From contig NZ_SMYZ01000060.1 of the NCBI RefSeq assembly GCF_004919685.1, positions 1-64,000 of the forward strand: DNA of 64,000 nt, given 5' to 3'. Below are positions 1-64,000 of this stretch, piece by piece (within the stretch, counting starts at the first letter, position 1; each line of letters opens with the position of its first letter). The stretch is from Mesorhizobium norvegicum (GTDB lineage Bacteria > Pseudomonadota > Alphaproteobacteria > Rhizobiales > Rhizobiaceae). The position numbers were made by a program, and so were the translations under genes. The notes under the pieces were generated by a model. The model was given only the letters and a program-made list of their open reading frames with translations, made no database searches and was not told the DNA's origin.

Positions 1-192
1 CGATCCATCCCTATCAAGTGGTTCGTGAGAGCGCTGTCGAAAGCCGGTTCGAGGCGCTGCATGGGACGACGCCCACGCCGCTGGTCGGGCGTGAGGAGGA
101 GGTCGACCTGCTGCAGCGCCACTGGCATCGCGCGAGAAGTGGTGAAGGTCGTGTGGTGCTGCTCTCAGGCGAGCCCGGCATCGGAAAGTCGC
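1..192 (+). pseudogene. Fragment of adenylate cyclase-type AAA ATPase
   Basis: From about position 3 the reading frame gives an internal piece of a multidomain class III cyclase/ATPase protein. It shows the linker before the ATPase (LVGREEEVDLL) and ends right after the Walker A motif GEPGIGKSR. After about 192 the similarity stops and the frame continues with unrelated residues until a stop near 278. The rest of the ATPase and the TPR region are absent, so this is a truncated remnant. Its 5' part lies outside the window. Bases 193-270 match nothing I recognise and form the junction with the soxA remnant. Confidence 0.6.
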
Positions 193-270
193 GCCAGAAG
201 ATCTCCGATCGCGTCGCCGAAATGCGCACGCTGCCGAAGGGCATCGACCAGCGCTCGGCCTGCCGGCATC

Positions 271-516
271 CAGACTAGCGCGCATGTCGTCGCCAAGGGC
301 GCGACACCGGGTCCCGACACCGACCAGGGCTACGTCACCTCCGTCTGCCACTCGCCGATGCTCGGCCAGTGGATTGGCCTTGGACTGGTCGAGCGCGGTC
401 GCGAACGCTTCGGCGAAATCGTCCGTGCCCATGATCCGCTGCGTGGCGAGGACTACGACATCGAGATCTGCAATCCGGTCTTCTACGATCCCGAGGGAGG
501 ACGCCAGCGTGCCTGA
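271..516 (+). pseudogene. soxA: 3' remnant of sarcosine oxidase alpha subunit
   Basis: The frame ending at TGA 514-516 encodes about 81 residues that match the very C-terminus of the heterotetrameric sarcosine oxidase alpha subunit, within the GcvT-like folate-binding domain: a GYVTSV motif, a P-LG-IGLGLV segment and a terminal VFYDPEGGR. A complete SoxA is near 1,000 residues, so more than 90% is missing. The upstream sequence comes from an unrelated ATPase gene, so a deletion or rearrangement fused the two. The stop overlaps the soxG start by 8 bp, which preserves the usual soxA-soxG coupling. Confidence 0.7.
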
Positions 517-1147
517 TTTTACCTGGACCGCCAGTTCGCCACTGCAGCATGCGACCACTCCCGGCCGCCGTGGCGCGACCGTGCAACTGCCTGGCATCGC
601 CTTGTCGGAGATGCGCGATTTCAGCCTGGTCCTGATCCTTGCCCGGCGCGGGCAGGGGCTGGCTACCGCCAAGGCAGCGAAGGCTCGGTTCGGAGTCGAA
701 GCGCCGTCGAAGCCGCAGACCGTCGCGGGTAAATCTGCGACGCTGATCTGGTCAGGTGCCGATCAGTTCTATGCGCTGTTTGCCAGCGCGCAGGGGCAGT
801 CGCCGGTTGCGGCGCTGCGCGACAATTTTGCAGACAAGGCATCGCTTTCCGATCAGTCGGATGGCCGTGCGCTGATCCGGATATCCGGCCCGAGCGCGCG
901 CAACATGCTGGCCAAGCTATCGTCGCTCGATCTCGACGACGCGGTCTTCCCGGTCGGTGCAGCGGCAGCGACCTCGATCGACCACACCGGCGTCAATTTG
1001 TGGCGCGACGCAGATGCCGCCGAAGGCTCGCCAGTTTTCAACATACTGGTTTTCACCAGCTTCGCTGACAGCATCTGGCACACCATACTCGACTCGTCGG
1101 CGGAATATGGCGTCGAAGTGCTGGGGTCTAGTGCCTTCGCTGAGTGA
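509..1147 (+). CDS. soxG: Sarcosine oxidase gamma subunit
   Basis: Encodes 212 residues resembling SoxG, the small subunit of heterotetrameric sarcosine oxidase, which oxidatively demethylates sarcosine with transfer of the C1 unit to tetrahydrofolate. GTG 509 is chosen because the N-terminus (PDFTWTASSPLQHA) matches the family and it overlaps the soxA stop in the normal operon manner. The length is typical (about 190-210). No soxB or soxD, and only the 3' end of soxA, are present, so unless another copy exists the protein has no partners here and is probably a non-functional leftover. The coding frame itself appears intact. Confidence 0.75.
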   Translation: MPDFTWTASSPLQHATTPGRRGATVQLPGIALSEMRDFSLVLILARRGQGLATAKAAKARFGVEAPSKPQTVAGKSATLIWSGADQFYALFASAQGQSPVAALRDNFADKASLSDQSDGRALIRISGPSARNMLAKLSSLDLDDAVFPVGAAAATSIDHTGVNLWRDADAAEGSPVFNILVFTSFADSIWHTILDSSAEYGVEVLGSSAFAE

Positions 1148-1480
1148 CCGGCCAGAAGCGTCCGCGGCAGAGAGGTATTGACTGTTGAATCCAGCCAAAC
1201 CGCACAATGCCTTTGCCCTATGCGAAACCTAGACGCGCCTGTTCAGGATTGCTGGCCGAACGACATTCTCATGGGGCTGGACCGAAGATGGAAACTGTCC
1301 AAATGACGCGCATTGGTCAGCGGAATGCCGCTGCAAATCCGATCAGAATCTTTGATTGCAGAGCAGAATCCGCGCAGCGTTCAAAGCGGCATCGCTGGGA
1401 GACGTCGTCAGCCGCAGTCTCCTCGATGCGCTTGGATACGAGATGACGGACAAGACGCTCGAATTTAGTGAGAAGAGCGG
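1148..1480 (+). other. Gap with possible gene remnant
   Basis: No convincing gene. A short frame from about 1370 to the TAG at 1484-1486 reads like a protein C-terminus (FKAASLGDVVSRSLLDALGYEM...) but is closed upstream by a stop. It may be a decayed gene of unknown identity. This fits the degraded state of the flanking soxA and ATPase fragments. Confidence 0.3.
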
Positions 1481-2548
1481 ATGTTAGAGATGCAAGCCGT
1501 AGCTCGTACGTTCAGTTTTTATCTGTTGCCGACGTTCTCGCTACAAGCGTTCTCGTCGGCAGTAGAGGTATTGAGGCTTGCCAATGAAGTGGTTGGAAGG
1601 AACGTCTATGATTGGCAAGTCATCTCGAGCGACGGACAACCCGTTGTTTCGAGCAGCCGGCTGGTGGTTAACGCTGACATTGCATTGCGATTTGAACGTG
1701 AGCGCAACCAAAGACCTAACCCAACATCGGCCGCGATAGTCTGTGGGGGGAGCACCTTTCCCGGCTCTAACTTGCAACTTGATGCGTGGTTAAGAGAGTG
1801 TCGTAACCGCCGCACAAGCCTTGTCGGCATAGGCAGCGGTAGCATAGTCCTTGCGCGAGCCGGACTTGCAGAAGGGCGTCGTTGCGCAATTCACTGGGAA
1901 CAGTTTCCCCTTTTTTTGGAGCGGTTCCCAACGGTAGCCGCTACTCAGACGGCGTTTGAGCAGGATGGGGACCTGTCCACTTGCTCCGGTGGGGACGCAC
2001 CCTTTGATATGTTCCTGCGCTTCGTGGAGCGCGATCATGGGGCCGTTGTGGTAAATCGAATTTGCGGAAAGGCTATTGCGTGCCGGACGCGTTCGGCTGG
2101 AGAGCGTCAGCGCCTGCCTTTTCATTCTCGCGTAAGACTCAATCATAAGGCGGTGATCAAAGTCATCGATCAGATGGAGGCAAATGTTGACAACCCAATG
2201 CAGGTTGACGCGCTTGTGGCGTCAACCGGCATGTCGCGTCGTCAGATTGAGCGTCTATTTGCAAGCGAACTGGGTCGCTCGCCGAGCCGTTACTACCTAG
2301 CGCTTCGTCTCGAACGCGCGCACCTGCTTCTTATCAGCTCGCGCCTGTCAGTTTTGGAAATTGCAATAGCATGTGGATTTGCCACGGCTTCACACTTTAC
2401 CAAGGTCTATCGCGAAGCCTACGGAAGCAACCCAAATCAAACCCGGTTGCTATCTCGCGGACATGAGCAGAACCGACCGATTGGGTCTGCTCAACCGACA
2501 CCAATGGCAACCCAACTGATCCAAAGGCACGCACGGCATGCCGAATGA
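1481..2548 (+). CDS. GlxA-family AraC-type transcriptional regulator
   Basis: 355 residues. Residues 1 to about 190 form a DJ-1/PfpI-like domain; the nucleophile-elbow region reads GIGSGSIVLARAGL, so the cysteine of related amidotransferases is not present. Residues about 215-325 form the AraC double helix-turn-helix (DALVASTGMSRRQIERLF; ILEIAIACGF-type second helix). Regulators of this class (GlxA, GbdR, ArgR types) control catabolism of amines, arginine, betaine or sarcosine, so a former link with the adjacent sox genes is plausible. Base composition looks lower in GC than most of the window, which could indicate separate acquisition. The start at 1481 has only a weak purine-rich site (GAAGAG); ATG 1490 is an alternative. 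Confidence 0.8.
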   Translation: MLEMQAVARTFSFYLLPTFSLQAFSSAVEVLRLANEVVGRNVYDWQVISSDGQPVVSSSRLVVNADIALRFERERNQRPNPTSAAIVCGGSTFPGSNLQLDAWLRECRNRRTSLVGIGSGSIVLARAGLAEGRRCAIHWEQFPLFLERFPTVAATQTAFEQDGDLSTCSGGDAPFDMFLRFVERDHGAVVVNRICGKAIACRTRSAGERQRLPFHSRVRLNHKAVIKVIDQMEANVDNPMQVDALVASTGMSRRQIERLFASELGRSPSRYYLALRLERAHLLLISSRLSVLEIAIACGFATASHFTKVYREAYGSNPNQTRLLSRGHEQNRPIGSAQPTPMATQLIQRHARHAE

Positions 2549-3581
2549 TCGATTGATCATTCCGCTGAAAGAAGACTGGGGAAGGCGCAAACGTCGCCGC
2601 TCCTTGGAAGTGGTCTGATTGTATCCGAGTTTTGCCCTCACGATCTCGACGCCAGCGGACAACTGCAGGCTCGATTGTCGAGCTTCGCCGCTACCAAGAT
2701 CGAAAGGCCGTCCCTGTGTCGCGCTTGCCGTTCGCTCGGACTTCTCGATCGAGGAGCAGGTCCAGGCCGGCGGGGCCACCTAGCTCGACCGGCCAACTCA
2801 TCGGCGGGTGAGCCAATCGAACTCGGTGAGGTTGAATTTGGAAGGCATGTGAGGTGGGCGCTTGAGGATCGCACCGGTCATTTGGTCGAGCGGGCCTGGC
2901 TCGTCGCGAGGGGCTGCTGCACTGTGGCAGCAACCAAATCCGATCGTTGCAACGAAGAACCTCTTCCCTGCTTGCCAAACTAAATTCCCTGATAGGTGCG
3001 ATAGGGAATTTCAAATCTAAATTATTGGAATCATTGCCAAATACCGGGTGATTTTTGGCACGCTCGCTCTTTTTTTGCTAGATTTCCCTGTTTTTGGCGG
3101 GTTATCAGGGAAAGTCAGCCAGAGACCAGTTCGCTCCTAACTGGCAGTACCACCATTATCGTTATTTATCAATGGCTTATAGACTATTCTGACCTCGGTT
3201 AGCCCCTATCTGGCGAACCTCGTTGCATCGCTTTGATTTCGTTGACTTATGGTGGGCTACTGACAACCTGCGGGGTGCGCCACTGTTGCTGCGGACCGGG
3301 CGGGACAGGCGCTTTTTGCCATTCGTGGTCAGGATATGAAACCGGGAAAACCATCCTGTTCACCGTACCGCCACGCCCGGTTGACGCGATCCGCAGCAGT
3401 CAAGGAACGCCGGCCCCAAACAATCGTTCCAGCAAGGATTTTAACGTATCGGCGGCCAATTCAGCGAGCGTGGAATGACTAGTCAATCGAGTGTCGGAAG
3501 CGTACAAAGCAAGGGTCGCCAGCCTATGAACGGGCGCTGGCGATTGAAAGAGTCGATCACGCTTTCGCCCCTCCATGGGAG
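2549..3581. other. Non-coding stretch of about 1 kb
   Basis: I see no supportable gene on either strand. Open frames here lack recognisable domains and ribosome sites. The part from about 2990 to 3230 is clearly richer in A+T than the surroundings, with short repeats of a TTTCCCTG/CAGGGAAA type (around 2990, 3086 and 3110), and may be the scar of an old mobile element. The 3' part carries the EcfG-type promoter at 3404-3428, so roughly the last 150 bases are probably the leader of the histidine kinase gene. Confidence 0.5.
3404..3428 (+). promoter_or_regulatory. EcfG-type general stress promoter
   Basis: GGAAC at 3404-3408 and CGTT at 3425-3428 are separated by exactly 16 bases. This is the alphaproteobacterial EcfG consensus (GGAAC-N16/17-CGTT). 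It points toward the HWE kinase gene, leaving a leader of about 145 bases. The match is exact; activity is inferred. Confidence 0.6.
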
Positions 3582-4682
3582 ATGAGCGATGACGGTCACC
3601 GACATAGCGGACGCCGACCGGTCAAGCACATGTCCAGAGTAGTCGCCAAGTCCGAAGAGCAGAAGGACGCCGAAGCCGAAGTCGAGGGCTTTCAGGACGA
3701 CCTTGGCCCGTTCGTGGTTGCCGCCGAGACAACACGAATGGCCATGGTTTTCACCGATGCGAAAGAGCCCGGCAATCCCATCATCTTTGCCAATGACGCG
3801 TTCCTCGCCCTGACCGGATACGCTAGGGATGAGGTTTTGGGTCAGCCCTTCAATTTCCTGATGGCGAACGGCGCCGACACCCGAGCCCTGAAACGCATCA
3901 AGGTCGAGTTCGAAGCCAATGCGGAGACGGGTGCGGAAATCCTTTACAGGCGCAAGGATGGCAGCGAATTCTGGGCGGGCCTTTTTGCCAGTCCTGTCCA
4001 GGACAAGAACGGCGCCGTGGTTCAGTATTTTGCTTCCTTCGTCGATCTCACCAGACACAAGGAAGAGCAGGCGCAATCCAAAATGCTCATCGACGAACTG
4101 AACCATCGCGTGAAGAATACGCTGGCAACAGTGCAGTCGATCGTCTGGCAGGCCTCACGAGCCAATTCCGATCCGAAAGCGATCCGCGAAGCCGTCGAGT
4201 CCCGGCTGTTTGCGCTCTCCCGGTCGCACAATTTGCTGACCCGTGAAAATTGGCACAGCGCCGGGCTGCTCGACGTGCTGCACGATGCCCTGGAACCGTT
4301 CGGCGTCACCGACGGGCGGGCCGAGCGACTGGTGATAACAGGTGACAATATCCGCCTCTCGACAAAGGCCTCGCTGGCGCTTGGCATTGCCTTTAACGAA
4401 CTCGCGACCAACGCGGTGAAATATGGTGCGTTTTCCAACGACAAGGGCTCGATCCGGATCGACTGGACGATCGAGCCGACCTCGGAAGGCCGTCGACTGT
4501 TCCTGTCCTGGCGCGAAAAGGACGGACCGCCAGTTACGCCACCGCTGCGAAAGGGATTCGGCTCGCGCGTGATCGAGCGCGGCCTGACCCATGAACTCGA
4601 AGGCACTGTGCAACTCGACTATCGCCCGGACGGGTTGATCTGCACGATGAACATTCCGGTACCGGGAATTCGCGATGGATAA
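3582..4682 (+). CDS. HWE-family sensor histidine kinase with Cys-less LOV/PAS domain
   Basis: 366-residue soluble kinase. Residues about 45-158 are a PAS domain of LOV type (NPIIFANDAFLALTGY, then RRKDGSEFW). The flavin-adduct motif GRNCRFLQ is replaced by GQPFNFLM (87-94), so the photoactive Cys is a Phe. The phosphoacceptor His175 lies in DELNHRVKNTLATVQS; the N box is NELATNAVKYG (Asn277); the family hallmark W-x-E is Trp310/Glu312. HWE kinases often feed the alphaproteobacterial general stress response. It overlaps the next gene, a single-domain response regulator, by 8 bp, as in LovK/LovR-type pairs. An exact EcfG-type promoter lies upstream. ATG 3582 has GGGAG very close to it; Met17 (3630) is an alternative start. 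Confidence 0.88.
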   Translation: MSDDGHRHSGRRPVKHMSRVVAKSEEQKDAEAEVEGFQDDLGPFVVAAETTRMAMVFTDAKEPGNPIIFANDAFLALTGYARDEVLGQPFNFLMANGADTRALKRIKVEFEANAETGAEILYRRKDGSEFWAGLFASPVQDKNGAVVQYFASFVDLTRHKEEQAQSKMLIDELNHRVKNTLATVQSIVWQASRANSDPKAIREAVESRLFALSRSHNLLTRENWHSAGLLDVLHDALEPFGVTDGRAERLVITGDNIRLSTKASLALGIAFNELATNAVKYGAFSNDKGSIRIDWTIEPTSEGRRLFLSWREKDGPPVTPPLRKGFGSRVIERGLTHELEGTVQLDYRPDGLICTMNIPVPGIRDG

Positions 4683-5040
4683 ACTACTTTCTGGCCGGCG
4701 CTTCCTCGTTGTCGAAGATGAAATTCTGGTCCTGATGATGATTGAGGACATGCTGGGCGATCTTGGATGCCAGTCAGTGACCTCAGCCGCTACGATCGAA
4801 AAGGCGATCGCCCTGATCGAAGCGCAGGTTTTCGATGCCGCCATGCTGGACATGAATCTCGATGGCGACGACAGCAATACCGTGGCCGACGCGCTTGCGG
4901 AGCGTGGTGTGCCGTTCATCTACTCGACCGGCAACAGCGGTCGCGATATGCGCGAGGGTTTCAGCAAACGTGCCGTCCTTCGAAAACCGTTCAGCTTTGA
5001 CGAACTGACCACCACACTCGAACGCCTGCTTTCCAGCTGA
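4675..5040 (+). CDS. Single-domain response regulator
   Basis: 121 residues consisting only of a CheY-like receiver. Acidic residues Glu14/Asp15, phosphoacceptor Asp59 (AMLDMNLDG), Ser84/Thr85 and Lys104 (LRKPF) are all in place. There is no output domain, so it probably acts as a phosphate sink, a phosphorelay intermediate or a competitor for the kinase, as LovR does in Caulobacter. Its start overlaps the end of the kinase gene by 8 bp, implying translational coupling and a cognate pair. It is followed by a convergent hydrolase gene 63 bp further on. Confidence 0.88.
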   Translation: MDKLLSGRRFLVVEDEILVLMMIEDMLGDLGCQSVTSAATIEKAIALIEAQVFDAAMLDMNLDGDDSNTVADALAERGVPFIYSTGNSGRDMREGFSKRAVLRKPFSFDELTTTLERLLSS

Positions 5041-5103
5041 CCGAGGGAAAGAAGACTCCTTTGTTTGGCCGGCTGACATTGCGCCTCACCTCAGACGTCG
5101 GGA

Positions 5104-5964
5104 CTAGATGGTACGCAAGAATGCCAGGATTTCTGCCGCGAGCACCTCCGGCGCCTCTTCAGCCATATGGTGTCCGCAGGCGATGCCTTTTCCCCGCAGG
5201 CTTGTCGTCCACGGGCGCCATACGCCGAGAACGTCGCCATAAAGCCGTTCCAGATCATCGCGCATCGACCACAGAACCATGGTGGGACATTGGACCCGTC
5301 GTCCAGCCTTTCGGTCATCCGCGTCGTGCAGATGGTCGATCGAGAGACCTGCCCTATAATCCTCGACCATCCCATGGATGACACGAGCGTCGAGAATTGC
5401 CGTCCTGTAGTCCGCAAACGCCTCCGCGCCCATCTGATCGGCGGAACCGCCATACCAGGCTTGCGGGTTGGCCATGATCGCCTGTTCCGGCTTGTCGGGC
5501 TGGGCAAAGAAGAACCAGTGCCACCATTCGGTGGCGAAGCGGGCGTCACATCGCTCGAGTGCTTCAAGGATGGGAACGCCGTCCAGAACGATGAGATGCG
5601 TTACCGCGGACGGGTGATCCATCGCTGTCCGGAAAGCGGTATAGCTTCCGCGATCATGCCCGGCGACGGCAAAGCGGTCAAAACCCAGATGGCGCATGAG
5701 CGCGACACAGTCTTTTGCCTTGGCGCGCTTGGATGATCCTGCATGATCGTGTGTGTCCTCGGGAATCGAAGACTGCCCAAAACCGCGGAGGTCGGGGCAA
5801 ATCACCGTATGGTTTTTGGCGAGAAGCGGCGCAACGCGATGCCACGTGGCATGCGTGCGAGGATGGCTGTGCAGAAGCAGGACCGGCGGTCCCGAACCGC
5901 CGTGCCTCACCCGAAGCGTCGCCTCGGGCAGCTGTATTGACTCAAGTCGAAAACCTTCGAACAT
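5104..5964 (-). CDS. Alpha/beta hydrolase, haloacetate dehalogenase-like
   Basis: 286 residues from ATG 5964. This start gives a normal N-terminus; a longer upstream frame has no family similarity. The nucleophile is Asp104 in GHDRG. Asp128, the His149-Trp150 pair (HWFFFAQP) and a C-terminal GHH follow fluoroacetate dehalogenase architecture. Arg105, which binds the substrate carboxylate in those enzymes, is kept, but the second arginine four residues after the nucleophile is Tyr108, so the substrate may differ. It could also be an epoxide hydrolase-like enzyme. The gene is convergent with the response regulator. On the minus strand GGAAC-N17-GGTT occurs upstream but is very close to the start codon. 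Confidence 0.75.
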   Translation of the reverse strand: MFEGFRLESIQLPEATLRVRHGGSGPPVLLLHSHPRTHATWHRVAPLLAKNHTVICPDLRGFGQSSIPEDTHDHAGSSKRAKAKDCVALMRHLGFDRFAVAGHDRGSYTAFRTAMDHPSAVTHLIVLDGVPILEALERCDARFATEWWHWFFFAQPDKPEQAIMANPQAWYGGSADQMGAEAFADYRTAILDARVIHGMVEDYRAGLSIDHLHDADDRKAGRRVQCPTMVLWSMRDDLERLYGDVLGVWRPWTTSLRGKGIACGHHMAEEAPEVLAAEILAFLRTI

Positions 5965-6008
5965 CAAGCTTAAACCTTGCCCTGTAGTTGGAGGTTCCAC
6001 TTCTGATC

Positions 6009-6034
6009 GGAACCTTCGCCTGTCGTCGAAGGTT
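6009..6034 (+). promoter_or_regulatory. Possible EcfG-type promoter (near match)
   Basis: GGAAC at 6009 and GGTT at 6031 are 17 bases apart, one base from the CGTT consensus, and lie upstream of the small gene at 6102. The same region forms overlapping inverted repeats: AGGTTCC 5992-5998 with GGAACCT 6009-6015, and AACCTTCG 6011-6018 with CGAAGGTT 6027-6034. It may instead be an operator. Confidence 0.35.
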
Positions 6035-6101
6035 GATGTAGCAGACTGGGCGGGCGGAAGAGGCCGAAGCCGAGCCAGACTATCCGTCATGCGAGGCACA
6101 A

Positions 6102-6296
6102 ATGGCCTACACGAACGCGGGCATACCCCAAGACGAGCCTTATGGAGCAATCTACTTTGCAAAGAAGTACGGTCTCACGCTGAGAGACGCCAAGTTCATC
6201 ATCGCCGCGAATGGACCGTCGCGAAGGACGTGTGATGCGGCAGCTGCTGCATTCGTGCGGAACAAAGCCGCGCGGTTCAAAAAATGGCTACGCTGA
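6102..6296 (+). CDS. DUF3606-like small protein
   Basis: 64 residues. The core (PYGAIYFAKKYGLT, then GPSRRTCDAA) has the helix-turn pattern of small DUF3606-type proteins common in rhizobia, which often belong to stress regulons; the function is unknown. GAGG lies 7 bases before ATG 6102. It converges with, and overlaps by 20 bp, a paralogous gene on the other strand. The shared pattern is PY-x3-YFA-K-x-G-T, then GPSR-x2-CD-x-AA. Confidence 0.6.
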   Translation: MAYTNAGIPQDEPYGAIYFAKKYGLTLRDAKFIIAANGPSRRTCDAAAAAFVRNKAARFKKWLR

Positions 6297-6498
6297 GGGT
6301 TTTACTTCTTCGGCATCGAAGAAACAGATGCTGACGGATGCCCATGCAAGATGAGCCATTCTCGGCCAGATTCAAATTCTGAGCGGCTGTGTCGCACCTG
6401 AAACGTGAAGGGCCAAAGTTTTTGGTGATCCGTCGTGCCTGAGCCTGAGTGATTCCATGCTTCCTGGCGAAATAGGCTGTTTCATAGGGTTTTTGCAC
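6277..6498 (-). CDS. Second DUF3606-like small protein, convergent paralogue
   Basis: 73 residues from GTG 6498. The first 42 residues align with the neighbour at 6102 (KPYETAYFARKHGIT, GPSRFRCDTAA). The tail after about residue 42 diverges, is Cys/Arg-rich, and may be non-native. The ribosome site is weak and the start is uncertain. It may be a partly decayed copy from an inverted duplication. Confidence 0.45.
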   Translation of the reverse strand: MQKPYETAYFARKHGITQAQARRITKNFGPSRFRCDTAAQNLNLAENGSSCMGIRQHLFLRCRRSKTLSVAIF

Positions 6499-6847
6499 AG
6501 CCGGTTAGCGCCATCTTTTCTTGTTATCGATCGGCAGAGGACGAACAGCCCCGGCCGAGAACGTGTATGTGGCAAAAGGATCCGGCTTGTGAGCGGGATA
6601 CCCATATCCAAATCGACCGCCGAAATCGCCTTCAGCATCCTGATGTCGGGATGGCAATTCGGGCGGCGTACGGACTGAACCGGTGTGGTCGTGATCTTCC
6701 GTTCCGAGCGTGCCAGGTTTTTTCATGCAGCTAAAGAACTCGTCAGGCCGGTTGGTTCCTTGGTGAACCCGGACATGGTTTCTGAAACCTTTCCAGCGGA
6801 GGTGAGAGGCCAGCGGTTCCGTTGGGTTGGTCATGCCTGAGTCCATT

Positions 6848-6873
6848 GGAACAAGAATGCCGTGCGAAACGTT
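6848..6873 (+). promoter_or_regulatory. EcfG-type general stress promoter
   Basis: GGAAC 6848-6852 and CGTT 6870-6873 with exactly 17 bases between, an exact match to the EcfG consensus. It is 90 bases before the small membrane protein gene at 6963. The leader contains a perfect 8-bp inverted repeat at 6889-6907 (GGCAGGAA-caa-TTCCTGCC). Confidence 0.6.
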
Positions 6874-6962
6874 GGTGGATGTCAAAGTGGCAGGAACAAT
6901 TCCTGCCCTACAGGGCAAGAGGGCGAACGGCGAACGCGGCCGGGCGCGCTCAGGAGGCACAT

Positions 6963-7049
6963 ATGGATATCACCACAATTCTGGTCATAGTTCTTATTGT
7001 TATTCTGCTGGGTGGTGGCGGTTTTTACGGTCGCGGACGCTGGTACTAG
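6963..7049 (+). CDS. 28-residue single-span membrane protein
   Basis: Encodes 28 residues: a short MDITT N-terminus, one hydrophobic span (ILVIVLIVILLGGGG) and a polar aromatic tail ending FYGRGRWY. A consensus AGGAGG at 6952-6957 sits 5 bases before the ATG, and an exact EcfG-type promoter lies 90 bases upstream, so it is very likely translated despite its size. Similar tiny GGGGFYGRGRW-ending proteins are frequent in rhizobia. The function is unknown, presumably an inner-membrane stress protein. Confidence 0.75.
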   Translation: MDITTILVIVLIVILLGGGGFYGRGRWY

Positions 7050-7057
7050 CTCCCGTA

Positions 7058-7159
7058 ATGGATAATCAGCACAACAGCATTATGGAGGCTCGCTGGCTTC
7101 TTGCCGTACCTCTGTCGCTTGTTCTTGCGGTCCTTTTGGCCGGCTTTGTCCTTGCCTGA
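7058..7159 (+). CDS. 33-residue putative membrane peptide
   Basis: MDNQHNSIMEAR is followed by one hydrophobic span (WLLAVPLSLVLAVLLAGFVLA) to the stop. It lies 8 bases after the previous small gene, so it could be co-translated from the same stress-inducible message. It has no clear ribosome site of its own and no recognised family. Plausible but weak. Confidence 0.35.
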   Translation: MDNQHNSIMEARWLLAVPLSLVLAVLLAGFVLA

Positions 7160-7279
7160 GCGGCGTCATTCGGTAAGTCCTCCTTCGAGGCTTTCAGGAG
7201 CATTGGCGCGAGCTAAAGAGTTATGGATTGGCAGTGATATCGGGTGTTGCTGCTCGTCGGCACCCCGTACGCGGAGGGA

Positions 7280-7310
7280 CCGTGTCCTGCGCCGGGCGCA
7301 CGGTTTTTTT
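7280..7310 (+). terminator. Rho-independent terminator
   Basis: CCGTG 7280-7284 pairs with CACGG 7299-7303 around a GC-rich loop and is followed directly by seven T (7304-7310). It ends the transcription unit of the small membrane proteins. Confidence 0.6.
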
Positions 7311-7898
7311 GTTTCGTTCTGCAGGTCTGATGAACCTGCGGCGGCCAGGAGACGTCGATGCTGAGGGGCGGTCCGTACTCTCGGTGGTGATCCCGAACCT
7401 ATGACGTACAGATTAGGAATCAGAGGGTGGGGTGCTCATTTGGAGCCCTTACCTGGTTCGCCACCGAATGCGAGAACATACGAAGTATATGGCTTGGCGA
7501 ACCACCCGCTAACTGGCTGTTTTTTTGAAAAGACGACTTTCCTCTGGGCCCACCAGAATGTTAATTATCAGTAGTTTATGCCAATCTCTCACAGGTTGAT
7601 TCATCAGACTCGGCCAATCTCCTGGCGTTCGAAGGAAAATATTTTGGGCCTACGCTCCCAATCTCCTTCTCACTGAAAACACAGGTGACACGTAATACAG
7701 AAATTCTGGCGTCGAAAGAGTGCCGTGCGATCCGTGCGGTGATCGGCGGTAATGACGTGCGAATGGGATGGTTTGGCCCAAACAGATGTGCGTCAAAAAA
7801 GTCGTCAGTGGCGCGTATTCACGTCAGCTTCTTGAACAAGGCAGCTGTCCGACTGAGGATCAAGGCTAAGGAGAACCTCTGACAAAGAGAGGAATTGC
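7311..7898. other. Non-coding gap
   Basis: No gene I can support. The stretch is richer in A+T than average. A 65-codon frame at 7685-7882 has no ribosome site or family. It ends at the convergent XRE regulator gene. A small RNA cannot be excluded from sequence alone. Confidence 0.4.
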
Positions 7899-8723
7899 TT
7901 ACATGATCTGGATCATGTCGCTGCCGTCGCCAAGGAACTGAAGGGCTTCCTTGGGGATCGAAGGGTCCTTCGCGTTGAGCACGGTCAGGCTTTCCAGTTG
8001 CTGACGGCCGATCAGGCCGGGGCCGCGATAGTGCAGCGCCACCTTGGTCGAATAGGGCTGGCGGAACATGGTCGCGGCGATGCCGCTGGTGATGCCGAAC
8101 ATGAACTTCTTGGAGCTGCGCTGCACCGGTGCGAACACGCCGAAGGTAAGCTCATTGCGCTGGATGCGTTCGAAATCGACGGAGAAGACGCGGCCCGCTA
8201 CCGGAAAGACGAAGCCGTAATATTTGAAGACATAGTCGATCTTGTCGGGCGCGTCGTAGCTCGGGAAGCGCTCGATGTAGTAGTGCTGGTAGAAGTCGTT
8301 GTTGCGGTAGATGCAGTAGGCCGAGCGCAGGATCGAGCCTTTGTAGATGGAGGAATACTGATAGCGGTCGTAGACGCCGACGAGGTCGTTGCCGTCCGAC
8401 TTGGCGCCGATGATGGCCGTTTCGATGAATTTCGTGACCTCAGGCGATTCCCGCAGCTTCTCCATCACCTGGAAGAAATTGCCTTCGACGAGTGTCCTGA
8501 ATTCGAAGGCCGGCGAGAACAAGATCGAGACGCTGACGCCGAAGAAATTGGCGATCAGGCTCATGTTCTGTGGCGAGGGCAGGTGCAGGCCGGAGAGATA
8601 TTTGTTGAACTGCTGCCGGTTGAGGCCGATCTTGCGGCAGACCGTGCTGATCGATCCCTGGCGTTCGCACAGAAAACGCAGATTGGCGGCGAAATCCGCG
8701 ATCTTGCCGGCGTCATGATCCAT
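7899..8723 (-). CDS. XRE-family transcriptional regulator
   Basis: 274 residues. An N-terminal helix-turn-helix spans about residues 10-65 (FLCERQGSISTVCRKIGLNR, QFNKYLSGLHLPSP). The remaining 200 residues form an unnamed sensor-like domain with many aromatic residues. It is divergent from the ThDP enzyme gene with 190 bp between them, so it probably regulates that operon and itself. A near-palindromic site in this spacer (8760-8778) shares a 12-bp identical core with a perfect palindrome before the ABC transporter at 17.3 kb; both are candidate binding sites. The ligand is unknown. Confidence 0.8.
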   Translation of the reverse strand: MDHDAGKIADFAANLRFLCERQGSISTVCRKIGLNRQQFNKYLSGLHLPSPQNMSLIANFFGVSVSILFSPAFEFRTLVEGNFFQVMEKLRESPEVTKFIETAIIGAKSDGNDLVGVYDRYQYSSIYKGSILRSAYCIYRNNDFYQHYYIERFPSYDAPDKIDYVFKYYGFVFPVAGRVFSVDFERIQRNELTFGVFAPVQRSSKKFMFGITSGIAATMFRQPYSTKVALHYRGPGLIGRQQLESLTVLNAKDPSIPKEALQFLGDGSDMIQIM

Positions 8724-8759
8724 CCCTACCGTCCGTCCCTGTCAAAATCTGAAGCAATC

Positions 8760-8778
8760 TTGCGCACACAATGCCTCA
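8760..8778. promoter_or_regulatory. Candidate XRE regulator operator 1
   Basis: TTGCGCA-CACAA-TGCCTCA is an imperfect 7-5-7 inverted repeat in the divergent XRE/ThDP spacer. CGCACACAATGC (8763-8774) is identical to the core of the perfect palindrome at 17286-17304. Confidence 0.5.
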
Positions 8779-8913
8779 CGTCGCTTCAACAATCAAATCG
8801 CTGCGAACTTGCCGAAACGGCTTGCCGGATGCTGATTGGGAACGGCATCACGGTAAGGAATTCGCCTGGTTCGCGGGCCTTGCCGGGCAAGAAACAAGAG
8901 AGGGACGAGCCAC

Positions 8914-10716
8914 ATGAGATTGACTGGCGGCCAGATCGTGGCCAGGGCGCTGAAGGACTATGGGATCGAATATGTTGCCGGCGTGCCCGGTCACGGCATC
9001 TGGTCGCTGTTCGACGCCTTCCTCGCCGAAGGCTCGCACATCCCCTTCATCCAGGTCATGCACGAGCAGAGCGCCGTGCATATGGCCGACGGCTATTTCC
9101 GCGCCAGCGGCAAGCCGATGGCTTGCTCGACCTCGATCGGACCTGGCGCCGCCAACACCATCATAGGGCTCGCCACCTGCTACACGGATTCTATTCCGGC
9201 CTTCTACGTCTCGGGCGGCCCGGCAACGCATATGAAGGGCCATGGCGTCATGCAGGAGCTTGAGCGTCAGCAGGAAAACGCCTTTCCGCGCATTACCGAG
9301 CAGGTGACCAAGCGGGCCTACAAGGCCGGCCGGGTCGACGAACTGCCCTTCATCATGCACCGCGCCTTCAACACCATGCTGTCGGGCCGTCCTGGCCCGG
9401 TGCATGTCGAAGTGCCGATGGACATCCAGACCGAGGCGGCCGACGTCACCATCCACCCGCTGGCGCAGCGCATGGCAGTCGGCGTCGCCTATCCCGATCC
9501 GATCGCCGTCGAGAAGGCGGCAGCGCTCCTGCTGTCGGCTGAACGGCCGGTGATCCTCGCCGGCGGCGGCGCTATCAGCGCCAATGCCTCCAAGGCGCTG
9601 ATAGCACTTGCCGAGAAGATCGGCGCCGCCGTCTCGACGACGTGGAACGGCAAGGGCGCGATCTCGGAAGACCATCCGCTGTCGATCGGTGCGATCGGCC
9701 AGACCGGCACCTCCTGCGGCAACGCCATCACCGCCAGCGCCGATGTCGTCATGTCGGTCGGCTGCCGCTTCACCGACTGGTCAGCATCGAGCTACCGCAA
9801 GGGCGCCTCGATCTCGATACCGCCGGGCAAGCTGATCCATATCGACCTCGATCATCACGAGATCGGCAAGAACTACGCCACCGAAGTCGGTATCGTCGCC
9901 GATGCCCGCGTCACGTTGGAAGCGATCCTTTCGGCGATATCCGACCAGCAATCAGCCAGGGTGATGAGCCGCCGCGATCGTTATCTCGCCGATATCCACG
10001 CGGCCAAGACCGAGTGGGAAGCGATGCTGGCGCCGCGCCGTGACTCGCATGAAAGCCCCTTCACCTCGCAGCGGCCGCTCGGTGCGCTGCGCAAGGTGAT
10101 GGATCGCAACGGCATCATCGTGGCCGGCTCGGGCAACACGCAAGGCGCGGTCAAGCAGACGTTCCCGGTCTATGAGCCGCGCACCCATCTGACTTCGGGA
10201 TCGTTCTCGCCAATGGGCTGGGCGGTGCCGGCGGCCCTTGGTGCCAAGCTCGCCATGCCGGACCGCCAGGTGGTGGCGGTCGTCGGCGATGGCGATTTCA
10301 TGATGTCGCTGCCCGAAATGGGTACCGCGGTCATGAACGGCATACCGGCGGTGTTCCTGGTGCAGAACAACCGCGGCTACATGTCGATCCGGGGCGGCCA
10401 GCGCAAGTTTATGGGCCGCCATGTCGCCAGCGAATTCAACTACCACAAGGGCAATGGCGAGCCCTACACCGCTAACATCTCAGAAGTGGCGAAGAATTTC
10501 GGCATGGAATCCTGGAAGGTCGAGGCATCGGATCAACTCGAACCGGCGCTCAAGGCGGCTCTCAACTGCGGCGCCCCGGCGCTGGTCGAAGTGACGACCT
10601 CGCGCGACGCCGCCGGTCCCTTCGTCACCGGCTGGTGGGATTTCCCGTCGCCAGAATATTACGACAAGGAGCAGGAGGCCTACGCCGAAGGCCGCGCGCT
10701 CGAACAGCACCTTTAG
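8914..10716 (+). CDS. ThDP-dependent enzyme, acetolactate synthase-like
   Basis: 600 residues with the three-domain arrangement of the AHAS/POX family. Catalytic Glu51 is in MHEQSAVHMADGY, the middle domain contains AERPVILAGGGA, and the C-terminal ThDP/Mg motif GDGDFMMSLPEMGT ... NN starts near residue 454. It lacks the gene context of branched-chain amino acid synthesis, as no ilvN-type small subunit follows. The sequence around the active site is unlike sulfoacetaldehyde acetyltransferase (Xsc). It is the first gene of a set with a HisD-type dehydrogenase and a dimethylformamidase-like hydrolase, so it is probably a catabolic 2-oxo acid lyase or carboligase. The substrate is unknown. The start ATG 8914 follows GAGAGGGACGAG. 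Confidence 0.85.
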   Translation: MRLTGGQIVARALKDYGIEYVAGVPGHGIWSLFDAFLAEGSHIPFIQVMHEQSAVHMADGYFRASGKPMACSTSIGPGAANTIIGLATCYTDSIPAFYVSGGPATHMKGHGVMQELERQQENAFPRITEQVTKRAYKAGRVDELPFIMHRAFNTMLSGRPGPVHVEVPMDIQTEAADVTIHPLAQRMAVGVAYPDPIAVEKAAALLLSAERPVILAGGGAISANASKALIALAEKIGAAVSTTWNGKGAISEDHPLSIGAIGQTGTSCGNAITASADVVMSVGCRFTDWSASSYRKGASISIPPGKLIHIDLDHHEIGKNYATEVGIVADARVTLEAILSAISDQQSARVMSRRDRYLADIHAAKTEWEAMLAPRRDSHESPFTSQRPLGALRKVMDRNGIIVAGSGNTQGAVKQTFPVYEPRTHLTSGSFSPMGWAVPAALGAKLAMPDRQVVAVVGDGDFMMSLPEMGTAVMNGIPAVFLVQNNRGYMSIRGGQRKFMGRHVASEFNYHKGNGEPYTANISEVAKNFGMESWKVEASDQLEPALKAALNCGAPALVEVTTSRDAAGPFVTGWWDFPSPEYYDKEQEAYAEGRALEQHL

Positions 10717-10827
10717 GACAGCACGAGCGGGCAGCGAAGCCGCCCGTCATCTATAGAAATTGACCGGTTGCAGCGTCGTGCCTGTCGCGGCGATGGCCGA
10801 ACTTTGCCTGCCAGAAAGGCCCTTGCC

Positions 10828-12132
10828 ATGATCAGACATTTGAAGTCGGCGCTGCTTGAAGGCGAGGCCGCGCAGGCTACCGCCGTGACCAGGACGGTCG
10901 AAGCCCTTCTGGCGGAGGTCGAGCGCGGCGGCGACGCAGCAGTGCGGGGGCTGTCGGTCAAATTCGACGGTCTCGATCGCCAGTCCTACCGGCTGACCGA
11001 TGCGGAGATCAGGCGCTGCGTCGACAGCCTTACCAATCGTCAGCGCGCCGACATTGAGTTCGCGCAAGACCAGGTTCGTGGTTTTGCTCAGGCACAGAAG
11101 GACGCTCTCAGGGATATCGAGGTCGAGACTTTGCCGGGCGTTGTGCTCGGCCACAGGAACATCCCGGTCGCCAATGTCGGCTGCTACGTGCCGGGCGGCA
11201 AATACCCGCTTCTTGCTTCCGCGCACATGTCGGTGCTGACCGCCAAAGTCGCCGGCTGCGACCGCGTCATCACCTGTGCGCCGCCCTTTGCCGGCGCGAT
11301 CGCGCCGCGGATCGTCGCCGCCCAGCATCTGGCCGGCGCCGACGAGATCTATTGCCTAGGCGGCGTGCAGGCGATCGCGGCGATGGCTTTCGGCACCGAG
11401 ACTATTCAGCCGGTCGATATGTTGGCCGGCCCCGGCAATGCCTATGTGGCCGAAGCCAAGCGGCTGCTGTTCGGCCGCGTCGGCATTGATCTTTTCGCCG
11501 GCCCGACGGAGACGCTCGTCATTGCCGACGACACGGTCGATGGCGAGTTGTGCGCCACCGATCTGCTCGGCCAGGCCGAGCATGGCGTCAATTCCCCCGC
11601 CGTGCTTGTTACCAATTCGGAGAAGCTCGCCAGAGACACGCTTGCCGAGATCGAGCGGCTGCTGAAAATCCTGCCGACCGCGGCCATCGCCCGCAAGGCC
11701 TGGGAAGACTATGGCGAGGTCATCGTCTGCGACACGCTCGACGAGATGGTGTCGGAAGCAGACCGCATCGCGTCGGAACATGTGCAGGTGATGACTGCAG
11801 ACCCTGACTATTTCCTCGACAGGATGAAGAATTACGGCGCGATGTTCCTCGGCGCGCGTACCACCGTTGCCTATGGCGACAAGGTGATCGGCACCAACCA
11901 CACGCTGCCGACCAAGCGAGCGGCGCGCTATACGGGCGGACTGTGGGTCGGCAAGTTCCTGAAAACCTGCACCTATCAGCGGATCCTGACCGACGAGGCC
12001 TCGGTGCTGGTCGGCGAGTATTGCTCGCGCCTCTGCATCATGGAAGGATTTGCCGGGCACGCCGAACAGGCCAATGTAAGGCTGCGGCGCTATGGCGGCA
12101 GGAACGTTCCCTACGGCGGCGCCGTGGGGTAG
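10828..12132 (+). CDS. Histidinol dehydrogenase-family NAD-dependent dehydrogenase
   Basis: 434 residues of the HisD family, which oxidise alcohols to acids with NAD and Zn. Recognisable blocks are [43 protein letters not shown], the Zn/substrate region DLLGQAEHG and GTNHTLPT. It lies outside any histidine operon, between a ThDP enzyme and an amidohydrolase-like gene, so a catabolic alcohol dehydrogenase role, as in HpsN (sulfopropanediol) or similar HisD paralogues, is more likely than histidine synthesis. ATG 10828 is preferred over an upstream ATG at 10768 because family similarity begins there. Confidence 0.85.
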
Positions 12133-12156
12133 ATGCCGCACGAAGGGAACAGCGCT

Positions 12157-14289
12157 ATGCTGACTGGCTACACCGATCGCCTCAGTGCCCGTCCGGGCGA
12201 GACGCTGTCCTTCATGGTCAGCACCGACGCGGCACTGTTCAAGGCCGAGATCGTGCGGCTGCTGCATGGCGACACCGATCCGCGTGGCCCCGGCCGCCGC
12301 GAACTCGCTATCGGCGCCGAGGTGGATGGCGAGTACCCGGGTGTTGAGCAGCAGCTTTCTCCTGGCTCCTGCGTCATCGTTGCCGATCATGCGAAACTGC
12401 GGCTGGCTGGCGACTTCACTCTGTTCGCCTGGATTCGCCCAACGCGATTGGCCGCCGGCGAACAATTGATCCTGTCCAAGGAAGGGCCTGGCGATGCCGG
12501 CTATGGGTTTGGCCTGACCGACACCGGCAGGCTGTTCCTGCGCCTCGGCGCGGTGTGCATCGAAGGGACATCGCCGATACTGGAGCAGCGCTGGCACTGG
12601 GTTGCCGCGCGCTACGACGCTGCCAGTGGCTCGGCCCGGCTCTCGGCCGGCTTGTCCGCGCGCGATCAGTCGCTTGTGGGCGATTTCGGCGGGGCAGGGC
12701 ATTTGTCGCACGCTGCAACCTCTGACGCGCCACTGCTGATTGCCGCGTCGATGCGCGATGGCCGGCGCGGCGGCTTCTACAACGGGCTGATCGCCGATCC
12801 CTGCATCTTCGGCAAATGCCTTGATGACGCCGAGCTTGGTGCTCTGGCGAAGCGTGTCGACGTCACGGACTTGCCGCAGCCCTGCATCGCCGCCTGGGAC
12901 TTCAGTGTCGGCAGCAGTGGTACGATCGTTCGCGACGCTGGTGGGCTGGGGTTGGACGGCGCCACGCATCAGTCGCCGGTGCGCGCCATGACCGGACCGC
13001 ACTGGACCGGCGAGACGGATGACCCAAGAATCGATCCGCGCGGCTACTCGGCGATCCATTTCCACGAGGACAGCCTGTCGGATGCCGGCTGGCGGCCGAG
13101 CTTTGTCTTCACCGTGCCGGACGATCTGCCGAGCGGCATCTATGCGGCCCGGCTGACGGCGGGCGATGAGACCGACGACCTGCCTTTCCTCGTCTGCCCG
13201 CCGAAGGGGGTTGCAACGGCGCCGCTGGCGCTGCTGGTGCCGACCTTCACCTATCTCGCTTATGGCAACGAGATGTGGGGCGAATACGGGCTGAACTGCC
13301 TCTACGACCATTATGTCGATGGCGCGGGGGTGCCGCTTGCCTCGCAGCACCACCCGATCAAGACCTTCCGGCCCGGGCGCGGCTTGCTGAAATCCGTAGC
13401 CGGCGCGCGTTTCGGCCGGCATCTCTGCGCCGATCTTTATGTGGTGGACTGGTTGGGCGCGACCGGTCAGCCGGTCGACATCATCACCGACCACGAATTG
13501 CACCGCGAAGGTGCCGCGCTGCTGTCGCGCTACAAGGCGGTGATGACCGGATCGCATCCCGAATATGTCTCAGGCCAGATGCTCGACGCGCTGGAAGCCT
13601 ATCTCGGCGCCGGCGGCAGCGTCGCCTATCTCGGCGGCAACGGGTTTTACAGCGTCACCTCGCTGGCCGAGGATGGCAGCATGATCGAGGTGCGGCGGCC
13701 CAACGGGACGCGGCCCTGGTCGTCCAATCCCGGCGAAGGCCATCACGCGCTGACCGGCGAACCCGGCGGCCTGTGGCGGTTTCGCGGCCGCGCGCCGCAG
13801 CGCCTGGTCGGCGTCGGCTTCACCGCGCAAGGATGGACCTCGCGTGACGATTGCGGCTTGCCGCGCCCCTACCGGCAGACAGGCGACCGCAGCCATCCGC
13901 TGGCGGCGGAACTGCTTTACGGCGTCGGCGAGAGCGAGGCGATCGGCGATTTCGAAACGCTGGGGCTCGGCATCGGTGCGGCCGGTGACGAGGTGGACCG
14001 CGCCGACGCCGCACTCGGCACGCCGGCGCATGCGCTGGTGCTGGCGACGGCAACCGGGTTTTCGACCGACTACCAGTTGGTTATCGACGAGCGCCGCCAG
14101 GTCAACGAAGCCTCGACGCTTGCCGGCGATCCGCAGGTGCGGTCCGACATCGTCTGCTTCGAAACCGCCGCAGGCGGCCTCGTCTTCTCGGTCGGCTCGA
14201 TGCAGTGGTTCAGTGCGCTCTCGCACAATGGCTACGACAACACCGTCTCGACGCTGACGAGGAATGTGCTGAAGCGGATGCTGCGTTAG
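12157..14289 (+). CDS. N,N-dimethylformamidase large-subunit-like protein
   Basis: About 710 residues. The N-terminal third holds a LamG/concanavalin-like module (FTLFAWIRP, WHWVAARYDA). The C-terminal half matches the dimethylformamidase beta-subunit catalytic domain (LVPTFTYLAYGNE, YGLNCLYDHYVDG, TGSHPEYVS, GGSVAYLGGNGFY). That enzyme hydrolyses an amide bond at a mononuclear iron held by two Tyr and one Glu; the Tyr residues of TFTYLAYGNE and the Glu of HPEY are candidates, not verified by alignment. No small alpha subunit gene is seen nearby. ATG 12157 is chosen because GAAGGGA precedes it; an ATG at 12133 abuts the hisD stop. The true substrate is probably another amide. Confidence 0.75.
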   Translation: MLTGYTDRLSARPGETLSFMVSTDAALFKAEIVRLLHGDTDPRGPGRRELAIGAEVDGEYPGVEQQLSPGSCVIVADHAKLRLAGDFTLFAWIRPTRLAAGEQLILSKEGPGDAGYGFGLTDTGRLFLRLGAVCIEGTSPILEQRWHWVAARYDAASGSARLSAGLSARDQSLVGDFGGAGHLSHAATSDAPLLIAASMRDGRRGGFYNGLIADPCIFGKCLDDAELGALAKRVDVTDLPQPCIAAWDFSVGSSGTIVRDAGGLGLDGATHQSPVRAMTGPHWTGETDDPRIDPRGYSAIHFHEDSLSDAGWRPSFVFTVPDDLPSGIYAARLTAGDETDDLPFLVCPPKGVATAPLALLVPTFTYLAYGNEMWGEYGLNCLYDHYVDGAGVPLASQHHPIKTFRPGRGLLKSVAGARFGRHLCADLYVVDWLGATGQPVDIITDHELHREGAALLSRYKAVMTGSHPEYVSGQMLDALEAYLGAGGSVAYLGGNGFYSVTSLAEDGSMIEVRRPNGTRPWSSNPGEGHHALTGEPGGLWRFRGRAPQRLVGVGFTAQGWTSRDDCGLPRPYRQTGDRSHPLAAELLYGVGESEAIGDFETLGLGIGAAGDEVDRADAALGTPAHALVLATATGFSTDYQLVIDERRQVNEASTLAGDPQVRSDIVCFETAAGGLVFSVGSMQWFSALSHNGYDNTVSTLTRNVLKRMLR

Positions 14290-14307
14290 GCGAGTCGTTC
14301 GCCTAAC
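14285..14307. terminator. Hairpin across two convergent stop codons
   Basis: A perfect 9-bp inverted repeat (GTTAGGCGA-gtcgt-TCGCCTAAC) contains the stop codons of both converging genes. There is no T-run on either side, so terminator function is only probable. Confidence 0.45.
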
Positions 14308-15770
14308 CCGAGATGGCTGCGGATCACCTGATTGAGCTTGTGCAGGGCGCGCGGGATCTGTTTGTCTTCGGTCGCCGCATAACCGATCATCAACCCGTGC
14401 TCTGGCGCGCCGTGGATATAATGCGCTGACAGGGGCGTGACGTTGACACCGGCCCTGAGCGCGTTTTCGACGATGGCGACATCGCCGACTGGGGTGCGAA
14501 AGCGCCATGTCGTCTGCAGGCCGTTGCCTTCGTCGAGCTGTTCCATCACGTCGCCGAACAGCGCTTGGGCATGTCCGCACAAGAGTGCCCGCCTGGCCGC
14601 GTACAGGCGCTTCATGCGCCTGGTGTGGCGGGCGAAGTCGCCGTTGCGGATGAAGTCGGCAAGGGCAGCCTGGGTGGCCAGCGGGGCCGCCGTACCCATC
14701 AGGAAGTTCGCCTTGCGCACCGGTCGCACCACTTCGCCGGGAAAGATGATGAAGCCCAGCCTCAGGTCGGGCAGCATCGTCTTGGCGAACGAGCCGACAT
14801 AGATGGTGCGATGATCGGCATCCTGTGACTGCAACGTGGGCACACGGTTGCCGCTGAAGCGGAACTCGCTGTCGAAATCATCCTCGATCACCCAGGCGCC
14901 GGTTTCGGCGGCGAGCTGCAGCAGACGCAAACGCTGTTCGATGCGCATGGTCGAGCCGAGCGGGAACTGGCAGGACGGGGTCAGGTAGATCAGTTTCGGC
15001 CGTATCGCCGCGATCGTGTTGAGGTTCCAGTTGCGTCCATTCACATCAAGTGGCGCGATGCGCGCGCCCGCCGCGCCGAAGGCGCCGTGCGCACCGGTAT
15101 AGCCCGGCTCCTCGATCATGACAGGATCGCCGGCATCGATCAGCAGATGCGCCAGCAGCGTGAAAGCGCTCTGCGCGCCGCCGGTCACCATGATCTGGTC
15201 CGGCTGGCATTTCACGCCGCGCGACGACTGCATGTACTGGGCGATCACCTCGCGCAGGCCCTGATGGCCGCCATAGCTGTGGTAGCCGAAGGTTTCGCCG
15301 GCGGTGTGGCGCATATGCTTCGACAGCAGGCGGCGCCAGATGGTGAAGGGAAATGACCCGGCGTCAGGCAGGCCGGGCTGCAGGAAATGGCTGCCTGGAA
15401 AACCGGTTTCATGACGCAAGGTGACCAGCGCCTGGCCGCGCCGCGAAAGACTGTCCTGAAGCCGCGGCAGCGGTTCGGCGTTGCGTCCGCCGCCGGCGGA
15501 AGGCAGCGGCAGCACCCTGGCGCGCGCACCCTTGCGGGTCTCGATATAGCCTTCCGTCTCCAACTGCTCGAAGGCGGCGATGGTGGTGGTGCGCGACAGG
15601 CCAAGATCGGCAGCCAGCGCCCGCGTGGAAGGCAGCCGCGTGCCGCTTCTCAGCACACCCGCCGTGATCTGGTCGCGGATCCGGCGATAGAGTTGCTGGA
15701 AGATCGGAACCTGGCCATGCTGTTCGAACCCGGTCGGGTCGATGGCGATATCGCGGATCGGCTCGCCCAA
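14286..15770 (-). CDS. MocR-type transcriptional regulator (GntR plus aminotransferase fold)
   Basis: 494 residues. A GntR-type winged helix occupies about residues 20-85 (QLYRRIRDQITAGVLRSGTRLPSTR). A fold-type I aminotransferase domain runs from about 120 to the end, with EDDFDSEF at about 297-304 and the PLP-binding Lys330 in GSFAKTML. Such regulators (GabR, TauR, PdxR) sense PLP adducts of amines and usually activate a divergent aminotransferase gene. That is the arrangement here, with a class III aminotransferase starting about 100 bp away. The stop overlaps the convergent hydrolase stop. Confidence 0.88.
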   Translation of the reverse strand: MGEPIRDIAIDPTGFEQHGQVPIFQQLYRRIRDQITAGVLRSGTRLPSTRALAADLGLSRTTTIAAFEQLETEGYIETRKGARARVLPLPSAGGGRNAEPLPRLQDSLSRRGQALVTLRHETGFPGSHFLQPGLPDAGSFPFTIWRRLLSKHMRHTAGETFGYHSYGGHQGLREVIAQYMQSSRGVKCQPDQIMVTGGAQSAFTLLAHLLIDAGDPVMIEEPGYTGAHGAFGAAGARIAPLDVNGRNWNLNTIAAIRPKLIYLTPSCQFPLGSTMRIEQRLRLLQLAAETGAWVIEDDFDSEFRFSGNRVPTLQSQDADHRTIYVGSFAKTMLPDLRLGFIIFPGEVVRPVRKANFLMGTAAPLATQAALADFIRNGDFARHTRRMKRLYAARRALLCGHAQALFGDVMEQLDEGNGLQTTWRFRTPVGDVAIVENALRAGVNVTPLSAHYIHGAPEHGLMIGYAATEDKQIPRALHKLNQVIRSHLGLGERLA

Positions 15771-15870
15771 ACTGGTATCCTCACTTTGTCTGTTTCTGGC
15801 GATTTTCGGACAGTCACCAGTCTCCTATCGTTCCGGCATCGAGACCGAAGTCAAGCTGGAAGGCAGGGCC

Positions 15871-17238
15871 ATGACCACGCAGATGCTGAGAAATTCCGCC
15901 GGGGATGCCGAGGCTGCCGCCAAGCACCTGATCTTCCCGCTGGTGCCGCGTGAGGACATGCAAGCCTATGGCCCGAGCATCCTGATGTCTGGCAGCGGCG
16001 TACGCGTCACCGACCAGCATGGCACGACGATGCTGGATATGATGAGCGCCACGACGCGCGCGGGCTCGCTCGGCTATGGCAATCGCGAAATCGCGCAGGC
16101 GATGTACGACCAGGCGATCACCATGCATTATTCGGGCGCCGGGCGGAACACCAACGCGGCGGCCGCCCGGCTGGCGGAGAAGCTGACCGAGATCACGCCC
16201 GGCCGGCTGAACCGCGTGACCTTCACCTCCGGCGGTTCGGAAGCGACGGAAACCGCGCTGAAGATCGCCAAGCAGTATCTGCAGCAGAGCGGCAGGAAGC
16301 CGCGCGCCTTCAAGGTCATCTCGCGCTGGAGCGCCTATCACGGCGCGACCATGGGCGCACTGTCCTGCACCGACTGGCTGGCGGTGCGCGACGTGCCCGA
16401 TCCGCGCGTACCGGGCCACAGTTTCGTCGCCAACCCGATGCGTTACCGCAACCCCTACGGGCTCGACGAGGAGACCTATTCAGATATCTGCGTCGCTCAT
16501 CTTGAGCGTCAGATATTGCTTGAGGACCCCGAATTGGTCGCCGCCTTTATCGGTGAGCCGTTCCAGCAGGCCAACGGCGTGCAGATCCCGATGCCGAGCT
16601 ATTGGAAGAAGGTGCGCGCGCTGTGTGACAAATACGGTATCCTGCTGATCATGGACGAGGTCATCACCGGCTTCGGGCGCACTGGCACCTGGTTCGCCAC
16701 CGAACAGCTCGGCATCGAGCCCGACATCCTCAACATGGCCAAGTCGATGGGCGCCGGCTACGCGCCGATCGGCGCCGTCATGACCCGCGACGAGATCGCC
16801 GACGGCATCAGCCATTTCCGTCATGTCCACACCTATGCCGGCCACGCCATCTGCTGCGCCGCCTCGCTCAAGGTAATCGAGATCATGGAGCGTGAGCGCC
16901 TTGTCGAAACTTCCGACGTGCTCGGCCATCAATGGCAGCAGGCGATGAAGGACGCCTTTGGCGATCACCCTATCGTCGGCGACATACGCGGCCGCGGTTT
17001 CTGGCAGGCGATCGACTTCACCGCCGACAAGGCAAGCCGGGCCGCCTTCACCGATGACACGGTGGTGGCGATCGCCAGGCGAGCGCGCGAACTCGGCGTC
17101 ATCGTAGGCCCGATCGGCACCGCCATCGAGATCGCGCCGGCGCTGATCGCCACACGCGAGGACCTGGCCGAGTGCACTCGCGCGATGGCACAGGCGATTG
17201 ACGATGTCGCACGCCAACGCGGCCTTGCTGGCAACTAG
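15871..17238 (+). CDS. Class III aminotransferase
   Basis: 455 residues of the PLP-dependent omega-aminotransferase family: SGGSEATETALK for phosphate binding, YHGATMGALS, Asp262 in MDEVITGFGRTGTWF and the Schiff-base Lys291 in NMAKSMGAGYAPIGA. Family members use taurine, beta-alanine, GABA or diamines with pyruvate or 2-oxoglutarate. Divergence from a MocR regulator and closeness to a polyamine-type transporter suggest an omega-amino acid or amine substrate. The ATG at 15871 is chosen because upstream codons overlap the regulator gene and show no family similarity; AAGGCAGGG precedes it. Confidence 0.87.
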   Translation: MTTQMLRNSAGDAEAAAKHLIFPLVPREDMQAYGPSILMSGSGVRVTDQHGTTMLDMMSATTRAGSLGYGNREIAQAMYDQAITMHYSGAGRNTNAAAARLAEKLTEITPGRLNRVTFTSGGSEATETALKIAKQYLQQSGRKPRAFKVISRWSAYHGATMGALSCTDWLAVRDVPDPRVPGHSFVANPMRYRNPYGLDEETYSDICVAHLERQILLEDPELVAAFIGEPFQQANGVQIPMPSYWKKVRALCDKYGILLIMDEVITGFGRTGTWFATEQLGIEPDILNMAKSMGAGYAPIGAVMTRDEIADGISHFRHVHTYAGHAICCAASLKVIEIMERERLVETSDVLGHQWQQAMKDAFGDHPIVGDIRGRGFWQAIDFTADKASRAAFTDDTVVAIARRARELGVIVGPIGTAIEIAPALIATREDLAECTRAMAQAIDDVARQRGLAGN

Positions 17239-17285
17239 CGGCGGACGATGGCGTGCTGGAAGGCGTCTCTGCGTTTGAAGCATAC

Positions 17286-17304
17286 TGACGCACACAATGC
17301 GTCA
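17286..17304. promoter_or_regulatory. Candidate XRE regulator operator 2
   Basis: TGACGCA-CACAA-TGCGTCA, a perfect 7-5-7 palindrome in the spacer before the ABC transporter ATPase gene. Its core CGCACACAATGC (17289-17300) recurs at 8763-8774 in the XRE/ThDP divergent promoter, suggesting a common regulon. Confidence 0.6.
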
Positions 17305-17484
17305 TGGTGAGAACAAAAAACGGGATTCGCGAAATTGACGGGAGGGTCGAGTAACTCGATGATTTCACGACTGAATTCCGGACATGCAGGTTTTCGCATA
17401 TCGGCGTTTCGTCTAAATGGCCCGCAGAGGTCAGCAGTGCCTACGCACACCAACAAATCGGCCAGCTACAGGGGACATCTCACA

Positions 17485-18573
17485 GTGAACGTCGCAAGCC
17501 CGGATCAAACCAGGCCGGATCAGACCAGGACAGGATCGCAATCGGCCGCCGGCCCACTGGCCAGGGGCGCGGTGCTGCTCGGCATCGACCATGTCGGCAA
17601 GCGCTTCGGTCTCGGCGAGGGGCAAATCACCGCGCTGGACGACGCCAGATTCGAGATTTCCGACAACGAGTTCTTCACGCTGCTCGGCCCGTCGGGTTGC
17701 GGAAAGACGACTCTGCTGCGGATCATCGCCGGTTTCGAGCATCCGACCGAGGGGCGTATCCTCCTCGACGGCCGCGACATCGGCCACGAGCCGCCGTTCA
17801 AGCGGCCGGTCAACACGATGTTCCAGAGCTATGCGCTGTTTCCGCATCTCAACGTGCGCCAGAACATCGCCTACGGGCTGGAAATGCTGCGCTGGAAGCC
17901 GGCCGACATCAAGCGCCGCGTCGACGAGGTGCTCGAGCTCGTGCAGATGCCGGCCTTCGCCGACCGCCGCACCACGCAGATGTCGGGCGGCCAGCAGCAG
18001 CGCATCGCGCTGGCGCGGGCGCTGGCGCCGCGGCCGCGCGTGCTGCTGCTCGACGAGCCGCTGTCGGCGCTCGACCTCAAGCTGCGCAAGGCGATGCAGA
18101 GCGAGCTGAAGCGGCTGCAGAAGGAGACGTCGCTGACCTTCGTCATGGTTACCCACGACCAGGAGGAGGCACTGGCGCTGTCGGACCGCATCGCGGTGAT
18201 GAACAAGGGCAAGGTGCTGCAGGTGGGGACGCCCGAAGAAATCTATGCACGACCGAGGACCTGTTTCGTCGCCGACTTCATCGGCGAGGCGAACCTGATC
18301 CCTGCAGGCCTTGTCGGACTGGCCGACGGCCATACGATCTCGATCCGCACCGAGCAGATCTCGGTGCGCTCGCGCCCGGCCACGACAAGGCGCAGCGTCG
18401 AGGCGATCGTCACCGCGTTGACCTTCCTTGGCGCCGACACGCTGATCGAGGCGCGTTGCGCCGGCGATGTGCCCATCAAGGCGCGGGTGCGCGGCGCCGT
18501 ATCGGGCCTGGCTGTCGGCGACCGCGCCGACTTTGCCTGGGATCACTCCAGCGAGTGGCTGCTCAGCGAATGA
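17485..18573 (+). CDS. ABC transporter ATP-binding protein, PotA-like
   Basis: 362 residues. Walker [11 protein letters not shown]-loop [10 protein letters not shown], signature [15 protein letters not shown], Walker [13 protein letters not shown] and a switch His in VTHDQEEA are all intact. A C-terminal TOBE-like region ([14 protein letters not shown]) follows, as in spermidine/putrescine and similar importers. GTG 17485 is the most likely start (AGGGGAC upstream). The first 20 codons contain a small repeat (DQTRPDQTR). The stop overlaps the permease start (ATGA). No substrate-binding protein or second permease remains, so the ATPase is probably orphaned by the deletion downstream. Confidence 0.85.
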
Positions 18574-18917
18574 ACGTCCGGTTGACCACCATCCTGCTGC
18601 GCTCGCCGGTCCTGGTGACCATGGTGCTGTTCATGCTGGCGCCGATGGCGCTGGCGGTCGTCTATTCCTTCATGACCAACGGCGCCTATGGCGGCGTGCG
18701 CATGCCGTTCACGGCGCTCGCCTATCGCCAGCTGCTGTTCCAGGAGGATTTCGACGGCAATCTGGTGTTCTCCACCGGCTATCTCGCGATCCTGTGGCGC
18801 TCTGTGCTGCTGGCCGCGACCACGGCGCCCAAGACATCGATGGCTCCCTGGTGGACATGGGTCACCACGTCCGTGATGTCGTCCGGACCGAGCCCTTCTC
18901 GGCGCATGAGAGACTGA
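18570..18917 (+). pseudogene. ABC permease, truncated by deletion junction
   Basis: The first about 86 residues (to about 18828) are a normal PotB-type permease N-terminus: a first transmembrane span (VLVTMVLFMLAPMALAVVYSF), a periplasmic segment, then the start of the second span (LAILWRSVLLAATTA). After that the frame reads antisense of an MmgE/PrpD gene and stops at 18917. The remaining four or so spans and the coupling helix are missing, so it cannot work. The break lies within 18812-18828. Confidence 0.85.
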
Positions 18918-19774
18918 AGCGCGTCAGCGGCCGGATGGGTGTGCCGGCAGGCGGCGTGCCATTTGAAGGACGTCTCCTCGGTTGCCCAACGGCTGCCGAG
19001 CCCTTCCGTCAGGCGGGCCGGATCGGCATCGTTGGACATGCCGGCCGCCATCCCCTTTTTTCCTTCGAGGATCTGCGCGGCCCCCTTGAAGCCATCGCGC
19101 GCCAGATAGGCAGAAAACAGGCCGTTGGCGGCCGCTCGGGCCGTATGAAGCTGCTTGGAATCGGCGGCATCGCGCAGGAATTCCCAGAGCCCTGCCGCCT
19201 GGGTGCCGGCGGAGCCGAGCGCATGGTTGAGGCCGGCTGCGTCCAGCCCGATCAACTTGCCGACCGCCGCGGCCGCGGCGACGGCGCCAGCCGTGCCGGT
19301 GGTGTGGAAGATCTCGTAGTGCGAGCGTCCGAGGAACTCGCCAACACGAATCCCCGTCTCGTAGCCGGCTATGCAGGCAGTCAGGATGTCGCGGCCGGAC
19401 TTGTTCTCCGCCTCCGCAACCGCCAGGACGGCCGGAAAGATCACGGCGGCCGGGTGAAAGACCGAGCCGTTGTGAACGTCGTCCTGTTCCACGACATGGG
19501 AGGAAGCGGCATTGACCATCGCTGCGAAATAGGGGCTGGTGCGCCGCCGCGTCGGGATGATGGTGCTTGGACCGTCCGCCGGTCCCATCGCACGAGCGAA
19601 GCCGTCGATCATCTCGACCTGGTGCGCGCCCTTGCCGGCCAGCGCCGAGCCGAGCCAGTCGATCATCAGTCCTTTCGCGAAATGAACGACGCGCGGCGGA
19701 ATTTGCTCGAAGTCGAGCTCGGCAATGAAGGCGCAGAGCCTGGCGGTCGGCCAATCGGCTGTGTCCGTGCTCAT
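18820..19774 (-). pseudogene. MmgE/PrpD-family protein, 3' end deleted
   Basis: About 318 genuine residues from ATG 19774, preceded by a strong AAGGAGG site. Family blocks present are KGLMIDWLGSALAG, SSHVVEQDDVHNGSVFHPAAV, HTTGTAGAVAAAAAVGKLIGL and CRHTHPAADALQ. MmgE/PrpD proteins (2-methylcitrate dehydratase, cis-aconitate decarboxylase relatives) are near 450 residues; the last third is missing after VLGAVV, where the sequence joins the truncated ABC permease. The frame runs to a stop at 18779 with foreign residues. It is the last gene of the minus-strand CoA-ester operon, 25 bp after the lyase. An equivalent MmgE/PrpD gene occurs in the Pseudomonas itaconate operon. Confidence 0.85.
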
Positions 19775-19799
19775 CTGTTGCTCCTCCTTTGCATGTCCT

Positions 19800-20612
19800 T
19801 TAGACCAAAGCGGCCCGGCGCAGGACCTGCCTTGCACGTTCGATGACCGGCCGATCCACCATCTCGCCGTTCACCTGGCTGGCTTCGCCGGACGAGGCCG
19901 CGCCAATGATGTCTCGTGCCCATGTGATGTCATTTTCGCTCGGGCGAAAGCCATTGCGAATCGGCTCGATCTGCCTCGGGTGAACAGCCATCTTGCCGCC
20001 GAAGCCCATCTTCATGGCATGGCGGGCGTCATCCTCGGCTGTTTCGGGACTGCTCAGGTCGGTCGTCACGCCGTCGATCGGCGCGGCGCGGCCAGCCGCG
20101 CGCGAACGCCAGACGATTTCGTTGCGCGCCACAAGCAGGATCAGCCGATCATGCGCGCAACCGAGATCGAGCGAGAAGTCGACCGAGCCGAAGGCGACGG
20201 CAACAACGCCGGGCCTGGCCAATATGTCCGGCAGGTTGGCGAGGCCGACGGCGCTCTCGACCAGCGCGATGACGGAAACGCTGCGTGCCATCTGGCTGGT
20301 CATATTGGCAATGTCTTCCGGCCGCTCGGCCTTGGGCAGCATGACGGAGACGCCGTCGAGATGCCTCACGGCGTCGATGTCCGGTTGGTGCCAGGGTGTG
20401 CCGGCGGCGTTGATGCGGACGACGACCGGAGTTTTTAGCGCGGTCGCATGAGCAAGAACTGCTTCCCTAGCGCGCTCCTTGTCGCCAGGGGCGACGGCAT
20501 CCTCGAGGTCGAGAATGACCGCGTCCGCGCCCCTGCTGTCGGCCTTGGCAAACCGCTCCGGCCGCGAGCCCGGCACGAAAAGCGGCACGACAGGCGTGAC
20601 GAAGTTCACCAT
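19800..20612 (-). CDS. HpcH/HpaI-family CoA ester lyase (citramalyl-CoA lyase type)
   Basis: 270 residues of the CitE/malyl-CoA lyase family: PLFVPGSRPERFAKA, DAVILDLEDAVAPGDK, VVVRINA, the Mg-binding Glu in ALVESAVGL, Asp in FGSVDFSLDLG, and KMAVHPRQIEPI. These enzymes cleave 3-hydroxyacyl-CoA esters such as malyl-CoA or citramalyl-CoA to acetyl-CoA plus an oxo acid. With the CoA-transferase and hydratase upstream it would complete itaconate or mesaconate degradation to acetyl-CoA and pyruvate, analogous to Ccl of Pseudomonas. Its ATG overlaps the hydratase stop by 7 bp. Confidence 0.85.
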   Translation of the reverse strand: MVNFVTPVVPLFVPGSRPERFAKADSRGADAVILDLEDAVAPGDKERAREAVLAHATALKTPVVVRINAAGTPWHQPDIDAVRHLDGVSVMLPKAERPEDIANMTSQMARSVSVIALVESAVGLANLPDILARPGVVAVAFGSVDFSLDLGCAHDRLILLVARNEIVWRSRAAGRAAPIDGVTTDLSSPETAEDDARHAMKMGFGGKMAVHPRQIEPIRNGFRPSENDITWARDIIGAASSGEASQVNGEMVDRPVIERARQVLRRAALV

Positions 20613-21448
20613 TGCGCCGTGGCCTTCACCGTCACATGGCCGTCGACCGACCGTACCTCGAGAGCCATGCCGTCTTGGCCTGGGGATGTTGCGCTCAGAA
20701 GCAGGCGCTGTGGGCCGGTCGCCGGATGCACGCCGCGGAATGAGAAACGGCGCGGCGACTGACCGACAATGGCGGTGGCGAAGTTCATCAGCAGCGTCGC
20801 TTGCAGCGGACCATGGATGACGAGCCCGGGATAGTGCTCGACCGTCGTGGCATAGGGCGCGTCATAGTGGATGCGGTGCCCGTTGAAGGTCAGCGCAGAA
20901 TACCGAAAGAGCAGCACCGGATCGACGTCAACCGAAAGCTCGTGCGGTGCGGCCGGGGTTGGACTTGCTGGCGTGGCAGGGCGCGCAGCAGCAGCTTCGG
21001 CGGCGCGATAGACGATGGTATGGTCCTCCTCGATCACCGGACCGGTGTCGTTGGCAATGTCGTGCCGGACCGTGACGAAGGTGAGCGGGCCGGTGCGGCC
21101 CTGCTTCTCCTCGATGGCGGTCAATGTCGAGCGACGGCGGATGCGGTCGCCGGAGCGGATCGGGGCCATGAAACGCACATCGCTGGCCGCCCACATGCGG
21201 CGCGGAAGTGGCACCGGTGGCAGGAAGCCGCCTTTGGCGGGGTGCCCGTCAGGTCCGAGTTCGCCCCTGTCGGCAATATCGGGCGTCAGGCACCAGTGCA
21301 GTCCGGGCGGGGCCGCGCCCTCGGCAATTTGCGCTGCGTGGTCCCCAAGCGTGGCGCCAAAGCTTGCCAACAGGCGCGGGGTCACAACATCCTCGACCTC
21401 GTGTGAGCGTCCAACCCATTCCTGCAGCGTGGTTGTGTCCAGGCTCAT
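20606..21448 (-). CDS. HTD2/MaoC-like acyl-CoA hydratase (mesaconyl/itaconyl-CoA type)
   Basis: 280 residues. An N-terminal FAS1-type dehydratase half (RRMWAASDVRFMAPIRSGDRI) is followed by a C-terminal hot-dog half with the characteristic segments LTFNGHRIHYDAPYA and YPGLVIHGPLQATLL. This is the architecture of mesaconyl-C4-CoA hydratase and related enzymes that hydrate itaconyl- or mesaconyl-CoA to citramalyl-CoA. Position between a CaiB-type CoA-transferase and a CitE-type lyase supports that reaction. ATG 21448 is preceded by GAGGGAG and is preferred over a long upstream extension that overlaps the transferase gene. Confidence 0.82.
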   Translation of the reverse strand: MSLDTTTLQEWVGRSHEVEDVVTPRLLASFGATLGDHAAQIAEGAAPPGLHWCLTPDIADRGELGPDGHPAKGGFLPPVPLPRRMWAASDVRFMAPIRSGDRIRRRSTLTAIEEKQGRTGPLTFVTVRHDIANDTGPVIEEDHTIVYRAAEAAAARPATPASPTPAAPHELSVDVDPVLLFRYSALTFNGHRIHYDAPYATTVEHYPGLVIHGPLQATLLMNFATAIVGQSPRRFSFRGVHPATGPQRLLLSATSPGQDGMALEVRSVDGHVTVKATAQW

Positions 21449-21459
21449 GAGCTCCCTCG

Positions 21460-22590
21460 TCAGGCGGCGAATTCGGACCGGATCCGGTCCGTGTCGGCGC
21501 CAAGGGCGGGAACCCTGGGGACCGTTGCGAATCCCTCCGACCGCCCTGCCGGCATCGGCACGGAGATGCGCCTGCCGTCCGGCAGCGCCACCTCTGTCCG
21601 GCGCAACGCCTTGTGGTGCGGCAGGTCGTGCATTGCGCTGACCCGGCCCCAGGCGATCTGCGCCTCGTTGAGACGGTTTATGGCCGCTTCGCAGTCGATT
21701 GCCGCGAAGATCGGTTCGATCTCGGCGTCGAGCGCCGTGCGGTTGGCTACCCGCCAGGCATTGGTGGCGAAGCGTTCGTCGGCGAACAGATCCTGTCTTT
21801 GCAGCACAAGGGTGCAGAAGCGCTTCCATTCATTGTTCTGCTGGATGGACACGACGACGCTGCCATCCCGACAGGCATAGGGTCGATAGGGGTAGATCGA
21901 AGCGTGCGCCAGGCCATATCTCTGCGTCTCGCGGCCCGCATATTCGTAATGCAGCAACGGCACAGTCATCCAGTCGGCCATGGCGTCGAACATGGCAATT
22001 TCGACTATGCGGCCGCGCCCGGTCTTCTCGCGCGCCAACAAGGCTTCGAGGATCGCTGCATGGGCATTCATGCCGGTGGCGATGTCGGCGGCGGAAACCC
22101 CGATCTTGCTCGGCGTGTCGGGTGTGCCGGTCACCGCGCAGATGCCGCTTTCCGCCTGCACCAGCATGTCGTAGGCGCGCATCGCCGCGTAGGGCGTGTC
22201 CTGCCCGTAGCCGACGATGTTGATGGCGATCAGCCGAGGAAACTCTTTCGCTATTGCATCGGCGGAGAGGCCGAGCCTGTCGATGGCGCCCGGCGCGAGA
22301 TTCTGCACGAGAACATCGGCGCGCGCGACCATCCGGTGCAGCAAAGCGAGATCGTGCTCGGCCTTCAGGTCGAGCACCGCGCTTTCCTTGCCGCGGTTGA
22401 GCCAGACGAAGTAAGCCGACATGCCGTCAACAGTGGAATCGTAATGACGCGCGGTTTCGCCTTCCGGACGCTCGATCTTCACGACGCGCGCGCCAGCGTC
22501 GGCGAGGCGGACCGTGCAAAGCGGAGCGGCGACCGCCTGCTCGATGGAAACGACAAACAGGCCCTCCAGCGGGCGTGCGCCATCAGACAT
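21460..22590 (-). CDS. CaiB/BaiF-family (class III) CoA-transferase
   Basis: 376 residues, typical for the family. Visible blocks are RLADAGARVVKIERPEGE, YFVWLNRGKES, DVLVQNLAPGAIDRLGLS and AYDMLVQAESGICAVTG, the last carrying the catalytic Asp of the family. It would transfer CoA from succinyl-CoA or another donor to a free acid; in the itaconate pathway this is the Ict step. ATG 22590 overlaps the upstream oxidoreductase stop by 8 bp. The hydratase gene starts 11 bp downstream, so translation is tightly coupled through the operon. Confidence 0.86.
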   Translation of the reverse strand: MSDGARPLEGLFVVSIEQAVAAPLCTVRLADAGARVVKIERPEGETARHYDSTVDGMSAYFVWLNRGKESAVLDLKAEHDLALLHRMVARADVLVQNLAPGAIDRLGLSADAIAKEFPRLIAINIVGYGQDTPYAAMRAYDMLVQAESGICAVTGTPDTPSKIGVSAADIATGMNAHAAILEALLAREKTGRGRIVEIAMFDAMADWMTVPLLHYEYAGRETQRYGLAHASIYPYRPYACRDGSVVVSIQQNNEWKRFCTLVLQRQDLFADERFATNAWRVANRTALDAEIEPIFAAIDCEAAINRLNEAQIAWGRVSAMHDLPHHKALRRTEVALPDGRRISVPMPAGRSEGFATVPRVPALGADTDRIRSEFAA

Positions 22591-23323
22591 TGCGCTGCAC
22601 CCCGGAGCGGGCGAGCACACCAGGCTTCAGCCGCTCGTTCTTGCCGTAATCCTCGGCGGCGTGGAAGAACAGGCGTGGCGTGCCGTCGATGTCTTCGAGC
22701 CGCTTGCGGTAGGCGTCCAGATAGGCCTTGCGGCCATCGTCGCCGACGCGGCCCGGCATATAGGCGACAAAGGGCGGCAGCACGTCGAAGCCTGAGTAGC
22801 GCAGCAGACCATTGTGGATCGGCCACAGCACCGTGAGGATGTCGCCATCGATGCCATCGGGCGCGTAGGTGTCGGCCGATGTGCCCGTGGTCGCGGCCAC
22901 CATGGCGAGCTTTCCCCTGAACATGCCGGTGTCGTATTTGCGGCCCGGCAGATAGGCAAAACCGCGCGCGAAGACACGATCGGCCCAGCCCTTGAGGATT
23001 GCAGGCATGCCGAACCACCAGACCGGGAACTGGAACAGCACGAAGTCCGCCCGCTTCAGTCTGTCGATCTCGGCGCTGATATCGGCCGACAGTGCGCCGG
23101 CCTCGTAGGCGGCGGTCTGCTCGCGCGGCAGGCTGAAGAAGTCCGCATCGTTGCGCTCGCCTGATATGTCGCCCGGCCCTGCGACAGGATTGAAGCCCAT
23201 CGCGTAGAGGTCGCTGACGACCACATCGTGGCCTGCGCGGGTCAAGGTCTCCTCAGCCAGGTCCTTCATGGCGCCGTTGAAGGATTTCGCTTCCGGGTGT
23301 GCATAGACGATGAGGACGTTCAC
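22583..23323 (-). CDS. NAD(P)H oxidoreductase, flavodoxin-like fold
   Basis: 246 residues of the NAD(P)H:quinone reductase/KefF family: VLIVYAHPEAKSFNGAM at the N-terminus, DVVVSDLYAMGFNP, FVLFQFPVWWFGMPAILKGW and GRKYDTGMFRGKLAMVAATTG. It should bind FMN or FAD and reduce quinones or electrophiles. GTG 23323 with AAGAGGTG upstream is chosen because homology begins there. Its task in an itaconate-type operon is not obvious; it may detoxify an electrophilic unsaturated acid or serve the acyl-CoA dehydrogenase. Confidence 0.82.
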   Translation of the reverse strand: MNVLIVYAHPEAKSFNGAMKDLAEETLTRAGHDVVVSDLYAMGFNPVAGPGDISGERNDADFFSLPREQTAAYEAGALSADISAEIDRLKRADFVLFQFPVWWFGMPAILKGWADRVFARGFAYLPGRKYDTGMFRGKLAMVAATTGTSADTYAPDGIDGDILTVLWPIHNGLLRYSGFDVLPPFVAYMPGRVGDDGRKAYLDAYRKRLEDIDGTPRLFFHAAEDYGKNERLKPGVLARSGVQRNV

Positions 23324-23334
23324 GGCGGCACCTC

Positions 23335-24483
23335 TTAGTAGGAACGCGGCAGTCCAAGCACGTGCTCGGAAAGGTATGACAGGATGAGGTTGGTCGAGAT
23401 CGGCGCGACCTGATAGAGACGCGTCTCGCGGAACTTGCGCTCCACATCGTACTCTTCCGCGAAACCGAACCCGCCATGCGTCTGGATGCAGACATTGGCG
23501 GCTTCGTTCGAGGCGTCGGCCGCCAGCATCTTGGCCATGTTCGCTTCGGCGCCGGGGTTCTTGCCGGCCTGGTAGAGGTTCAGCGCCTCGCGCACCATCA
23601 ATTCGGCCGCGCGCATGTTGGCGTAGGCCCTGGCGATCGGAAACTGGATGCCCTGGTTCTGGCCGATCGCCCGGCCGAACACATGCCGCTCCTTTGCGTA
23701 GGTGCTTGCCTTTTCGATGAACCATTTCGCATCGCCGACGCATTCGGCTGATATCAGGATGCGCTCGGCGTTCATGCCCGAGAGAATGTAGCGGAATCCC
23801 TTTCCCTCTTCGCCGATCAGGTTTTCGGCCGGCACGCGCAGATCGTCGAAGAAGACTTCGGTGGTGGCGTGGTTCATCATGGTGCGGATCGGCCGGATGG
23901 TGAGGCCGTTGCCAACGGCTTCGCGCATGTCGACGATGAGGACGGAGAGGCCGTCGGTCTTCTTCATACCGTCCTTCAGCGGCGTGGTGCGGGCCAGGAG
24001 CAGCATCAAATCCGAATGCTCGGCGCGGCTGGTCCAGATCTTCTGGCCCTTGACCACGAAATGATCGCCGTCGAGGCGAGCAGTGGTCTTGAGCGCCCCG
24101 GTGTCGGTGCCGCTGGTCGGCTCCGTGACACCGAAGGCCTGCAGGCGCAATTCTCCCGCGGCGACCTTCGGCAGGTATCGCTGCTTCTGCGCTTCCGAGC
24201 CGTGGCGAAGGAGCGTGCCCATCGTGTACATCTGGGCATGGCAGGCACCGCCATTGCAGCCGGCGCGCTGGATTTCCTCCAGCACGGCAGCGGCGGCCGA
24301 AAGCGGCAGGCCCGAGCCGCCATACGCCTCCGGGATCAGGATCGAGAGCCAGCCGGCCTCCGTCAACGCCGCGACGAATTCACCGGGGTAGGTCATGTCC
24401 CTGTCGAGCGCGCGCCAGTATTCGCCGGGAAAGCGCGCGCACAGCCTGGCGACGGCATCGCGAATGTCCTGATAGGATTCCAT
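23335..24483 (-). CDS. Acyl-CoA dehydrogenase
   Basis: 382 residues: LIPEAYGGSGLPLSAAA, FGVTEPTSGTDTGALKTTA, KGQKIWTSRAEHSD and the C-terminal QTHGGFGFAEEYDVER motif with the catalytic Glu region. It is FAD-dependent and introduces a 2,3 double bond into an acyl-CoA. An acyl-CoA dehydrogenase gene (PA0879) also sits in the Pseudomonas aeruginosa itaconate cluster, where methylsuccinyl-CoA-like compounds have been considered. It is the first gene of the minus-strand operon after the LysR gene; ATG 24483 is 103 bp downstream of that gene. Confidence 0.87.
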   Translation of the reverse strand: MESYQDIRDAVARLCARFPGEYWRALDRDMTYPGEFVAALTEAGWLSILIPEAYGGSGLPLSAAAAVLEEIQRAGCNGGACHAQMYTMGTLLRHGSEAQKQRYLPKVAAGELRLQAFGVTEPTSGTDTGALKTTARLDGDHFVVKGQKIWTSRAEHSDLMLLLARTTPLKDGMKKTDGLSVLIVDMREAVGNGLTIRPIRTMMNHATTEVFFDDLRVPAENLIGEEGKGFRYILSGMNAERILISAECVGDAKWFIEKASTYAKERHVFGRAIGQNQGIQFPIARAYANMRAAELMVREALNLYQAGKNPGAEANMAKMLAADASNEAANVCIQTHGGFGFAEEYDVERKFRETRLYQVAPISTNLILSYLSEHVLGLPRSY

Positions 24484-24586
24484 AAGGTTTGTCCGGCTTT
24501 CGTCTTGCTGCGGCCTCACTATCGCGCCTCCATGTCCTGTCAGCAATGCAAGGCGGACGTGAGCAGATATAACGGAATTCGAATGC

Positions 24587-25522
24587 TTATGGCGGAGGGC
24601 CGAGAAGCTGGCCAACCCAGACGGCCCGCCCGACAAGATCCTTGGCGATGTCCTCGATCGCTTGTCCGGCAAACCGCGCCAGCCGCGAGGCAGGCCGGTC
24701 CGCCGGGTAGGCAAGGATCAGGCGGCGCACGGGCACAGGATCGATCAATGGCGCGGCGGTGAGCAGCCCGGCGGTCACGTCGGCATGGATGGGAGCGAGC
24801 GGCAGGATCGTCCAGCCATGGCCATTGCGCACTAGGTCCTTCAGCGCCGAGTACGAGTCCGCTTCGATGCCGACATCGAGCGTGATGCCGGCATCCGTGG
24901 CGCTGCGTTCGACGATGATGCGCAGCCCGTGCTTGATGCTGGGCAGCAGCAGGCGCTTGCCGGCGAGCGAGGCGAACGATACGGCGCGTACGGTCGAAAA
25001 CCCCGCGTCCGGCGGTCCGATCAGGAAGAGGTTTTCCAGGAGCAGCGGGCGCGAGCGCAACGAACGGGCCATGCGTGGGTCATAGAGCACCGCGACGTCC
25101 ACCTCGCCGCGGTGCATCCAGTCCAGTAAATAGCCTGTGTAGGCACTGACAAGTCTGAGTTTGGCCTTGGGGTGGGCCTTGCCGAACGCGGCAGCCAGCG
25201 GCAGCGAGATAATGTCGGCAACGGTGGGTGGCAGGCCGATGGCCACTTCGCCGGTCAGCGGCGCATCGGCGGGCGTGGCCGTGGCGCGGATCTCGTCGAT
25301 CTCGGCCATCACGCGCATGGCGTGCGTCAGCACCTCCTTGCCCTGCTCGGACAGCACCATGCCGCGTCCGTGGCGCAGGAAAAGGGCAAAGCCCAATTCC
25401 TCCTCCAGCATGCGCACCTGCCGGCTGAGCGCCGGCTGCGCGATGTGCAGCCGGTCGGCAGCCTTGCTGAGACTGCCGAGTTCAGCGACGTGGATCAGGG
25501 TGCGCAGCTGCGATAACTCCAT
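24587..25522 (-). CDS. LysR-family transcriptional regulator
   Basis: 311 residues. The N-terminal winged helix (ELSQLRTLIHVAELGSLSKA, ADRLHIAQPALSRQVRMLEEELG) is followed by a periplasmic-binding-like effector domain with VAIGLPPTVADIISLPL. It precedes the CoA-ester operon in the same orientation and is divergent from the ThDP decarboxylase genes, so it may control either or both. It occupies the place of the LysR gene (ripR type) in itaconate operons. A perfect 7-bp inverted repeat in the divergent spacer (25568-25596) is a candidate site. Confidence 0.87.
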   Translation of the reverse strand: MELSQLRTLIHVAELGSLSKAADRLHIAQPALSRQVRMLEEELGFALFLRHGRGMVLSEQGKEVLTHAMRVMAEIDEIRATATPADAPLTGEVAIGLPPTVADIISLPLAAAFGKAHPKAKLRLVSAYTGYLLDWMHRGEVDVAVLYDPRMARSLRSRPLLLENLFLIGPPDAGFSTVRAVSFASLAGKRLLLPSIKHGLRIIVERSATDAGITLDVGIEADSYSALKDLVRNGHGWTILPLAPIHADVTAGLLTAAPLIDPVPVRRLILAYPADRPASRLARFAGQAIEDIAKDLVGRAVWVGQLLGPPP

Positions 25523-25567
25523 GAGCTATCGAATATCATTATATCTGGTCACGAGAAAGGGACGAAG

Positions 25568-25596
25568 ATTAGATCGGATGACCGAGGTAATCTAAT
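25568..25596. promoter_or_regulatory. Candidate LysR operator
   Basis: ATTAGAT 25568-25574 and ATCTAAT 25590-25596 form a perfect inverted repeat with a 15-base spacer, 27 bases before the ThDP gene start and 46 bases before the LysR start. The layout is typical for autoregulated LysR systems. Confidence 0.5.
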
Positions 25597-25622
25597 GGCA
25601 ATTCAGTTCTCGGAGGTCCAAG

Positions 25623-26195
25623 GTGACGGCGAGCGTAGAAGCAAAATATCCGCAAGCAGCAGCACTTGCAGCCGCTCCGGCGGCGTCTGAAAAGCAGTGG
25701 CCAGATCAGGTCTATGACGTACTCAAGGCCGCCGGCATCAGCCATATGTCCTATGTGCCCGATGCCGGCCATACCACATTGATCCGCCGCTTCAGCGCGG
25801 ATCCCGAGGTTGTCACCAATGTGCTGACGACGGAGGAGGAGGGCATTGCCATTGCTGCGGGCGCCTGGCTCGGCGGCAAGCGGAGCGTCGTGCTCATGCA
25901 ATCCTCCGGCGTCGGCAACTGCATCAACATGCTGTCGCTTCCCGTGCAGGCGCGCTTTCCCTTGCTCGTCCTGGTGACGATGCGAGGCGAATGGGCCGAG
26001 TTCAACCCGTGGCAGGTGCCGATGGGGCAGGCGACGGAGGCTTCGCTGAAGGCGATCGGCCTCAGGGTGCTGCGCGCCGAGACCGGTCCCGACCTGGTGG
26101 AGACGGTGGCGCAAGCAGCCTTGATGGCTTTCGATGCCGACCAGCAGATTGCCGTGCTGATCGGGCAGCGGCTGCTCGGCAAGAAGAAGTGGTGA
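25623..26195 (+). CDS. ThDP-dependent decarboxylase, N-terminal (Pyr domain) subunit
   Basis: 190 residues resembling the alpha subunit of sulfopyruvate decarboxylase (ComD) and the N-half of phosphonopyruvate decarboxylase. The ThDP-activating Glu lies in TTEEEGIAIAAGAWLGGK, followed by SSGVGNCINML and MRGEWAEFNPWQ. It needs the next gene's product, which carries the diphosphate-binding half. GTG 25623 is preceded by CGGAGG. The pair plus the downstream aldehyde dehydrogenase would convert a 2-oxo acid to an aldehyde and then an acid. The actual oxo acid is not evident. Confidence 0.83.
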   Translation: MTASVEAKYPQAAALAAAPAASEKQWPDQVYDVLKAAGISHMSYVPDAGHTTLIRRFSADPEVVTNVLTTEEEGIAIAAGAWLGGKRSVVLMQSSGVGNCINMLSLPVQARFPLLVLVTMRGEWAEFNPWQVPMGQATEASLKAIGLRVLRAETGPDLVETVAQAALMAFDADQQIAVLIGQRLLGKKKW

Positions 26196-26200
26196 GCGAC

Positions 26201-26788
26201 ATGAATTTACCGACGATGGACCGCCGGGTTGCGGTGAAGAAGCTGCTTGACGCCCGCGACGGCGCATTGGTCGTGACCGGTCTCGGCTCGCCGAGCTACG
26301 ACGTGCATGCCGCCGGCGACCGCAACGACAACTACTATCTGTGGGGCGCGATGGGCGGCGCGGCACTGATCGGTCTCGGGCTTGCCCAGGCCCAGCCCGG
26401 CAAGCGGGTCATGGTGATCACCGGAGATGGCGAACAGCTGATGGCGTTCGGCTCGCTGGCGACGATCTCGGTGGCGCGGCCGAAAAATCTCGACCTGATC
26501 GTGCTCGACAACCAGCATTTCGGCGAGACCGGCATGCAGTCCAGCCATACCGGCAAGGGCATTGGTTTCGACAAGGTCGCCGCCGCTTGCGGGTTTTCGA
26601 AAACCGCCGAGTTGCGCTCGCTGGAGGAGATCGACACGCTGTGTGAAGAGCTTCGTCGCCCGGCCGACGGTCCACGCCTTTTCGTGCTGAAAATCACTGC
26701 CGAGAACCTGCCGCGCTCGCTGCCACCGCGCGACGCGGTCGAGGTCAAGAACCGCTTTCGCGCCCATCTGGGCTTTGCCACCTGTTGA
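26201..26788 (+). CDS. ThDP-dependent decarboxylase, C-terminal (PP domain) subunit
   Basis: 195 residues with the ThDP diphosphate/Mg motif GDGEQLMAFGSLATIS ... LDNQHFGETG, preceded by YLWGAMGGAALIGLGLAQ. It matches the beta subunit of sulfopyruvate decarboxylase (ComE) and related split decarboxylases. It starts 5 bp after the alpha-subunit stop and is followed 7 bp later by the aldehyde dehydrogenase gene, so the three are one operon. The two-subunit form distinguishes it from the single-chain ThDP enzyme at 8914. Confidence 0.83.
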   Translation: MNLPTMDRRVAVKKLLDARDGALVVTGLGSPSYDVHAAGDRNDNYYLWGAMGGAALIGLGLAQAQPGKRVMVITGDGEQLMAFGSLATISVARPKNLDLIVLDNQHFGETGMQSSHTGKGIGFDKVAAACGFSKTAELRSLEEIDTLCEELRRPADGPRLFVLKITAENLPRSLPPRDAVEVKNRFRAHLGFATC

Positions 26789-26795
26789 GGTCGAT

Positions 26796-28274
26796 ATGGC
26801 GCTGGTCAGTTTCCAGAACACGGTCGGCGGTCGGCTGCAACCGACCGCCGATACATTCGAGAGCCATAATCCGTTTACCGGCAGGCCCTGGGCGCTGATC
26901 CCGCGCGGTGGACAGGCCGAGGTGGACGCCGCCGTGGCGTCCGCCAAGGCGGCTTTCCGGTCGAGGGAATGGGCCGGCATTACGGCCACCGCGCGCGGCA
27001 AGCTGCTTGTGCGGCTGGCTGAGCTGATCGCCGAGAATGCGGATCGCATTGCCGCCATCGAGACGCGCGACAACGGCAAGCTGATCACCGAAATGACCGC
27101 GCAACTGCGCTACATCCCGGAATGGTTCCGCTATTTCGGCGGCCTTGCCGACAAGATCGAAGGTGCGGTGCTGCCGATCGACAAGGCTGGCATGTTCGCC
27201 TTCACCCGCCACGAGCCGCTGGGCGTCATCGCGGCAATCGTGCCCTGGAACTCACCGCTTTTGCTTCTGACCTGGAAGCTTGCGCCGCTGCTGGCGGCAG
27301 GCAACACTGTCGTCATCAAACCGTCGGAGCACGCCTCGGCCTCGACGCTGGAGTTCGTGAAACTGTTTGCGCAGGCGGGCTTTCCCCCCGGCGTGGTCAA
27401 CACCGTTACCGGCATGCCACTGGATGTCGGCGTGCCGCTCGTTGCCCACCCCGACGTCGCCAAGATCGCCTTCACCGGCGGTGAGCCCGGCGGGATCGCC
27501 GTTTACCGCGCGGCTGCCGAACAGCTTAAAGTCGTCACGCTGGAGCTCGGCGGCAAATCGGCCAACATCGTCTTCGACGATGCCAATATCGAGAGCGCGG
27601 TCAACGGCGCGATATCAGGCATTTTCGCCGCCAGCGGCCAGACCTGCATCGCCGGCTCCCGCCTGCTGGTGCATCGCAAGATCCATGACCGGTTCGTGGA
27701 GGCCGTCATAACGCTGGCGGCCAGCGCCCGACTGGGCAATCCGGCGCTGTCCGAGACGCAGGTGGGGCCGATCACCACGCAAGCCCAGCGCGAGAAGGTG
27801 CTGTCCTATCTCGGCATAGCGCGCCGCGAGGGTGCGCTTTGCGTGCTGGGCGGCGGCAAGCCGGCGTCCGGTGAGTTGGCCGAGGGTTGGTTCGTCGAGC
27901 CCACCATCTTCACGGGTGTGAACAACACCATGCGGATCGCGCGTGAAGAGGTGTTCGGGCCGATCCTGTCCGTCATCCCCTTTGACGACGAGGACGAGGC
28001 CTTCGCCATTGCCAATGACAGCCCCTACGGACTGGCGGCGGGGATATGGACCAGCGACATGGGCCGGGCGCTGCGCGGCGCGGCTGCAATGGAAGCGGGG
28101 ATGGTCTGGATCAATTCATACCGTGCCGTCTCCTACATGGCGCCCTTCGGCGGCTACAAGAGGAGCGGCATCGGTCGCGAAAGCGGGCAGGAGGCCATCA
28201 ATTCCTATCTGCAGACCAAAACGGTGTGGATAGACACGGCCGGCAAGACCGCCAATCCCTTTGTTATCCGCTAG
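26796..28274 (+). CDS. NAD(P)-dependent aldehyde dehydrogenase
   Basis: 492 residues of the ALDH superfamily: VPWNSPLLLLTWKLAPLLAA, the general base Glu in LELGGKSANIVF, the catalytic Cys in SGQTCIAGSRLL, and EEVFGPILSVIPF. It likely oxidises the aldehyde made by the upstream ThDP decarboxylase. ATG 26796 follows the decarboxylase stop by 7 bp. The last codons are followed by a rhizobial palindromic repeat that probably ends the message. Confidence 0.88.
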   Translation: MALVSFQNTVGGRLQPTADTFESHNPFTGRPWALIPRGGQAEVDAAVASAKAAFRSREWAGITATARGKLLVRLAELIAENADRIAAIETRDNGKLITEMTAQLRYIPEWFRYFGGLADKIEGAVLPIDKAGMFAFTRHEPLGVIAAIVPWNSPLLLLTWKLAPLLAAGNTVVIKPSEHASASTLEFVKLFAQAGFPPGVVNTVTGMPLDVGVPLVAHPDVAKIAFTGGEPGGIAVYRAAAEQLKVVTLELGGKSANIVFDDANIESAVNGAISGIFAASGQTCIAGSRLLVHRKIHDRFVEAVITLAASARLGNPALSETQVGPITTQAQREKVLSYLGIARREGALCVLGGGKPASGELAEGWFVEPTIFTGVNNTMRIAREEVFGPILSVIPFDDEDEAFAIANDSPYGLAAGIWTSDMGRALRGAAAMEAGMVWINSYRAVSYMAPFGGYKRSGIGRESGQEAINSYLQTKTVWIDTAGKTANPFVIR

Positions 28275-28282
28275 AGCCGGAT

Positions 28283-28387
28283 GATTTCAGGTCGAATCGA
28301 CCTGAAATCTGAATCCGTCTCTAAATCAAAGAGATAGAGCATGATGTCGTCCGAAAACCGCTTCACACTTTTCGGCATCATGCTCTA
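28283..28387. repeat. Rhizobial palindromic intergenic repeat
   Basis: Two modules. 28283-28309 is a perfect palindrome (13-bp arms, GATTTCAGGTCGA and its complement, one-base centre). 28335-28387 is a long hairpin: TAGAGCATGATG pairs with CATCATGCTCTA and, inside, CCGAAAA (28351-28357) with TTTTCGG (28369-28375). Elements with this AGAGCATGATG...CCGAAAA pattern are dispersed between genes in Rhizobiales. It may act as a terminator or protect the 3' end of the aldehyde dehydrogenase message. Confidence 0.8.
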
Positions 28388-28484
28388 GGTAGGCTTCGGT
28401 GGGAGAATTATCCTTATCCGTGGCCAAGCTCGGCACACCGCTCCCTGAGACGGTGGCCGGCTTACAATGATCGAAGGACTGGAC

Positions 28485-29264
28485 ATGAGACAGGCAGGCA
28501 AGGTGGCGGTTGTCACGGGAGCGGCGCGCGGCATCGGACGCGCTTGCGCGGAACGCTTTCTGGCCGAAGGCGCGAAGCTCGTGCTCGGCGACATCGATGC
28601 CGCGGAACTGAAAAAATGTGCCGCTGAAATCGGCACTACTGACAGCGTCCTGGCCGTCGTTACGGATGTCAGCAAGAAGGACCAGGTCGATGCGCTGGTT
28701 GCGGCGGCGGTGGCGAAATTCGGCCGTGTCGACATCATGGTCAACAATGCCGGCATCGCTCCGGTTCAAGACTTTCTCGACATCAGCGAGGCGGACTACG
28801 ACAGGGTTCTCGCCGTCAATCTGAAGGGCGCGTTCATGGGTACCCAGGCTGCAGCCCGCCAGATGATCGCGCAGGGTGGAGGCGGCGTCATCATCAATAT
28901 GTCGTCGATCAATTCGGGCCTCGCCAATCCGCGCGTCGCCACCTACGCGATCTCCAAGGGCGGCATGAACCAGGTCACCAGCACCGCGGCCGTCGCCTTC
29001 GCTCACCATGGCATCCGTGTGGTCGGTGTCGGCCCGGGCACCATCGCCACGGACATGGTCATGGACGGGACATTCATCGATTCGGAAGAAATGCGGCGGG
29101 CGGTTCTTTCGCGCACACCGCTCGGGCGCCTCGGCACGGCAGCCGAGATCGCCTCGGTCGTGGCGTTCCTGGCCAGCGACGACGCTTCCTACATCACCGG
29201 CGAGACGATCTACCCCGACGGAGGACGCCGGGTGCTGAACTATACGGTCCCGATCAAGGAGTGA
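28485..29264 (+). CDS. SDR-family oxidoreductase
   Basis: 259 residues: Rossmann motif VTGAARGIGRA, NNAGIAPVQ, catalytic Ser in NMSSINSG and Tyr-x3-Lys in TYAISKGG. The C-terminus (YPDGGRRVLNYTVPIK) closely matches that of the other SDR at 41.1-41.9 kb, so the two are paralogues. GAAGGAC precedes ATG 28485; an in-frame ATG at 28467 is possible. It is followed 4 bp later by a VOC protein gene. Two TTATCC half-sites (28408-28419) lie in the promoter region. The substrate is unknown; alcohol/ketone interconversion is expected. Confidence 0.85.
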   Translation: MRQAGKVAVVTGAARGIGRACAERFLAEGAKLVLGDIDAAELKKCAAEIGTTDSVLAVVTDVSKKDQVDALVAAAVAKFGRVDIMVNNAGIAPVQDFLDISEADYDRVLAVNLKGAFMGTQAAARQMIAQGGGGVIINMSSINSGLANPRVATYAISKGGMNQVTSTAAVAFAHHGIRVVGVGPGTIATDMVMDGTFIDSEEMRRAVLSRTPLGRLGTAAEIASVVAFLASDDASYITGETIYPDGGRRVLNYTVPIKE

Positions 29265-29268
29265 GGAT

Positions 29269-29718
29269 ATGGGCAATTTCGACAAGCTGCATCACATCTG
29301 CATCGTCGTGCACGATATCGACAAGGCGCAGGCCTACTATGACTCCATCGGCATCGGGCCATGGGAGTCCTATCCACCGCTGGCCGAATACGAAGAACTC
29401 CAGGTCCCAAGCCCCGAGGGTTTCAAGGCGATGCAATACCGAATCTGCAACCTGCCGAACACTCAGCTGCAACTGTGCCAGCCGAACCACGATCCTTCAC
29501 CACAGCGGATTCATCTCGATAGCAAGGGTGAAGGCGTCTTCCATATCGGCTTTGAAGTCAGTGATGCAGACGCAGCCGAAACCAAGGCGAAAACCGACGG
29601 ACTTTCCGTGCTGATGCGCGGGCGCCGGGAAAACCGCACCGGCTTCACCTACTACGACACAGCCGATAAGGCGGGGGTGATCCTGCTGACCCGGGCGACC
29701 AATCTGCCCGGCAAATGA
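29269..29718 (+). CDS. VOC-superfamily protein
   Basis: 149 residues with two beta-alpha-beta-beta-beta modules. The first is LHHICIVVHDIDKAQAYY; the second contains GEGVFHIGFEVSDADAAETKA. It resembles methylmalonyl-CoA epimerase/glyoxalase-type proteins. The metal-ligand pattern His (LHHI), Gln (LQLCQP), His (FHIGF) and a late acidic residue cannot be confirmed by eye. It is in an operon with the SDR upstream. A catabolic isomerase or lyase is likely; the substrate is unknown. Confidence 0.75.
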   Translation: MGNFDKLHHICIVVHDIDKAQAYYDSIGIGPWESYPPLAEYEELQVPSPEGFKAMQYRICNLPNTQLQLCQPNHDPSPQRIHLDSKGEGVFHIGFEVSDADAAETKAKTDGLSVLMRGRRENRTGFTYYDTADKAGVILLTRATNLPGK

Positions 29719-29773
29719 TCCAATCGCGTGAGGGGAAAGCCGATGCGGATCGAGTGGGGGAATGACTTGTCCG

Positions 29774-30427
29774 TCAGCTGCCCCGCAATTCCTGAAGCCG
29801 GTCGACCAGGAATTTGCCGCTGGTGATGATATGCATTTCCAAAAGGCCGACGGCGCGCAGCGTATCCTTGGCTTCGCACAGGTCGATGAGTTGCCAGTGG
29901 TCGCGGTCGGACTGGGCCTGGATCTCGGTGAGCGTCACCATCATGCGCGTGTAGCGTTCCAGCTGCTGGTAGATGCGCCCTACCAGTTCGATCGTCGCCT
30001 TGCGGCCGGACGGCGCGTAGAGCGCGGCGTGGAAGTTCCAGTTGAGCTGGTTCGAGTACTCGCCTGTCTTGCCTTGCTCCTGGTGCTGCTTTGCCCGTTC
30101 TCGGGCCAGCGCGAGGTCGGCCTCCGTCATCCTTGGAATGGCAAGGGCCAGTAGCCATGTTTCGATCCGGGCTCGCAATTCGTAGAGCTCGAGGATCTCG
30201 TCCAGGGAAATTGAGGTGACGACGGCGCCCTTATGGGAAACCAGCGTGACGAAGCCTTCCGAATGAAGCTGATGCAGCGCCTCTCGTACCGGAATTCGGC
30301 TGACGCCGAACTCGGTGGCCAGATGCTCCTGCCGTAGCTGGAAGTTGGCCTCGTATTCGCCGATCAGGATCTTCTGCCTGATGGCATCGGCGACCTGGGT
30401 CGAGATGGTTTTCTTCTGTACGAGCAT
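29774..30427 (-). CDS. GntR-family regulator (FCD/FadR type)
   Basis: 217 residues. The N-terminal winged helix (QVADAIRQKILIGEYEANFQ, LATEFGVSRIPVREALHQLHSEG) is followed by an all-helical FCD ligand domain (LYELRARIETWLLALAIPR ...). It is convergent with the SDR-VOC operon and lies upstream of the oxidase gene in the same direction. ATTGGATA/TATCCAAT sites at 31.8, 41.95 and 42.1 kb have the form bound by FadR-subfamily regulators, so this protein is the prime candidate for controlling the whole 28-47 kb region. That assignment is inference. Confidence 0.87.
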   Translation of the reverse strand: MLVQKKTISTQVADAIRQKILIGEYEANFQLRQEHLATEFGVSRIPVREALHQLHSEGFVTLVSHKGAVVTSISLDEILELYELRARIETWLLALAIPRMTEADLALARERAKQHQEQGKTGEYSNQLNWNFHAALYAPSGRKATIELVGRIYQQLERYTRMMVTLTEIQAQSDRDHWQLIDLCEAKDTLRAVGLLEMHIITSGKFLVDRLQELRGS

Positions 30428-30533
30428 GAATCAGCCTGGGGCGGCCGCCTTGTTTGTCGACTGGCGCCGTTTTGATTGAAGAAGTGGACGCATAGCACCG
30501 TTGTCACTGCGATGCCATGTCGCCCGTTTCGCT

Positions 30534-31712
30534 TCAGTAGACATGTTCCTCGATAGGCTGATTGCCGGCGATCCGTTCGTAGCGGAAGGCGGACAGGTCG
30601 ACAGAGCGGTACTCGCCATAGGCAATGAGATCACTGACGCCCGACCCGGTTGCCGCCGCATGCATCATGCCGTGGCCGCTGAAGCCGGTGGCCAGGACAA
30701 AGTTCGAGACTTCGGGATGCCGGCCGATGATGCCGCTGTGGTCGAAGGTGTTGTACTCGTAGAGCCCCGCCCAGGCGCGCAGCATGCGCAATTGTTCGAA
30801 GCCGGGCACACGATGGGCGAGCGCCGGCCAGATCAACTCGTCGAACAGGTCGTAGTCCACATCCAGGCCAAAATCGTCCGGCGCGTTCTCGCGCACCGGC
30901 GGGATACCGCACAGGAAGAGCTGACCTTCCGGCCGCAGCCAGAAGCCGCTTGTATCGAAGACGAAGGGGCAGTTGTCGATCCTGGCCGGCGTTTCGAAGA
31001 CGAAGACGCAGCGCTTGCTCGGGACAACCGGCAACTCCGCGCCGGCCATCCTGGCAATGCCCGCGCTCCATGGTCCGGCCGCGTTGATCACCGTGCCGGC
31101 GGCAAGTCGGTCGCCATTGTCGAGCACCACTTCGCCAACCTTGCCAGGAGACGCCATGGTCAGTCCGGTCACGGTCGCAGCAAGATAGTCCACGCCCTGC
31201 GTGCGCGCCTTGCGGCGAAATGCCTGCATCAGGCCAGGGCCGTCGAACCAGCCTTCGCTGCCAAGGCCGAGTGAGCCAAGCGCGAGATCGTCCGTGTTGA
31301 GCCACGGGAAGCGTCGCGCCAGGTCGACCTGCTCGATCAGTTCCGCGTCGACGCCCATGCCGCGCTGAACGCTGTTCTTGGCGCGCTGCGCGTCAGCCCG
31401 CTCGGGCGTCGCCAGTATGAGATAACCGGACTCATGCAGCCCGATGTCGGCCAACTCGTCGCCAATGGCAAGCCGGGTCTTTACCTGGCGCAGGAAGTCG
31501 ATGCTGAACTTCGACATGGCGATGTTCGGCGCCGTGCCGAACTGCTGGCGTATGGCGCTGGTCGACAAGGAAGACGAGGAGGCCGTGTAGTAGGGGTCCC
31601 GCTCGATCACCGCGATCCTGCCATCGAAATCCGGATTGACTGACAGGAAGTAGGCGATCGAGCTGCCGACAACGCCGCCTCCGACGATCACCACATCATA
31701 GTTTGTGCCCAT
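30534..31712 (-). CDS. FAD-dependent oxidoreductase, DAO family
   Basis: 392 residues: dinucleotide-binding motif VVIVGGGVVGSSIAYFL, LSTSAIRQQFG, INAAGPWSAGIARMAG and the C-terminal FAD contact GFSGHGMMHAAATG. This is the D-amino-acid/sarcosine/hydroxyproline dehydrogenase family, which oxidises amines or imino acids. ATG 31712 puts the FAD motif at the N-terminus; a longer frame reaches into the divergent promoter. It is divergent from an aminotransferase and close to a proline racemase-family gene, which fits oxidation of a D-imino or D-amino acid. Confidence 0.85.
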   Translation of the reverse strand: MGTNYDVVIVGGGVVGSSIAYFLSVNPDFDGRIAVIERDPYYTASSSSLSTSAIRQQFGTAPNIAMSKFSIDFLRQVKTRLAIGDELADIGLHESGYLILATPERADAQRAKNSVQRGMGVDAELIEQVDLARRFPWLNTDDLALGSLGLGSEGWFDGPGLMQAFRRKARTQGVDYLAATVTGLTMASPGKVGEVVLDNGDRLAAGTVINAAGPWSAGIARMAGAELPVVPSKRCVFVFETPARIDNCPFVFDTSGFWLRPEGQLFLCGIPPVRENAPDDFGLDVDYDLFDELIWPALAHRVPGFEQLRMLRAWAGLYEYNTFDHSGIIGRHPEVSNFVLATGFSGHGMMHAAATGSGVSDLIAYGEYRSVDLSAFRYERIAGNQPIEEHVY

Positions 31713-31756
31713 TCCAATCGTGTTCCCATCTCGAATGTTATCCGTGGCGACGAAGG

Positions 31757-31859
31757 ATTGGATACTTTCCTCTGTCGGCCCACCTCCAAAATGAGACATA
31801 ACCCGGTCTTCGACGCAGAAAAAGGGGTTTGACGCGAAAATAAGAATACATTATCCAAT
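31757..31859. promoter_or_regulatory. Divergent promoter with GntR-type half-sites
   Basis: ATTGGATAC at 31757-31765 and its complement TATCCAAT at 31852-31859 lie in the spacer between the oxidase and aminotransferase genes. GTTATCC (31737-31743) is a further partial copy. The same octamer recurs at 42108. Confidence 0.45.
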
Positions 31860-31895
31860 TTGATACCAAATATCAGACATGCCGAGGATTGTTCC

Positions 31896-33098
31896 GTGGG
31901 CCTCATCGCTCCCCGTCTCGACGTCATCAAGCCAAGCCCCAGCATGGCGGTCACCGCGCGGGCAATCGAAATGCGCTCAGCCGGCATCGACGTCATCAGC
32001 CTGAGCGCCGGCGAGCCGGATTTTCCCACGCCTCCGCACATTGTCGAGGCGGCCTACGAGGCGATGCGCAGGGGGGAGACGCGCTATACGGCGGTGGACG
32101 GCACCGCCGCACTGAAAAAGGCGGTGGCCGGGAAATTCAGGCGCGAGAACGGCCTCGACTACAAGCCTTCGCAAGTCAGCGTCGCGGGTGGCGCCAAGCA
32201 GATCATCTACAACGCCCTGCTGGCAACGCTGGCCCCCGGCGACGAGGTGGTGGTTCCCGCGCCCTATTGGGTTTCCTACACCGACATCGTCCTGCTCGGC
32301 GAAGGCAAGCCCGTGGTCGTTGCCTGCACGGAGGCGGAAGGCTTCAAACTGACGCCGCAAGCCCTGCGAGCCGCCATTACCGAGCGCGCCAAATGGCTGC
32401 TGCTCAACACCCCTTCCAATCCGACAGGCGCCGTCTACAGCCGCGACGAACTTGCAGGCTTGGCCGCGGTGCTGCTCGATCACCCGCATGTGCATGTGCT
32501 GACCGACGACATCTACGAGCATATCCTGTTCGATGGGCGTGCCTTCCATACCATCGCCGGCGTCGAGCCGCGGCTGAAGGACCGCACGCTGACAGTCAAC
32601 GGCGTGTCGAAGGCCTATGCCATGACCGGCTGGCGGATCGGCTACGCCGGCGGGCCGGAAGAGTTGATCCGCGCCATGGCGACCGTGCAGAGCCAAAGCA
32701 CGTCGAACCCGTCATCCATCTCGCAGGCCGCGACCATAGCGGCACTGGAAGGCTCCCAGGACTTTCTTCCCCCGCGGGCGCTCGAATTCCAGGCGCGGCG
32801 CGACCGCGCTCTGCAGCTGCTGCGCAAGGTTCCCGGTCTCACCTGCCAGACGCCCGAGGGCGCCTTCTACCTCTATCCCAATTGCTCGGCCCTGATCGGT
32901 CGTCGCCGCCCGGACGGCGCTCCTATCGGCAGCGACGACGATTTCTCGCTTTACCTGCTCGATCAGGCGCGGGTCGCGGTGGTGCAGGGCTCTGCCTACG
33001 GCCTGTCGCCGCATTTCCGCATTTCCATAGCCACGTCGATGGAGCTGATCGAAAAAGCGATCGGGCGCATCGCCGAGGCTGTCGAAGCGCTGCAATAG
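31896..33098 (+). CDS. Class I aminotransferase, aspartate aminotransferase-like
   Basis: About 400 residues: [48 protein letters not shown]-binding Lys in [16 protein letters not shown]. It is of the AatA/1-beta type typical of rhizobia. GTG 31896 is taken as start (GAGG upstream and family N-terminus [13 protein letters not shown]); ATG 31860 in the operator region is the alternative. It is the first gene of an operon with the biotin carboxylase and PxpA genes (8-bp gap to the BCCP gene), so it probably removes the amino group of the substrate or product. Confidence 0.85.
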
Positions 33099-33106
33099 GG
33101 CCGGCG

Positions 33107-33556
33107 ATGGATCTCGACTTCGTCCAGAAGCTGATCGAATTTGTCTCGCGTTCGCCCATTGCCGAACTGGAGATCGAGCGCGACGGCGTTCGCATCCGCA
33201 TGTCCAGGCAGGCGGCGCCGGCGCAATCCGCGTCGCAGGCGCAGTCTTCGCCGCAGCCAACCGCAGGCACCGCCATCTCTTCAGATCCGGCTTCGACAGC
33301 TCCGCCTATCGCGCGTCATTCGATCCGCGCGCCGCTGACGGGCGTGTTCTACCGTTCCGGCACCGAAGGCGAACCGCCGCTGGTTGCGGTTGGCGATGTC
33401 ATCGCGGAAGGGCAGAAGGTCGGCGTCCTCGAAGCCATGAAGACGTTCAATGTCGTGGAATCCGATCGCACTGGGCGGATCGTCCAGATCGCGTTCGACG
33501 ACCATGCCGCCGTGCAGTCCGGCGATGTGCTGTTCGTTCTCGAAGATTTGGGCTGA
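33107..33556 (+). CDS. Biotin carboxyl carrier protein (AccB-like)
   Basis: 149 residues with the AccB layout: an N-terminal helical segment ([21 protein letters not shown]), an Ala/Pro/Gln/Ser-rich linker (about 35-70) and a C-terminal biotinyl domain ([11 protein letters not shown] ... [13 protein letters not shown]). Biotin would attach to Lys112. The motif reads EAMKTFN instead of the usual EAMKMMN. It is placed before accC in an operon with PxpA, not with accA/accD. It is therefore probably a second, specialised carrier beside the housekeeping fatty-acid one. Confidence 0.85.
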
Positions 33557-33561
33557 GGGCG

Positions 33562-34924
<1,363 letters not shown>

Positions 34925-34935
<11 letters not shown>

Positions 34936-35320
34936 GGAGATCGAAAGGCTGACCGCCTGGTGCGCAAGCGCCGGCATCGGCGAGATCGAACTGTCGGAGG
35001 CCGGCTTTTCGCTGCGCCTGCGTGTGCAGTCCGTTGTTGCCGAAACACCCGTGGCTGCGGTCGGAGCGCCGAAGGCCGAAACGGTCTTCAAGGGCGTGCG
35101 TGCGCCCGGCGTCGGCGTGTTCCGTCTCGATCATCCAACGACTGGTCGTCCGGTTGCCGAACCTGGCCGGACGGTCCGCAAGGGCGAGACGGTCGGCGTC
35201 CTGCAGGTCGGCCCATGCCTGAAAGCCATCGTTGCGCCGGCAGACGGCGTGCTGGGCGCGACACTGGCCGAGGACGGAGCGGTCGTCGGTTACGGCACGC
35301 CACTCTACGAGCTGGTGTGA
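34925..35320 (+). CDS. BCCP-like protein without the biotin-accepting lysine
   Basis: 131 residues with AccB-like ends: an N-terminal helix ([22 protein letters not shown]) and a C-terminal barrel ([11 protein letters not shown] ... [16 protein letters not shown] ... [24 protein letters not shown]). Where AccB has EAMK this protein has QVGP (94-97), so Pro97 replaces the biotinyl Lys; Lys100 is three residues later and out of register. It probably cannot carry biotin in the normal way and may be a structural or regulatory subunit. It is translationally coupled to accC by an 11-bp overlap. Confidence 0.75.
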
Positions 35321-35358
35321 AGGCAGAGGCGATGGTTCGAACCACTGAGGAAAGCGCC

Positions 35359-36138
35359 ATGGCGGCCAAAGGATTGCAGGTCGATATCAATTCCGACATG
35401 GGCGAGGGTTTTGGAGCCTACAGGCTCGGCGACGATGCGGCGATCCTCGACATCGTCAGTTCCGCCAATGTGGCCTGCGGCTTTCATGCCGGCGACCCCG
35501 AGATCATGGCGGCCACGTTCTCGATGGCGCGCGACAAGGGCGTTGCCGTTGGCGCGCATCCGAGCTTCGCTGATCTGTGGGGATTCGGACGCCGCATCAT
35601 CCCGCATTCCATGGATGAGATCGAAAGGCTGGTCGCCTACCAGATCGGCGCGGCGCAGGCGCTTTCCGCCTATGCCGGCCACCCGATCCGCTATGTGAAG
35701 GCGCATGGCGCGCTGGGCAACCTTACCCAGACGGACCGTGGCGTCGCCGAAGCCGTGACGCGCGCGGTCAAGGCCGTCGATCCCGGCCTGATCTGCCTGG
35801 CCATTGCGCTCGGCTTCCAGGACAGGATCGCACGTGACGCGGGCCTGACGGTCAGGTCCGAAATCTTCGCCGACCGCGCCTATACGGAGGACGGCTTTCT
35901 TGTCTCGCGCAAGCTGGAAGGCGCGGTCATTCACGACGCCGAAAAGGCGGCGGAACGGGTCGTGCGGATGGTCAAGCAAGGCGCCATCGAGACGCTTTCC
36001 GGGCAGATGCTGCAGACGCCGATCGATTCGATCTGCGTCCACAGCGACACGCCGGCGGCCGTCGCCATCGCCGCGCACGTCAGGAAACGGCTGGAGGCGA
36101 GCGGCGTCAGCGTCAGGGCGTTCGCGGCAACGGCCTGA
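35359..36138 (+). CDS. pxpA: LamB/YcsF family, 5-oxoprolinase subunit A
   Basis: 259 residues: DINSDMGEGFGAYRLGDDAAILDIVSSANVACGFHAGDP at the N-terminus is diagnostic, followed by GAHPSFADLWGFGRR, YVKAHGALGN and the C-terminal ICVHSDTP. PxpA acts with PxpB and PxpC in ATP-dependent opening of 5-oxoproline to glutamate. ATG 35359 has GAGGAA at good spacing; ATG 35332 is an alternative. pxpB and pxpC are not adjacent but lie in the convergent operon 3.3 kb away, an unusual split arrangement. Confidence 0.87.
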   Translation: MAAKGLQVDINSDMGEGFGAYRLGDDAAILDIVSSANVACGFHAGDPEIMAATFSMARDKGVAVGAHPSFADLWGFGRRIIPHSMDEIERLVAYQIGAAQALSAYAGHPIRYVKAHGALGNLTQTDRGVAEAVTRAVKAVDPGLICLAIALGFQDRIARDAGLTVRSEIFADRAYTEDGFLVSRKLEGAVIHDAEKAAERVVRMVKQGAIETLSGQMLQTPIDSICVHSDTPAAVAIAAHVRKRLEASGVSVRAFAATA

Positions 36139-36189
36139 GCACGGCCGAACGGTTGCGCGGCCGTGCCGAAGGGCTCGGCCGCATCCGTT

Positions 36190-37215
36190 TCAGAACCAGA
36201 CGTCGCTGAGGCGATGGCCGCGTGGATAAGGGTCTGTCGGGTCGAGGCCATATTGGCCGATGCTGGTGATCCAGGCCTGTCCGGCGATGGTGACGACGAC
36301 GGCGTCGCGATCGCCGACGCGCGCATTGGCGATCACGCGGGAATCGAAATGGGTCCCGATGATCGACTTGTTGCGGAACAGCTCGCCCTTGGCGATCTGG
36401 CCCTTTGCCGACATCACCGCCAGCCGCCCGGTGGTGCCGGTGCCTGTCGGCGAGCGGTCGAGCCTGCCATGCAGGCACACCGTGCCGTTGATGCTTTCCA
36501 CGCGCCCGTCGACGCGCTCGATCGGGCCTTCGAAAATCACGTTGGACACGTCGCGGATCTTCGCGTTCTCCGGATGCACGACAACGAGCTGCTCGTTGAC
36601 CGCCTTCTTGATGCGTTGGCCCATCAACGACATCTGGTGGGCCTCGTCGGGTTTGACAGTGAAGCCGAGTGCGCGCGCATTGACATGGGCGAAAGTCATG
36701 CCGCCGTAGGAGGTGTCGACGGTGATCGTGCCGAGCCCCTCGACTTCGACATGCGTGTCGAGGTGGAAGGCGAAAGCCGGCACATTGGTGAACTCCACCT
36801 GCTTCACCTTGCCGTTCTCGCAGAGGCAGCGCACCTCGATCATGCCGGCCGGCGCTTCCATGCGTAGCCGCGTCTCGGGTTCCTTCATCGGCACCATGCC
36901 CGTCTCCAGCGCGACGGTGGCGACGCAGATGGTGTTGGAGCCCGACATGGGTGGGTATTCGGTGCTTTCGAGGATCACATAGCCGAGGTCGGCCGAGCGA
37001 TCGCAGGGCGGCAGGATGATGTTGGCGTTGACGTAGGGCGCGCCGCGCGGTTCGAAGAGAACGAGCCCGCGTATGTCATCCATATGCTCTTGCAGATATT
37101 CCTTCTTTTCGAACATGGTCTTGCCGGGCACGTCCATGACGCCACCGGTGATCACATTGCCGACCTCTCCCTCGGCATGGCAGCCGACGACCGTGAATGT
37201 TCTTGACCAGCGCAT
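36190..37215 (-). CDS. Proline racemase-family protein lacking both catalytic cysteines
   Basis: 341 residues of the proline racemase/hydroxyproline epimerase/trans-3-hydroxyproline dehydratase family. The first catalytic position, normally Cys in MCGH, is Ser91 in MSGSNT, and the following His is also lost. The second, normally Cys in DRSPCGTGT, is Thr257 in DRSPTGTGT. A Thr at the second site occurs in trans-3-hydroxyproline dehydratases, but those keep the first Cys. Racemisation by the two-cysteine mechanism is therefore excluded; dehydration or another proton-transfer reaction is possible. It follows an Ldh-family reductase gene by 54 bp in the same operon, the partner expected for pyrroline-2-carboxylate reduction. 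Confidence 0.82.
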   Translation of the reverse strand: MRWSRTFTVVGCHAEGEVGNVITGGVMDVPGKTMFEKKEYLQEHMDDIRGLVLFEPRGAPYVNANIILPPCDRSADLGYVILESTEYPPMSGSNTICVATVALETGMVPMKEPETRLRMEAPAGMIEVRCLCENGKVKQVEFTNVPAFAFHLDTHVEVEGLGTITVDTSYGGMTFAHVNARALGFTVKPDEAHQMSLMGQRIKKAVNEQLVVVHPENAKIRDVSNVIFEGPIERVDGRVESINGTVCLHGRLDRSPTGTGTTGRLAVMSAKGQIAKGELFRNKSIIGTHFDSRVIANARVGDRDAVVVTIAGQAWITSIGQYGLDPTDPYPRGHRLSDVWF

Positions 37216-37269
37216 TTTTTCTCCCTTTCCGTTTGATGACCAGAGCCCGAGTAGGGCGAACGGATCCCT

Positions 37270-38301
37270 TCAAACGCTGCCGAGTCCTCGTTCGAGAAAA
37301 CGGTCGAGCTGTTCGATCTCCTGAGCTGAGAGGCTGATGCCCTCTCTCTCCGATGTCGCACGGGCAAGGAACCGCCGCTGCGAGGGCAGGCGTGCACCCT
37401 GGCCAAGGATCGCCTCGAACAGAGCTTCAGCACGGCCCAGCGGATTGCCGGGACGGCCGGCGGCGAAGGCTTGCGGCGAAAAGGCGATGATCAGCTCTCC
37501 ATGCGATGGATAAAGCGTCGTGGTGCCGAGCAGATCGAGCGCCTCGGGGCTTGTCAGGTCGCCGATCATGATCCCGGCGAGCAGCTCGATCATCGTCGCG
37601 ATGGCGGAGCCCTTGTGCCCGCCGAAGGAAAGCATGGCGCCCGCCAGGGCCGCTTCGGGATCTGTCGTCGGCCTGCCATCGACATCGATCGCCCAGCCTT
37701 CCGGCAGCTTCTTGCCGGCCCGGCGATGAAGCTCGATCTCGCCCCGCGCGGCAACCGAGGTCGCGAAGTCGAAAACATAAGGCGGCTGTCCTTCTCGCGG
37801 CCAGCCGAAGGCAAAGGGATTGGTCCCTAGCAGGGGACTGTTGCCGCCAGTCGGGGCGACGGTGGCATAGCTGGGGCACATGGCCAGGCCGGCAAGGCCG
37901 GCTTGCGTCAAGGCTTCGACCTCCGCCCAAAGAGCGGAAAAATGCACCGCATCGTTGATCGCTAGCGCGGCAAGGCCGCAGGCGCGGGCCCGCTCGACCA
38001 GCACCGGCAGGCCCAGCTCGAAGGCCGGGTTGGCGAAGCCGCCCTTGGCATCCACTTTTACGATGGCGGGCGCGTCCTGCGGCAGCAACTCGGGCACTGC
38101 TTCCGGTTTCACCTTCCCGGCCTTGATCGTCCGCAGGGCGCCTTCGATCCGGTAGATACCATGTGACTTGCAGGCGTCGCGTTCCGCCGCGACGATGACC
38201 CTTGTGATGGCACTGACCTGGATGGGATTCACTCCGGCCTTGCGGAAAATCGCATCGACGCGCTCATGCAAGGCATCGACGGTGAGAACGGTATTGCTCA
38301 T
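37270..38301 (-). CDS. Malate/L-lactate dehydrogenase-family reductase
   Basis: 343 residues of the Ldh_2 family, which includes Delta1-piperideine/pyrroline-2-carboxylate reductase (DpkA), ureidoglycolate and sulfolactate dehydrogenases. Blocks are ERDACKSHGIYRIEGAL, AINDAVHFSALWAEVE, GGNSPLLGTNPFAFGWP, DFATSVAARGEIE and SFGGHKGSAIATMIELLAG. With a proline racemase-family neighbour the best guess is NADPH-dependent reduction of a cyclic imino acid to L-proline or a homologue. ATG 38301 begins family similarity. It lies 38 bp downstream of the epoxide hydrolase gene. Confidence 0.83.
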   Translation of the reverse strand: MSNTVLTVDALHERVDAIFRKAGVNPIQVSAITRVIVAAERDACKSHGIYRIEGALRTIKAGKVKPEAVPELLPQDAPAIVKVDAKGGFANPAFELGLPVLVERARACGLAALAINDAVHFSALWAEVEALTQAGLAGLAMCPSYATVAPTGGNSPLLGTNPFAFGWPREGQPPYVFDFATSVAARGEIELHRRAGKKLPEGWAIDVDGRPTTDPEAALAGAMLSFGGHKGSAIATMIELLAGIMIGDLTSPEALDLLGTTTLYPSHGELIIAFSPQAFAAGRPGNPLGRAEALFEAILGQGARLPSQRRFLARATSEREGISLSAQEIEQLDRFLERGLGSV

Positions 38302-38339
38302 TTCTGGCCTTCGGGTTTGGCTGCGCGCAAACGCTGCCT

Positions 38340-39503
38340 TTAAAAATCCAGACCACCGGCAAAGGCTCTTAAATCCTGTGCAAGCAAAGCGGGCTGCTCG
38401 AGGGCTGCGAAATGACCACCGCGCGGCATCGCTGTCCACTGGCGGATGTCCTTGAAGACGCGCTCGACCCAGCTCCTTGGCGGCATCGGCAGCTCTTTGG
38501 GAAACAAAGCCACCGCAAGCGGGACGTCGATCGCCGTGCCGGGCGGGAATGCAAGCGGGCGGGCGCGCGTTTCCCAATAGAGCCGCATCGACGAAGCGGC
38601 GGTCCGGGTGAACCAGTAAAGCGAGATGTTGGCGAGCATGTCGTCCTGTGAAAGAGCGGCCTTGCCCAGATCGCCATCGCAATCGCTCCAGTCGCGGAAT
38701 TTTTCGATCATCCAGGCGGCCAGTCCGACCGGCGAATCCGTCAGCCCGTAGGCAAGCGTTTGCGGACGCGTGCCTTGAATATGGCCGTACGCGCCATGAA
38801 GATCCGCCCATGCGGCCTTCCGTTCCAGGAAGGCGCGCTCTTCCGACGTCAAGTCGCCGGCCGGACCCGGGTCGTGCGGGGGTGAGAATGAGCCGGGGAT
38901 GAAATTCAGATGCACCCCGGCGAGACTGTCTGGATGCGCGTGTGCCAGACATGTCGACACGCTGGCGCCCAGATCGCCTCCCTGGGCGAGATATCGCTCA
39001 TAGCCGAGTCGGTTCATCAACTCGGCCCAAAGGTCGGCAATTGTGAACAGGTTGAGACCAGGCCTGGTCGGCCGGCTTGAAAAGCCATAGCCGGGAATCG
39101 ATGGGACCACGACATTGAAGGCATCCGCCTGTCTTCCGCCATGCGAAAGCGGGTCGGACAGAAGCGGGATCAGCCTATGAAATTCGAAGACGCTGCCTGG
39201 CCAGCCATGGGTGAGTAAGACCGTTCTGCCGGTCGCAACAGCGGCGCGCGCATGGATGAAATGGATGGTTTCGCCGCCGATATCCGTCTGGTAGTGCGGA
39301 TGGATGGTCCAGGCGGCTTCCTGCTTGCGCCAGTCGAAGCCGGTGCGCCAGTGCTGCATAAGTCGCCGCAGTTCCTCATGCTCTGTTCCCTGCGCCCAGC
39401 CTATTGCCTGCAACTGGTCCGGCTCGCGCCAGTTTGAGATGCGATTCCTCAAATCGTCGATTTCGGACTGGGCAATCTCGATCGTGAAGGGGCGAATTTT
39501 CAT
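38340..39503 (-). CDS. Epoxide hydrolase-family alpha/beta hydrolase (EHN domain)
   Basis: 387 residues. The N-terminal EHN domain (about 1-110: PFTIEIAQSEIDDLRNRI, DWRKQEAAWTIHPHYQTDI) precedes an alpha/beta hydrolase core with oxyanion motif HGWPG (99-103), nucleophile Asp177 in QGGDLGAS and the C-terminal His in GGHFAALE. This is the microsomal/juvenile hormone epoxide hydrolase architecture. The start overlaps the PxpC stop (ATGA), so it is in the operon, although an epoxide step is unexpected beside oxoprolinase genes; it might hydrolyse another ester-like or epoxide intermediate. Confidence 0.82.
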   Translation of the reverse strand: MKIRPFTIEIAQSEIDDLRNRISNWREPDQLQAIGWAQGTEHEELRRLMQHWRTGFDWRKQEAAWTIHPHYQTDIGGETIHFIHARAAVATGRTVLLTHGWPGSVFEFHRLIPLLSDPLSHGGRQADAFNVVVPSIPGYGFSSRPTRPGLNLFTIADLWAELMNRLGYERYLAQGGDLGASVSTCLAHAHPDSLAGVHLNFIPGSFSPPHDPGPAGDLTSEERAFLERKAAWADLHGAYGHIQGTRPQTLAYGLTDSPVGLAAWMIEKFRDWSDCDGDLGKAALSQDDMLANISLYWFTRTAASSMRLYWETRARPLAFPPGTAIDVPLAVALFPKELPMPPRSWVERVFKDIRQWTAMPRGGHFAALEQPALLAQDLRAFAGGLDF

Positions 39504-40471
39504 GGGGCCCTCTGCTCGCCGACCATGAGGTTCCGGGCGGCGATAAAGTCGCGACGACGCTGCCGATTCGCGCGAAGCGCTTCTGTCGACGCTTCGATCG
39601 AGACCGCTGAGAAACGCAGGCGCGCGCCGACCGGCGCTTGCGCCAGCCGCCAGAAATCGGCTTCGATCACCGTAACGATCTTCGGATAGCCGCCGCACGT
39701 GTTGGCATCAGCAAGCTGGATGATCGGCTGGCCGGACGGCGGCACCTGGACGGTGCCCGGCACGATGCCATGCGACAGCAATTCCAGCGGTGAAAGGAGC
39801 GAAAGCGTCTCGCCGGAAAGGCGGTATCCCATACGGTTGGCGTCGTTGGTGATGCTCCATTCGCTGCCGGTGAAAGCCGCCTGGGCCTCCGGCGTGAAGG
39901 CGTCGAATTCGGCGGCCGGCAGAACCCGCAATTCGATTACCGAGGCCGCCGCGCCTCGTCGCTCCTCCAGCGCTGCGCCAAACCCGCCCGCGGGAAGGCG
40001 GCATTGCGCAGGGTTGAGCGCAAGCCTGTCGCCGCGCGACAGGCCGCGTCCGGTGAGCCCGCCGAAACTGCCTTTCACATCCGTCGCGCGCGACCCCATG
40101 ACGGGCGGCAGATCGAGCCCGCCGGCAAAGGCGACATAGGAACGCGCACCGACGCGCGGGGCTTCAAGGACAAGGGTCTCGCCGGCGCGGATCGTCATCG
40201 CCCACCAGGGTGGGCAGGGCCGGTCGCCGACGCTGACGGCGCAATCGGCGCCGGTGATGGCGACGGCGGTGTCGACATGCGTGCGCAGCCTGAACGGATG
40301 AAGCGCGACCTCGATCCCGGCAGCCGAGGGATCATTGCCCAGCATGAGATTGGCGATCGCCAGCGCTTGCCTGTCCATGGCGCCGCCATGGGTGACCCCC
40401 AGCGCCAGATGACCGGGCCGGCCGAGATCCTGGACCGTGTTCGGCAGGCCGGTGGTGAGGATCTCGATCAT
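39500..40471 (-). CDS. pxpC: 5-oxoprolinase subunit C / AHS2 carboxyltransferase-like
   Basis: 323 residues of the KipA/AHS2 family: TVQDLGRPGHLALGVTHGGAMD, GNDPSAAGIEV, VAFAGGLDLPPVMGSRATD, SNDANRMGYRL-like segment (TNDANRMGYRL) and GIVPGTVQVPPSGQPIIQLADANTCGGYPK. Together with PxpB it forms the complex that opens 5-oxoproline. The same pair of domains forms the carboxyltransferase part of urea carboxylase, which suggests partnership with the AccC/AccB genes of the facing operon. It overlaps pxpB and the epoxide hydrolase gene by 4 bp each. Confidence 0.87.
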   Translation of the reverse strand: MIEILTTGLPNTVQDLGRPGHLALGVTHGGAMDRQALAIANLMLGNDPSAAGIEVALHPFRLRTHVDTAVAITGADCAVSVGDRPCPPWWAMTIRAGETLVLEAPRVGARSYVAFAGGLDLPPVMGSRATDVKGSFGGLTGRGLSRGDRLALNPAQCRLPAGGFGAALEERRGAAASVIELRVLPAAEFDAFTPEAQAAFTGSEWSITNDANRMGYRLSGETLSLLSPLELLSHGIVPGTVQVPPSGQPIIQLADANTCGGYPKIVTVIEADFWRLAQAPVGARLRFSAVSIEASTEALRANRQRRRDFIAARNLMVGEQRAP

Positions 40472-41130
40472 GCCTCGATCCCTGCGATTGCGAAGCGGAT
40501 CTTGTCTCCGGGTCTGAGCAGCACGGGCAATTCCGCTTCGGCGTTGAACAGCTTCACGTCGGTATGGCCGATTATGTGCCATCCGGACGGTGCGGTCATC
40601 GGCATGATACCCGCTTGCGCGCCACCAATGATGACGGCGCCCTCAATGACTTTGAGGCGAGGCGTGCTGCGCCTTGCCCAGGCAAGCCGCGGGTCGAGAC
40701 CGGACAGATAGGGAAAGCCCGGCATGGCGCCGATGGCGGCGACGGTGTAGGTGGCCGCCACGTGACGCCTGACGATCTCGTCGACAGACAGGCCGCAATG
40801 CGCGGCCCAGCCGGCGAGATCCTCGCCGCTCGCGCCGCCATAGCTGACGGGAATGGTATGATGCGTGCCCACAACCGCGTGGGCATCGGTGGCGGCCCAG
40901 AGCGACATGAGCTGACCGCCGACGCTGTGGGCGTCCGTAGCGAGCGGGTCAAACACCACCAGCAGGTTGTTCATGCCGGGAACGGCCTCGCGCACCCCCT
41001 CGAGACTCAGCGCGGCATTCGCCACCGCCCAGACCAGTTCCTGGGTGGCATCATCGAAAGCCCCCTTCGCGCCATCAAGCAGCAGCGCGCCTGATCCCGC
41101 AAGACTGATGTGGGGCGTACCGACAACCAT
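40468..41130 (-). CDS. pxpB: 5-oxoprolinase subunit B / AHS1 (KipI family)
   Basis: 220 residues: an N-terminal ferredoxin-like part (NAALSLEGVREAVPGMNNLLVVFDP) and a C-terminal cyclophilin-like part with HTIPVSYGGASGEDL, GAMPGFPYLSGLDPRLAWARR and APSGWHIIGHT. The last motifs are highly diagnostic for PxpB/KipI and allophanate hydrolase subunit 1. It is cotranscribed with pxpC (4-bp overlap), 6 bp after an SDR gene. The partner PxpA is encoded in the convergent operon. Confidence 0.88.
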   Translation of the reverse strand: MVVGTPHISLAGSGALLLDGAKGAFDDATQELVWAVANAALSLEGVREAVPGMNNLLVVFDPLATDAHSVGGQLMSLWAATDAHAVVGTHHTIPVSYGGASGEDLAGWAAHCGLSVDEIVRRHVAATYTVAAIGAMPGFPYLSGLDPRLAWARRSTPRLKVIEGAVIIGGAQAGIMPMTAPSGWHIIGHTDVKLFNAEAELPVLLRPGDKIRFAIAGIEA

Positions 41131-41136
41131 GGGCGG

Positions 41137-41913
41137 TCAGTCCTTTACCGGCACCGTATAATTCAAGATCAGGCGACCGCCATCCGGATAGATGGTTTGG
41201 CCGACAATGTAGGAGGCGTCGTCGCTGGCCAGGAAGGATGCGACGCTGGCGATCTCCGAAGGTTCGCCACAGCGGCCGCTCGGCGTGCGCGACAGGATGG
41301 TCTGGCGCTGCGCTTCGCTGGCCATGACGGAACTCTTGACCATATCGGTCAGGATGGTGCCGGGGCCGATGGCGTTGACGCGGATGTTATGCGGGATCAA
41401 TCCGACGGCCATCACCGCCGTCAACTGCTTGATGCCACCCTTGGACACGGCATAGGCGACCGAATTGGGAATGGCCAGAATGGCGTTGATCGACGACATG
41501 TTGATGATCGAGCCGCCGCGTCCCTGCGCGATCATGGCTCTTGCCGCGGCCTGCCCGAGAAGGAAGGGCGCCTTGAGATTGACGCGCTGAACCAAGTCGA
41601 AGGCCTCCTCGGGGAAGTCGACGAAATCGTCCAGATGGATGATGCCGGCATTGTTGATGAGCACGTCGACACCGCCGAAGCTTTGCATGGCCTTGGCAAT
41701 GATGCCGTCGGCCATGTCCCTGCTGATTTCGGAAAGGTCGGCGGACAGCCAGACGGCGCGCTCGCCAAGACGTTCGGCATGCTCGCGCCCGCGATCGGCC
41801 TGCACATCGACAAGCACAACCTTGGCGCCATCGGCATGAAAGCGCTCGGCGCAGGCAAGGCCCAGGCCTTGTGCCGCCCCGGTAACGATCACGACTTTTC
41901 CTGCGTGCTTCAC
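41137..41913 (-). CDS. SDR-family oxidoreductase
   Basis: 258 residues: VTGAAQGLGLA, NNAGIIHLDDFVD, NMSSINAILA and AYAVSKGGIK give the full SDR catalytic set. The C-terminus (YPDGGRLILNYTVPVK) marks it as a paralogue of the SDR at 28485. GTG 41913 with AAAGGGA upstream is preferred; ATG 41943 lies almost on the operator palindrome at 41947-41961. It is the first gene of the minus-strand operon SDR-pxpB-pxpC-epoxide hydrolase-reductase-racemase-like. Confidence 0.85.
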   Translation of the reverse strand: MKHAGKVVIVTGAAQGLGLACAERFHADGAKVVLVDVQADRGREHAERLGERAVWLSADLSEISRDMADGIIAKAMQSFGGVDVLINNAGIIHLDDFVDFPEEAFDLVQRVNLKAPFLLGQAAARAMIAQGRGGSIINMSSINAILAIPNSVAYAVSKGGIKQLTAVMAVGLIPHNIRVNAIGPGTILTDMVKSSVMASEAQRQTILSRTPSGRCGEPSEIASVASFLASDDASYIVGQTIYPDGGRLILNYTVPVKD

Positions 41914-41946
41914 GACCCAAATCCCTTTTACGATTTTCGACATTTA

Positions 41947-41961
41947 TGGATATGTTATCCA
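41947..41961. promoter_or_regulatory. GntR-type operator palindrome
   Basis: TGGATA-tgt-TATCCA, a perfect 6-3-6 palindrome just upstream of the SDR-pxpBC operon. Its half-site is the same as in ATTGGATA at 31757, 31852 (complement) and 42108. Confidence 0.6.
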
Positions 41962-42107
41962 ACTTATCTTGAACTTCGACGCCATTGCAAGCCCGGATGA
42001 ATGGCTGTCGGATGACCGCATTAGGCCGCCACACAGCGGTTTGTGGCAGTCTTGGCTTTTTTCAGAGGACTATCCGCAAGTCGGTTGACTCTGCCGATTT
42101 AATTGTG

Positions 42108-42116
42108 ATTGGATAC
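42108..42116. promoter_or_regulatory. GntR-type half-site before the RraA-like gene
   Basis: ATTGGATAC, identical to 31757-31765, lies inside a looser inverted repeat TGTGATT...ATTCACA and 40 bases upstream of the RraA-like gene start. Confidence 0.45.
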
Positions 42117-42155
42117 TATATTCACAAAAGAGCGCCGACAGCGGGAGAGCGGGAG

Positions 42156-42791
42156 ATGGCAGATGCACCTCAGGAAAGCGAACTGATCGACGCGTTCCGC
42201 GCTCTTGCGACGCCGTTGATCAGCGACAATCTCGCTCGTGTCCCCGGGGCTGTCGGGTTGCGGCCGTTTCATCGGGTGAGCGGCGTCATGGCGGGGAGGG
42301 CGCTGACGGTCAGGACCCGCCCCGGCGACAACCAGTTCATCCATCGCGCACTCGATCTGTTGCAACCCGGAGACGTCATCGTCGTCGACGGCGGTGGCTA
42401 TGAGGGGCGCGCGCTGGTCGGCGAAATCATGACAAGTGTCGCGGCGTCGCGCGGCGCCGCAGGCATTGTCATCGACGGCGCCATCCGCGATGCCGGCGCC
42501 ATCGGCCGCAGCGCGTTTCCATGCTTCGCGCGGTCGGCCATCCATCTCGGGCCTTACAAGGATGGTCCAGGAGCCATCAATGTTCCCGTCTGCATAGGCG
42601 GCATGGTCGTCGGTCCGGGTGACATCGTCGTGGGCGACGAGGATGGCGTCGTGGCATTTCCAATCGACGGTGCCGCGGCCTTGCTGGCCGCTGTCCGGGC
42701 GCAGGAGGCCCGCGAGGCCGAGATCATGCAGAGCATTCGGGAGAACCGCTATCAGGGAGCCTATGCCCGGGCCTCCGGCGGCAGTCACTGA
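42156..42791 (+). CDS. RraA-family protein (HMG/CHA aldolase-like)
   Basis: 211 residues: LISDNLARVPGAVGLRPFH, GRALTVRTRPGDN, GDVIVVDGGG, GEIMTSVAASRGAAGIVIDGAIRD, GGMVVGPGDIVVGDEDGVV. These are the family's substrate and metal regions (GEIMTSVAASRG, IDGAIRD). Members are either RNase E inhibitors or class II aldolases for 4-hydroxy-4-methyl-2-oxoglutarate and oxaloacetate decarboxylases. In this catabolic setting a dicarboxylic oxo acid aldolase or decarboxylase is likelier. ATG 42156 follows GCGGGAG. It is divergent from the SDR-pxp operon and precedes the LIV transporter. Confidence 0.83.
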   Translation: MADAPQESELIDAFRALATPLISDNLARVPGAVGLRPFHRVSGVMAGRALTVRTRPGDNQFIHRALDLLQPGDVIVVDGGGYEGRALVGEIMTSVAASRGAAGIVIDGAIRDAGAIGRSAFPCFARSAIHLGPYKDGPGAINVPVCIGGMVVGPGDIVVGDEDGVVAFPIDGAAALLAAVRAQEAREAEIMQSIRENRYQGAYARASGGSH

Positions 42792-42940
42792 TCTGCCGGG
42801 TCGGTCCTTGCCGGAGACAAATCGCGTGGCCGGCTGGCGATCTTGCTCAACATAACCGCTCCGCAGCTAACCGAGGGGCGAAACAATGCATTTCGGGCAC
42901 GCCGCCTGGATGCGCCAACAGGGGAAAATGGAGAGAATTA

Positions 42941-44050
42941 ATGGTTGTTTCCTTCAAGAGGCTAGCTTGTGCCATCGCCCTTGCCGGGCTGGCTCTGACC
43001 ACGATGGCCGCGGCTGCCGACATCAAGATCGGCATCGTGGCTCCCATGACTGGCCAACTGGCCAGTGAGGGGCAGGATATGGAGAACGCCGTGAAGATGG
43101 CGATCGATGCCGCCAACGCCAAAGGCGGCGTCAACGGCGACAAGATCACCACCACGACCGCCGATGACGCCTGCGATCCGCAGCAGGCGGTGACCGCGGG
43201 CAGCAAGCTTGTCTCCGAAGGCGTGACCGCCATCGTCGGCGGCTACTGCTCGGGCGCCGTCTTGCCGACATTGAAGATCTATGGTGACGCCGGCATTCCG
43301 TTCGTCATCATCGGAGCGAATTCGACCAAGCTGGTCGCCGCCAATCAGGGCAATGCCTTCCTCGCCAATTCAACCGGCGACATGCAGGCGGCAACCGCCG
43401 TCGAGCTCTTCAAGAAGAACGGCTACAAGAAGATCGCGGTCGTGGACGAAGGCGATGCCTATTCGTCCGACCTGGCCAAGCTGACCGCCGAAGCCTTCAA
43501 GAGCGCAGGCGGCGAAATTGCCGCCAAGGAGACCACCACCGCCGGCGAGCAGGACTATTCGGCGGTCGTCACCAAGATCAAGTCAAGCGGCGCCGACGCT
43601 GTCTTCTGGACCGCCTATCATGCCGGCGGTGCACTGCTCACCAAGCAGCTTCGGCAGGCCGGGTTCCAGGGCGGCATTGTGCTCGGCGACGGCAACAATT
43701 CGCCGGAATATCTGGAAATCGCCGGCTCGGCCGGTGAGGGCGTGTATCTGCTGTCCCCGCCCACCGTCGACCTCTTGTCTGGCGCCGCCGACTTCAAGGC
43801 CAAGTACAAGGAAGCCTATGGCCGCGACGCCGGCGCCTATGCGGCTCTCTCCCATGATGTGGGCGACCTGATCGTCGATGCGATCACGCGGGCCAAATCG
43901 GGTGATCAGAAGGCGATCATCGAGGCGCTCAAGGCGAGCGACTTCAAGGGCCTTGCCGGTGAAATCAAGTTCACCGACAAGAACACGCTCCAGACCTCAA
44001 ACTTCCGCCCGGTGATTGCAAAGGGCGGCAAGTGGGTGGCTGTCGAATAA
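42941..44050 (+). CDS. LIV-type ABC transporter substrate-binding protein
   Basis: 369 residues. A Sec signal peptide (LACAIALAGLALTTMAAAA) is followed by the LivJ-like fold: IKIGIVAPMTGQLASEGQDM, DDACDPQQAV, GGYCSGAVLPTLKIY, EGVYLLSPPT. It has a normal length for hydrophobic amino acid binding proteins. GGAGAG precedes ATG 42941. A strong hairpin follows its stop, typical of a highly expressed binding protein. Its ligand should be the substrate of the adjacent pxp/biotin carboxylase pathway, an amino or imino acid. Confidence 0.88.
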   Translation: MVVSFKRLACAIALAGLALTTMAAAADIKIGIVAPMTGQLASEGQDMENAVKMAIDAANAKGGVNGDKITTTTADDACDPQQAVTAGSKLVSEGVTAIVGGYCSGAVLPTLKIYGDAGIPFVIIGANSTKLVAANQGNAFLANSTGDMQAATAVELFKKNGYKKIAVVDEGDAYSSDLAKLTAEAFKSAGGEIAAKETTTAGEQDYSAVVTKIKSSGADAVFWTAYHAGGALLTKQLRQAGFQGGIVLGDGNNSPEYLEIAGSAGEGVYLLSPPTVDLLSGAADFKAKYKEAYGRDAGAYAALSHDVGDLIVDAITRAKSGDQKAIIEALKASDFKGLAGEIKFTDKNTLQTSNFRPVIAKGGKWVAVE

Positions 44051-44063
44051 AGGCGAACCAGAT

Positions 44064-44100
44064 TGACGCCGAGGCCGGCCTTGTGGCGGCCTCGGCGTCA
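44064..44100 (+). promoter_or_regulatory. Intercistronic hairpin after the binding-protein gene
   Basis: A perfect 14-bp stem (TGACGCCGAGGCCG and its complement) with a 9-base loop and no T-run. It probably stabilises the binding-protein message or partly terminates, giving more binding protein than permease. Confidence 0.65.
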
Positions 44101-44169
44101 CCGCCGATTGTCTGGCGCGCCGACGCTGCGCCCAGGCAAGACTTTTTCAATTCTGCCCCCGGAGCATCA

Positions 44170-45081
44170 ATGACGCTCGACCTGGTTATTCAGCAACTGG
44201 TGAACGGTCTTATCGTCGGCTCGTTCTATGCCCTGATCGCGCTTGGCTACAGCATGGTCTTCGGCGTCATCAAGCTCCTGAATTTTGCCCATGGCGACAT
44301 CTACATGAATGGCGCCTTCGTCGGCCTCATCGTGTTTTCCTTCGTCGGCATATGGGTCGGCAATGGCTGGTTGGGCGTGGTCTGCGCCCTGCTGGTGTCG
44401 ATGTTGGTCGTCGGCTTGCTCGGCGTTGTCATCGAACGCTTCGCCTATCGGCCGATGCGCAATGCGCCGCGCCTCTCCATCCTGATCACGGCGCTCGGTG
44501 CGTCGATGGTGCTGAACGGCACCGCACTCGCCCTGACAGGCGGGCGGCATTATGCCTTCAACACGGACCTCGGTTTTGCCGGCGTCGATATTTCCACCGT
44601 TCACATCACCTACACGCAGATGGTGCTGGTGGCCGCCTCCATCGCTCTTATGGCCGGCATGCAGGCCTTTGTCTCACGCACCATGTACGGCAAGGCGATG
44701 CGCGCGGTGTCCATCGACATGGGGGCTAGCCGCCTGATGGGCATCGATGTCGACCGGGTGATCGCCTTGACCTTCTTCATGGGTTCGGCGCTCGCCGCCG
44801 GCGGCGGGGTCATGGCCGGCGCCTATTATGGCAGTGTCCATTTCTTCATGGGCTTCATCATGGGGCTCAAGGCCTTCACCGCCGCTGTCATAGGCGGGAT
44901 CGGCAGCGTGCCGGGCGCCATGCTCGGCGGATTGCTGCTCGGCCTGCTCGAGGCTTTCGGCTCGTCCTTGCCCTTCGTCGGATCGGAGTGGCGTGACGTC
45001 TTCGTGTTCGGGACCCTGATCCTGTTCCTTGTGTTCAAGCCGACCGGCCTTCTTGGTCGCTCTGTCGTGGAGCGGGTGTGA
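44170..45081 (+). CDS. LIV-type ABC transporter permease (LivH-like)
   Basis: 303 residues, about eight membrane spans. Family blocks are NGLIVGSFYALIALGYSMVFG, LLNFAHGDIYM, MRNAPRLSILITALGASM and GLKAFTAAVIGGIGSVPGAMLGG. It forms the inner-membrane channel with LivM. The start ATG 44170 follows GGAGCATCA. It overlaps livM by 4 bp. Confidence 0.88.
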   Translation: MTLDLVIQQLVNGLIVGSFYALIALGYSMVFGVIKLLNFAHGDIYMNGAFVGLIVFSFVGIWVGNGWLGVVCALLVSMLVVGLLGVVIERFAYRPMRNAPRLSILITALGASMVLNGTALALTGGRHYAFNTDLGFAGVDISTVHITYTQMVLVAASIALMAGMQAFVSRTMYGKAMRAVSIDMGASRLMGIDVDRVIALTFFMGSALAAGGGVMAGAYYGSVHFFMGFIMGLKAFTAAVIGGIGSVPGAMLGGLLLGLLEAFGSSLPFVGSEWRDVFVFGTLILFLVFKPTGLLGRSVVERV

Positions 45082-46040
45082 TGACCGATGAAGTGAGGAC
45101 CATGCCGGCTGCCGCGCAACCGCGACTGATGCGCTGGTCCGTTGTGCTGCCTGGCCTGGCGGCGCTCGCCTTTTCGCTGGTGTTGCCGCAATTCGCCAAC
45201 GCCTATGTGACGGAGGTGGCGACCACGGCGCTGCTCTATGTCGTTCTGTGCCTCGGCCTCAACATTGTCGTCGGCTATGCCGGCCTGCTCGACCTCGGCT
45301 ACGCCGCCTTCTTCGCGGTGGGCGCCTACACGTCAGGCATCCTGACCGCGGAATTCGGGTTCAATTTCTGGCTCACCATCCCGGTCGCCATGGCGGCAGC
45401 CTGCGTGGCTGGCATCATCATCGGGGCTCCGACATTGAGACTGCGCAGCGACTATCTGGCGATCGTGACGCTGGGCTTTGGCGAGATCGTGCGCATCATC
45501 GCCCGCAACCTCGACATCACCGGTGGCGCCAGCGGCCTCATCGGCATCGAGCGGCCGGAGATCTTCGGCTTCAAGCTGATGCAGGTGCAGCATTTCTACT
45601 ATGCGTTCCTGGTGCTCGCGCTGCTCACCGCCTTCGTCTGCCTGAGCGTCGAGCGGTCGCGAATGGGACGAGCCTGGTTCTATGTTCGCTATGATGAGGA
45701 CGCCGCCGCCGGTATCGGCATCAACCGTGTCACGGCCAAGCTGCAGGCCTATATGATGGGCGCGGTGATCGCTTCCGTGGCGGGGTGCCTCTACGCCGCG
45801 AAGATGACGGCCATCTCGCCGGAGAGTTTCACCTTCAACCAATCGCTTCTCATCCTGCTCGGCGTCGTCCTGGGTGGCATGGGCCGCATTCCCGGCGTTG
45901 TGCTCGGTGCTGTTCTCGTGGCCCTGCTTCCGGAGGTGCTGCGCGGGGCGGGCACCTACCGTCCGCTGGTGACCGCGGTTGCGCTGCTGGCAATCATGCT
46001 CTTCAGGCCGAACGGGCTCTGGCCGGACAAGCGAGTTTGA
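45078..46040 (+). CDS. LIV-type ABC transporter permease (LivM-like)
   Basis: 320 residues, multiple membrane spans: LGLNIVVGYAGLLDLGYAAFFAVGAY, LRLRSDYLAIVTLGFGEI and LILLGVVLGGMGRIPGVVLGA are the LivM signature regions. It pairs with the preceding LivH and the following two ATPases. The start overlaps livH (ATGA) and the stop is 2 bp before livG. Confidence 0.88.
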   Translation: MMTDEVRTMPAAAQPRLMRWSVVLPGLAALAFSLVLPQFANAYVTEVATTALLYVVLCLGLNIVVGYAGLLDLGYAAFFAVGAYTSGILTAEFGFNFWLTIPVAMAAACVAGIIIGAPTLRLRSDYLAIVTLGFGEIVRIIARNLDITGGASGLIGIERPEIFGFKLMQVQHFYYAFLVLALLTAFVCLSVERSRMGRAWFYVRYDEDAAAGIGINRVTAKLQAYMMGAVIASVAGCLYAAKMTAISPESFTFNQSLLILLGVVLGGMGRIPGVVLGAVLVALLPEVLRGAGTYRPLVTAVALLAIMLFRPNGLWPDKRV

Positions 46041-46042
46041 CC

Positions 46043-46807
46043 ATGGCCTTGCTGGAAGTCCGCGATCTGCGCCTCAGTTTCGGAGGACTGAAAGTCCTTC
46101 ACGACATTTCGTTCTCGGTTGAGAAGGGCGCCATCAACAGTCTTATCGGGCCGAACGGGGCCGGCAAGACGTCGCTCTTCAATTGCCTGACCGGCTTCTA
46201 CAAGCCGAAGGGCGGCTCGATCCGCCTTAGCGGCCGGCCAATTACCGGTTTGCCGCCGCATCGCATCACCGCGCTCGGGCTCGCCCGCACGTTTCAGAAT
46301 ATCAGGCTGTTCAAGGAAATGACCGTTCTGGAAAACGCCATGTCCGGCCAGCATTGCCGCAGCCGCCACGGCATTGTGTCGGCGATCCTGCACTTGCCGG
46401 CACAGCGGCGCGAGGAGGAGGCGATCCGCGCGACCGGCATGCGCTGGCTCGATTTCGTCGGCATCGAGCAGCATGCGCATCGCCGCGCCGGCGGTCTTTC
46501 CTATGGCGATCAGCGGCGGCTCGAACTCGCAAGGGCTTTGGCGTCGACGCCCGAACTCATCTTGCTGGACGAGCCTGCCGCCGGCTTGAACGAGCGCGAG
46601 AAGCTGGACCTTGTGCACCTGATCCGCCGCATCCGTGACGAAACCGGCGTCACGGTCCTGCTGATCGAGCACGATATGGGCCTGGTCATGCAAGTGTCGG
46701 AGAAGATCGTGGTGTTCGACTACGGTCAGAAGATCGCCGACGGGTCGCCGGAGGCCGTGCGAGCAGACCCCAGGGTCATCGAAGCCTATCTGGGTACGGA
46801 GGAATGA
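46043..46807 (+). CDS. LIV-type ABC transporter ATPase (LivG-like)
   Basis: 254 residues: Walker A GPNGAGKTS, the LivG-specific insert with ARTFQNIRLFKEMTVLEN, signature LSYGDQRRLELARALA, Walker B LILLDEPAAGLN and switch His IEHDMGLVM. It overlaps livF by 4 bp. Confidence 0.9.
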   Translation: MALLEVRDLRLSFGGLKVLHDISFSVEKGAINSLIGPNGAGKTSLFNCLTGFYKPKGGSIRLSGRPITGLPPHRITALGLARTFQNIRLFKEMTVLENAMSGQHCRSRHGIVSAILHLPAQRREEEAIRATGMRWLDFVGIEQHAHRRAGGLSYGDQRRLELARALASTPELILLDEPAAGLNEREKLDLVHLIRRIRDETGVTVLLIEHDMGLVMQVSEKIVVFDYGQKIADGSPEAVRADPRVIEAYLGTEE

Positions 46808-47535
46808 TGGACGCCGAAATCGTTCTTTCCGCGGACCGCATCGTCGCGCGCTATGACGGCATCGAAGCTCTTCATGGCGTCAGCCTTTCGGTCAAGCGCG
46901 GCCAGATCGTCGCCCTGCTTGGCGCGAACGGTGCGGGCAAGAGCACCACGCTGCGCACGCTGTCGGGCCTTGTTGCCGCATCCTCTGGAAGTGTCCGCTT
47001 CCTGGGCGAGGACATAACCAGGGTTCCTGCCCATCGCCTGCCGCATCGCGGGCTCGTCCACGTCCCGGAGGGAAGGCGTATCTTCGGCGACATGACGATC
47101 AAGGAGAACCTTGACCTCGGCTCGTTTACGCTTGCCGACGACGTCGAGCGCCGGCGACGGCTGGACCACGTTTTTGAGCTCTTCCCCATCCTGGCGCGCA
47201 GACAGAATGGCGATGCAAGGAACCTCTCGGGCGGTGAGCAGCAGATGCTGGCGATCGGCAGGGCCCTCATGGCCGCGCCCAAGGTGCTCTTGCTCGATGA
47301 GCCTTCCATGGGCCTGGCGCCGCAACTGATCAAGGAAGTCATGAACATCGTGCAGCGCCTCAATCGCGAAGGCGTGACCATCCTGCTCGTGGAGCAGAAC
47401 AGCAAAGTCGCCTTGAAATTCGCCGACTACGGCTATGTGCTCAAAGCCGGGCGCGTCGTTCTTGAGGGCCTTGGCAGCGATCTCGCGAGTAATGAAGCGG
47501 TCATCAGCGCCTATCTAGGCGGCGTCGCCGCCTAA
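46804..47535 (+). CDS. LIV-type ABC transporter ATPase (LivF-like)
   Basis: 243 residues: Walker A GANGAGKST, VPEGRRIFGDMTIKENL, signature LSGGEQQMLAIGRALM, Walker B VLLLDEPSMGLAP and LVEQNSKVALKFADYGYVL. It is the last gene of the five-gene LIV operon starting at 42941. A convergent LysR gene follows after 42 bp. Confidence 0.9.
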   Translation: MMDAEIVLSADRIVARYDGIEALHGVSLSVKRGQIVALLGANGAGKSTTLRTLSGLVAASSGSVRFLGEDITRVPAHRLPHRGLVHVPEGRRIFGDMTIKENLDLGSFTLADDVERRRRLDHVFELFPILARRQNGDARNLSGGEQQMLAIGRALMAAPKVLLLDEPSMGLAPQLIKEVMNIVQRLNREGVTILLVEQNSKVALKFADYGYVLKAGRVVLEGLGSDLASNEAVISAYLGGVAA

Positions 47536-47577
47536 GGTCCGGTCTCTTCTTCAGAGGCTACTTTCGGGCGACATGCA

Positions 47578-48528
47578 TCAGCGCCCCCAGACGACGGCAT
47601 TCTCGTGCCGTTTGATGATGTGCTTCAGATTCTCGAAGGCGGTCGTGACGTGGCCGGCGAAGCGCTCTGCCGCCGGCGAGCGTGGTCCGCTGACCCGGCG
47701 CAGGATGCCGAGTGAGCGGCTGGGCTGCGGGATTTCATAGGGCAGCACCGTAACCCGGTTCTCCTTGCGCTGCGCGAAGACCACGGAGAATGGCAGCACT
47801 GCCAGCGCATCGGTTTCGGCAAGGAAGTTGATCACGCTCATCAGCGAGCCTCCCGAATAGCGGATGTTCAGGTCCGACATGCCGATGCTCATCAGGATCA
47901 TCTGCAGGTCCGACATCAGCGGAGAGCCGGGCAGGGGAGCCACCCAGGGAAAGCTGGTCAGGTCATGCGCCCTGAGGCGGCGATTTCGCAGCAGGGGATG
48001 GTCGGGCCGGCAAGCCACGACGTTGCGTCCGGGCAGGATCTCGGTGAATTCGAAGCCGGGTCCAAGGTCGAGCACGCCGATCGGCACGATGCCGAGGTCG
48101 ATCTGGTTGCTCTCCAGCGCCGCGACCATCTCGGGCAGGTTCATATAGCTTTGCTGAACGGTGACCTCGGGTTCGAGTTTCTGGAATTCCCCTATCATCC
48201 GGCTGATCATCGCATCCATGAAGAAAGGCACGCCGCCGACACGGACGACGCCCTTCGTGCCTTTCATGAAGCCCTGCACCGCATCCGACGCCTTGCGCGA
48301 CGCGGTGATGATCGTGCGGCCCTGCGCCGCCAGCTGGAAGCCGAGCGGTGTCGCCTGCAACGGCCGGCGGCCCTTGAGGAAGAGCGGCTCACCCACCCGC
48401 GCCTCCAGCATGGCCAGCGATCGGCTGACCGCCGGCTGGGTCAGGCCCAGCATGGCGGCTCCTTCCGACACGCCGCCGGCATCCAGCACCGCGGCGAGCT
48501 GCATGAGGTGGCGCTCGTTCAGCTTCAT
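47578..48528 (-). CDS. LysR-family regulator of the aromatic cluster
   Basis: 316 residues. N-terminal winged helix LMQLAAVLDAGGVSEGAAML, LTQPAVSRSLAMLEARVGEPLF; effector domain with VRVGGVPFFMDAMISRMIGEF. It is divergent from the intradiol dioxygenase gene (93 bp between start codons), so it probably activates the catabolic operon in response to an aromatic or muconate/maleylacetate-type inducer. Confidence 0.87.
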   Translation of the reverse strand: MKLNERHLMQLAAVLDAGGVSEGAAMLGLTQPAVSRSLAMLEARVGEPLFLKGRRPLQATPLGFQLAAQGRTIITASRKASDAVQGFMKGTKGVVRVGGVPFFMDAMISRMIGEFQKLEPEVTVQQSYMNLPEMVAALESNQIDLGIVPIGVLDLGPGFEFTEILPGRNVVACRPDHPLLRNRRLRAHDLTSFPWVAPLPGSPLMSDLQMILMSIGMSDLNIRYSGGSLMSVINFLAETDALAVLPFSVVFAQRKENRVTVLPYEIPQPSRSLGILRRVSGPRSPAAERFAGHVTTAFENLKHIIKRHENAVVWGR

Positions 48529-48621
48529 AGCAAAACGCTATACAAGGGACGTCACATCTCATCAAGCATCGCGTCGGGCCGTGCTATCTCGCTTGGCAAG
48601 GGGAAGGGAGGCCCCGGCGGA

Positions 48622-49527
48622 ATGCACGGCCAGCACGACCCGAAGAGGGATGAGTTCCCCAAGGCGATCTCGACGCAGGCCGAGGAATTCTCGCGGCGTC
48701 TGACAGCAATGGGCCAGTCCCGCCTGGCGGCGGCGGCGCAGGCAGCAGTGGATGGTTTGCACGCGCTGATCGTGGAGTTGCGGCCCTCCGGCGAGGAATT
48801 CCGCCAGGCGATCGATTTTCTGACCGAGGTTGGCCACTACGCCGATGCGCGGCGCCAGGAATGGGTGCTGTTCGCCGACGTCCTGGGCGTGTCTTCGCTG
48901 ATCGAGGATCAGAACAGCCCGCGCCCCGCCGGGGCGACACCAAACACCCTGGCCGGGCCCTTCTACCGGGCCGATGTGCCGGAGATGCCGCCCGGCGCGA
49001 ACATCTCGCGCGATCACAAGGGCGAGCCGCTGGAGGTTGCGGGCCGGATCGTCGCGCTCGACGGCGCGGGGATCGGCGATGCGATGGTCGAGATCTGGCA
49101 GGCCAATGCCGAGGGTCTCTACGAGAACCAGGAACCCGACCGGCAGCCGGAATTCAATCTGCGCGGACGGTTCCGTACCGATCCGCAGGGACGGTTCCGC
49201 TTCGCGACTGTGAAGCCGAAGGGCTACACGCTGCCGTCGGACGGACCGGTCGGTCAATTGATGTCAGCGCTTGGCCTTGGCCTCGAGCGGCCGGCCCATA
49301 TCCATTTTCGCGTCTCGGCGGAGGGCTTCGAAACGCTGACCACCCACATCTTCGACCGGTCGGACCCTGCGATCGGCCGGGATGCGATCTTCGGGGTCAA
49401 ACCCGAACTCATGGCCGAGTTCCGCGCGCTGCCGCCCAATGCAGGAAAGCGGAAGTACGCGCTCGACCTCAACCTCGTGCTCTGCCCGCAGCGGCGGGGC
49501 GAAACCGAAACCTCTGGGAGGAGATGA
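48622..49527 (+). CDS. Intradiol ring-cleavage dioxygenase (hydroxyquinol 1,2-dioxygenase-like)
   Basis: 301 residues. An N-terminal helical dimerisation domain (about 1-105) precedes the beta-sandwich catalytic domain. Fe(III) ligands by family pattern are Tyr167 (EGLYEN), Tyr202 (KGYTLP), His226 and His228 (RPAHIHF). It cleaves a catechol or hydroxyquinol between the hydroxyls; the downstream maleylacetate reductase argues for hydroxyquinol, which gives maleylacetate. GGAGGCCCCGGCGGA precedes ATG 48622. A paralogue lies at 58768, probably with different specificity. Confidence 0.85.
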   Translation: MHGQHDPKRDEFPKAISTQAEEFSRRLTAMGQSRLAAAAQAAVDGLHALIVELRPSGEEFRQAIDFLTEVGHYADARRQEWVLFADVLGVSSLIEDQNSPRPAGATPNTLAGPFYRADVPEMPPGANISRDHKGEPLEVAGRIVALDGAGIGDAMVEIWQANAEGLYENQEPDRQPEFNLRGRFRTDPQGRFRFATVKPKGYTLPSDGPVGQLMSALGLGLERPAHIHFRVSAEGFETLTTHIFDRSDPAIGRDAIFGVKPELMAEFRALPPNAGKRKYALDLNLVLCPQRRGETETSGRR

Positions 49528-49530
49528 CCG

Positions 49531-50490
49531 ATGGCACGTGTCAGCGGCTACCACCATTTGACGCTCTCGACCGACAGCGCTCAGGAAGATTTTGATTTCT
49601 ATACCAAGGCACTGGGCCTGCATTCGGTGAAGCGCACCGTCTTGTTCGACGGCGTCATCCCTGTTTATCACCTCTATTACGGCTCGCCCAACGGTGATGC
49701 CTCGACGATCATCACTACCTTCCCGTTTCGCAAGCCAGGCGTCTATGGCCGCCGCGGGACCAACCAGTCACGCACCATCATGCAGTCGATCCCCAAGGGG
49801 GCCGCGGATTTCTGGGTGGACCGGTTGAACGCGCGCGGCATCGAGGCCATCAAGATCACCCGTTTTGGCGCCGACCGTGCGGCTTTCGCACATCCCTGCG
49901 GCATCCCGCATGAGCTGGTGGAAAGCGACAGGGATCCACGTACGCCCATCACCAACGAGGCGCAGGGCATCGGCAAGGCCCATGGCATCAAGGGAATCTA
50001 CGGCGCCGTGGTTGCGGTGATGGACCGCACCGCCATGGACGACTTCCTGACCATCGCGTTGCCGCTGGAGAAAGAGGCCGACGACCACGAGGGGCTCGTG
50101 TTCCGCGTGCCGGATGCGACCGGCGTCGCGCAGCGCGTGGAGGTCATTGTCGACCGCGACAGCCCGCAGGGCACCTGGACGCTGGCGGGCGGCACGATCC
50201 ACCACCTCGCCCTCAACACCGGCGACGAAGAGAACCAGTTGAAACTGCGCGCTCATATCGAGGGCCTCGGCTTCACGGATATATCGGAGCAGAAGGACCG
50301 CAACTACTTCAAGTCCTGCTATGTCCGCTCGCCCGGAGGCGCGCTGTTCGAAATTGCCTGGACCACGCCGGAAGGCTGGGCCAAGGACGAGCTCCCGGGC
50401 CAGATCGGCAAGACGCTGGTCTTCCCGCCATGGTTCAAGGACCGCGAGAGCGAATTGCAGGCCGGCCTGGAAGAGGCGGATTTCGCGTGA
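49531..50490 (+). CDS. VOC ring-cleaving dioxygenase, MhqO/LinE-like
   Basis: 319 residues in two VOC modules: GYHHLTLSTDSAQEDFDFYTKALGL at the start and GTIHHLALNTGDEENQ near residue 225, with a late Glu in GGALFEIAWTTPEG. The family (MhqO, MhqE, LinE) includes hydroquinone- or methylhydroquinone-linked extradiol dioxygenases; His, His and Glu of these segments would bind Fe(II). A GGAGG site lies before ATG 49531, 3 bp after the previous stop. The following alpha/beta hydrolase is the MhqD counterpart, as in the Bacillus mhqNOD operon. Confidence 0.83.
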   Translation: MARVSGYHHLTLSTDSAQEDFDFYTKALGLHSVKRTVLFDGVIPVYHLYYGSPNGDASTIITTFPFRKPGVYGRRGTNQSRTIMQSIPKGAADFWVDRLNARGIEAIKITRFGADRAAFAHPCGIPHELVESDRDPRTPITNEAQGIGKAHGIKGIYGAVVAVMDRTAMDDFLTIALPLEKEADDHEGLVFRVPDATGVAQRVEVIVDRDSPQGTWTLAGGTIHHLALNTGDEENQLKLRAHIEGLGFTDISEQKDRNYFKSCYVRSPGGALFEIAWTTPEGWAKDELPGQIGKTLVFPPWFKDRESELQAGLEEADFA

Positions 50491-51146
50491 GTTCAGGCAG
50501 CGGTCCGCTCCGGCTTGGGCCAAGGGGCCCGGAGGCGAAGGCGATTTGCGTCTTCGTCCACGGCCGCGGCCAATCGCCCGAAGAGATGCAGTCCCATGTG
50601 CTGTCGCGGCTTTCCGCGTCTGCCGTGGCCTTCATCCTGCCGCGCGCACCGCTCGGCATGTGGTGGGAGGCGCGTGCCGTCGACCCGTTGACGCCGGTCG
50701 CCCGCGCGCAGCTTTCCGACGCGCTCGACCACCTTGCGGCCGCCGTGGTCGCGGCGCGGGCGGAACTGCCCGGACTGCCGCTGCTTCTCGCGGGCTTCTC
50801 GCAAGGGGCGTGTCTCTCGATCGAATATCTCTGCGCGGGACTGCCGCCGCCGGACGCTTTGGTGGCCTTCACGGGCTGCCGTGTCGGTGTTCCGGCGGAC
50901 GAAAGGTCCGAGGCCGGGCCGGCCGGAATGCCGATCTATCTTTCCGGTGGCGATGCCGATCCCTGGATTCCGGTCTCGGCGTTTGCCGATGCCGCGCAAT
51001 CGCTGGGCCGGATTGGCGCGAGCCTGCGGGCCGATCTGTTCCCGGGCCGCGGCCATGAGGTCTCGGACGCCGAGATTGCCATGCTGGGCACGATCCTCGA
51101 CGACCTCGCGGCAGGGCGTGGCCCGCGTATGGAGGCGGCGCGATGA
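50487..51146 (+). CDS. Phospholipase/carboxylesterase-family hydrolase, MhqD-like
   Basis: 219 residues: VFVHGRGQSPEEM (oxyanion side), nucleophile Ser in GFSQGACLS, Asp in GGDADPWIP and His in GRGHEVSD complete the triad of this small alpha/beta hydrolase family. GTG 50487 overlaps the VOC gene stop (GTGA). The VOC-hydrolase pair matches mhqO-mhqD type operons for quinone or hydroquinone breakdown, so it may hydrolyse a ring-fission product or ester. Confidence 0.82.
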   Translation: MSSGSGPLRLGPRGPEAKAICVFVHGRGQSPEEMQSHVLSRLSASAVAFILPRAPLGMWWEARAVDPLTPVARAQLSDALDHLAAAVVAARAELPGLPLLLAGFSQGACLSIEYLCAGLPPPDALVAFTGCRVGVPADERSEAGPAGMPIYLSGGDADPWIPVSAFADAAQSLGRIGASLRADLFPGRGHEVSDAEIAMLGTILDDLAAGRGPRMEAAR

Positions 51147-52207
51147 TGGACAGCTTCATCTTTCCGGGCCTGACGACACGGGTGGTCTTCGGTGCCGGCA
51201 CCATGGCTCGCGTCGAGGAGGAAGTCCGGCGGCTCGGCCATGACAAGGTGATGGTGCTGTCGACACCGCATCAGAAGGGCGATGCGGAAAGACTGGCCGC
51301 AAGCCTTGGCGGCCTCGCCGCCGGGATCTTTGCCGGCGCGGTCATGCATACCCCCGTCGAGGTTACGGAAAAAGCCGTCGATGCCTTCCGCACCAGCGGT
51401 GCTTCGGCGGTCGTCAGCCTCGGCGGCGGCTCGACCACCGGGCTCGGCAAGGCCATTGCCGTGCGCACGGGCGCCGACCAGGTGGTCATTCCCACCACCT
51501 ATGCCGGCTCGGAAATGACCGACATCCTGGGTGAGACGGCGGCCGGCGAGAAGACCACCCGCCGCTCGCCGGACATTCGCCCCGAGACGGTGATCTACGA
51601 CGTCGATCTGACACTGAGCCTGCCGGTAGGTCTCACCGTCACCTCGGCGATGAACGCGATCGCCCATGCGATGGAGGCCTTCTATGCCCCCGATCGCAAT
51701 CCGGTGATCGTGCTGATGTGCAGGGATGCCATGGTTGCCTTCCGGGACGGCATTCCAAGGCTGATCGGTGATCCGCGGGATCGCGCGGCGCGGACGCAGG
51801 CGCTCTATGCGGCGTGGTGCTGCTCGATCGCGCTTGGCTATGTCTCGATGGCGCTGCATCACAAGCTGGCGCATGTCTTCGGCGGCTCGTTCGACACGCC
51901 GCATGCCGAAACCCACGCCATCCTGCTGCCGTACACGACCGCCTTCAACGAAGCGGCGGTGCCCGATCTGCTGCGCCCGATCGCCGATGCATTCGGTGGC
52001 GGCTCGGCGGGCGGGGGGCTCTGGGATTTCGCTCAGTCCGTCGGCTCGCCGCTGAGCCTGAAGGCGATCGGCATCGAGGAGGCCGATCTCGACCGCGCGG
52101 CGGCGATCGCGGTGAAGAATGCCTATGCGAATCCGAGGCCGATCGACCCGGGATCGATAAGGGAACTCCTTCAGGCGGCGTGGGAGGGACGCCGTCCGGG
52201 GGACTAA
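51143..52207 (+). CDS. Maleylacetate reductase
   Basis: 354 residues of the iron-type alcohol dehydrogenase superfamily, maleylacetate reductase branch: RVVFGAGTMARVEEEV, SLGGGSTTGLGKAIA, PTTYAGSEMTDILGET, MNAIAHAMEAFYA, LHHKLAHVFGGSFDTPHAETHA. It reduces maleylacetate to 3-oxoadipate with NAD(P)H, the step after hydroxyquinol 1,2-dioxygenase. The start overlaps the hydrolase stop by 4 bp. Confidence 0.87.
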   Translation: MMDSFIFPGLTTRVVFGAGTMARVEEEVRRLGHDKVMVLSTPHQKGDAERLAASLGGLAAGIFAGAVMHTPVEVTEKAVDAFRTSGASAVVSLGGGSTTGLGKAIAVRTGADQVVIPTTYAGSEMTDILGETAAGEKTTRRSPDIRPETVIYDVDLTLSLPVGLTVTSAMNAIAHAMEAFYAPDRNPVIVLMCRDAMVAFRDGIPRLIGDPRDRAARTQALYAAWCCSIALGYVSMALHHKLAHVFGGSFDTPHAETHAILLPYTTAFNEAAVPDLLRPIADAFGGGSAGGGLWDFAQSVGSPLSLKAIGIEEADLDRAAAIAVKNAYANPRPIDPGSIRELLQAAWEGRRPGD

Positions 52208-52234
52208 GAACAAAACAAGAGGGAGGAACCACAC

Positions 52235-53509
52235 ATGATCACAAGACGCAGCCTACTGAAAGCCTCGGCGGCGACAGGCCTGGCGCTGGCCGGTTCGCGC
52301 CTGGCGACGCCAGCCATCGCGCAAGGCGCCAAGATCCGTCTGGGCTATGTTTCGCCACAGACGGGGCCACTCGCCGGCTTCGCGGAGAGCGATGCCTACA
52401 ACATCAAGGCCTTCCTCGCTTCCGAGGCGGGCAAGAACTTCGAGGTCATCGTCAAGGACAGCCAGTCGAACCCCAATCGCGCGGCCGAGGTGGCGAAGAG
52501 CCTGATCGTCGATGACGAGATCAACCTGATGCTCGTCGGCTCGACGCCCGAGAACACCAACCCGGTGGCCACCACCTGCGAGGCGGAGGGCATGCCGGTC
52601 ATCTCGACGATGGCGCCGTGGCAGCCCTGGTTCATCGGCCAGCAGGGCAATCCGGCCGATCCGTCCTCGTGGAAGCCCTTCAACTTCGCCTATCATTATT
52701 TCTGGGGTCTCGAAGACATCATCGCCGTCTACACCGGCATGTGGAAGCAGCTTTCCACCAACGGCAAGGTGGGCGGGCTGTTCCCCAACGATGCCGACGG
52801 CAATGCGTGGGGCGACCCGAAGAACGGGTTGAAGCCCGGCCTCGATGCCGCCGGTTTCAGCCTTGCCGATCCTGGTCGCTATCAGAACCTCTCGGACGAT
52901 TTCACCGCGCAGGTCAACGCCTTCAAGGCGGCCAATGCCGAGATCGTCACCGGTGTGGTCATTCCGCCCGACTTCACCACCTTCTGGAACCAGGCCCGCC
53001 AGCAGGGCTTCAAGCCCAAGGCAGTGACGGTGGCCAAGGCGATCCTCTTCCCGCAATCGGTCGAGACGCTCGGCGATGCCGGCCACAACCTCTCGTCCGA
53101 GGTCTGGTGGTCGGCCTCGCATCCGTTCAAATCGTCCGTGACCGGCGAGAGTTCGGCGGAACTCGCGGCGGATTTCACCGCCAAGACCGGGCGTCCCTGG
53201 ACCCAGCCGATCGGCTTTGTCCATTCGTTGTTCGAAGTGGCGGCCAATGTCATGGGCCGCGTTTCGGATCCGACCAATGCCGAGGCGATCGCGACGGCGA
53301 TAGCGGCCACGGACATGACGACCGTGGTGGGCAAGGTGGCCTGGAGCGGTGCGGGACTGCCGCCTTTCGCCGCGAAGAACGTCTGCAAGACGCCGCTCGT
53401 TGGCGGGCAGTGGCGCAAGAAGACCGGCGGCGGCTTCGATCTGGTGATCGTCGAAAACGCCGGCGCTTCCGAGATTCCCGCCGCCGGCAAGATGGAAGCC
53501 CTGGCCTGA
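52235..53509 (+). CDS. LIV-type ABC substrate-binding protein with Tat-type signal
   Basis: 424 residues. The twin-arginine-like leader TRRSLLKASAATGLALAG ends near PAIAQ. The mature part (IRLGYVSPQTGPLAGF, KDSQSNPNRAAEVAK, NFAYHYFWGLED, QQGFKPKAVTVAKA, SEVWWSASHPFKSS) is a divergent LIV-type binding protein, clearly paralogous to the one at 60544. Its position between maleylacetate reductase and the transporter genes suggests an aromatic or phenolic acid ligand. GGGAGGA precedes ATG 52235. Confidence 0.85.
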   Translation: MITRRSLLKASAATGLALAGSRLATPAIAQGAKIRLGYVSPQTGPLAGFAESDAYNIKAFLASEAGKNFEVIVKDSQSNPNRAAEVAKSLIVDDEINLMLVGSTPENTNPVATTCEAEGMPVISTMAPWQPWFIGQQGNPADPSSWKPFNFAYHYFWGLEDIIAVYTGMWKQLSTNGKVGGLFPNDADGNAWGDPKNGLKPGLDAAGFSLADPGRYQNLSDDFTAQVNAFKAANAEIVTGVVIPPDFTTFWNQARQQGFKPKAVTVAKAILFPQSVETLGDAGHNLSSEVWWSASHPFKSSVTGESSAELAADFTAKTGRPWTQPIGFVHSLFEVAANVMGRVSDPTNAEAIATAIAATDMTTVVGKVAWSGAGLPPFAAKNVCKTPLVGGQWRKKTGGGFDLVIVENAGASEIPAAGKMEALA

Positions 53510-53515
53510 CGCTGC

Positions 53516-53542
53516 CGAGGGCGGCTGATGCCGCCGCCCTCG
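53516..53542 (+). promoter_or_regulatory. Intercistronic hairpin after the binding-protein gene
   Basis: A perfect 10-bp stem (CGAGGGCGGC and its complement) with a 7-base loop, just after the binding-protein stop and without a T-run. It is in the same position as the hairpin at 44064, so it likely has the same role in differential expression. Confidence 0.6.
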
Positions 53543-53563
53543 TTCGGCGCAATCCAAGGATCG

Positions 53564-53591
53564 TAGCCCAAGAATGGTAGCCCAAGAATGG
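53564..53591 (+). repeat. 14-bp tandem duplication at a gene start
   Basis: TAGCCCAAGAATGG occurs twice in direct succession (53564-53577, 53578-53591). The first copy's ATG leads to an early stop; the second copy contains the ATPase gene start. Confidence 0.85.
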
Positions 53592-54313
53592 CAGCAATGA
53601 TGCTCAGGCTGGAAAACGTCTCGAAATCGTTCGGCGCCCTGAAGGTTACGGATGGCGTGACCGTCACGGTTCCGCGCGGCGAGGCGTTGGGCATCATCGG
53701 TCCGAACGGGGCCGGAAAATCGACGCTCTTCAACCTGATCACCGGCAATTTGTTTGCAAATGAGGGTCGCATCGAATTCCTCGGCCGCGACGTGACCCGT
53801 GCTCCGGCCATGGAGCGGGTGCGCATGGGCGTCGGCCGCAGCTTCCAGATTCCGCAGCCTTTCGAGGGGCTGACCGTGTTCGAGAATCTCCTGACTGCCG
53901 CCGCCTTCGGCCGGGGCGGACGCGAGGCCGAAATGGTCGACGATTGCGCTGGTATCCTCGAGGAGGCGGAGCTTCTGAGGAAGGCCAACGTCGTGGCCGG
54001 CTCGCTCAGCCTTCTCGATCGCAAGCGCCTTGAACTCGCCCGCGCCTTGGCGACGGGCCCCGAGCTTCTGCTCCTGGACGAGATCGCCGGCGGTCTGACG
54101 GAGGGCGAATGCAAGGCCCTGGTCGCAACGATCAGAGCCATCCACGCGAGGGGAACCACCATCATCTGGATCGAGCATGTGCTGCATGCCCTGACGTCGG
54201 TGGTCGAGCGGCTTCTCGTGCTGGATTTCGGGCGCGTGATCGGGATCGGTGCGCCCGATGAGATCATGGCCTCGAAGGCGGTTCGCGAAATCTATCTGGG
54301 GCTCGAGGTCTGA
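53588..54313 (+). CDS. LIV-type ABC transporter ATPase (LivG-like)
   Basis: 241 residues: Walker A GPNGAGKST, GRSFQIPQPFEGLTVFENLL, signature variant LSLLDRKRLELARALA, Walker B LLLLDEIAGGL and IWIEHVLHALTSV. The signature loop departs from LSGGQ, as it also does in the paralogue at 61874. The start is uncertain: ATG 53588, 53597 and 53600 are in frame, and the tandem 14-bp duplication moves AAGGA (53557) far upstream. The stop overlaps the next ATG. Confidence 0.87.
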   Translation: MAAMMLRLENVSKSFGALKVTDGVTVTVPRGEALGIIGPNGAGKSTLFNLITGNLFANEGRIEFLGRDVTRAPAMERVRMGVGRSFQIPQPFEGLTVFENLLTAAAFGRGGREAEMVDDCAGILEEAELLRKANVVAGSLSLLDRKRLELARALATGPELLLLDEIAGGLTEGECKALVATIRAIHARGTTIIWIEHVLHALTSVVERLLVLDFGRVIGIGAPDEIMASKAVREIYLGLEV

Positions 54314-55014
54314 TGCTGGAAACGCGCGACCTCACCGCGAATTACGGCCAGTTCCGGGCGCTGTTCGGTGTGGATATCACCGTGGCCGCGGGCGAATGCG
54401 TGGCGATCATCGGCGCCAACGGCGCCGGGAAATCCACGCTGATGCGCTCGATCACGGGCGTGATCGGCAATGAGCCCGGCATGGTGCTGCACAGGGGCGA
54501 GCCGATTGGCGCGCTGTCTTCGGCAGAGATCATGAAGCGCGGCATCACCATGGTGCCGGAAGGCCGCCGGCTGTTCCCTTCGCTGACCGTCGAGGAAAAT
54601 CTGCTGGTCGGCGGGCAAGCGCGCAAGGTGCCGGGGCCGTGGAGCCTCGACACGGTCTATGACCTTTTCCCGATCCTGCGCGAGCGGCGTAAGAGCCCCA
54701 GCACCGCACTCTCGGGCGGCCAGCAGCAGATGGTGGCGATCGGCCGGGCGCTGATGTCGAACCCCGAATTGCTGCTCTGCGACGAGATCAGCCTCGGCCT
54801 CGCGCCCGTCGTCATCCGCGATATCTACGCAGCCCTTCCCAGGATCCGCGCAGGCGGCGCCGCGATCGTGCTGGTGGAGCAGGATATCGGCAAGGCGCTG
54901 GCGGTGGCCGATCGCGTCTACTGCATGATGGAGGGTCGCGTCATGCTGGTCGCCAAGGCGGCAGAGGTCACGCGCGAAGAAATACATTCTGCCTATTTCG
55001 GAGTGGCGGCATGA
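54313..55014 (+). CDS. LIV-type ABC transporter ATPase (LivF-like)
   Basis: 233 residues: Walker A GANGAGKST, VPEGRRLFPSLTVEENLL, signature LSGGQQQMVAIGRALM, and a Walker B region reading LLLCDEISLGLAP. It overlaps the preceding ATPase stop by 1 bp. Gene order here is binding protein-G-F-H-M, unlike the first LIV operon (binding protein-H-M-G-F). Confidence 0.88.
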   Translation: MLETRDLTANYGQFRALFGVDITVAAGECVAIIGANGAGKSTLMRSITGVIGNEPGMVLHRGEPIGALSSAEIMKRGITMVPEGRRLFPSLTVEENLLVGGQARKVPGPWSLDTVYDLFPILRERRKSPSTALSGGQQQMVAIGRALMSNPELLLCDEISLGLAPVVIRDIYAALPRIRAGGAAIVLVEQDIGKALAVADRVYCMMEGRVMLVAKAAEVTREEIHSAYFGVAA

Positions 55015-55081
55015 CGCGGGAACCGAGGCTCCGTCGTTTGCTCGCGCAGTGCTGTTGTGGCCTGATCGAGGTGGCGCGGCG

Positions 55082-55945
55082 ATGATCTGGCTGGACACCC
55101 TCGTGCAGGGGATTCTGCTGGGCGGGCTCTATGCCCTGTTTGCAGCAGGGTTGAGCCTTGTCTTCGGCATCATGCGGCTGGTGAATCTTGCCCATGGCGA
55201 CCTCATCATTCTTGCCGCCTATCTGGTTTTGATGGGCGTCACGCTGCTCGGCCTGTCGCCCTGGATCGCCGCCCTGGTCGCCATGCCGGTGATGTTCGCG
55301 CTCGGCTGGCTATTGCAGGCCGCCGTCTTGAACCGCGTGCTGGGCAAAGACATCCTGCCGCCGCTTCTCGTCACGTTCGGCCTGTCGGTCGCCCTGCAGA
55401 ACGGGCTGCTCGAGGTCTTTTCCGCCGACAGCCGCCGCATTCCGGTTGGCGCGTTGGAGGGGGCGTCGCTCGATCTCGGGCTGGTCACGGTGGGGATCAT
55501 GCCGCTGATGACCTTTGCCTCGGCGATCGTGATGATCATTGCCCTGAACGGGCTCTTTTACCACACCGCCCTCGGCCGTGCCTTCCGCGCCACTTCGGAC
55601 GACGCCGTGACGGCGGGGCTGATGGGGATAGAGCCGAAGCGGATTTTCGCGATCGCCACCGGGATCGCCATGGTCGTGGTGACGCTGGCGGCGCTCTATC
55701 TCGGCATGCGAGCGAACTTCGATCCCTCGATCGGGCCGGCGCGGCTGATCTATGCCTTCGAGGCGGTGATCATCGGCGGCCTCGGCAGCCTGTGGGGAAC
55801 GCTTGCCGGCGGGATCATCATCGGCGTGGCGCAGACGTTCGGTGCGGTGCTGAATCCGGAATGGCAGATCCTGGCCGGCCACATCGCCTTCCTGGCCGTG
55901 ATGCTGCTCAAGCCGCGCGGGCTTTTTCCGCGCGCAGTGGATTGA
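55082..55945 (+). CDS. LIV-type ABC transporter permease (LivH-like)
   Basis: 287 residues, about eight spans: LVQGILLGGLYALFAAGLSLVFG, RLVNLAHGDLIIL, LLVTFGLSVALQNGLL, LIYAFEAVIIGGLGSLWGTLAGG. ATG 55082 starts the family match; the 67-bp gap to the preceding ATPase has no further gene. The partial permease at the window's end (63314) is its close paralogue. Confidence 0.87.
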   Translation: MIWLDTLVQGILLGGLYALFAAGLSLVFGIMRLVNLAHGDLIILAAYLVLMGVTLLGLSPWIAALVAMPVMFALGWLLQAAVLNRVLGKDILPPLLVTFGLSVALQNGLLEVFSADSRRIPVGALEGASLDLGLVTVGIMPLMTFASAIVMIIALNGLFYHTALGRAFRATSDDAVTAGLMGIEPKRIFAIATGIAMVVVTLAALYLGMRANFDPSIGPARLIYAFEAVIIGGLGSLWGTLAGGIIIGVAQTFGAVLNPEWQILAGHIAFLAVMLLKPRGLFPRAVD

Positions 55946-55953
55946 GGGGCGGC

Positions 55954-57003
55954 ATGTATCGACTGACAACCCGCACCTGCGCCGGAACCGTGACTGCGAT
56001 CACGGTGCCGATCTTCATCGTCGCCGCGCTCGCGCTGCCTGCCGTGGCCTCGCGTGGCGTCGTCCAGGATCTGTTCTTCATCCTCACCATGCTGACGCTG
56101 GCGCAGATATGGAACCTGCTGGCGGGCTATGGCGGTCTGGTCTCAGTGGGCCAGCAGGCCTTCGTCGGCATCGGCGCCTATGCGATGTTCGCCGGCGTCA
56201 TCCTGCTCGGCTGGAACCCGGTCCTGGCGATCCCGCTGGGCGGCCTCGCGGCGCTGGTGCTGGCGGTTCTGACGGCCTTCTTCGCCTTCCGCTTGCAGGG
56301 CGCCTATTTCGCCATCGGCACCTGGGTGATCGCCGAAGTGACGCGCCTGCTGGTCGCGCAGTGGAAGGCGCTTGGCGGCGGCACCGGCACCTCGCTGCCG
56401 CGCGAGGCGACGAGCAGCATCCTGGGCACCGATGCGATCCGGGCGCTGTTCGGCGTCCGCGAGGCCGCGGCACGCGACGTCCTGGCCTACTGGCTGGCTT
56501 TGGCGCTGGTCGTGGCTGTGACGGGCGGCATCTATTGGCTGCTGCGCAGTCGCCTTGGGCTGGCGCTGGCGGCCGTGCGCGACAATGTCGACGCGGCGCA
56601 ATCGGTGGGCGTCGATACCGGCCGGCTCAGATGGGCGGTCTTTCTGATCGCCGCGGCCGCCACCGGGCTGACGGGCGCGCTGATCTTCCTGCAGACGGCC
56701 CGTATCTCGCCAGGAGCGGCCTTTGCCGTCACCGACTGGACCGCCAACGTCATCTTCATTGTCGTCATCGGCGGCATCGGCACCATCGAGGGGCCGATCC
56801 TCGGTGTGCTGGTCTTCTTTGCGCTGCGCTCGGCGCTGGCCGACTACGGCAGCTGGTACTTGATGACGCTCGGCCTCATCGCCGTCGTCGTGATGCTTTT
56901 TGCGCCAAAGGGGCTGTGGGGGCTGATCGCATCCCGCAATGGCCTGCACCTGTTTCCGGTCCGCCGCAGGCTGATCGGTCCGAAGATCGAGGGAGGAATT
57001 TGA
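55954..57003 (+). CDS. LIV-type ABC transporter permease (LivM-like)
   Basis: 349 residues, multi-span: AQIWNLLAGYGGLVSVGQQAFVGIGAYAM, FRLQGAYFAIGTWVIAE and IVVIGGIGTIEGPILGVLVFF are LivM landmarks. It closes the second LIV set. Its stop overlaps the monooxygenase start (TGATG), so transporter and catabolic genes are cotranscribed. Confidence 0.87.
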   Translation: MYRLTTRTCAGTVTAITVPIFIVAALALPAVASRGVVQDLFFILTMLTLAQIWNLLAGYGGLVSVGQQAFVGIGAYAMFAGVILLGWNPVLAIPLGGLAALVLAVLTAFFAFRLQGAYFAIGTWVIAEVTRLLVAQWKALGGGTGTSLPREATSSILGTDAIRALFGVREAAARDVLAYWLALALVVAVTGGIYWLLRSRLGLALAAVRDNVDAAQSVGVDTGRLRWAVFLIAAAATGLTGALIFLQTARISPGAAFAVTDWTANVIFIVVIGGIGTIEGPILGVLVFFALRSALADYGSWYLMTLGLIAVVVMLFAPKGLWGLIASRNGLHLFPVRRRLIGPKIEGGI

Positions 57004-58757
57004 TGGCGGATATCGAAACCGACGTGCTGATCGTCGGCACGGGCCCAGCCGGCTCGGCCACGGCGGCGCTGCTGTCCAGCTACGGCGTGGCCAACATGAT
57101 CGTCAATCGCTACCGCTGGTTGTCGAATACGCCGCGTGCCCACATCACCAACCAGCGCACCATGGAAGTGCTGCGCGATCTCGGTCCGGATGTCGAGGCA
57201 GAGGCCATGATGCACGCCTCGCCGCAGGAGCTGATGGGCGAGAACGTGTTCTGCGAAAGCCTGGCCGGCGAGGAGATCGGCCGCATGAAGAGCTGGGGCA
57301 TCCACCCGCTCTCGAAGGCCGAACATCTCCTGTCGTCTCCCTGCCTCATGAACGATCTGCCGCAGACCTTCATGGAGCCGATCCTGTTCAAGTCGGCCTG
57401 CGCCCGGGGGACGCAGGCGCGCATGAGCACGGAATATGTCAGCCATGTCCAGGATGCGGACGGCGTGACCACGACCTGCCGCGATCGGCTGTCGGGCAAG
57501 GATTTCACCGTGCGGTCGAAGTTCCTCGTCGGCGCCGACGGCGGCAACTCGTTGGTGGCCGAGCATCTGGGCCTGCCGCTCGAGGGGAAGATGGGTGTCG
57601 GCGGGTCGATGAACATCCTGTTCAGGGCCGATCTCTCGAAGTATGTCGCCCACCGGCCAAGCGTCCTCTACTGGGTCATGCAGCCCGGCGCCGACGTCGG
57701 CGGCATCGGCATGGGCCTCGTTCGCATGGTGCGGCCGTGGACCGAGTGGCTGATCGTCTGGGGCTACGACATCAACCAGCCGCCGCCGGAGGTGACGCCG
57801 GAACTGGCCACCGAGGTCGCGCGTCAGCTGGTCGGCGATCCCGCGCTCGAGATCGAGCTCCTGGGCGCCAACACCTGGACCGTGAACAATTGCTTCGCCA
57901 CGCAGATGCAGAAGGGGCGGGTGTTCATCATGGGCGACGCCGCGCACCGGCATCCGCCCTCGAACGGGCTCGGCTCGAACACGTCGATCCAGGACGGGTT
58001 CAACCTCGCCTGGAAGCTTGCCAAGGTCATCAAGGGGCAGGCGGGGGTCGGGCTTCTCGACAGCTTCTCGGCCGAGCGCGCACCGATCGCGCGCCAGATC
58101 GTGACGCGCGCGAACCAGTCCATCGCCGAATTCGGACCGATCTTCGAGGCGCTCGGCATGGACGGCGGCGTGGATCACGACAAGATCCAGAGGAACATGG
58201 AGGCTCGCGCCGACGCGACGCCCGCCGCCGAAGCGCAGCGTGAGGCGCTCCGCAAGGCCATCGCCTTCAAGAAGTACGAGTTCGACGCCCATGGCGTCGA
58301 GATGAACCAGCGCTATGCGTCGGGCGCGGTGGTGACCGACGGCCAGGGCGAGCCGGCTTTCGAGAAGGATCGCGAGCTGCACTATGCGCCAACGACGTGG
58401 CCGGGCGCGCGCTTGCCGCATGTCTGGGTCTTCGAGCGCTCGGGCAGGAAGGTCTCGACGCTCGATCTTTGCGGGCATGGCGAGTTCACGCTGTTGACCG
58501 GTATTGGCGGCGAGGCGTGGGTCGCCGCGGCGGAGACGGTGGGCGCGGAGCTCGGTCTGCCGATCCGCAGCCATGTGATCGGCCCGCGCCGCGCGATCGA
58601 GGATCACACCGGCGACTGGGCCGGCGCGCGGGAGATCCGCGACACCGGCTGCCTGATCGTCCGTCCCGACCACCACGTCGCCTGGCGCTCCGAAACGCTG
58701 GCGGCCGATCCGGCGGCCGAACTGCGCCGGGTGTTCAAATCCGTTCTGGCGCGCTGA
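57003..58757 (+). CDS. FAD-dependent aromatic monooxygenase, TfdB/phenol hydroxylase-like
   Basis: 584 residues, single-component class A flavoprotein hydroxylase. The FAD motif is VLIVGTGPAGSATAALL (usual GGGPAG read as GTGPAG), the NAD(P)H/FAD motif is GADGGNSLVAEHLG, and GDAAHRHPPSNGLGSNTSIQD contacts FAD. A C-terminal thioredoxin-like domain (about 430-584) is typical of 2,4-dichlorophenol 6-monooxygenase (TfdB). In this cluster it probably hydroxylates resorcinol, hydroquinone or a related phenol to hydroxyquinol. GGAGG precedes ATG 57003. Confidence 0.86.
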   Translation: MADIETDVLIVGTGPAGSATAALLSSYGVANMIVNRYRWLSNTPRAHITNQRTMEVLRDLGPDVEAEAMMHASPQELMGENVFCESLAGEEIGRMKSWGIHPLSKAEHLLSSPCLMNDLPQTFMEPILFKSACARGTQARMSTEYVSHVQDADGVTTTCRDRLSGKDFTVRSKFLVGADGGNSLVAEHLGLPLEGKMGVGGSMNILFRADLSKYVAHRPSVLYWVMQPGADVGGIGMGLVRMVRPWTEWLIVWGYDINQPPPEVTPELATEVARQLVGDPALEIELLGANTWTVNNCFATQMQKGRVFIMGDAAHRHPPSNGLGSNTSIQDGFNLAWKLAKVIKGQAGVGLLDSFSAERAPIARQIVTRANQSIAEFGPIFEALGMDGGVDHDKIQRNMEARADATPAAEAQREALRKAIAFKKYEFDAHGVEMNQRYASGAVVTDGQGEPAFEKDRELHYAPTTWPGARLPHVWVFERSGRKVSTLDLCGHGEFTLLTGIGGEAWVAAAETVGAELGLPIRSHVIGPRRAIEDHTGDWAGAREIRDTGCLIVRPDHHVAWRSETLAADPAAELRRVFKSVLAR

Positions 58758-58767
58758 GGAGGATCCC

Positions 58768-59658
58768 ATGATCGACGAACACGAATCCGGTTATTTCACC
58801 GAAGCGAACTCGGCCGAAATCGTCGTGGCGCGAAACAGGAACGCTGGGGATGAGCGGCTCAAAGAGGTGATGGAGGTCATCACCCGCAAGCTGCACGAGG
58901 CGGTGAAGGAGATCGAGCCGACACAAGAGGAATGGTTCGGCGCGATCATGTTCCTGACGCAGACGGGCCAGATCTGCAACGAGTGGCGGCAGGAGTACAT
59001 CTTGCTGTCGGATGTTCTCGGCGTCTCGATGCTGGTCGATGCGATCAACAACCGCAAGCCGTCGGGCGCCTCGGAATCCACGGTGCTGGGACCTTTCCAC
59101 GTCGCCGATGCGCCCGAACTGCCGATGGGCTCGAACATCTGCCTCGACCAGAAGGGCGAGCCGATGTTCGTGCATGGCCGCATCCTCGACACCGAGGGCA
59201 ACCCGATCGCAGGCGCCAAGATCGACGTCTGGCAGGCCAATGACGAGGGCTTCTACGACGTGCAGCAGAAGGGCATCCAGCCCGACTTCAACCTGCGCGG
59301 CGTGTTCCGCACCGGCGTGGACGGACGTTATTGGTTCCGCGGCGTCAAGCCCAAATACTACCCGATCCCTGATGACGGCCCGGTCGGCAAGCTGCTGGGC
59401 GCGCTAGGCCGCCACCCCTATCGTCCTGCGCATCTCCACTACATCGTCGAGGCCGAAGGCTTCGACGTGCTGACCACGCACATCTTCGATCCGGACGATC
59501 CGTACATCGATTCAGATGCCGTTTTCGGCGTGAAGAAGAGCCTGCTCGCCGAATTCCGCAAGGTCGAGGACGCCGAAGCCGCCGCCAGGGTCGAGGTCGC
59601 GGCCCCGTTCTACGACGTGGAGTTCGATTTCGTGCTGTCGCGCAAGGGAGGAAACTGA
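58768..59658 (+). CDS. Second intradiol ring-cleavage dioxygenase
   Basis: 296 residues, paralogue of the enzyme at 48622. Predicted Fe(III) ligands are Tyr163 (GFYD), Tyr198 (KYYPIP), His222 and His224 (RPAHLHY). The N-terminal helical domain is longer and more acidic. Hydroxyquinol or catechol 1,2-dioxygenase activity is expected. It lies directly after the monooxygenase gene (10 bp), so it probably cleaves that enzyme's product. AGGAGG precedes ATG 58768. The stop overlaps the next gene. Confidence 0.86.
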   Translation: MIDEHESGYFTEANSAEIVVARNRNAGDERLKEVMEVITRKLHEAVKEIEPTQEEWFGAIMFLTQTGQICNEWRQEYILLSDVLGVSMLVDAINNRKPSGASESTVLGPFHVADAPELPMGSNICLDQKGEPMFVHGRILDTEGNPIAGAKIDVWQANDEGFYDVQQKGIQPDFNLRGVFRTGVDGRYWFRGVKPKYYPIPDDGPVGKLLGALGRHPYRPAHLHYIVEAEGFDVLTTHIFDPDDPYIDSDAVFGVKKSLLAEFRKVEDAEAAARVEVAAPFYDVEFDFVLSRKGGN

Positions 59659-60476
59659 TGGCCGCACTTGAGAAGATGTTCGATGTCAGGGGCAAGTCGG
59701 TGATCGTCACCGGCGGCGCCAGCGGCATCGGGCAGGCCTATGCCGAGATCATGGCCGAGCACGGGGCGAAGGTCTGCATCTTCGACCTGAACCCTGCCGG
59801 ACTGGAGCAGACCGTGACGGCGATCAGGGCGGCGGGTGGCGATGTCTGGGGCCAGGTCGTCGACGTCGGCGACCGTGCGGCCATGGCCGCAGCCTTCGAC
59901 AAGGTGGCCGAGAAGGCGGGCTCGATCGATGTCGTGTTCGCCAACGCCGGGATCGATGCCGGGCCGGGCTTCAACACCCCGACGGGCGAAAGGAACCCCG
60001 AGGGCGCCATCGAGAACCTGCCCGATGAGCACTGGGACAAGGTGATCGAGATCAACCTGACCTCGGTCTACACCACGATCAAGCATGCCGTCCGGCACAT
60101 GAAGCCGAATGGCGGCGGCCAGATCATCGTCACCTCGTCCATCGCCTCGCTGATCAACGAGAGCATTGTGGGCACGCCCTACATGCCCGCCAAGGCCGCG
60201 GTGAACCATCTCGTTCGCCACATGGCGATGGAGCTCGGCGCCTACAACATCCGCATCAATGCCATCCTGCCCGGCCCCTTCATCACCAACATCGCCGGCG
60301 GCCGGCTGCGCAATCCGGCGGACCGCAAGGCCTTCGAGGCCCAGTCGCTCATCGGCCGGATCGGCGACCCTGAAGAGATCAAGGGCCTGGCGCTTTATCT
60401 GGCCTCGCCAGCCGCGTCCTACGTGACGGGCTCGCTGATCGTCATCGACGGCGGCTCGCTGCTGCGCATGACCTGA
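59658..60476 (+). CDS. SDR-family oxidoreductase
   Basis: 272 residues: VTGGASGIGQAYAEIMAEHGAKV with the Asp of FDLNPAG favouring NAD, ANAGIDAGPG, catalytic Ser in TSSIASLI and Tyr-x3-Lys in PYMPAKAAV. GGGAGG precedes ATG 59658. An unusual insertion before the catalytic Ser region (PTGERNPEGAIENLPDEHW) is seen in SDRs of aromatic clusters. The substrate could be a dihydrodiol or a reduced ring intermediate; this is not determined. Confidence 0.84.
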   Translation: MAALEKMFDVRGKSVIVTGGASGIGQAYAEIMAEHGAKVCIFDLNPAGLEQTVTAIRAAGGDVWGQVVDVGDRAAMAAAFDKVAEKAGSIDVVFANAGIDAGPGFNTPTGERNPEGAIENLPDEHWDKVIEINLTSVYTTIKHAVRHMKPNGGGQIIVTSSIASLINESIVGTPYMPAKAAVNHLVRHMAMELGAYNIRINAILPGPFITNIAGGRLRNPADRKAFEAQSLIGRIGDPEEIKGLALYLASPAASYVTGSLIVIDGGSLLRMT

Positions 60477-60543
60477 ACAAGCTGTGAACTGACGCCGGTC
60501 TCGTCGAGGGGACGGGCCGGCTTAACCAAGGGAGGAAACGACG

Positions 60544-61848
60544 ATGACCTACTACAATAGACTTGTGAAATCGGGCTTGCCCAGCCGCCGAAGCGTCCTG
60601 AAGGGGCTTGGAGCCGGCCTTGCCGCCAGCACGCTGGGCATGCCGGCCTATGTGCGCGCCGCGACGGCGGGGAAGATCAAGCTCGGCTATCTCAGCCCCA
60701 CGACTGGGCCGCTCGCCCTCTTCGGCGAAACGGACGGCTATACCTTGCAGAAGATCCGCGCCCTGCTCGGCGGCCAGCTGCAATGCGCCAACGGCAATAC
60801 CTACGAGATCGAGATCCTCGATCGCGACAGCCAGTCCAATCCGAACAAGGCGTCGGAAATCGCCGGCAACCTCATCCTGAACGACGAGGTGCATCTGCTC
60901 GTTCCGGCCTCGACCACCGACACGATCCTGCCGGCGGCCGAGCAGTCCGAACTCTATGAGACCCCCTGCATTTCCTCCGGCGCTCCCTGGCAAGCGGTGA
61001 TCATGCCGCGCGGCGGCGGCAAGCAGACCTTCGACTGGACCTATCATTTCTTCTGGGGCCTCGACGAGGCGCTGAACACCTTCGTCGGACTCTGGAACCA
61101 TCTGGAGACCAACAAGAAGGTCGGGATGCTGTTTCCCCAGAACATCGACGGCGAGACCTGGGGCAACGACGAATATGGCCTGCCGGCGCCGACCCGCAAG
61201 GCCGGCTACGAGGTCGTGGTGCCCGGCTATTTCCAGCCGCGCACCAATGATTTCTCCGCACAGATCGCCGAGTTCAAGAAGCAGGGCTGCGAGATCATCG
61301 GCGGCATCACCTATCCGGACGATCTGAAGACCTTCGTCACCCAGTGCAACCAGCAGGGCTTCAAGCCGAAGGCGGTCACGGTGGCGGCAGCGCTGCTGTT
61401 TCCAGGCGGTGTCGAAGCGATGGGGCCGCTTGGCAACGGCATGTCCTCGGAGGTCTGGTGGACGCCGGCCTTCCCGTTCAAGTCGTCGCTGACCGGGCAG
61501 GTCAGCAGCGACATCGCCAGCCAATGGGAAGCCGATTCGAAGCGCCAGTGGACGCAGCCGCTGGGCTATTCGCATGCCTTGCTCGAGGTCGCGCTCGACA
61601 TCCTGAAGCGCTCTTCCAATCCGCTCGACCGTACGGCCAACCGTGACGCTCTGGTCGCTACCGATCTGCAGACGCTGGTCGGTCATATCAAGTTCGACGG
61701 CTCGCCCCACAAGAACATCTGCAAGACGCCGATCTTCGGCGGCCAGTGGGTGAAGGGCGAGAAATGGCCCTATGACCTGAAGATCGTCGACAACACGGTC
61801 AATCAGCTCTTCGCGCCCCAACAGGCCATCAAGCCGATCACCTGGTGA
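60544..61848 (+). CDS. LIV-type ABC substrate-binding protein with Tat-type signal
   Basis: 434 residues. The leader SRRSVLKGLGAGLAASTLG ends near YVRAA. The mature part (IKLGYLSPTTGPLALFGE, RDSQSNPNKASEIA, WTYHFFWGLDEALN, QQGFKPKAVTVAAA, SEVWWTPAFPFKSS) is paralogous to the protein at 52235 along its whole length. The duplication of a complete transporter within 8 kb suggests that two related aromatic substrates are imported. GGGAGG precedes ATG 60544. Confidence 0.85.
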   Translation: MTYYNRLVKSGLPSRRSVLKGLGAGLAASTLGMPAYVRAATAGKIKLGYLSPTTGPLALFGETDGYTLQKIRALLGGQLQCANGNTYEIEILDRDSQSNPNKASEIAGNLILNDEVHLLVPASTTDTILPAAEQSELYETPCISSGAPWQAVIMPRGGGKQTFDWTYHFFWGLDEALNTFVGLWNHLETNKKVGMLFPQNIDGETWGNDEYGLPAPTRKAGYEVVVPGYFQPRTNDFSAQIAEFKKQGCEIIGGITYPDDLKTFVTQCNQQGFKPKAVTVAAALLFPGGVEAMGPLGNGMSSEVWWTPAFPFKSSLTGQVSSDIASQWEADSKRQWTQPLGYSHALLEVALDILKRSSNPLDRTANRDALVATDLQTLVGHIKFDGSPHKNICKTPIFGGQWVKGEKWPYDLKIVDNTVNQLFAPQQAIKPITW

Positions 61849-61873
61849 CATGAGCGGGGACGCGGGCGGAGTT

Positions 61874-62602
61874 ATGGATAGAGAAATCCTGCTGAAGGCG
61901 CGCGGCGTGTCGAAGTCCTTCGGCGCCGTCCGCGTCCTGCATGAGGTGAGTTTCGACGTGCATCGGGGCGAGGTGCTGGGCATTCTCGGCCCGAACGGGG
62001 CGGGCAAGACGACGCTGTTCAACATGATCAGCGGCGATTTGAAGGCGTCCGGCGGCGAGATCCAGCTCGGCGACACGGCGCTCCGCGGCGAGCCGCCCTT
62101 CCGGCGCTGCCAAATGGGGATCGGGCGAACCTACCAGATCCCGCGTCCCTATTCCGGCATGACCACTTTCGAAAACCTGCTGGTCGCCGCCGCTTTCGGC
62201 GGCGGCCGGTCCGAGAAGAGGAGCTATGCCTTCTGCGCCCAGGTCCTGCGCGATTGCGAGCTCTCCGACAAAGCCAATGTCTCGGCCGGCGCTCTGACTC
62301 TGCTTGACCGCAAACGGCTGGAGCTGGCGCGCGCGCTGGCGTCGGATCCGAGGCTGCTGCTGCTGGACGAGATCGCGGGCGGGCTGACCGACGATGAATC
62401 GAAGGCGCTGGTGGCGCTGGTGCGCCGCATCCGCGACCGCGGCATCACCATCGTGTGGATCGAGCATGTGCTGCACGCGCTGCTGGCGGTCGCCGACCGG
62501 CTGCTGGTGCTGAACTTCGGCGAGAAGATCGCCGAAGGCGTGCCCGCCGAAGTGATCGCGCTGCCCGAGGTCCAGCGCGTCTACATGGGGATCGAGGCAT
62601 GA
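61874..62602 (+). CDS. LIV-type ABC transporter ATPase (LivG-like)
   Basis: 242 residues: Walker A GPNGAGKTT, IGRTYQIPRPYSGMTTFENLL, signature variant LTLLDRKRLELARALA, Walker B LLLLDEIAGGLTDDE and IEHVLHALL. It is a paralogue of the ATPase at 53588. ATG 61874 with GGGCGGAG upstream is preferred over ATG 61850, which is next to the preceding stop and lacks a ribosome site. Confidence 0.87.
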   Translation: MDREILLKARGVSKSFGAVRVLHEVSFDVHRGEVLGILGPNGAGKTTLFNMISGDLKASGGEIQLGDTALRGEPPFRRCQMGIGRTYQIPRPYSGMTTFENLLVAAAFGGGRSEKRSYAFCAQVLRDCELSDKANVSAGALTLLDRKRLELARALASDPRLLLLDEIAGGLTDDESKALVALVRRIRDRGITIVWIEHVLHALLAVADRLLVLNFGEKIAEGVPAEVIALPEVQRVYMGIEA

Positions 62603-63327
62603 CGGCCGTTCTTTCCACCCACGGGCTCTTGGCCCGCTATGGCGACTTCCAGGCGCTCTACGGCGTCGACATCGAGCTGCACCAGGGCGAGGCCGTGGCC
62701 CTGATCGGCGCCAACGGGGCAGGAAAATCCACCCTCCTGCGTTCGATCATGGGCCTGCTCCCGGTCGGGCGCGAGATGGTGCTGCTGCATGGCGAGCCCG
62801 TCGGCGGCACCGCCACCGATCGCATGGTGCAGAAGGGCGTCGCCATCGTGCCGGAGGGCCGCCGCCTCTTCACCGGCATGTCGGTCGAGGACAATCTTCG
62901 CGTCGCCATCGACCAGGCCGCGCGCATGGGCGCCAAGGGCGGATGGACGCTGCCGCGGTTGCATCAGCTGTTCCCGATCCTCAAGGAGAAGGCCCGCACG
63001 CAGGTGCAGAGCCTCTCGGGCGGGCAGCAGCAGATGGTGGCGATCGGCCGCGCGCTGCTGTGTCAGCCGCGGGTGCTGCTCTGCGACGAGATCAGCCTCG
63101 GTCTTGCGCCCAAGGTGATCCGCGAGATCTATGCCGCCTTGCCCGAAATCCGCGCCACCGGAACGGCGATGATCGTGGTCGAACAGGATGTCGGCCTCGC
63201 CCGGACCGCCTCGGACCGCCTCTACTGCATGCTGGAGGGGCGCGTGACCCTGACCGGCAGGTCCGCCGAAATCACGCGCGAGCAGATCGGCAAAGCCTAT
63301 TTTGGAGCGGGCCATGGAGTGGTTTGA
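62599..63327 (+). CDS. LIV-type ABC transporter ATPase (LivF-like)
   Basis: 242 residues: Walker A GANGAGKST, VPEGRRLFTGMSVEDNL, signature LSGGQQQMVAIGRALL, Walker B VLLCDEISLGLAP. It overlaps the preceding ATPase by 4 bp and the following permease by 14 bp. It is a paralogue of the gene at 54313. Confidence 0.88.
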   Translation: MTAVLSTHGLLARYGDFQALYGVDIELHQGEAVALIGANGAGKSTLLRSIMGLLPVGREMVLLHGEPVGGTATDRMVQKGVAIVPEGRRLFTGMSVEDNLRVAIDQAARMGAKGGWTLPRLHQLFPILKEKARTQVQSLSGGQQQMVAIGRALLCQPRVLLCDEISLGLAPKVIREIYAALPEIRATGTAMIVVEQDVGLARTASDRLYCMLEGRVTLTGRSAEITREQIGKAYFGAGHGVV

Positions 63328-64000
63328 CGCCTTGGTGCAGGGGATCCTGCTGGGCGGCATGTATGCCCAGTATGCACTCGGCATGGCGCTCATGTTCGGC
63401 GTCATGCGGATCGTCAACATCAGCCATGGCGATCTGGTGATCTTGCTGTCGCTGATCGGCATTTCGATCGCCACGGCCTGGGGTCTGGGACCGCTGCCTG
63501 TGCTGATCGTGCTGGTGCCGCTCGCGGTGCTGATGGGCTGGGTGCTGCAGAAGGCCGTGCTGAACCGCGTGGTGGGCAGCGATCCGCTGCCCTCGCTGAT
63601 CGCGACCTTCGGACTGTCGATCGCGCTGCAGAACCTGATGCTCCAGATATGGTCCGCGAACAGCCGGTCGTTGCCCGGCCATGGGATCGAGAGCCAGTCC
63701 ATCGAGATCGGCGGTATCTATATCGGCCTGCTGCCGCTGATCGTGCTGGCTGTCGCCACGGGGCTTACATGGGGCCTCGACCTGACGCTGAAGCGCACGC
63801 GCTTTGGCCGCGCGCTTCGCGCCGCGTCGGCCGATGTCGAGGCGGCGGCGATGACCGGCATAAACCCGCGCGCCGTCTATGCGATGGCGACAGCGGCGGC
63901 GGTCGGCATCCTCGGCTTTGCCGCCGTCTTCCAGGCGTTGCGGTCGACCGTTGCGCCGGCCGATGGACCCGCCCAGCTGATCTACGCGTTCGAAGCGGTG
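63314..64000 (+). CDS. LIV-type ABC transporter permease (LivH-like), cut by window end
   Basis: The first 229 residues are visible: LVQGILLGGMYAQYALGMALMFG, RIVNISHGDLVIL, LIATFGLSIALQNLML and QLIYAFEAV at the edge. It is a close paralogue of the permease at 55082. ATG 63314 overlaps the livF end. A LivM-type partner is expected beyond the window. Confidence 0.86.
   Translation, partial: MEWFDALVQGILLGGMYAQYALGMALMFGVMRIVNISHGDLVILLSLIGISIATAWGLGPLPVLIVLVPLAVLMGWVLQKAVLNRVVGSDPLPSLIATFGLSIALQNLMLQIWSANSRSLPGHGIESQSIEIGGIYIGLLPLIVLAVATGLTWGLDLTLKRTRFGRALRAASADVEAAAMTGINPRAVYAMATAAAVGILGFAAVFQALRSTVAPADGPAQLIYAFEAV

Follow-up and report, generated by a model that had tools for sequence, protein, structure and literature searches.

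Introduction

In plants, the BADC proteins are 25-30% identical to the biotin carboxyl carrier protein (BCCP) and lack its AMKL motif; in the excerpted text of PMC11926652, they are described as proposed inhibitors that were later reported to act as a 'glue' for biotin carboxylase (BC) and BCCP, contacting the thumb side of BCCP1. Small non-catalytic subunits are also said there to assemble bacterial acyl-CoA carboxylases (PMC11926652, excerpt). For the 5-oxoprolinase PxpABC, the scheme assumed in the excerpted part of PMC13274462 is a phosphorylation of 5-oxoproline with neither a biotin carboxylase nor a BCCP. An extra BCCP and BC have been found in Lactiplantibacillus pentosus, where the available portion of PMC12427679 reads them as an acetyl-CoA carboxylase. 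In the open-licence PMC literature, no report was found of a bacterial lysine-less BCCP subunit or of a biotin-dependent PxpABC (an AccBC-PxpABC enzyme).

The gene analysed here, from Mesorhizobium norvegicum, encodes an AccB-like protein without the biotinyl lysine, called BCCP2 to distinguish it from the canonical BCCP1 of the same locus. Like BADC, it is a lysine-less BCCP paralogue found alongside a biotin carboxylase and a BCCP that can be biotinylated (PMC11926652, excerpt); unlike BADC, which belongs to the plastid acetyl-CoA carboxylase, it is bacterial and stands beside pxpABC, and its origin is, at a guess, separate. In the preferred reading, to which a probability of about 0.5 is given, BCCP2 would be a dedicated, non-biotinylated and BADC-like assembly subunit of a biotin-dependent enzyme composed of AccC, BCCP1, PxpBC and PxpA.

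The locus

The window, i.e., the whole stretch of DNA analysed, comprises 64,000 nucleotides (positions 1 to 64,000 of contig NZ_SMYZ01000060.1). Its plus strand carries, in this order, the aminotransferase, BCCP1, AccC, BCCP2 and PxpA genes (Table 1), with the EAMK-bearing BCCP1 directly before accC; on the minus strand past PxpA, a proline racemase family gene and two other genes are followed by PxpC and PxpB. The families of the PxpABC 5-oxoprolinase are thus all present, PF03746, PF02682 and PF02626 scoring over cut-off, but a full BC-BCCP set is co-encoded with them here, unlike in the biotin-free scheme of PMC13274462 (excerpt). The open frame of BCCP2 (P0001, 131 aa) runs from an ATG at 34925 to a stop at 35318-35320 and, as the initial annotation had stated, directly follows accC and overlaps it. 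The same 11-nt overlap recurs in M. ciceri WSM1271 and on a P. aeruginosa plasmid. In the twin region of M. ciceri WSM1271, BCCP2 carries the annotation 'biotin attachment protein'; among the genes around it are those of an Ldh family oxidoreductase, an epoxide hydrolase, an SDR and RraA. A second pxp cluster exists in the genome of the window (L117, G000:C167:113686-128501), consisting of PxpC, AccC, a short BCCP with the lysine still in place (EVMKSFHEV), and PxpA; no BCCP2 was seen in that stretch.

Table 1. Features of the BCCP2 locus, in positions of the window.
Feature	Position	Strand	Basis
PLP aminotransferase, precedes BCCP1	31860..33098	+	ORF, with its start codon in doubt
BCCP1, canonical biotin carboxyl carrier protein, EAMK at 33431-33442	33107..33556	+	Pfam, sequence
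AccC, biotin carboxylase	33562..34935	+	Pfam, NCBIfam
BCCP2, lysine-less AccB-like protein, 131 aa (P0001)	34925..35320	+	ORF, Pfam, model, 54-locus comparison
accC/BCCP2 11-nt overlap	34925..34935	+	accC stop at 34933-34935
N-terminal module of BCCP2, residues 1-36	34925..35032	+	AccB N-terminus homology, predicted structure
His70-Pro71, thumb loop of BCCP2	35132..35137	+	thumb placed by alignment
QVGP (residues 94-97) where EAMK would stand	35204..35215	+	alignment, predicted structure
PxpA (LamB/YcsF)	35359..36138	+	PF03746; subfamily NF003814 over cut-off
Proline racemase family protein	36190..37215	-	Pfam; context
PxpC, carboxyltransferase subdomain A/B	39500..40471	-	PF02626
PxpB, carboxyltransferase subdomain C/D	40468..41130	-	PF02682; TIGR00370 over cut-off

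An AccB fold without the biotinyl lysine

The biotinyl barrel of BCCP2 is recognized by Pfam (PF00364, Biotin_lipoyl, residues 58-130 of P0001, 24.2 bits against a cut-off of 22.1), and the same family is found in all 26 aligned BCCP2s at E<=0.1. The NCBIfam model TIGR00531 gives 40.7 bits for P0001, under its cut-off of 115.2, and 16.4-58.6 bits for five further BCCP2s; the BCCP1 of the window, at 97.2 bits, is also under that cut-off. When a profile of the 26 BCCP2s is set against E. coli BCCP (4hr7_B), the alignment (E 7.5e-15) covers profile positions 1-127, with the N-terminal part included; this bears out the earlier description of the protein as AccB-shaped. In the AlphaFold2 model (mean pLDDT 82.7, pTM 0.56), a helix and two strands at the N-terminus (residues 3-15, 20-25 and 28-33) are followed by a linker (38-52, pLDDT below 50) and a barrel whose ten-residue blocks reach pLDDT 87-94; residues 96-97 form the turn of what was the biotin hairpin. 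Its best match among solved structures is again E. coli BCCP (4hr7_G, Z 13.5, with an rmsd of 1.5 across 77 residues), a comparison that says little about the N-terminal module. E. coli AccB (4hr7/1bdo) and BCCP2 align over their whole length, through N-terminal module, linker, barrel and thumb, and their barrels superpose; the difference lies in the missing biotinyl lysine of BCCP2, and the mean identity of BCCP1 and BCCP2 from the same locus is only 25%.

LEAMKTFN of BCCP1 lies opposite LQVGPCLK of BCCP2 with no gaps around the site, and Pro97 takes the position of the biotinyl lysine, so the replacement of EAMK by QVGP and the loss of the attachment lysine were read correctly in the initial annotation. 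Across 54 distinct loci with two BCCPs (see below), none has a lysine in the second copy, and the residue found at the site is P in 28, G in 11, Q in one, and A, D, H, E, S, V or T in two each. Conservation of the QVGPCLK pattern near accC and pxpA, which had been put forward for comparison, holds for the absence of lysine, conserved more widely, and not for the exact string, which was seen only in Mesorhizobium; beyond the lysine absence, most BCCP2s share a hydrophobic hairpin resembling xGPLLLPV.

Biotin at a different residue, or another covalent group, might be sought in Lys100 near the hairpin tip of P0001. Among 53 unique BCCP2 rows, however, no lysine column is conserved as a substitute (the highest reaches 43%), and the sole potentially reactive side chain in columns at least 80% conserved is that of the thumb His, which makes this reading very unlikely. 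To judge from its sequence, BCCP2 cannot take part in biotin carboxyl transfer at the usual site; lacking (E)AMK, it is predicted not to be a BCCP by function.

Distribution and gene order

A search of the order with P0001 matched 283 of 397 genomes at E<=0.001, mostly weakly. Among the 30 loci listed from this search, 22 are lysine-less (L009-L029 and L031, the window's own included) and span six genera in four families, and the remaining eight (L030, L032-L038) retain AMK or VMK. In pxp context, 62 loci with two BCCPs were assembled, the window included, or 54 distinct ones once identical pairs are removed, distributed over alpha-, beta- and gammaproteobacteria. Homologues in this context that keep AMK, in which the initial annotation would have seen a sign of simple decay, were sought here, and each of the 54 loci pairs exactly one lysine-bearing copy with one lysine-less copy. 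All three pxp genes are present in 51 of them; AccC lies within the examined stretch in 41 and is absent there in 13.

The gene order varies between lineages; the four main arrangements are those headed here by Mesorhizobium, Rhizobium, Bradyrhizobium and Pleomorphomonas. It is aminotransferase-BCCP1-AccC-BCCP2-PxpA in Mesorhizobium, with PxpBC apart; BCCP1-AccC-BCCP2-PxpB-PxpC-PxpA in Rhizobium and Phyllobacterium; BCCP1-AccC-PxpB-PxpC-BCCP2-PxpA in Bradyrhizobium, Microvirga, Burkholderia, Cupriavidus and Variovorax; BCCP1-AccC-PxpB-PxpC-PxpA-BCCP2 in Moraxella osloensis and in genomes G832, G1330 and G1356; PxpB-PxpC-PxpA-BCCP1-AccC-BCCP2 on the P. aeruginosa plasmid; and PxpA-BCCP1-BCCP2 facing PxpC-PxpB, without AccC, in Pleomorphomonas. 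In each of seven searched genomes of the Pleomorphomonas type (genus g102), only two places resemble AccC at E<=1e-100. One of the two belongs to an ORF some 1,160-1,190 aa long and is probably pyruvate carboxylase, so that BCCP2 would need the one remaining AccC.

BCCP2 was found without BCCP1 at three further loci. One of these (L202) lies at a contig end, and so does another (L231), which by its length is the other side of a broken locus counted as L058. At the third (L129 of genome G949, 3028-3552), a divergent lysine-less BCCP2 (FIKVGVVYIPL) accompanies pxpABC, and neither BCCP1 nor AccC was found within about 20 kb more on each side; this BCCP2 is either a relic or a partner of the housekeeping enzyme.

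A profile of the BCCP2 alignment matched 325 of 385 genomes of the class and was not selective. A Cupriavidus BCCP2 query matched none of 250 genomes in the order of G974, a result that, lacking a positive control, carries no weight. A search of the order of G832 gave matches (E<=1e-6) in 100 of 145 genomes; the 20 loci listed comprise 17 AccB with lysine beside AccC and three lysine-less ones (S, T, T), all three in pxp context. P0001 matched 176 plasmid records, and among 13 examined, 11 are pxp loci with a lysine-less BCCP2, the other two being a Paucilactobacillus fatty-acid BCCP with lysine and a lysine-less Rhodococcus protein in a different context.

Lysine-less BCCPs thus occur outside pxp clusters too. 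The Rhodococcus protein (L096, 6737-7228, R. pyridinivorans plasmid pA) reads VEVARLKMPV and adjoins a carboxyltransferase and acyl-CoA dehydrogenases, with no pxp annotation in the stretch. In a Candidatus Zipacnadia MAG (Armatimonadota; L235, 4744-5175), the BCCP before accC has EALGK instead of EAMK, and its biotin site may have been shifted or lost.

A BCCP-blind census of PxpC loci

Since most of the 54 loci had been gathered with BCCP2 queries, a second count, blind to BCCP, was made. PxpC (PF02626) was detected in 102 of 299 Pseudomonadota genomes at E<=1e-20. As PF02626 also matches frames of about 1,200 aa, places in frames longer than 1,000 aa (urea-carboxylase-sized) were left out together with a contig-edge fragment (G042), and the census comprises 100 non-fused PxpC places, i.e., 95 new ones, four from the earlier locus set and the window. 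Neither AccC nor BCCP occurs at 74 of these. Eleven loci have an AccC-BCCP fusion bearing the lysine (a twelfth, L153, is under the score limit of the main count), and six have a separate short lysine-bearing BCCP with no N-terminal module. A two-domain BCCP1 is present at six loci, and at all six BCCP2 is present as well; five of the six come from the window's own family, and they are therefore not independent. BCCP2 is found at none of the 17 loci that have only a short or AccC-fused lysine-bearing BCCP. One locus has BCCP2 alone (L129), and one, cut by a contig end, has AccC only (L120). From six of six against none of 17, it follows that BCCP2 accompanies a two-domain BCCP1 that stands free, and that it does not occur with a tethered or short carrier.

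A cluster type of its own, in which PxpA and PxpC are joined by the AccC-BCCP fusion, was observed at L132, L139, L141, L148, L149, L152-L154, L157, L163, L165 and L172, suggesting that such clusters are biotin-dependent relatives of PxpABC.

Two observations that count against an assembly role are the 13 of 54 loci with AccC missing from the examined stretch and the G949 locus, where BCCP2 and pxpABC stand without local BCCP1 or AccC. Together with the pxp context of the family, the same observations would favour an adaptor of PxpABC, in which BCCP2 binds PxpBC or PxpA as a dummy plug or clamp and not the biotin carboxylase side. This is rather unlikely: among the 75 loci of the census that have neither AccC nor BCCP1, just one (L129) has BCCP2, and the AccB-type N-terminal module is retained in separate BCCP2 copies.

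Selection, conservation and descent

Pairwise dN/dS values (NG86) have a median of 0.27 in BCCP2, 0.28 in BCCP1, 0.10 in AccC and PxpA, and 0.18-0.19 in PxpB and PxpC. The 12 loci compared are the window's, ten from Mesorhizobium and one from a Hyphomicrobiales MAG, with 11 available for PxpB and PxpC. BCCP2 is under purifying selection like BCCP1. Residue conservation was computed on 53 unique BCCP2 and 51 unique BCCP1 rows. His70-Pro71 is invariant in the 26 aligned BCCP2s, reaches 96% and 94% in the 53 rows and is not the BCCP1 consensus; also specific to BCCP2 are a Leu two residues past the lost lysine (94%) and a Gly in VGxG (92%). By alignment, the His-Pro pair of BCCP2 lies at the thumb; in plants, it is the thumb side of BCCP1 that BADC is reported to touch (PMC11926652, excerpt).

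Decay, with the lysine lost through drift and the gene disappearing, could account for the missing lysine and for the variety of residues replacing it (P, G, A, D, H, E, S, V, T, Q). It is extremely improbable, and BCCP2 as a decaying BCCP was ruled out by the dN/dS of 0.27, the conserved residues of its own and the 54 of 54 loci, none with a lysine-bearing second copy; the frame, moreover, is open and conserved across alpha-, beta- and gammaproteobacteria. A single ancient origin, which the tree allows, and the co-variation with BCCP1 (both described below) likewise tell against decay. The lysine absence in all 54 loci, the purifying selection and BCCP2's own conserved residues uphold the earlier argument that BCCP2 does something else than carry biotin, and among the roles then named (scaffold, regulator or anchor), a scaffold is best supported.

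In a 102-row tree computed with the site removed (model columns 108-117) and matches below 60 bits left out, 40 BCCP2s need two label changes, with weakly supported deep branches. Near-duplicates were omitted (L039, L041, L043-L045, L047, L049, L054, L055, L057, L058, L202, L205-L207, L211, L217, L221, L222, L224 and L228), and the window's BCCP1 and BCCP2 are represented by close Mesorhizobium relatives. Because the gammaproteobacterial pair of Moraxella and G832 stands apart from the other BCCP2s, two origins are possible; a single origin is not rejected (AU p 0.62), the held-together tree scoring slightly better. Mean identity is 0.35 among BCCP2s vs 0.25 to the BCCP1 of their own locus, and the distance matrices of BCCP1 and BCCP2 are correlated (Mantel r 0.89, with 0 of 2000 permutations as high). 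This correlation and the shared context would also follow from co-inheritance without contact. BCCP2 is an old duplicate inherited together with BCCP1.

A natural fusion of BCCP1 and BCCP2

In a single draft genome (G243; L052/L262), one ORF, whose ATG overlaps the PxpA stop, joins a BCCP1 barrel (EAMK) through a Pro/Ala-rich linker to a BCCP2 barrel (EANGLLLP). The fusion suggests that BCCP1 and BCCP2 act together. Both N-terminal modules, present in the relatives G333 and G393, are gone from it, and their joint loss suggests that these modules normally join the two proteins.

The existence of this fusion also weighs against the idea of a regulator or brake, in which BCCP2 would compete with BCCP1 for AccC or PxpBC and lower activity under some condition. 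A shared BCCP fold without the lysine would suit such a competitor, and inhibition was proposed for plant BADC (PMC11926652, excerpt), yet one-for-one encoding beside BCCP1 would be odd for a conditional inhibitor, and the constraint on BCCP2's own residues speaks against it as well. A braking role is accordingly considered unlikely.

Proposed function

In the preferred reading of BCCP2 as an assembly subunit, AccC and BCCP1 would provide carboxybiotin; PxpB-PxpC, a urea-carboxylase-like carboxyltransferase from two families that also make up the carboxyltransferase part of urea carboxylase, would carboxylate an amide or a lactam; and PxpA would open the ring. BCCP2 keeps the AccB N-terminal module and the thumbed barrel, its biotin hairpin having turned into a lysine-free hydrophobic tip, and most likely it would pair with BCCP1 and hold it in the putative complex of biotin carboxylase and carboxyltransferase. 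This role is proposed because the N-terminal module, thumb and fold are kept, the pairing with BCCP1 is strict, and the two are fused in G243. We infer the physical partners and the assembly role of BCCP2, and likewise a biotin-dependent step in which this enzyme carboxylates a lactam, 5-oxoproline for instance.

The non-catalytic subunits of bacterial acyl-CoA carboxylases, the epsilon subunits, are not known to be BCCP homologues and differ from BCCP2 in this respect. What they would have in common with it is their small size and the assembly of a carboxylase (PMC11926652, excerpt). The nearest functional parallel of BCCP2, as far as the sequence can tell, would be plant BADC. More tentatively, BCCP2 may be a proteobacterial BADC, that is, an old BCCP duplicate that has forsaken biotin and become an obligatory subunit of an AccC-BCCP1-BCCP2-PxpBC-PxpA lactam carboxylase-hydrolase, an undescribed biotin-using relative of 5-oxoprolinase, and absent where BCCP is tethered to AccC or is without the N-terminal module.

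Implications

Four of ten annotated BCCP2s are named 'acetyl-CoA carboxylase' or its 'biotin carboxyl carrier protein subunit', although biotinylation at the usual site is impossible for these four. The analysis points to pxp clusters of a kind whose biotin chemistry the assumed PxpABC mechanism leaves unexplained. If the proposed role is true, the turning of a biotin carrier into a structural subunit would not be confined to plants and would have arisen in bacterial catabolic enzymes too, and BCCP2 would offer a small bacterial system for the disputed role of such proteins as glue or inhibitor.
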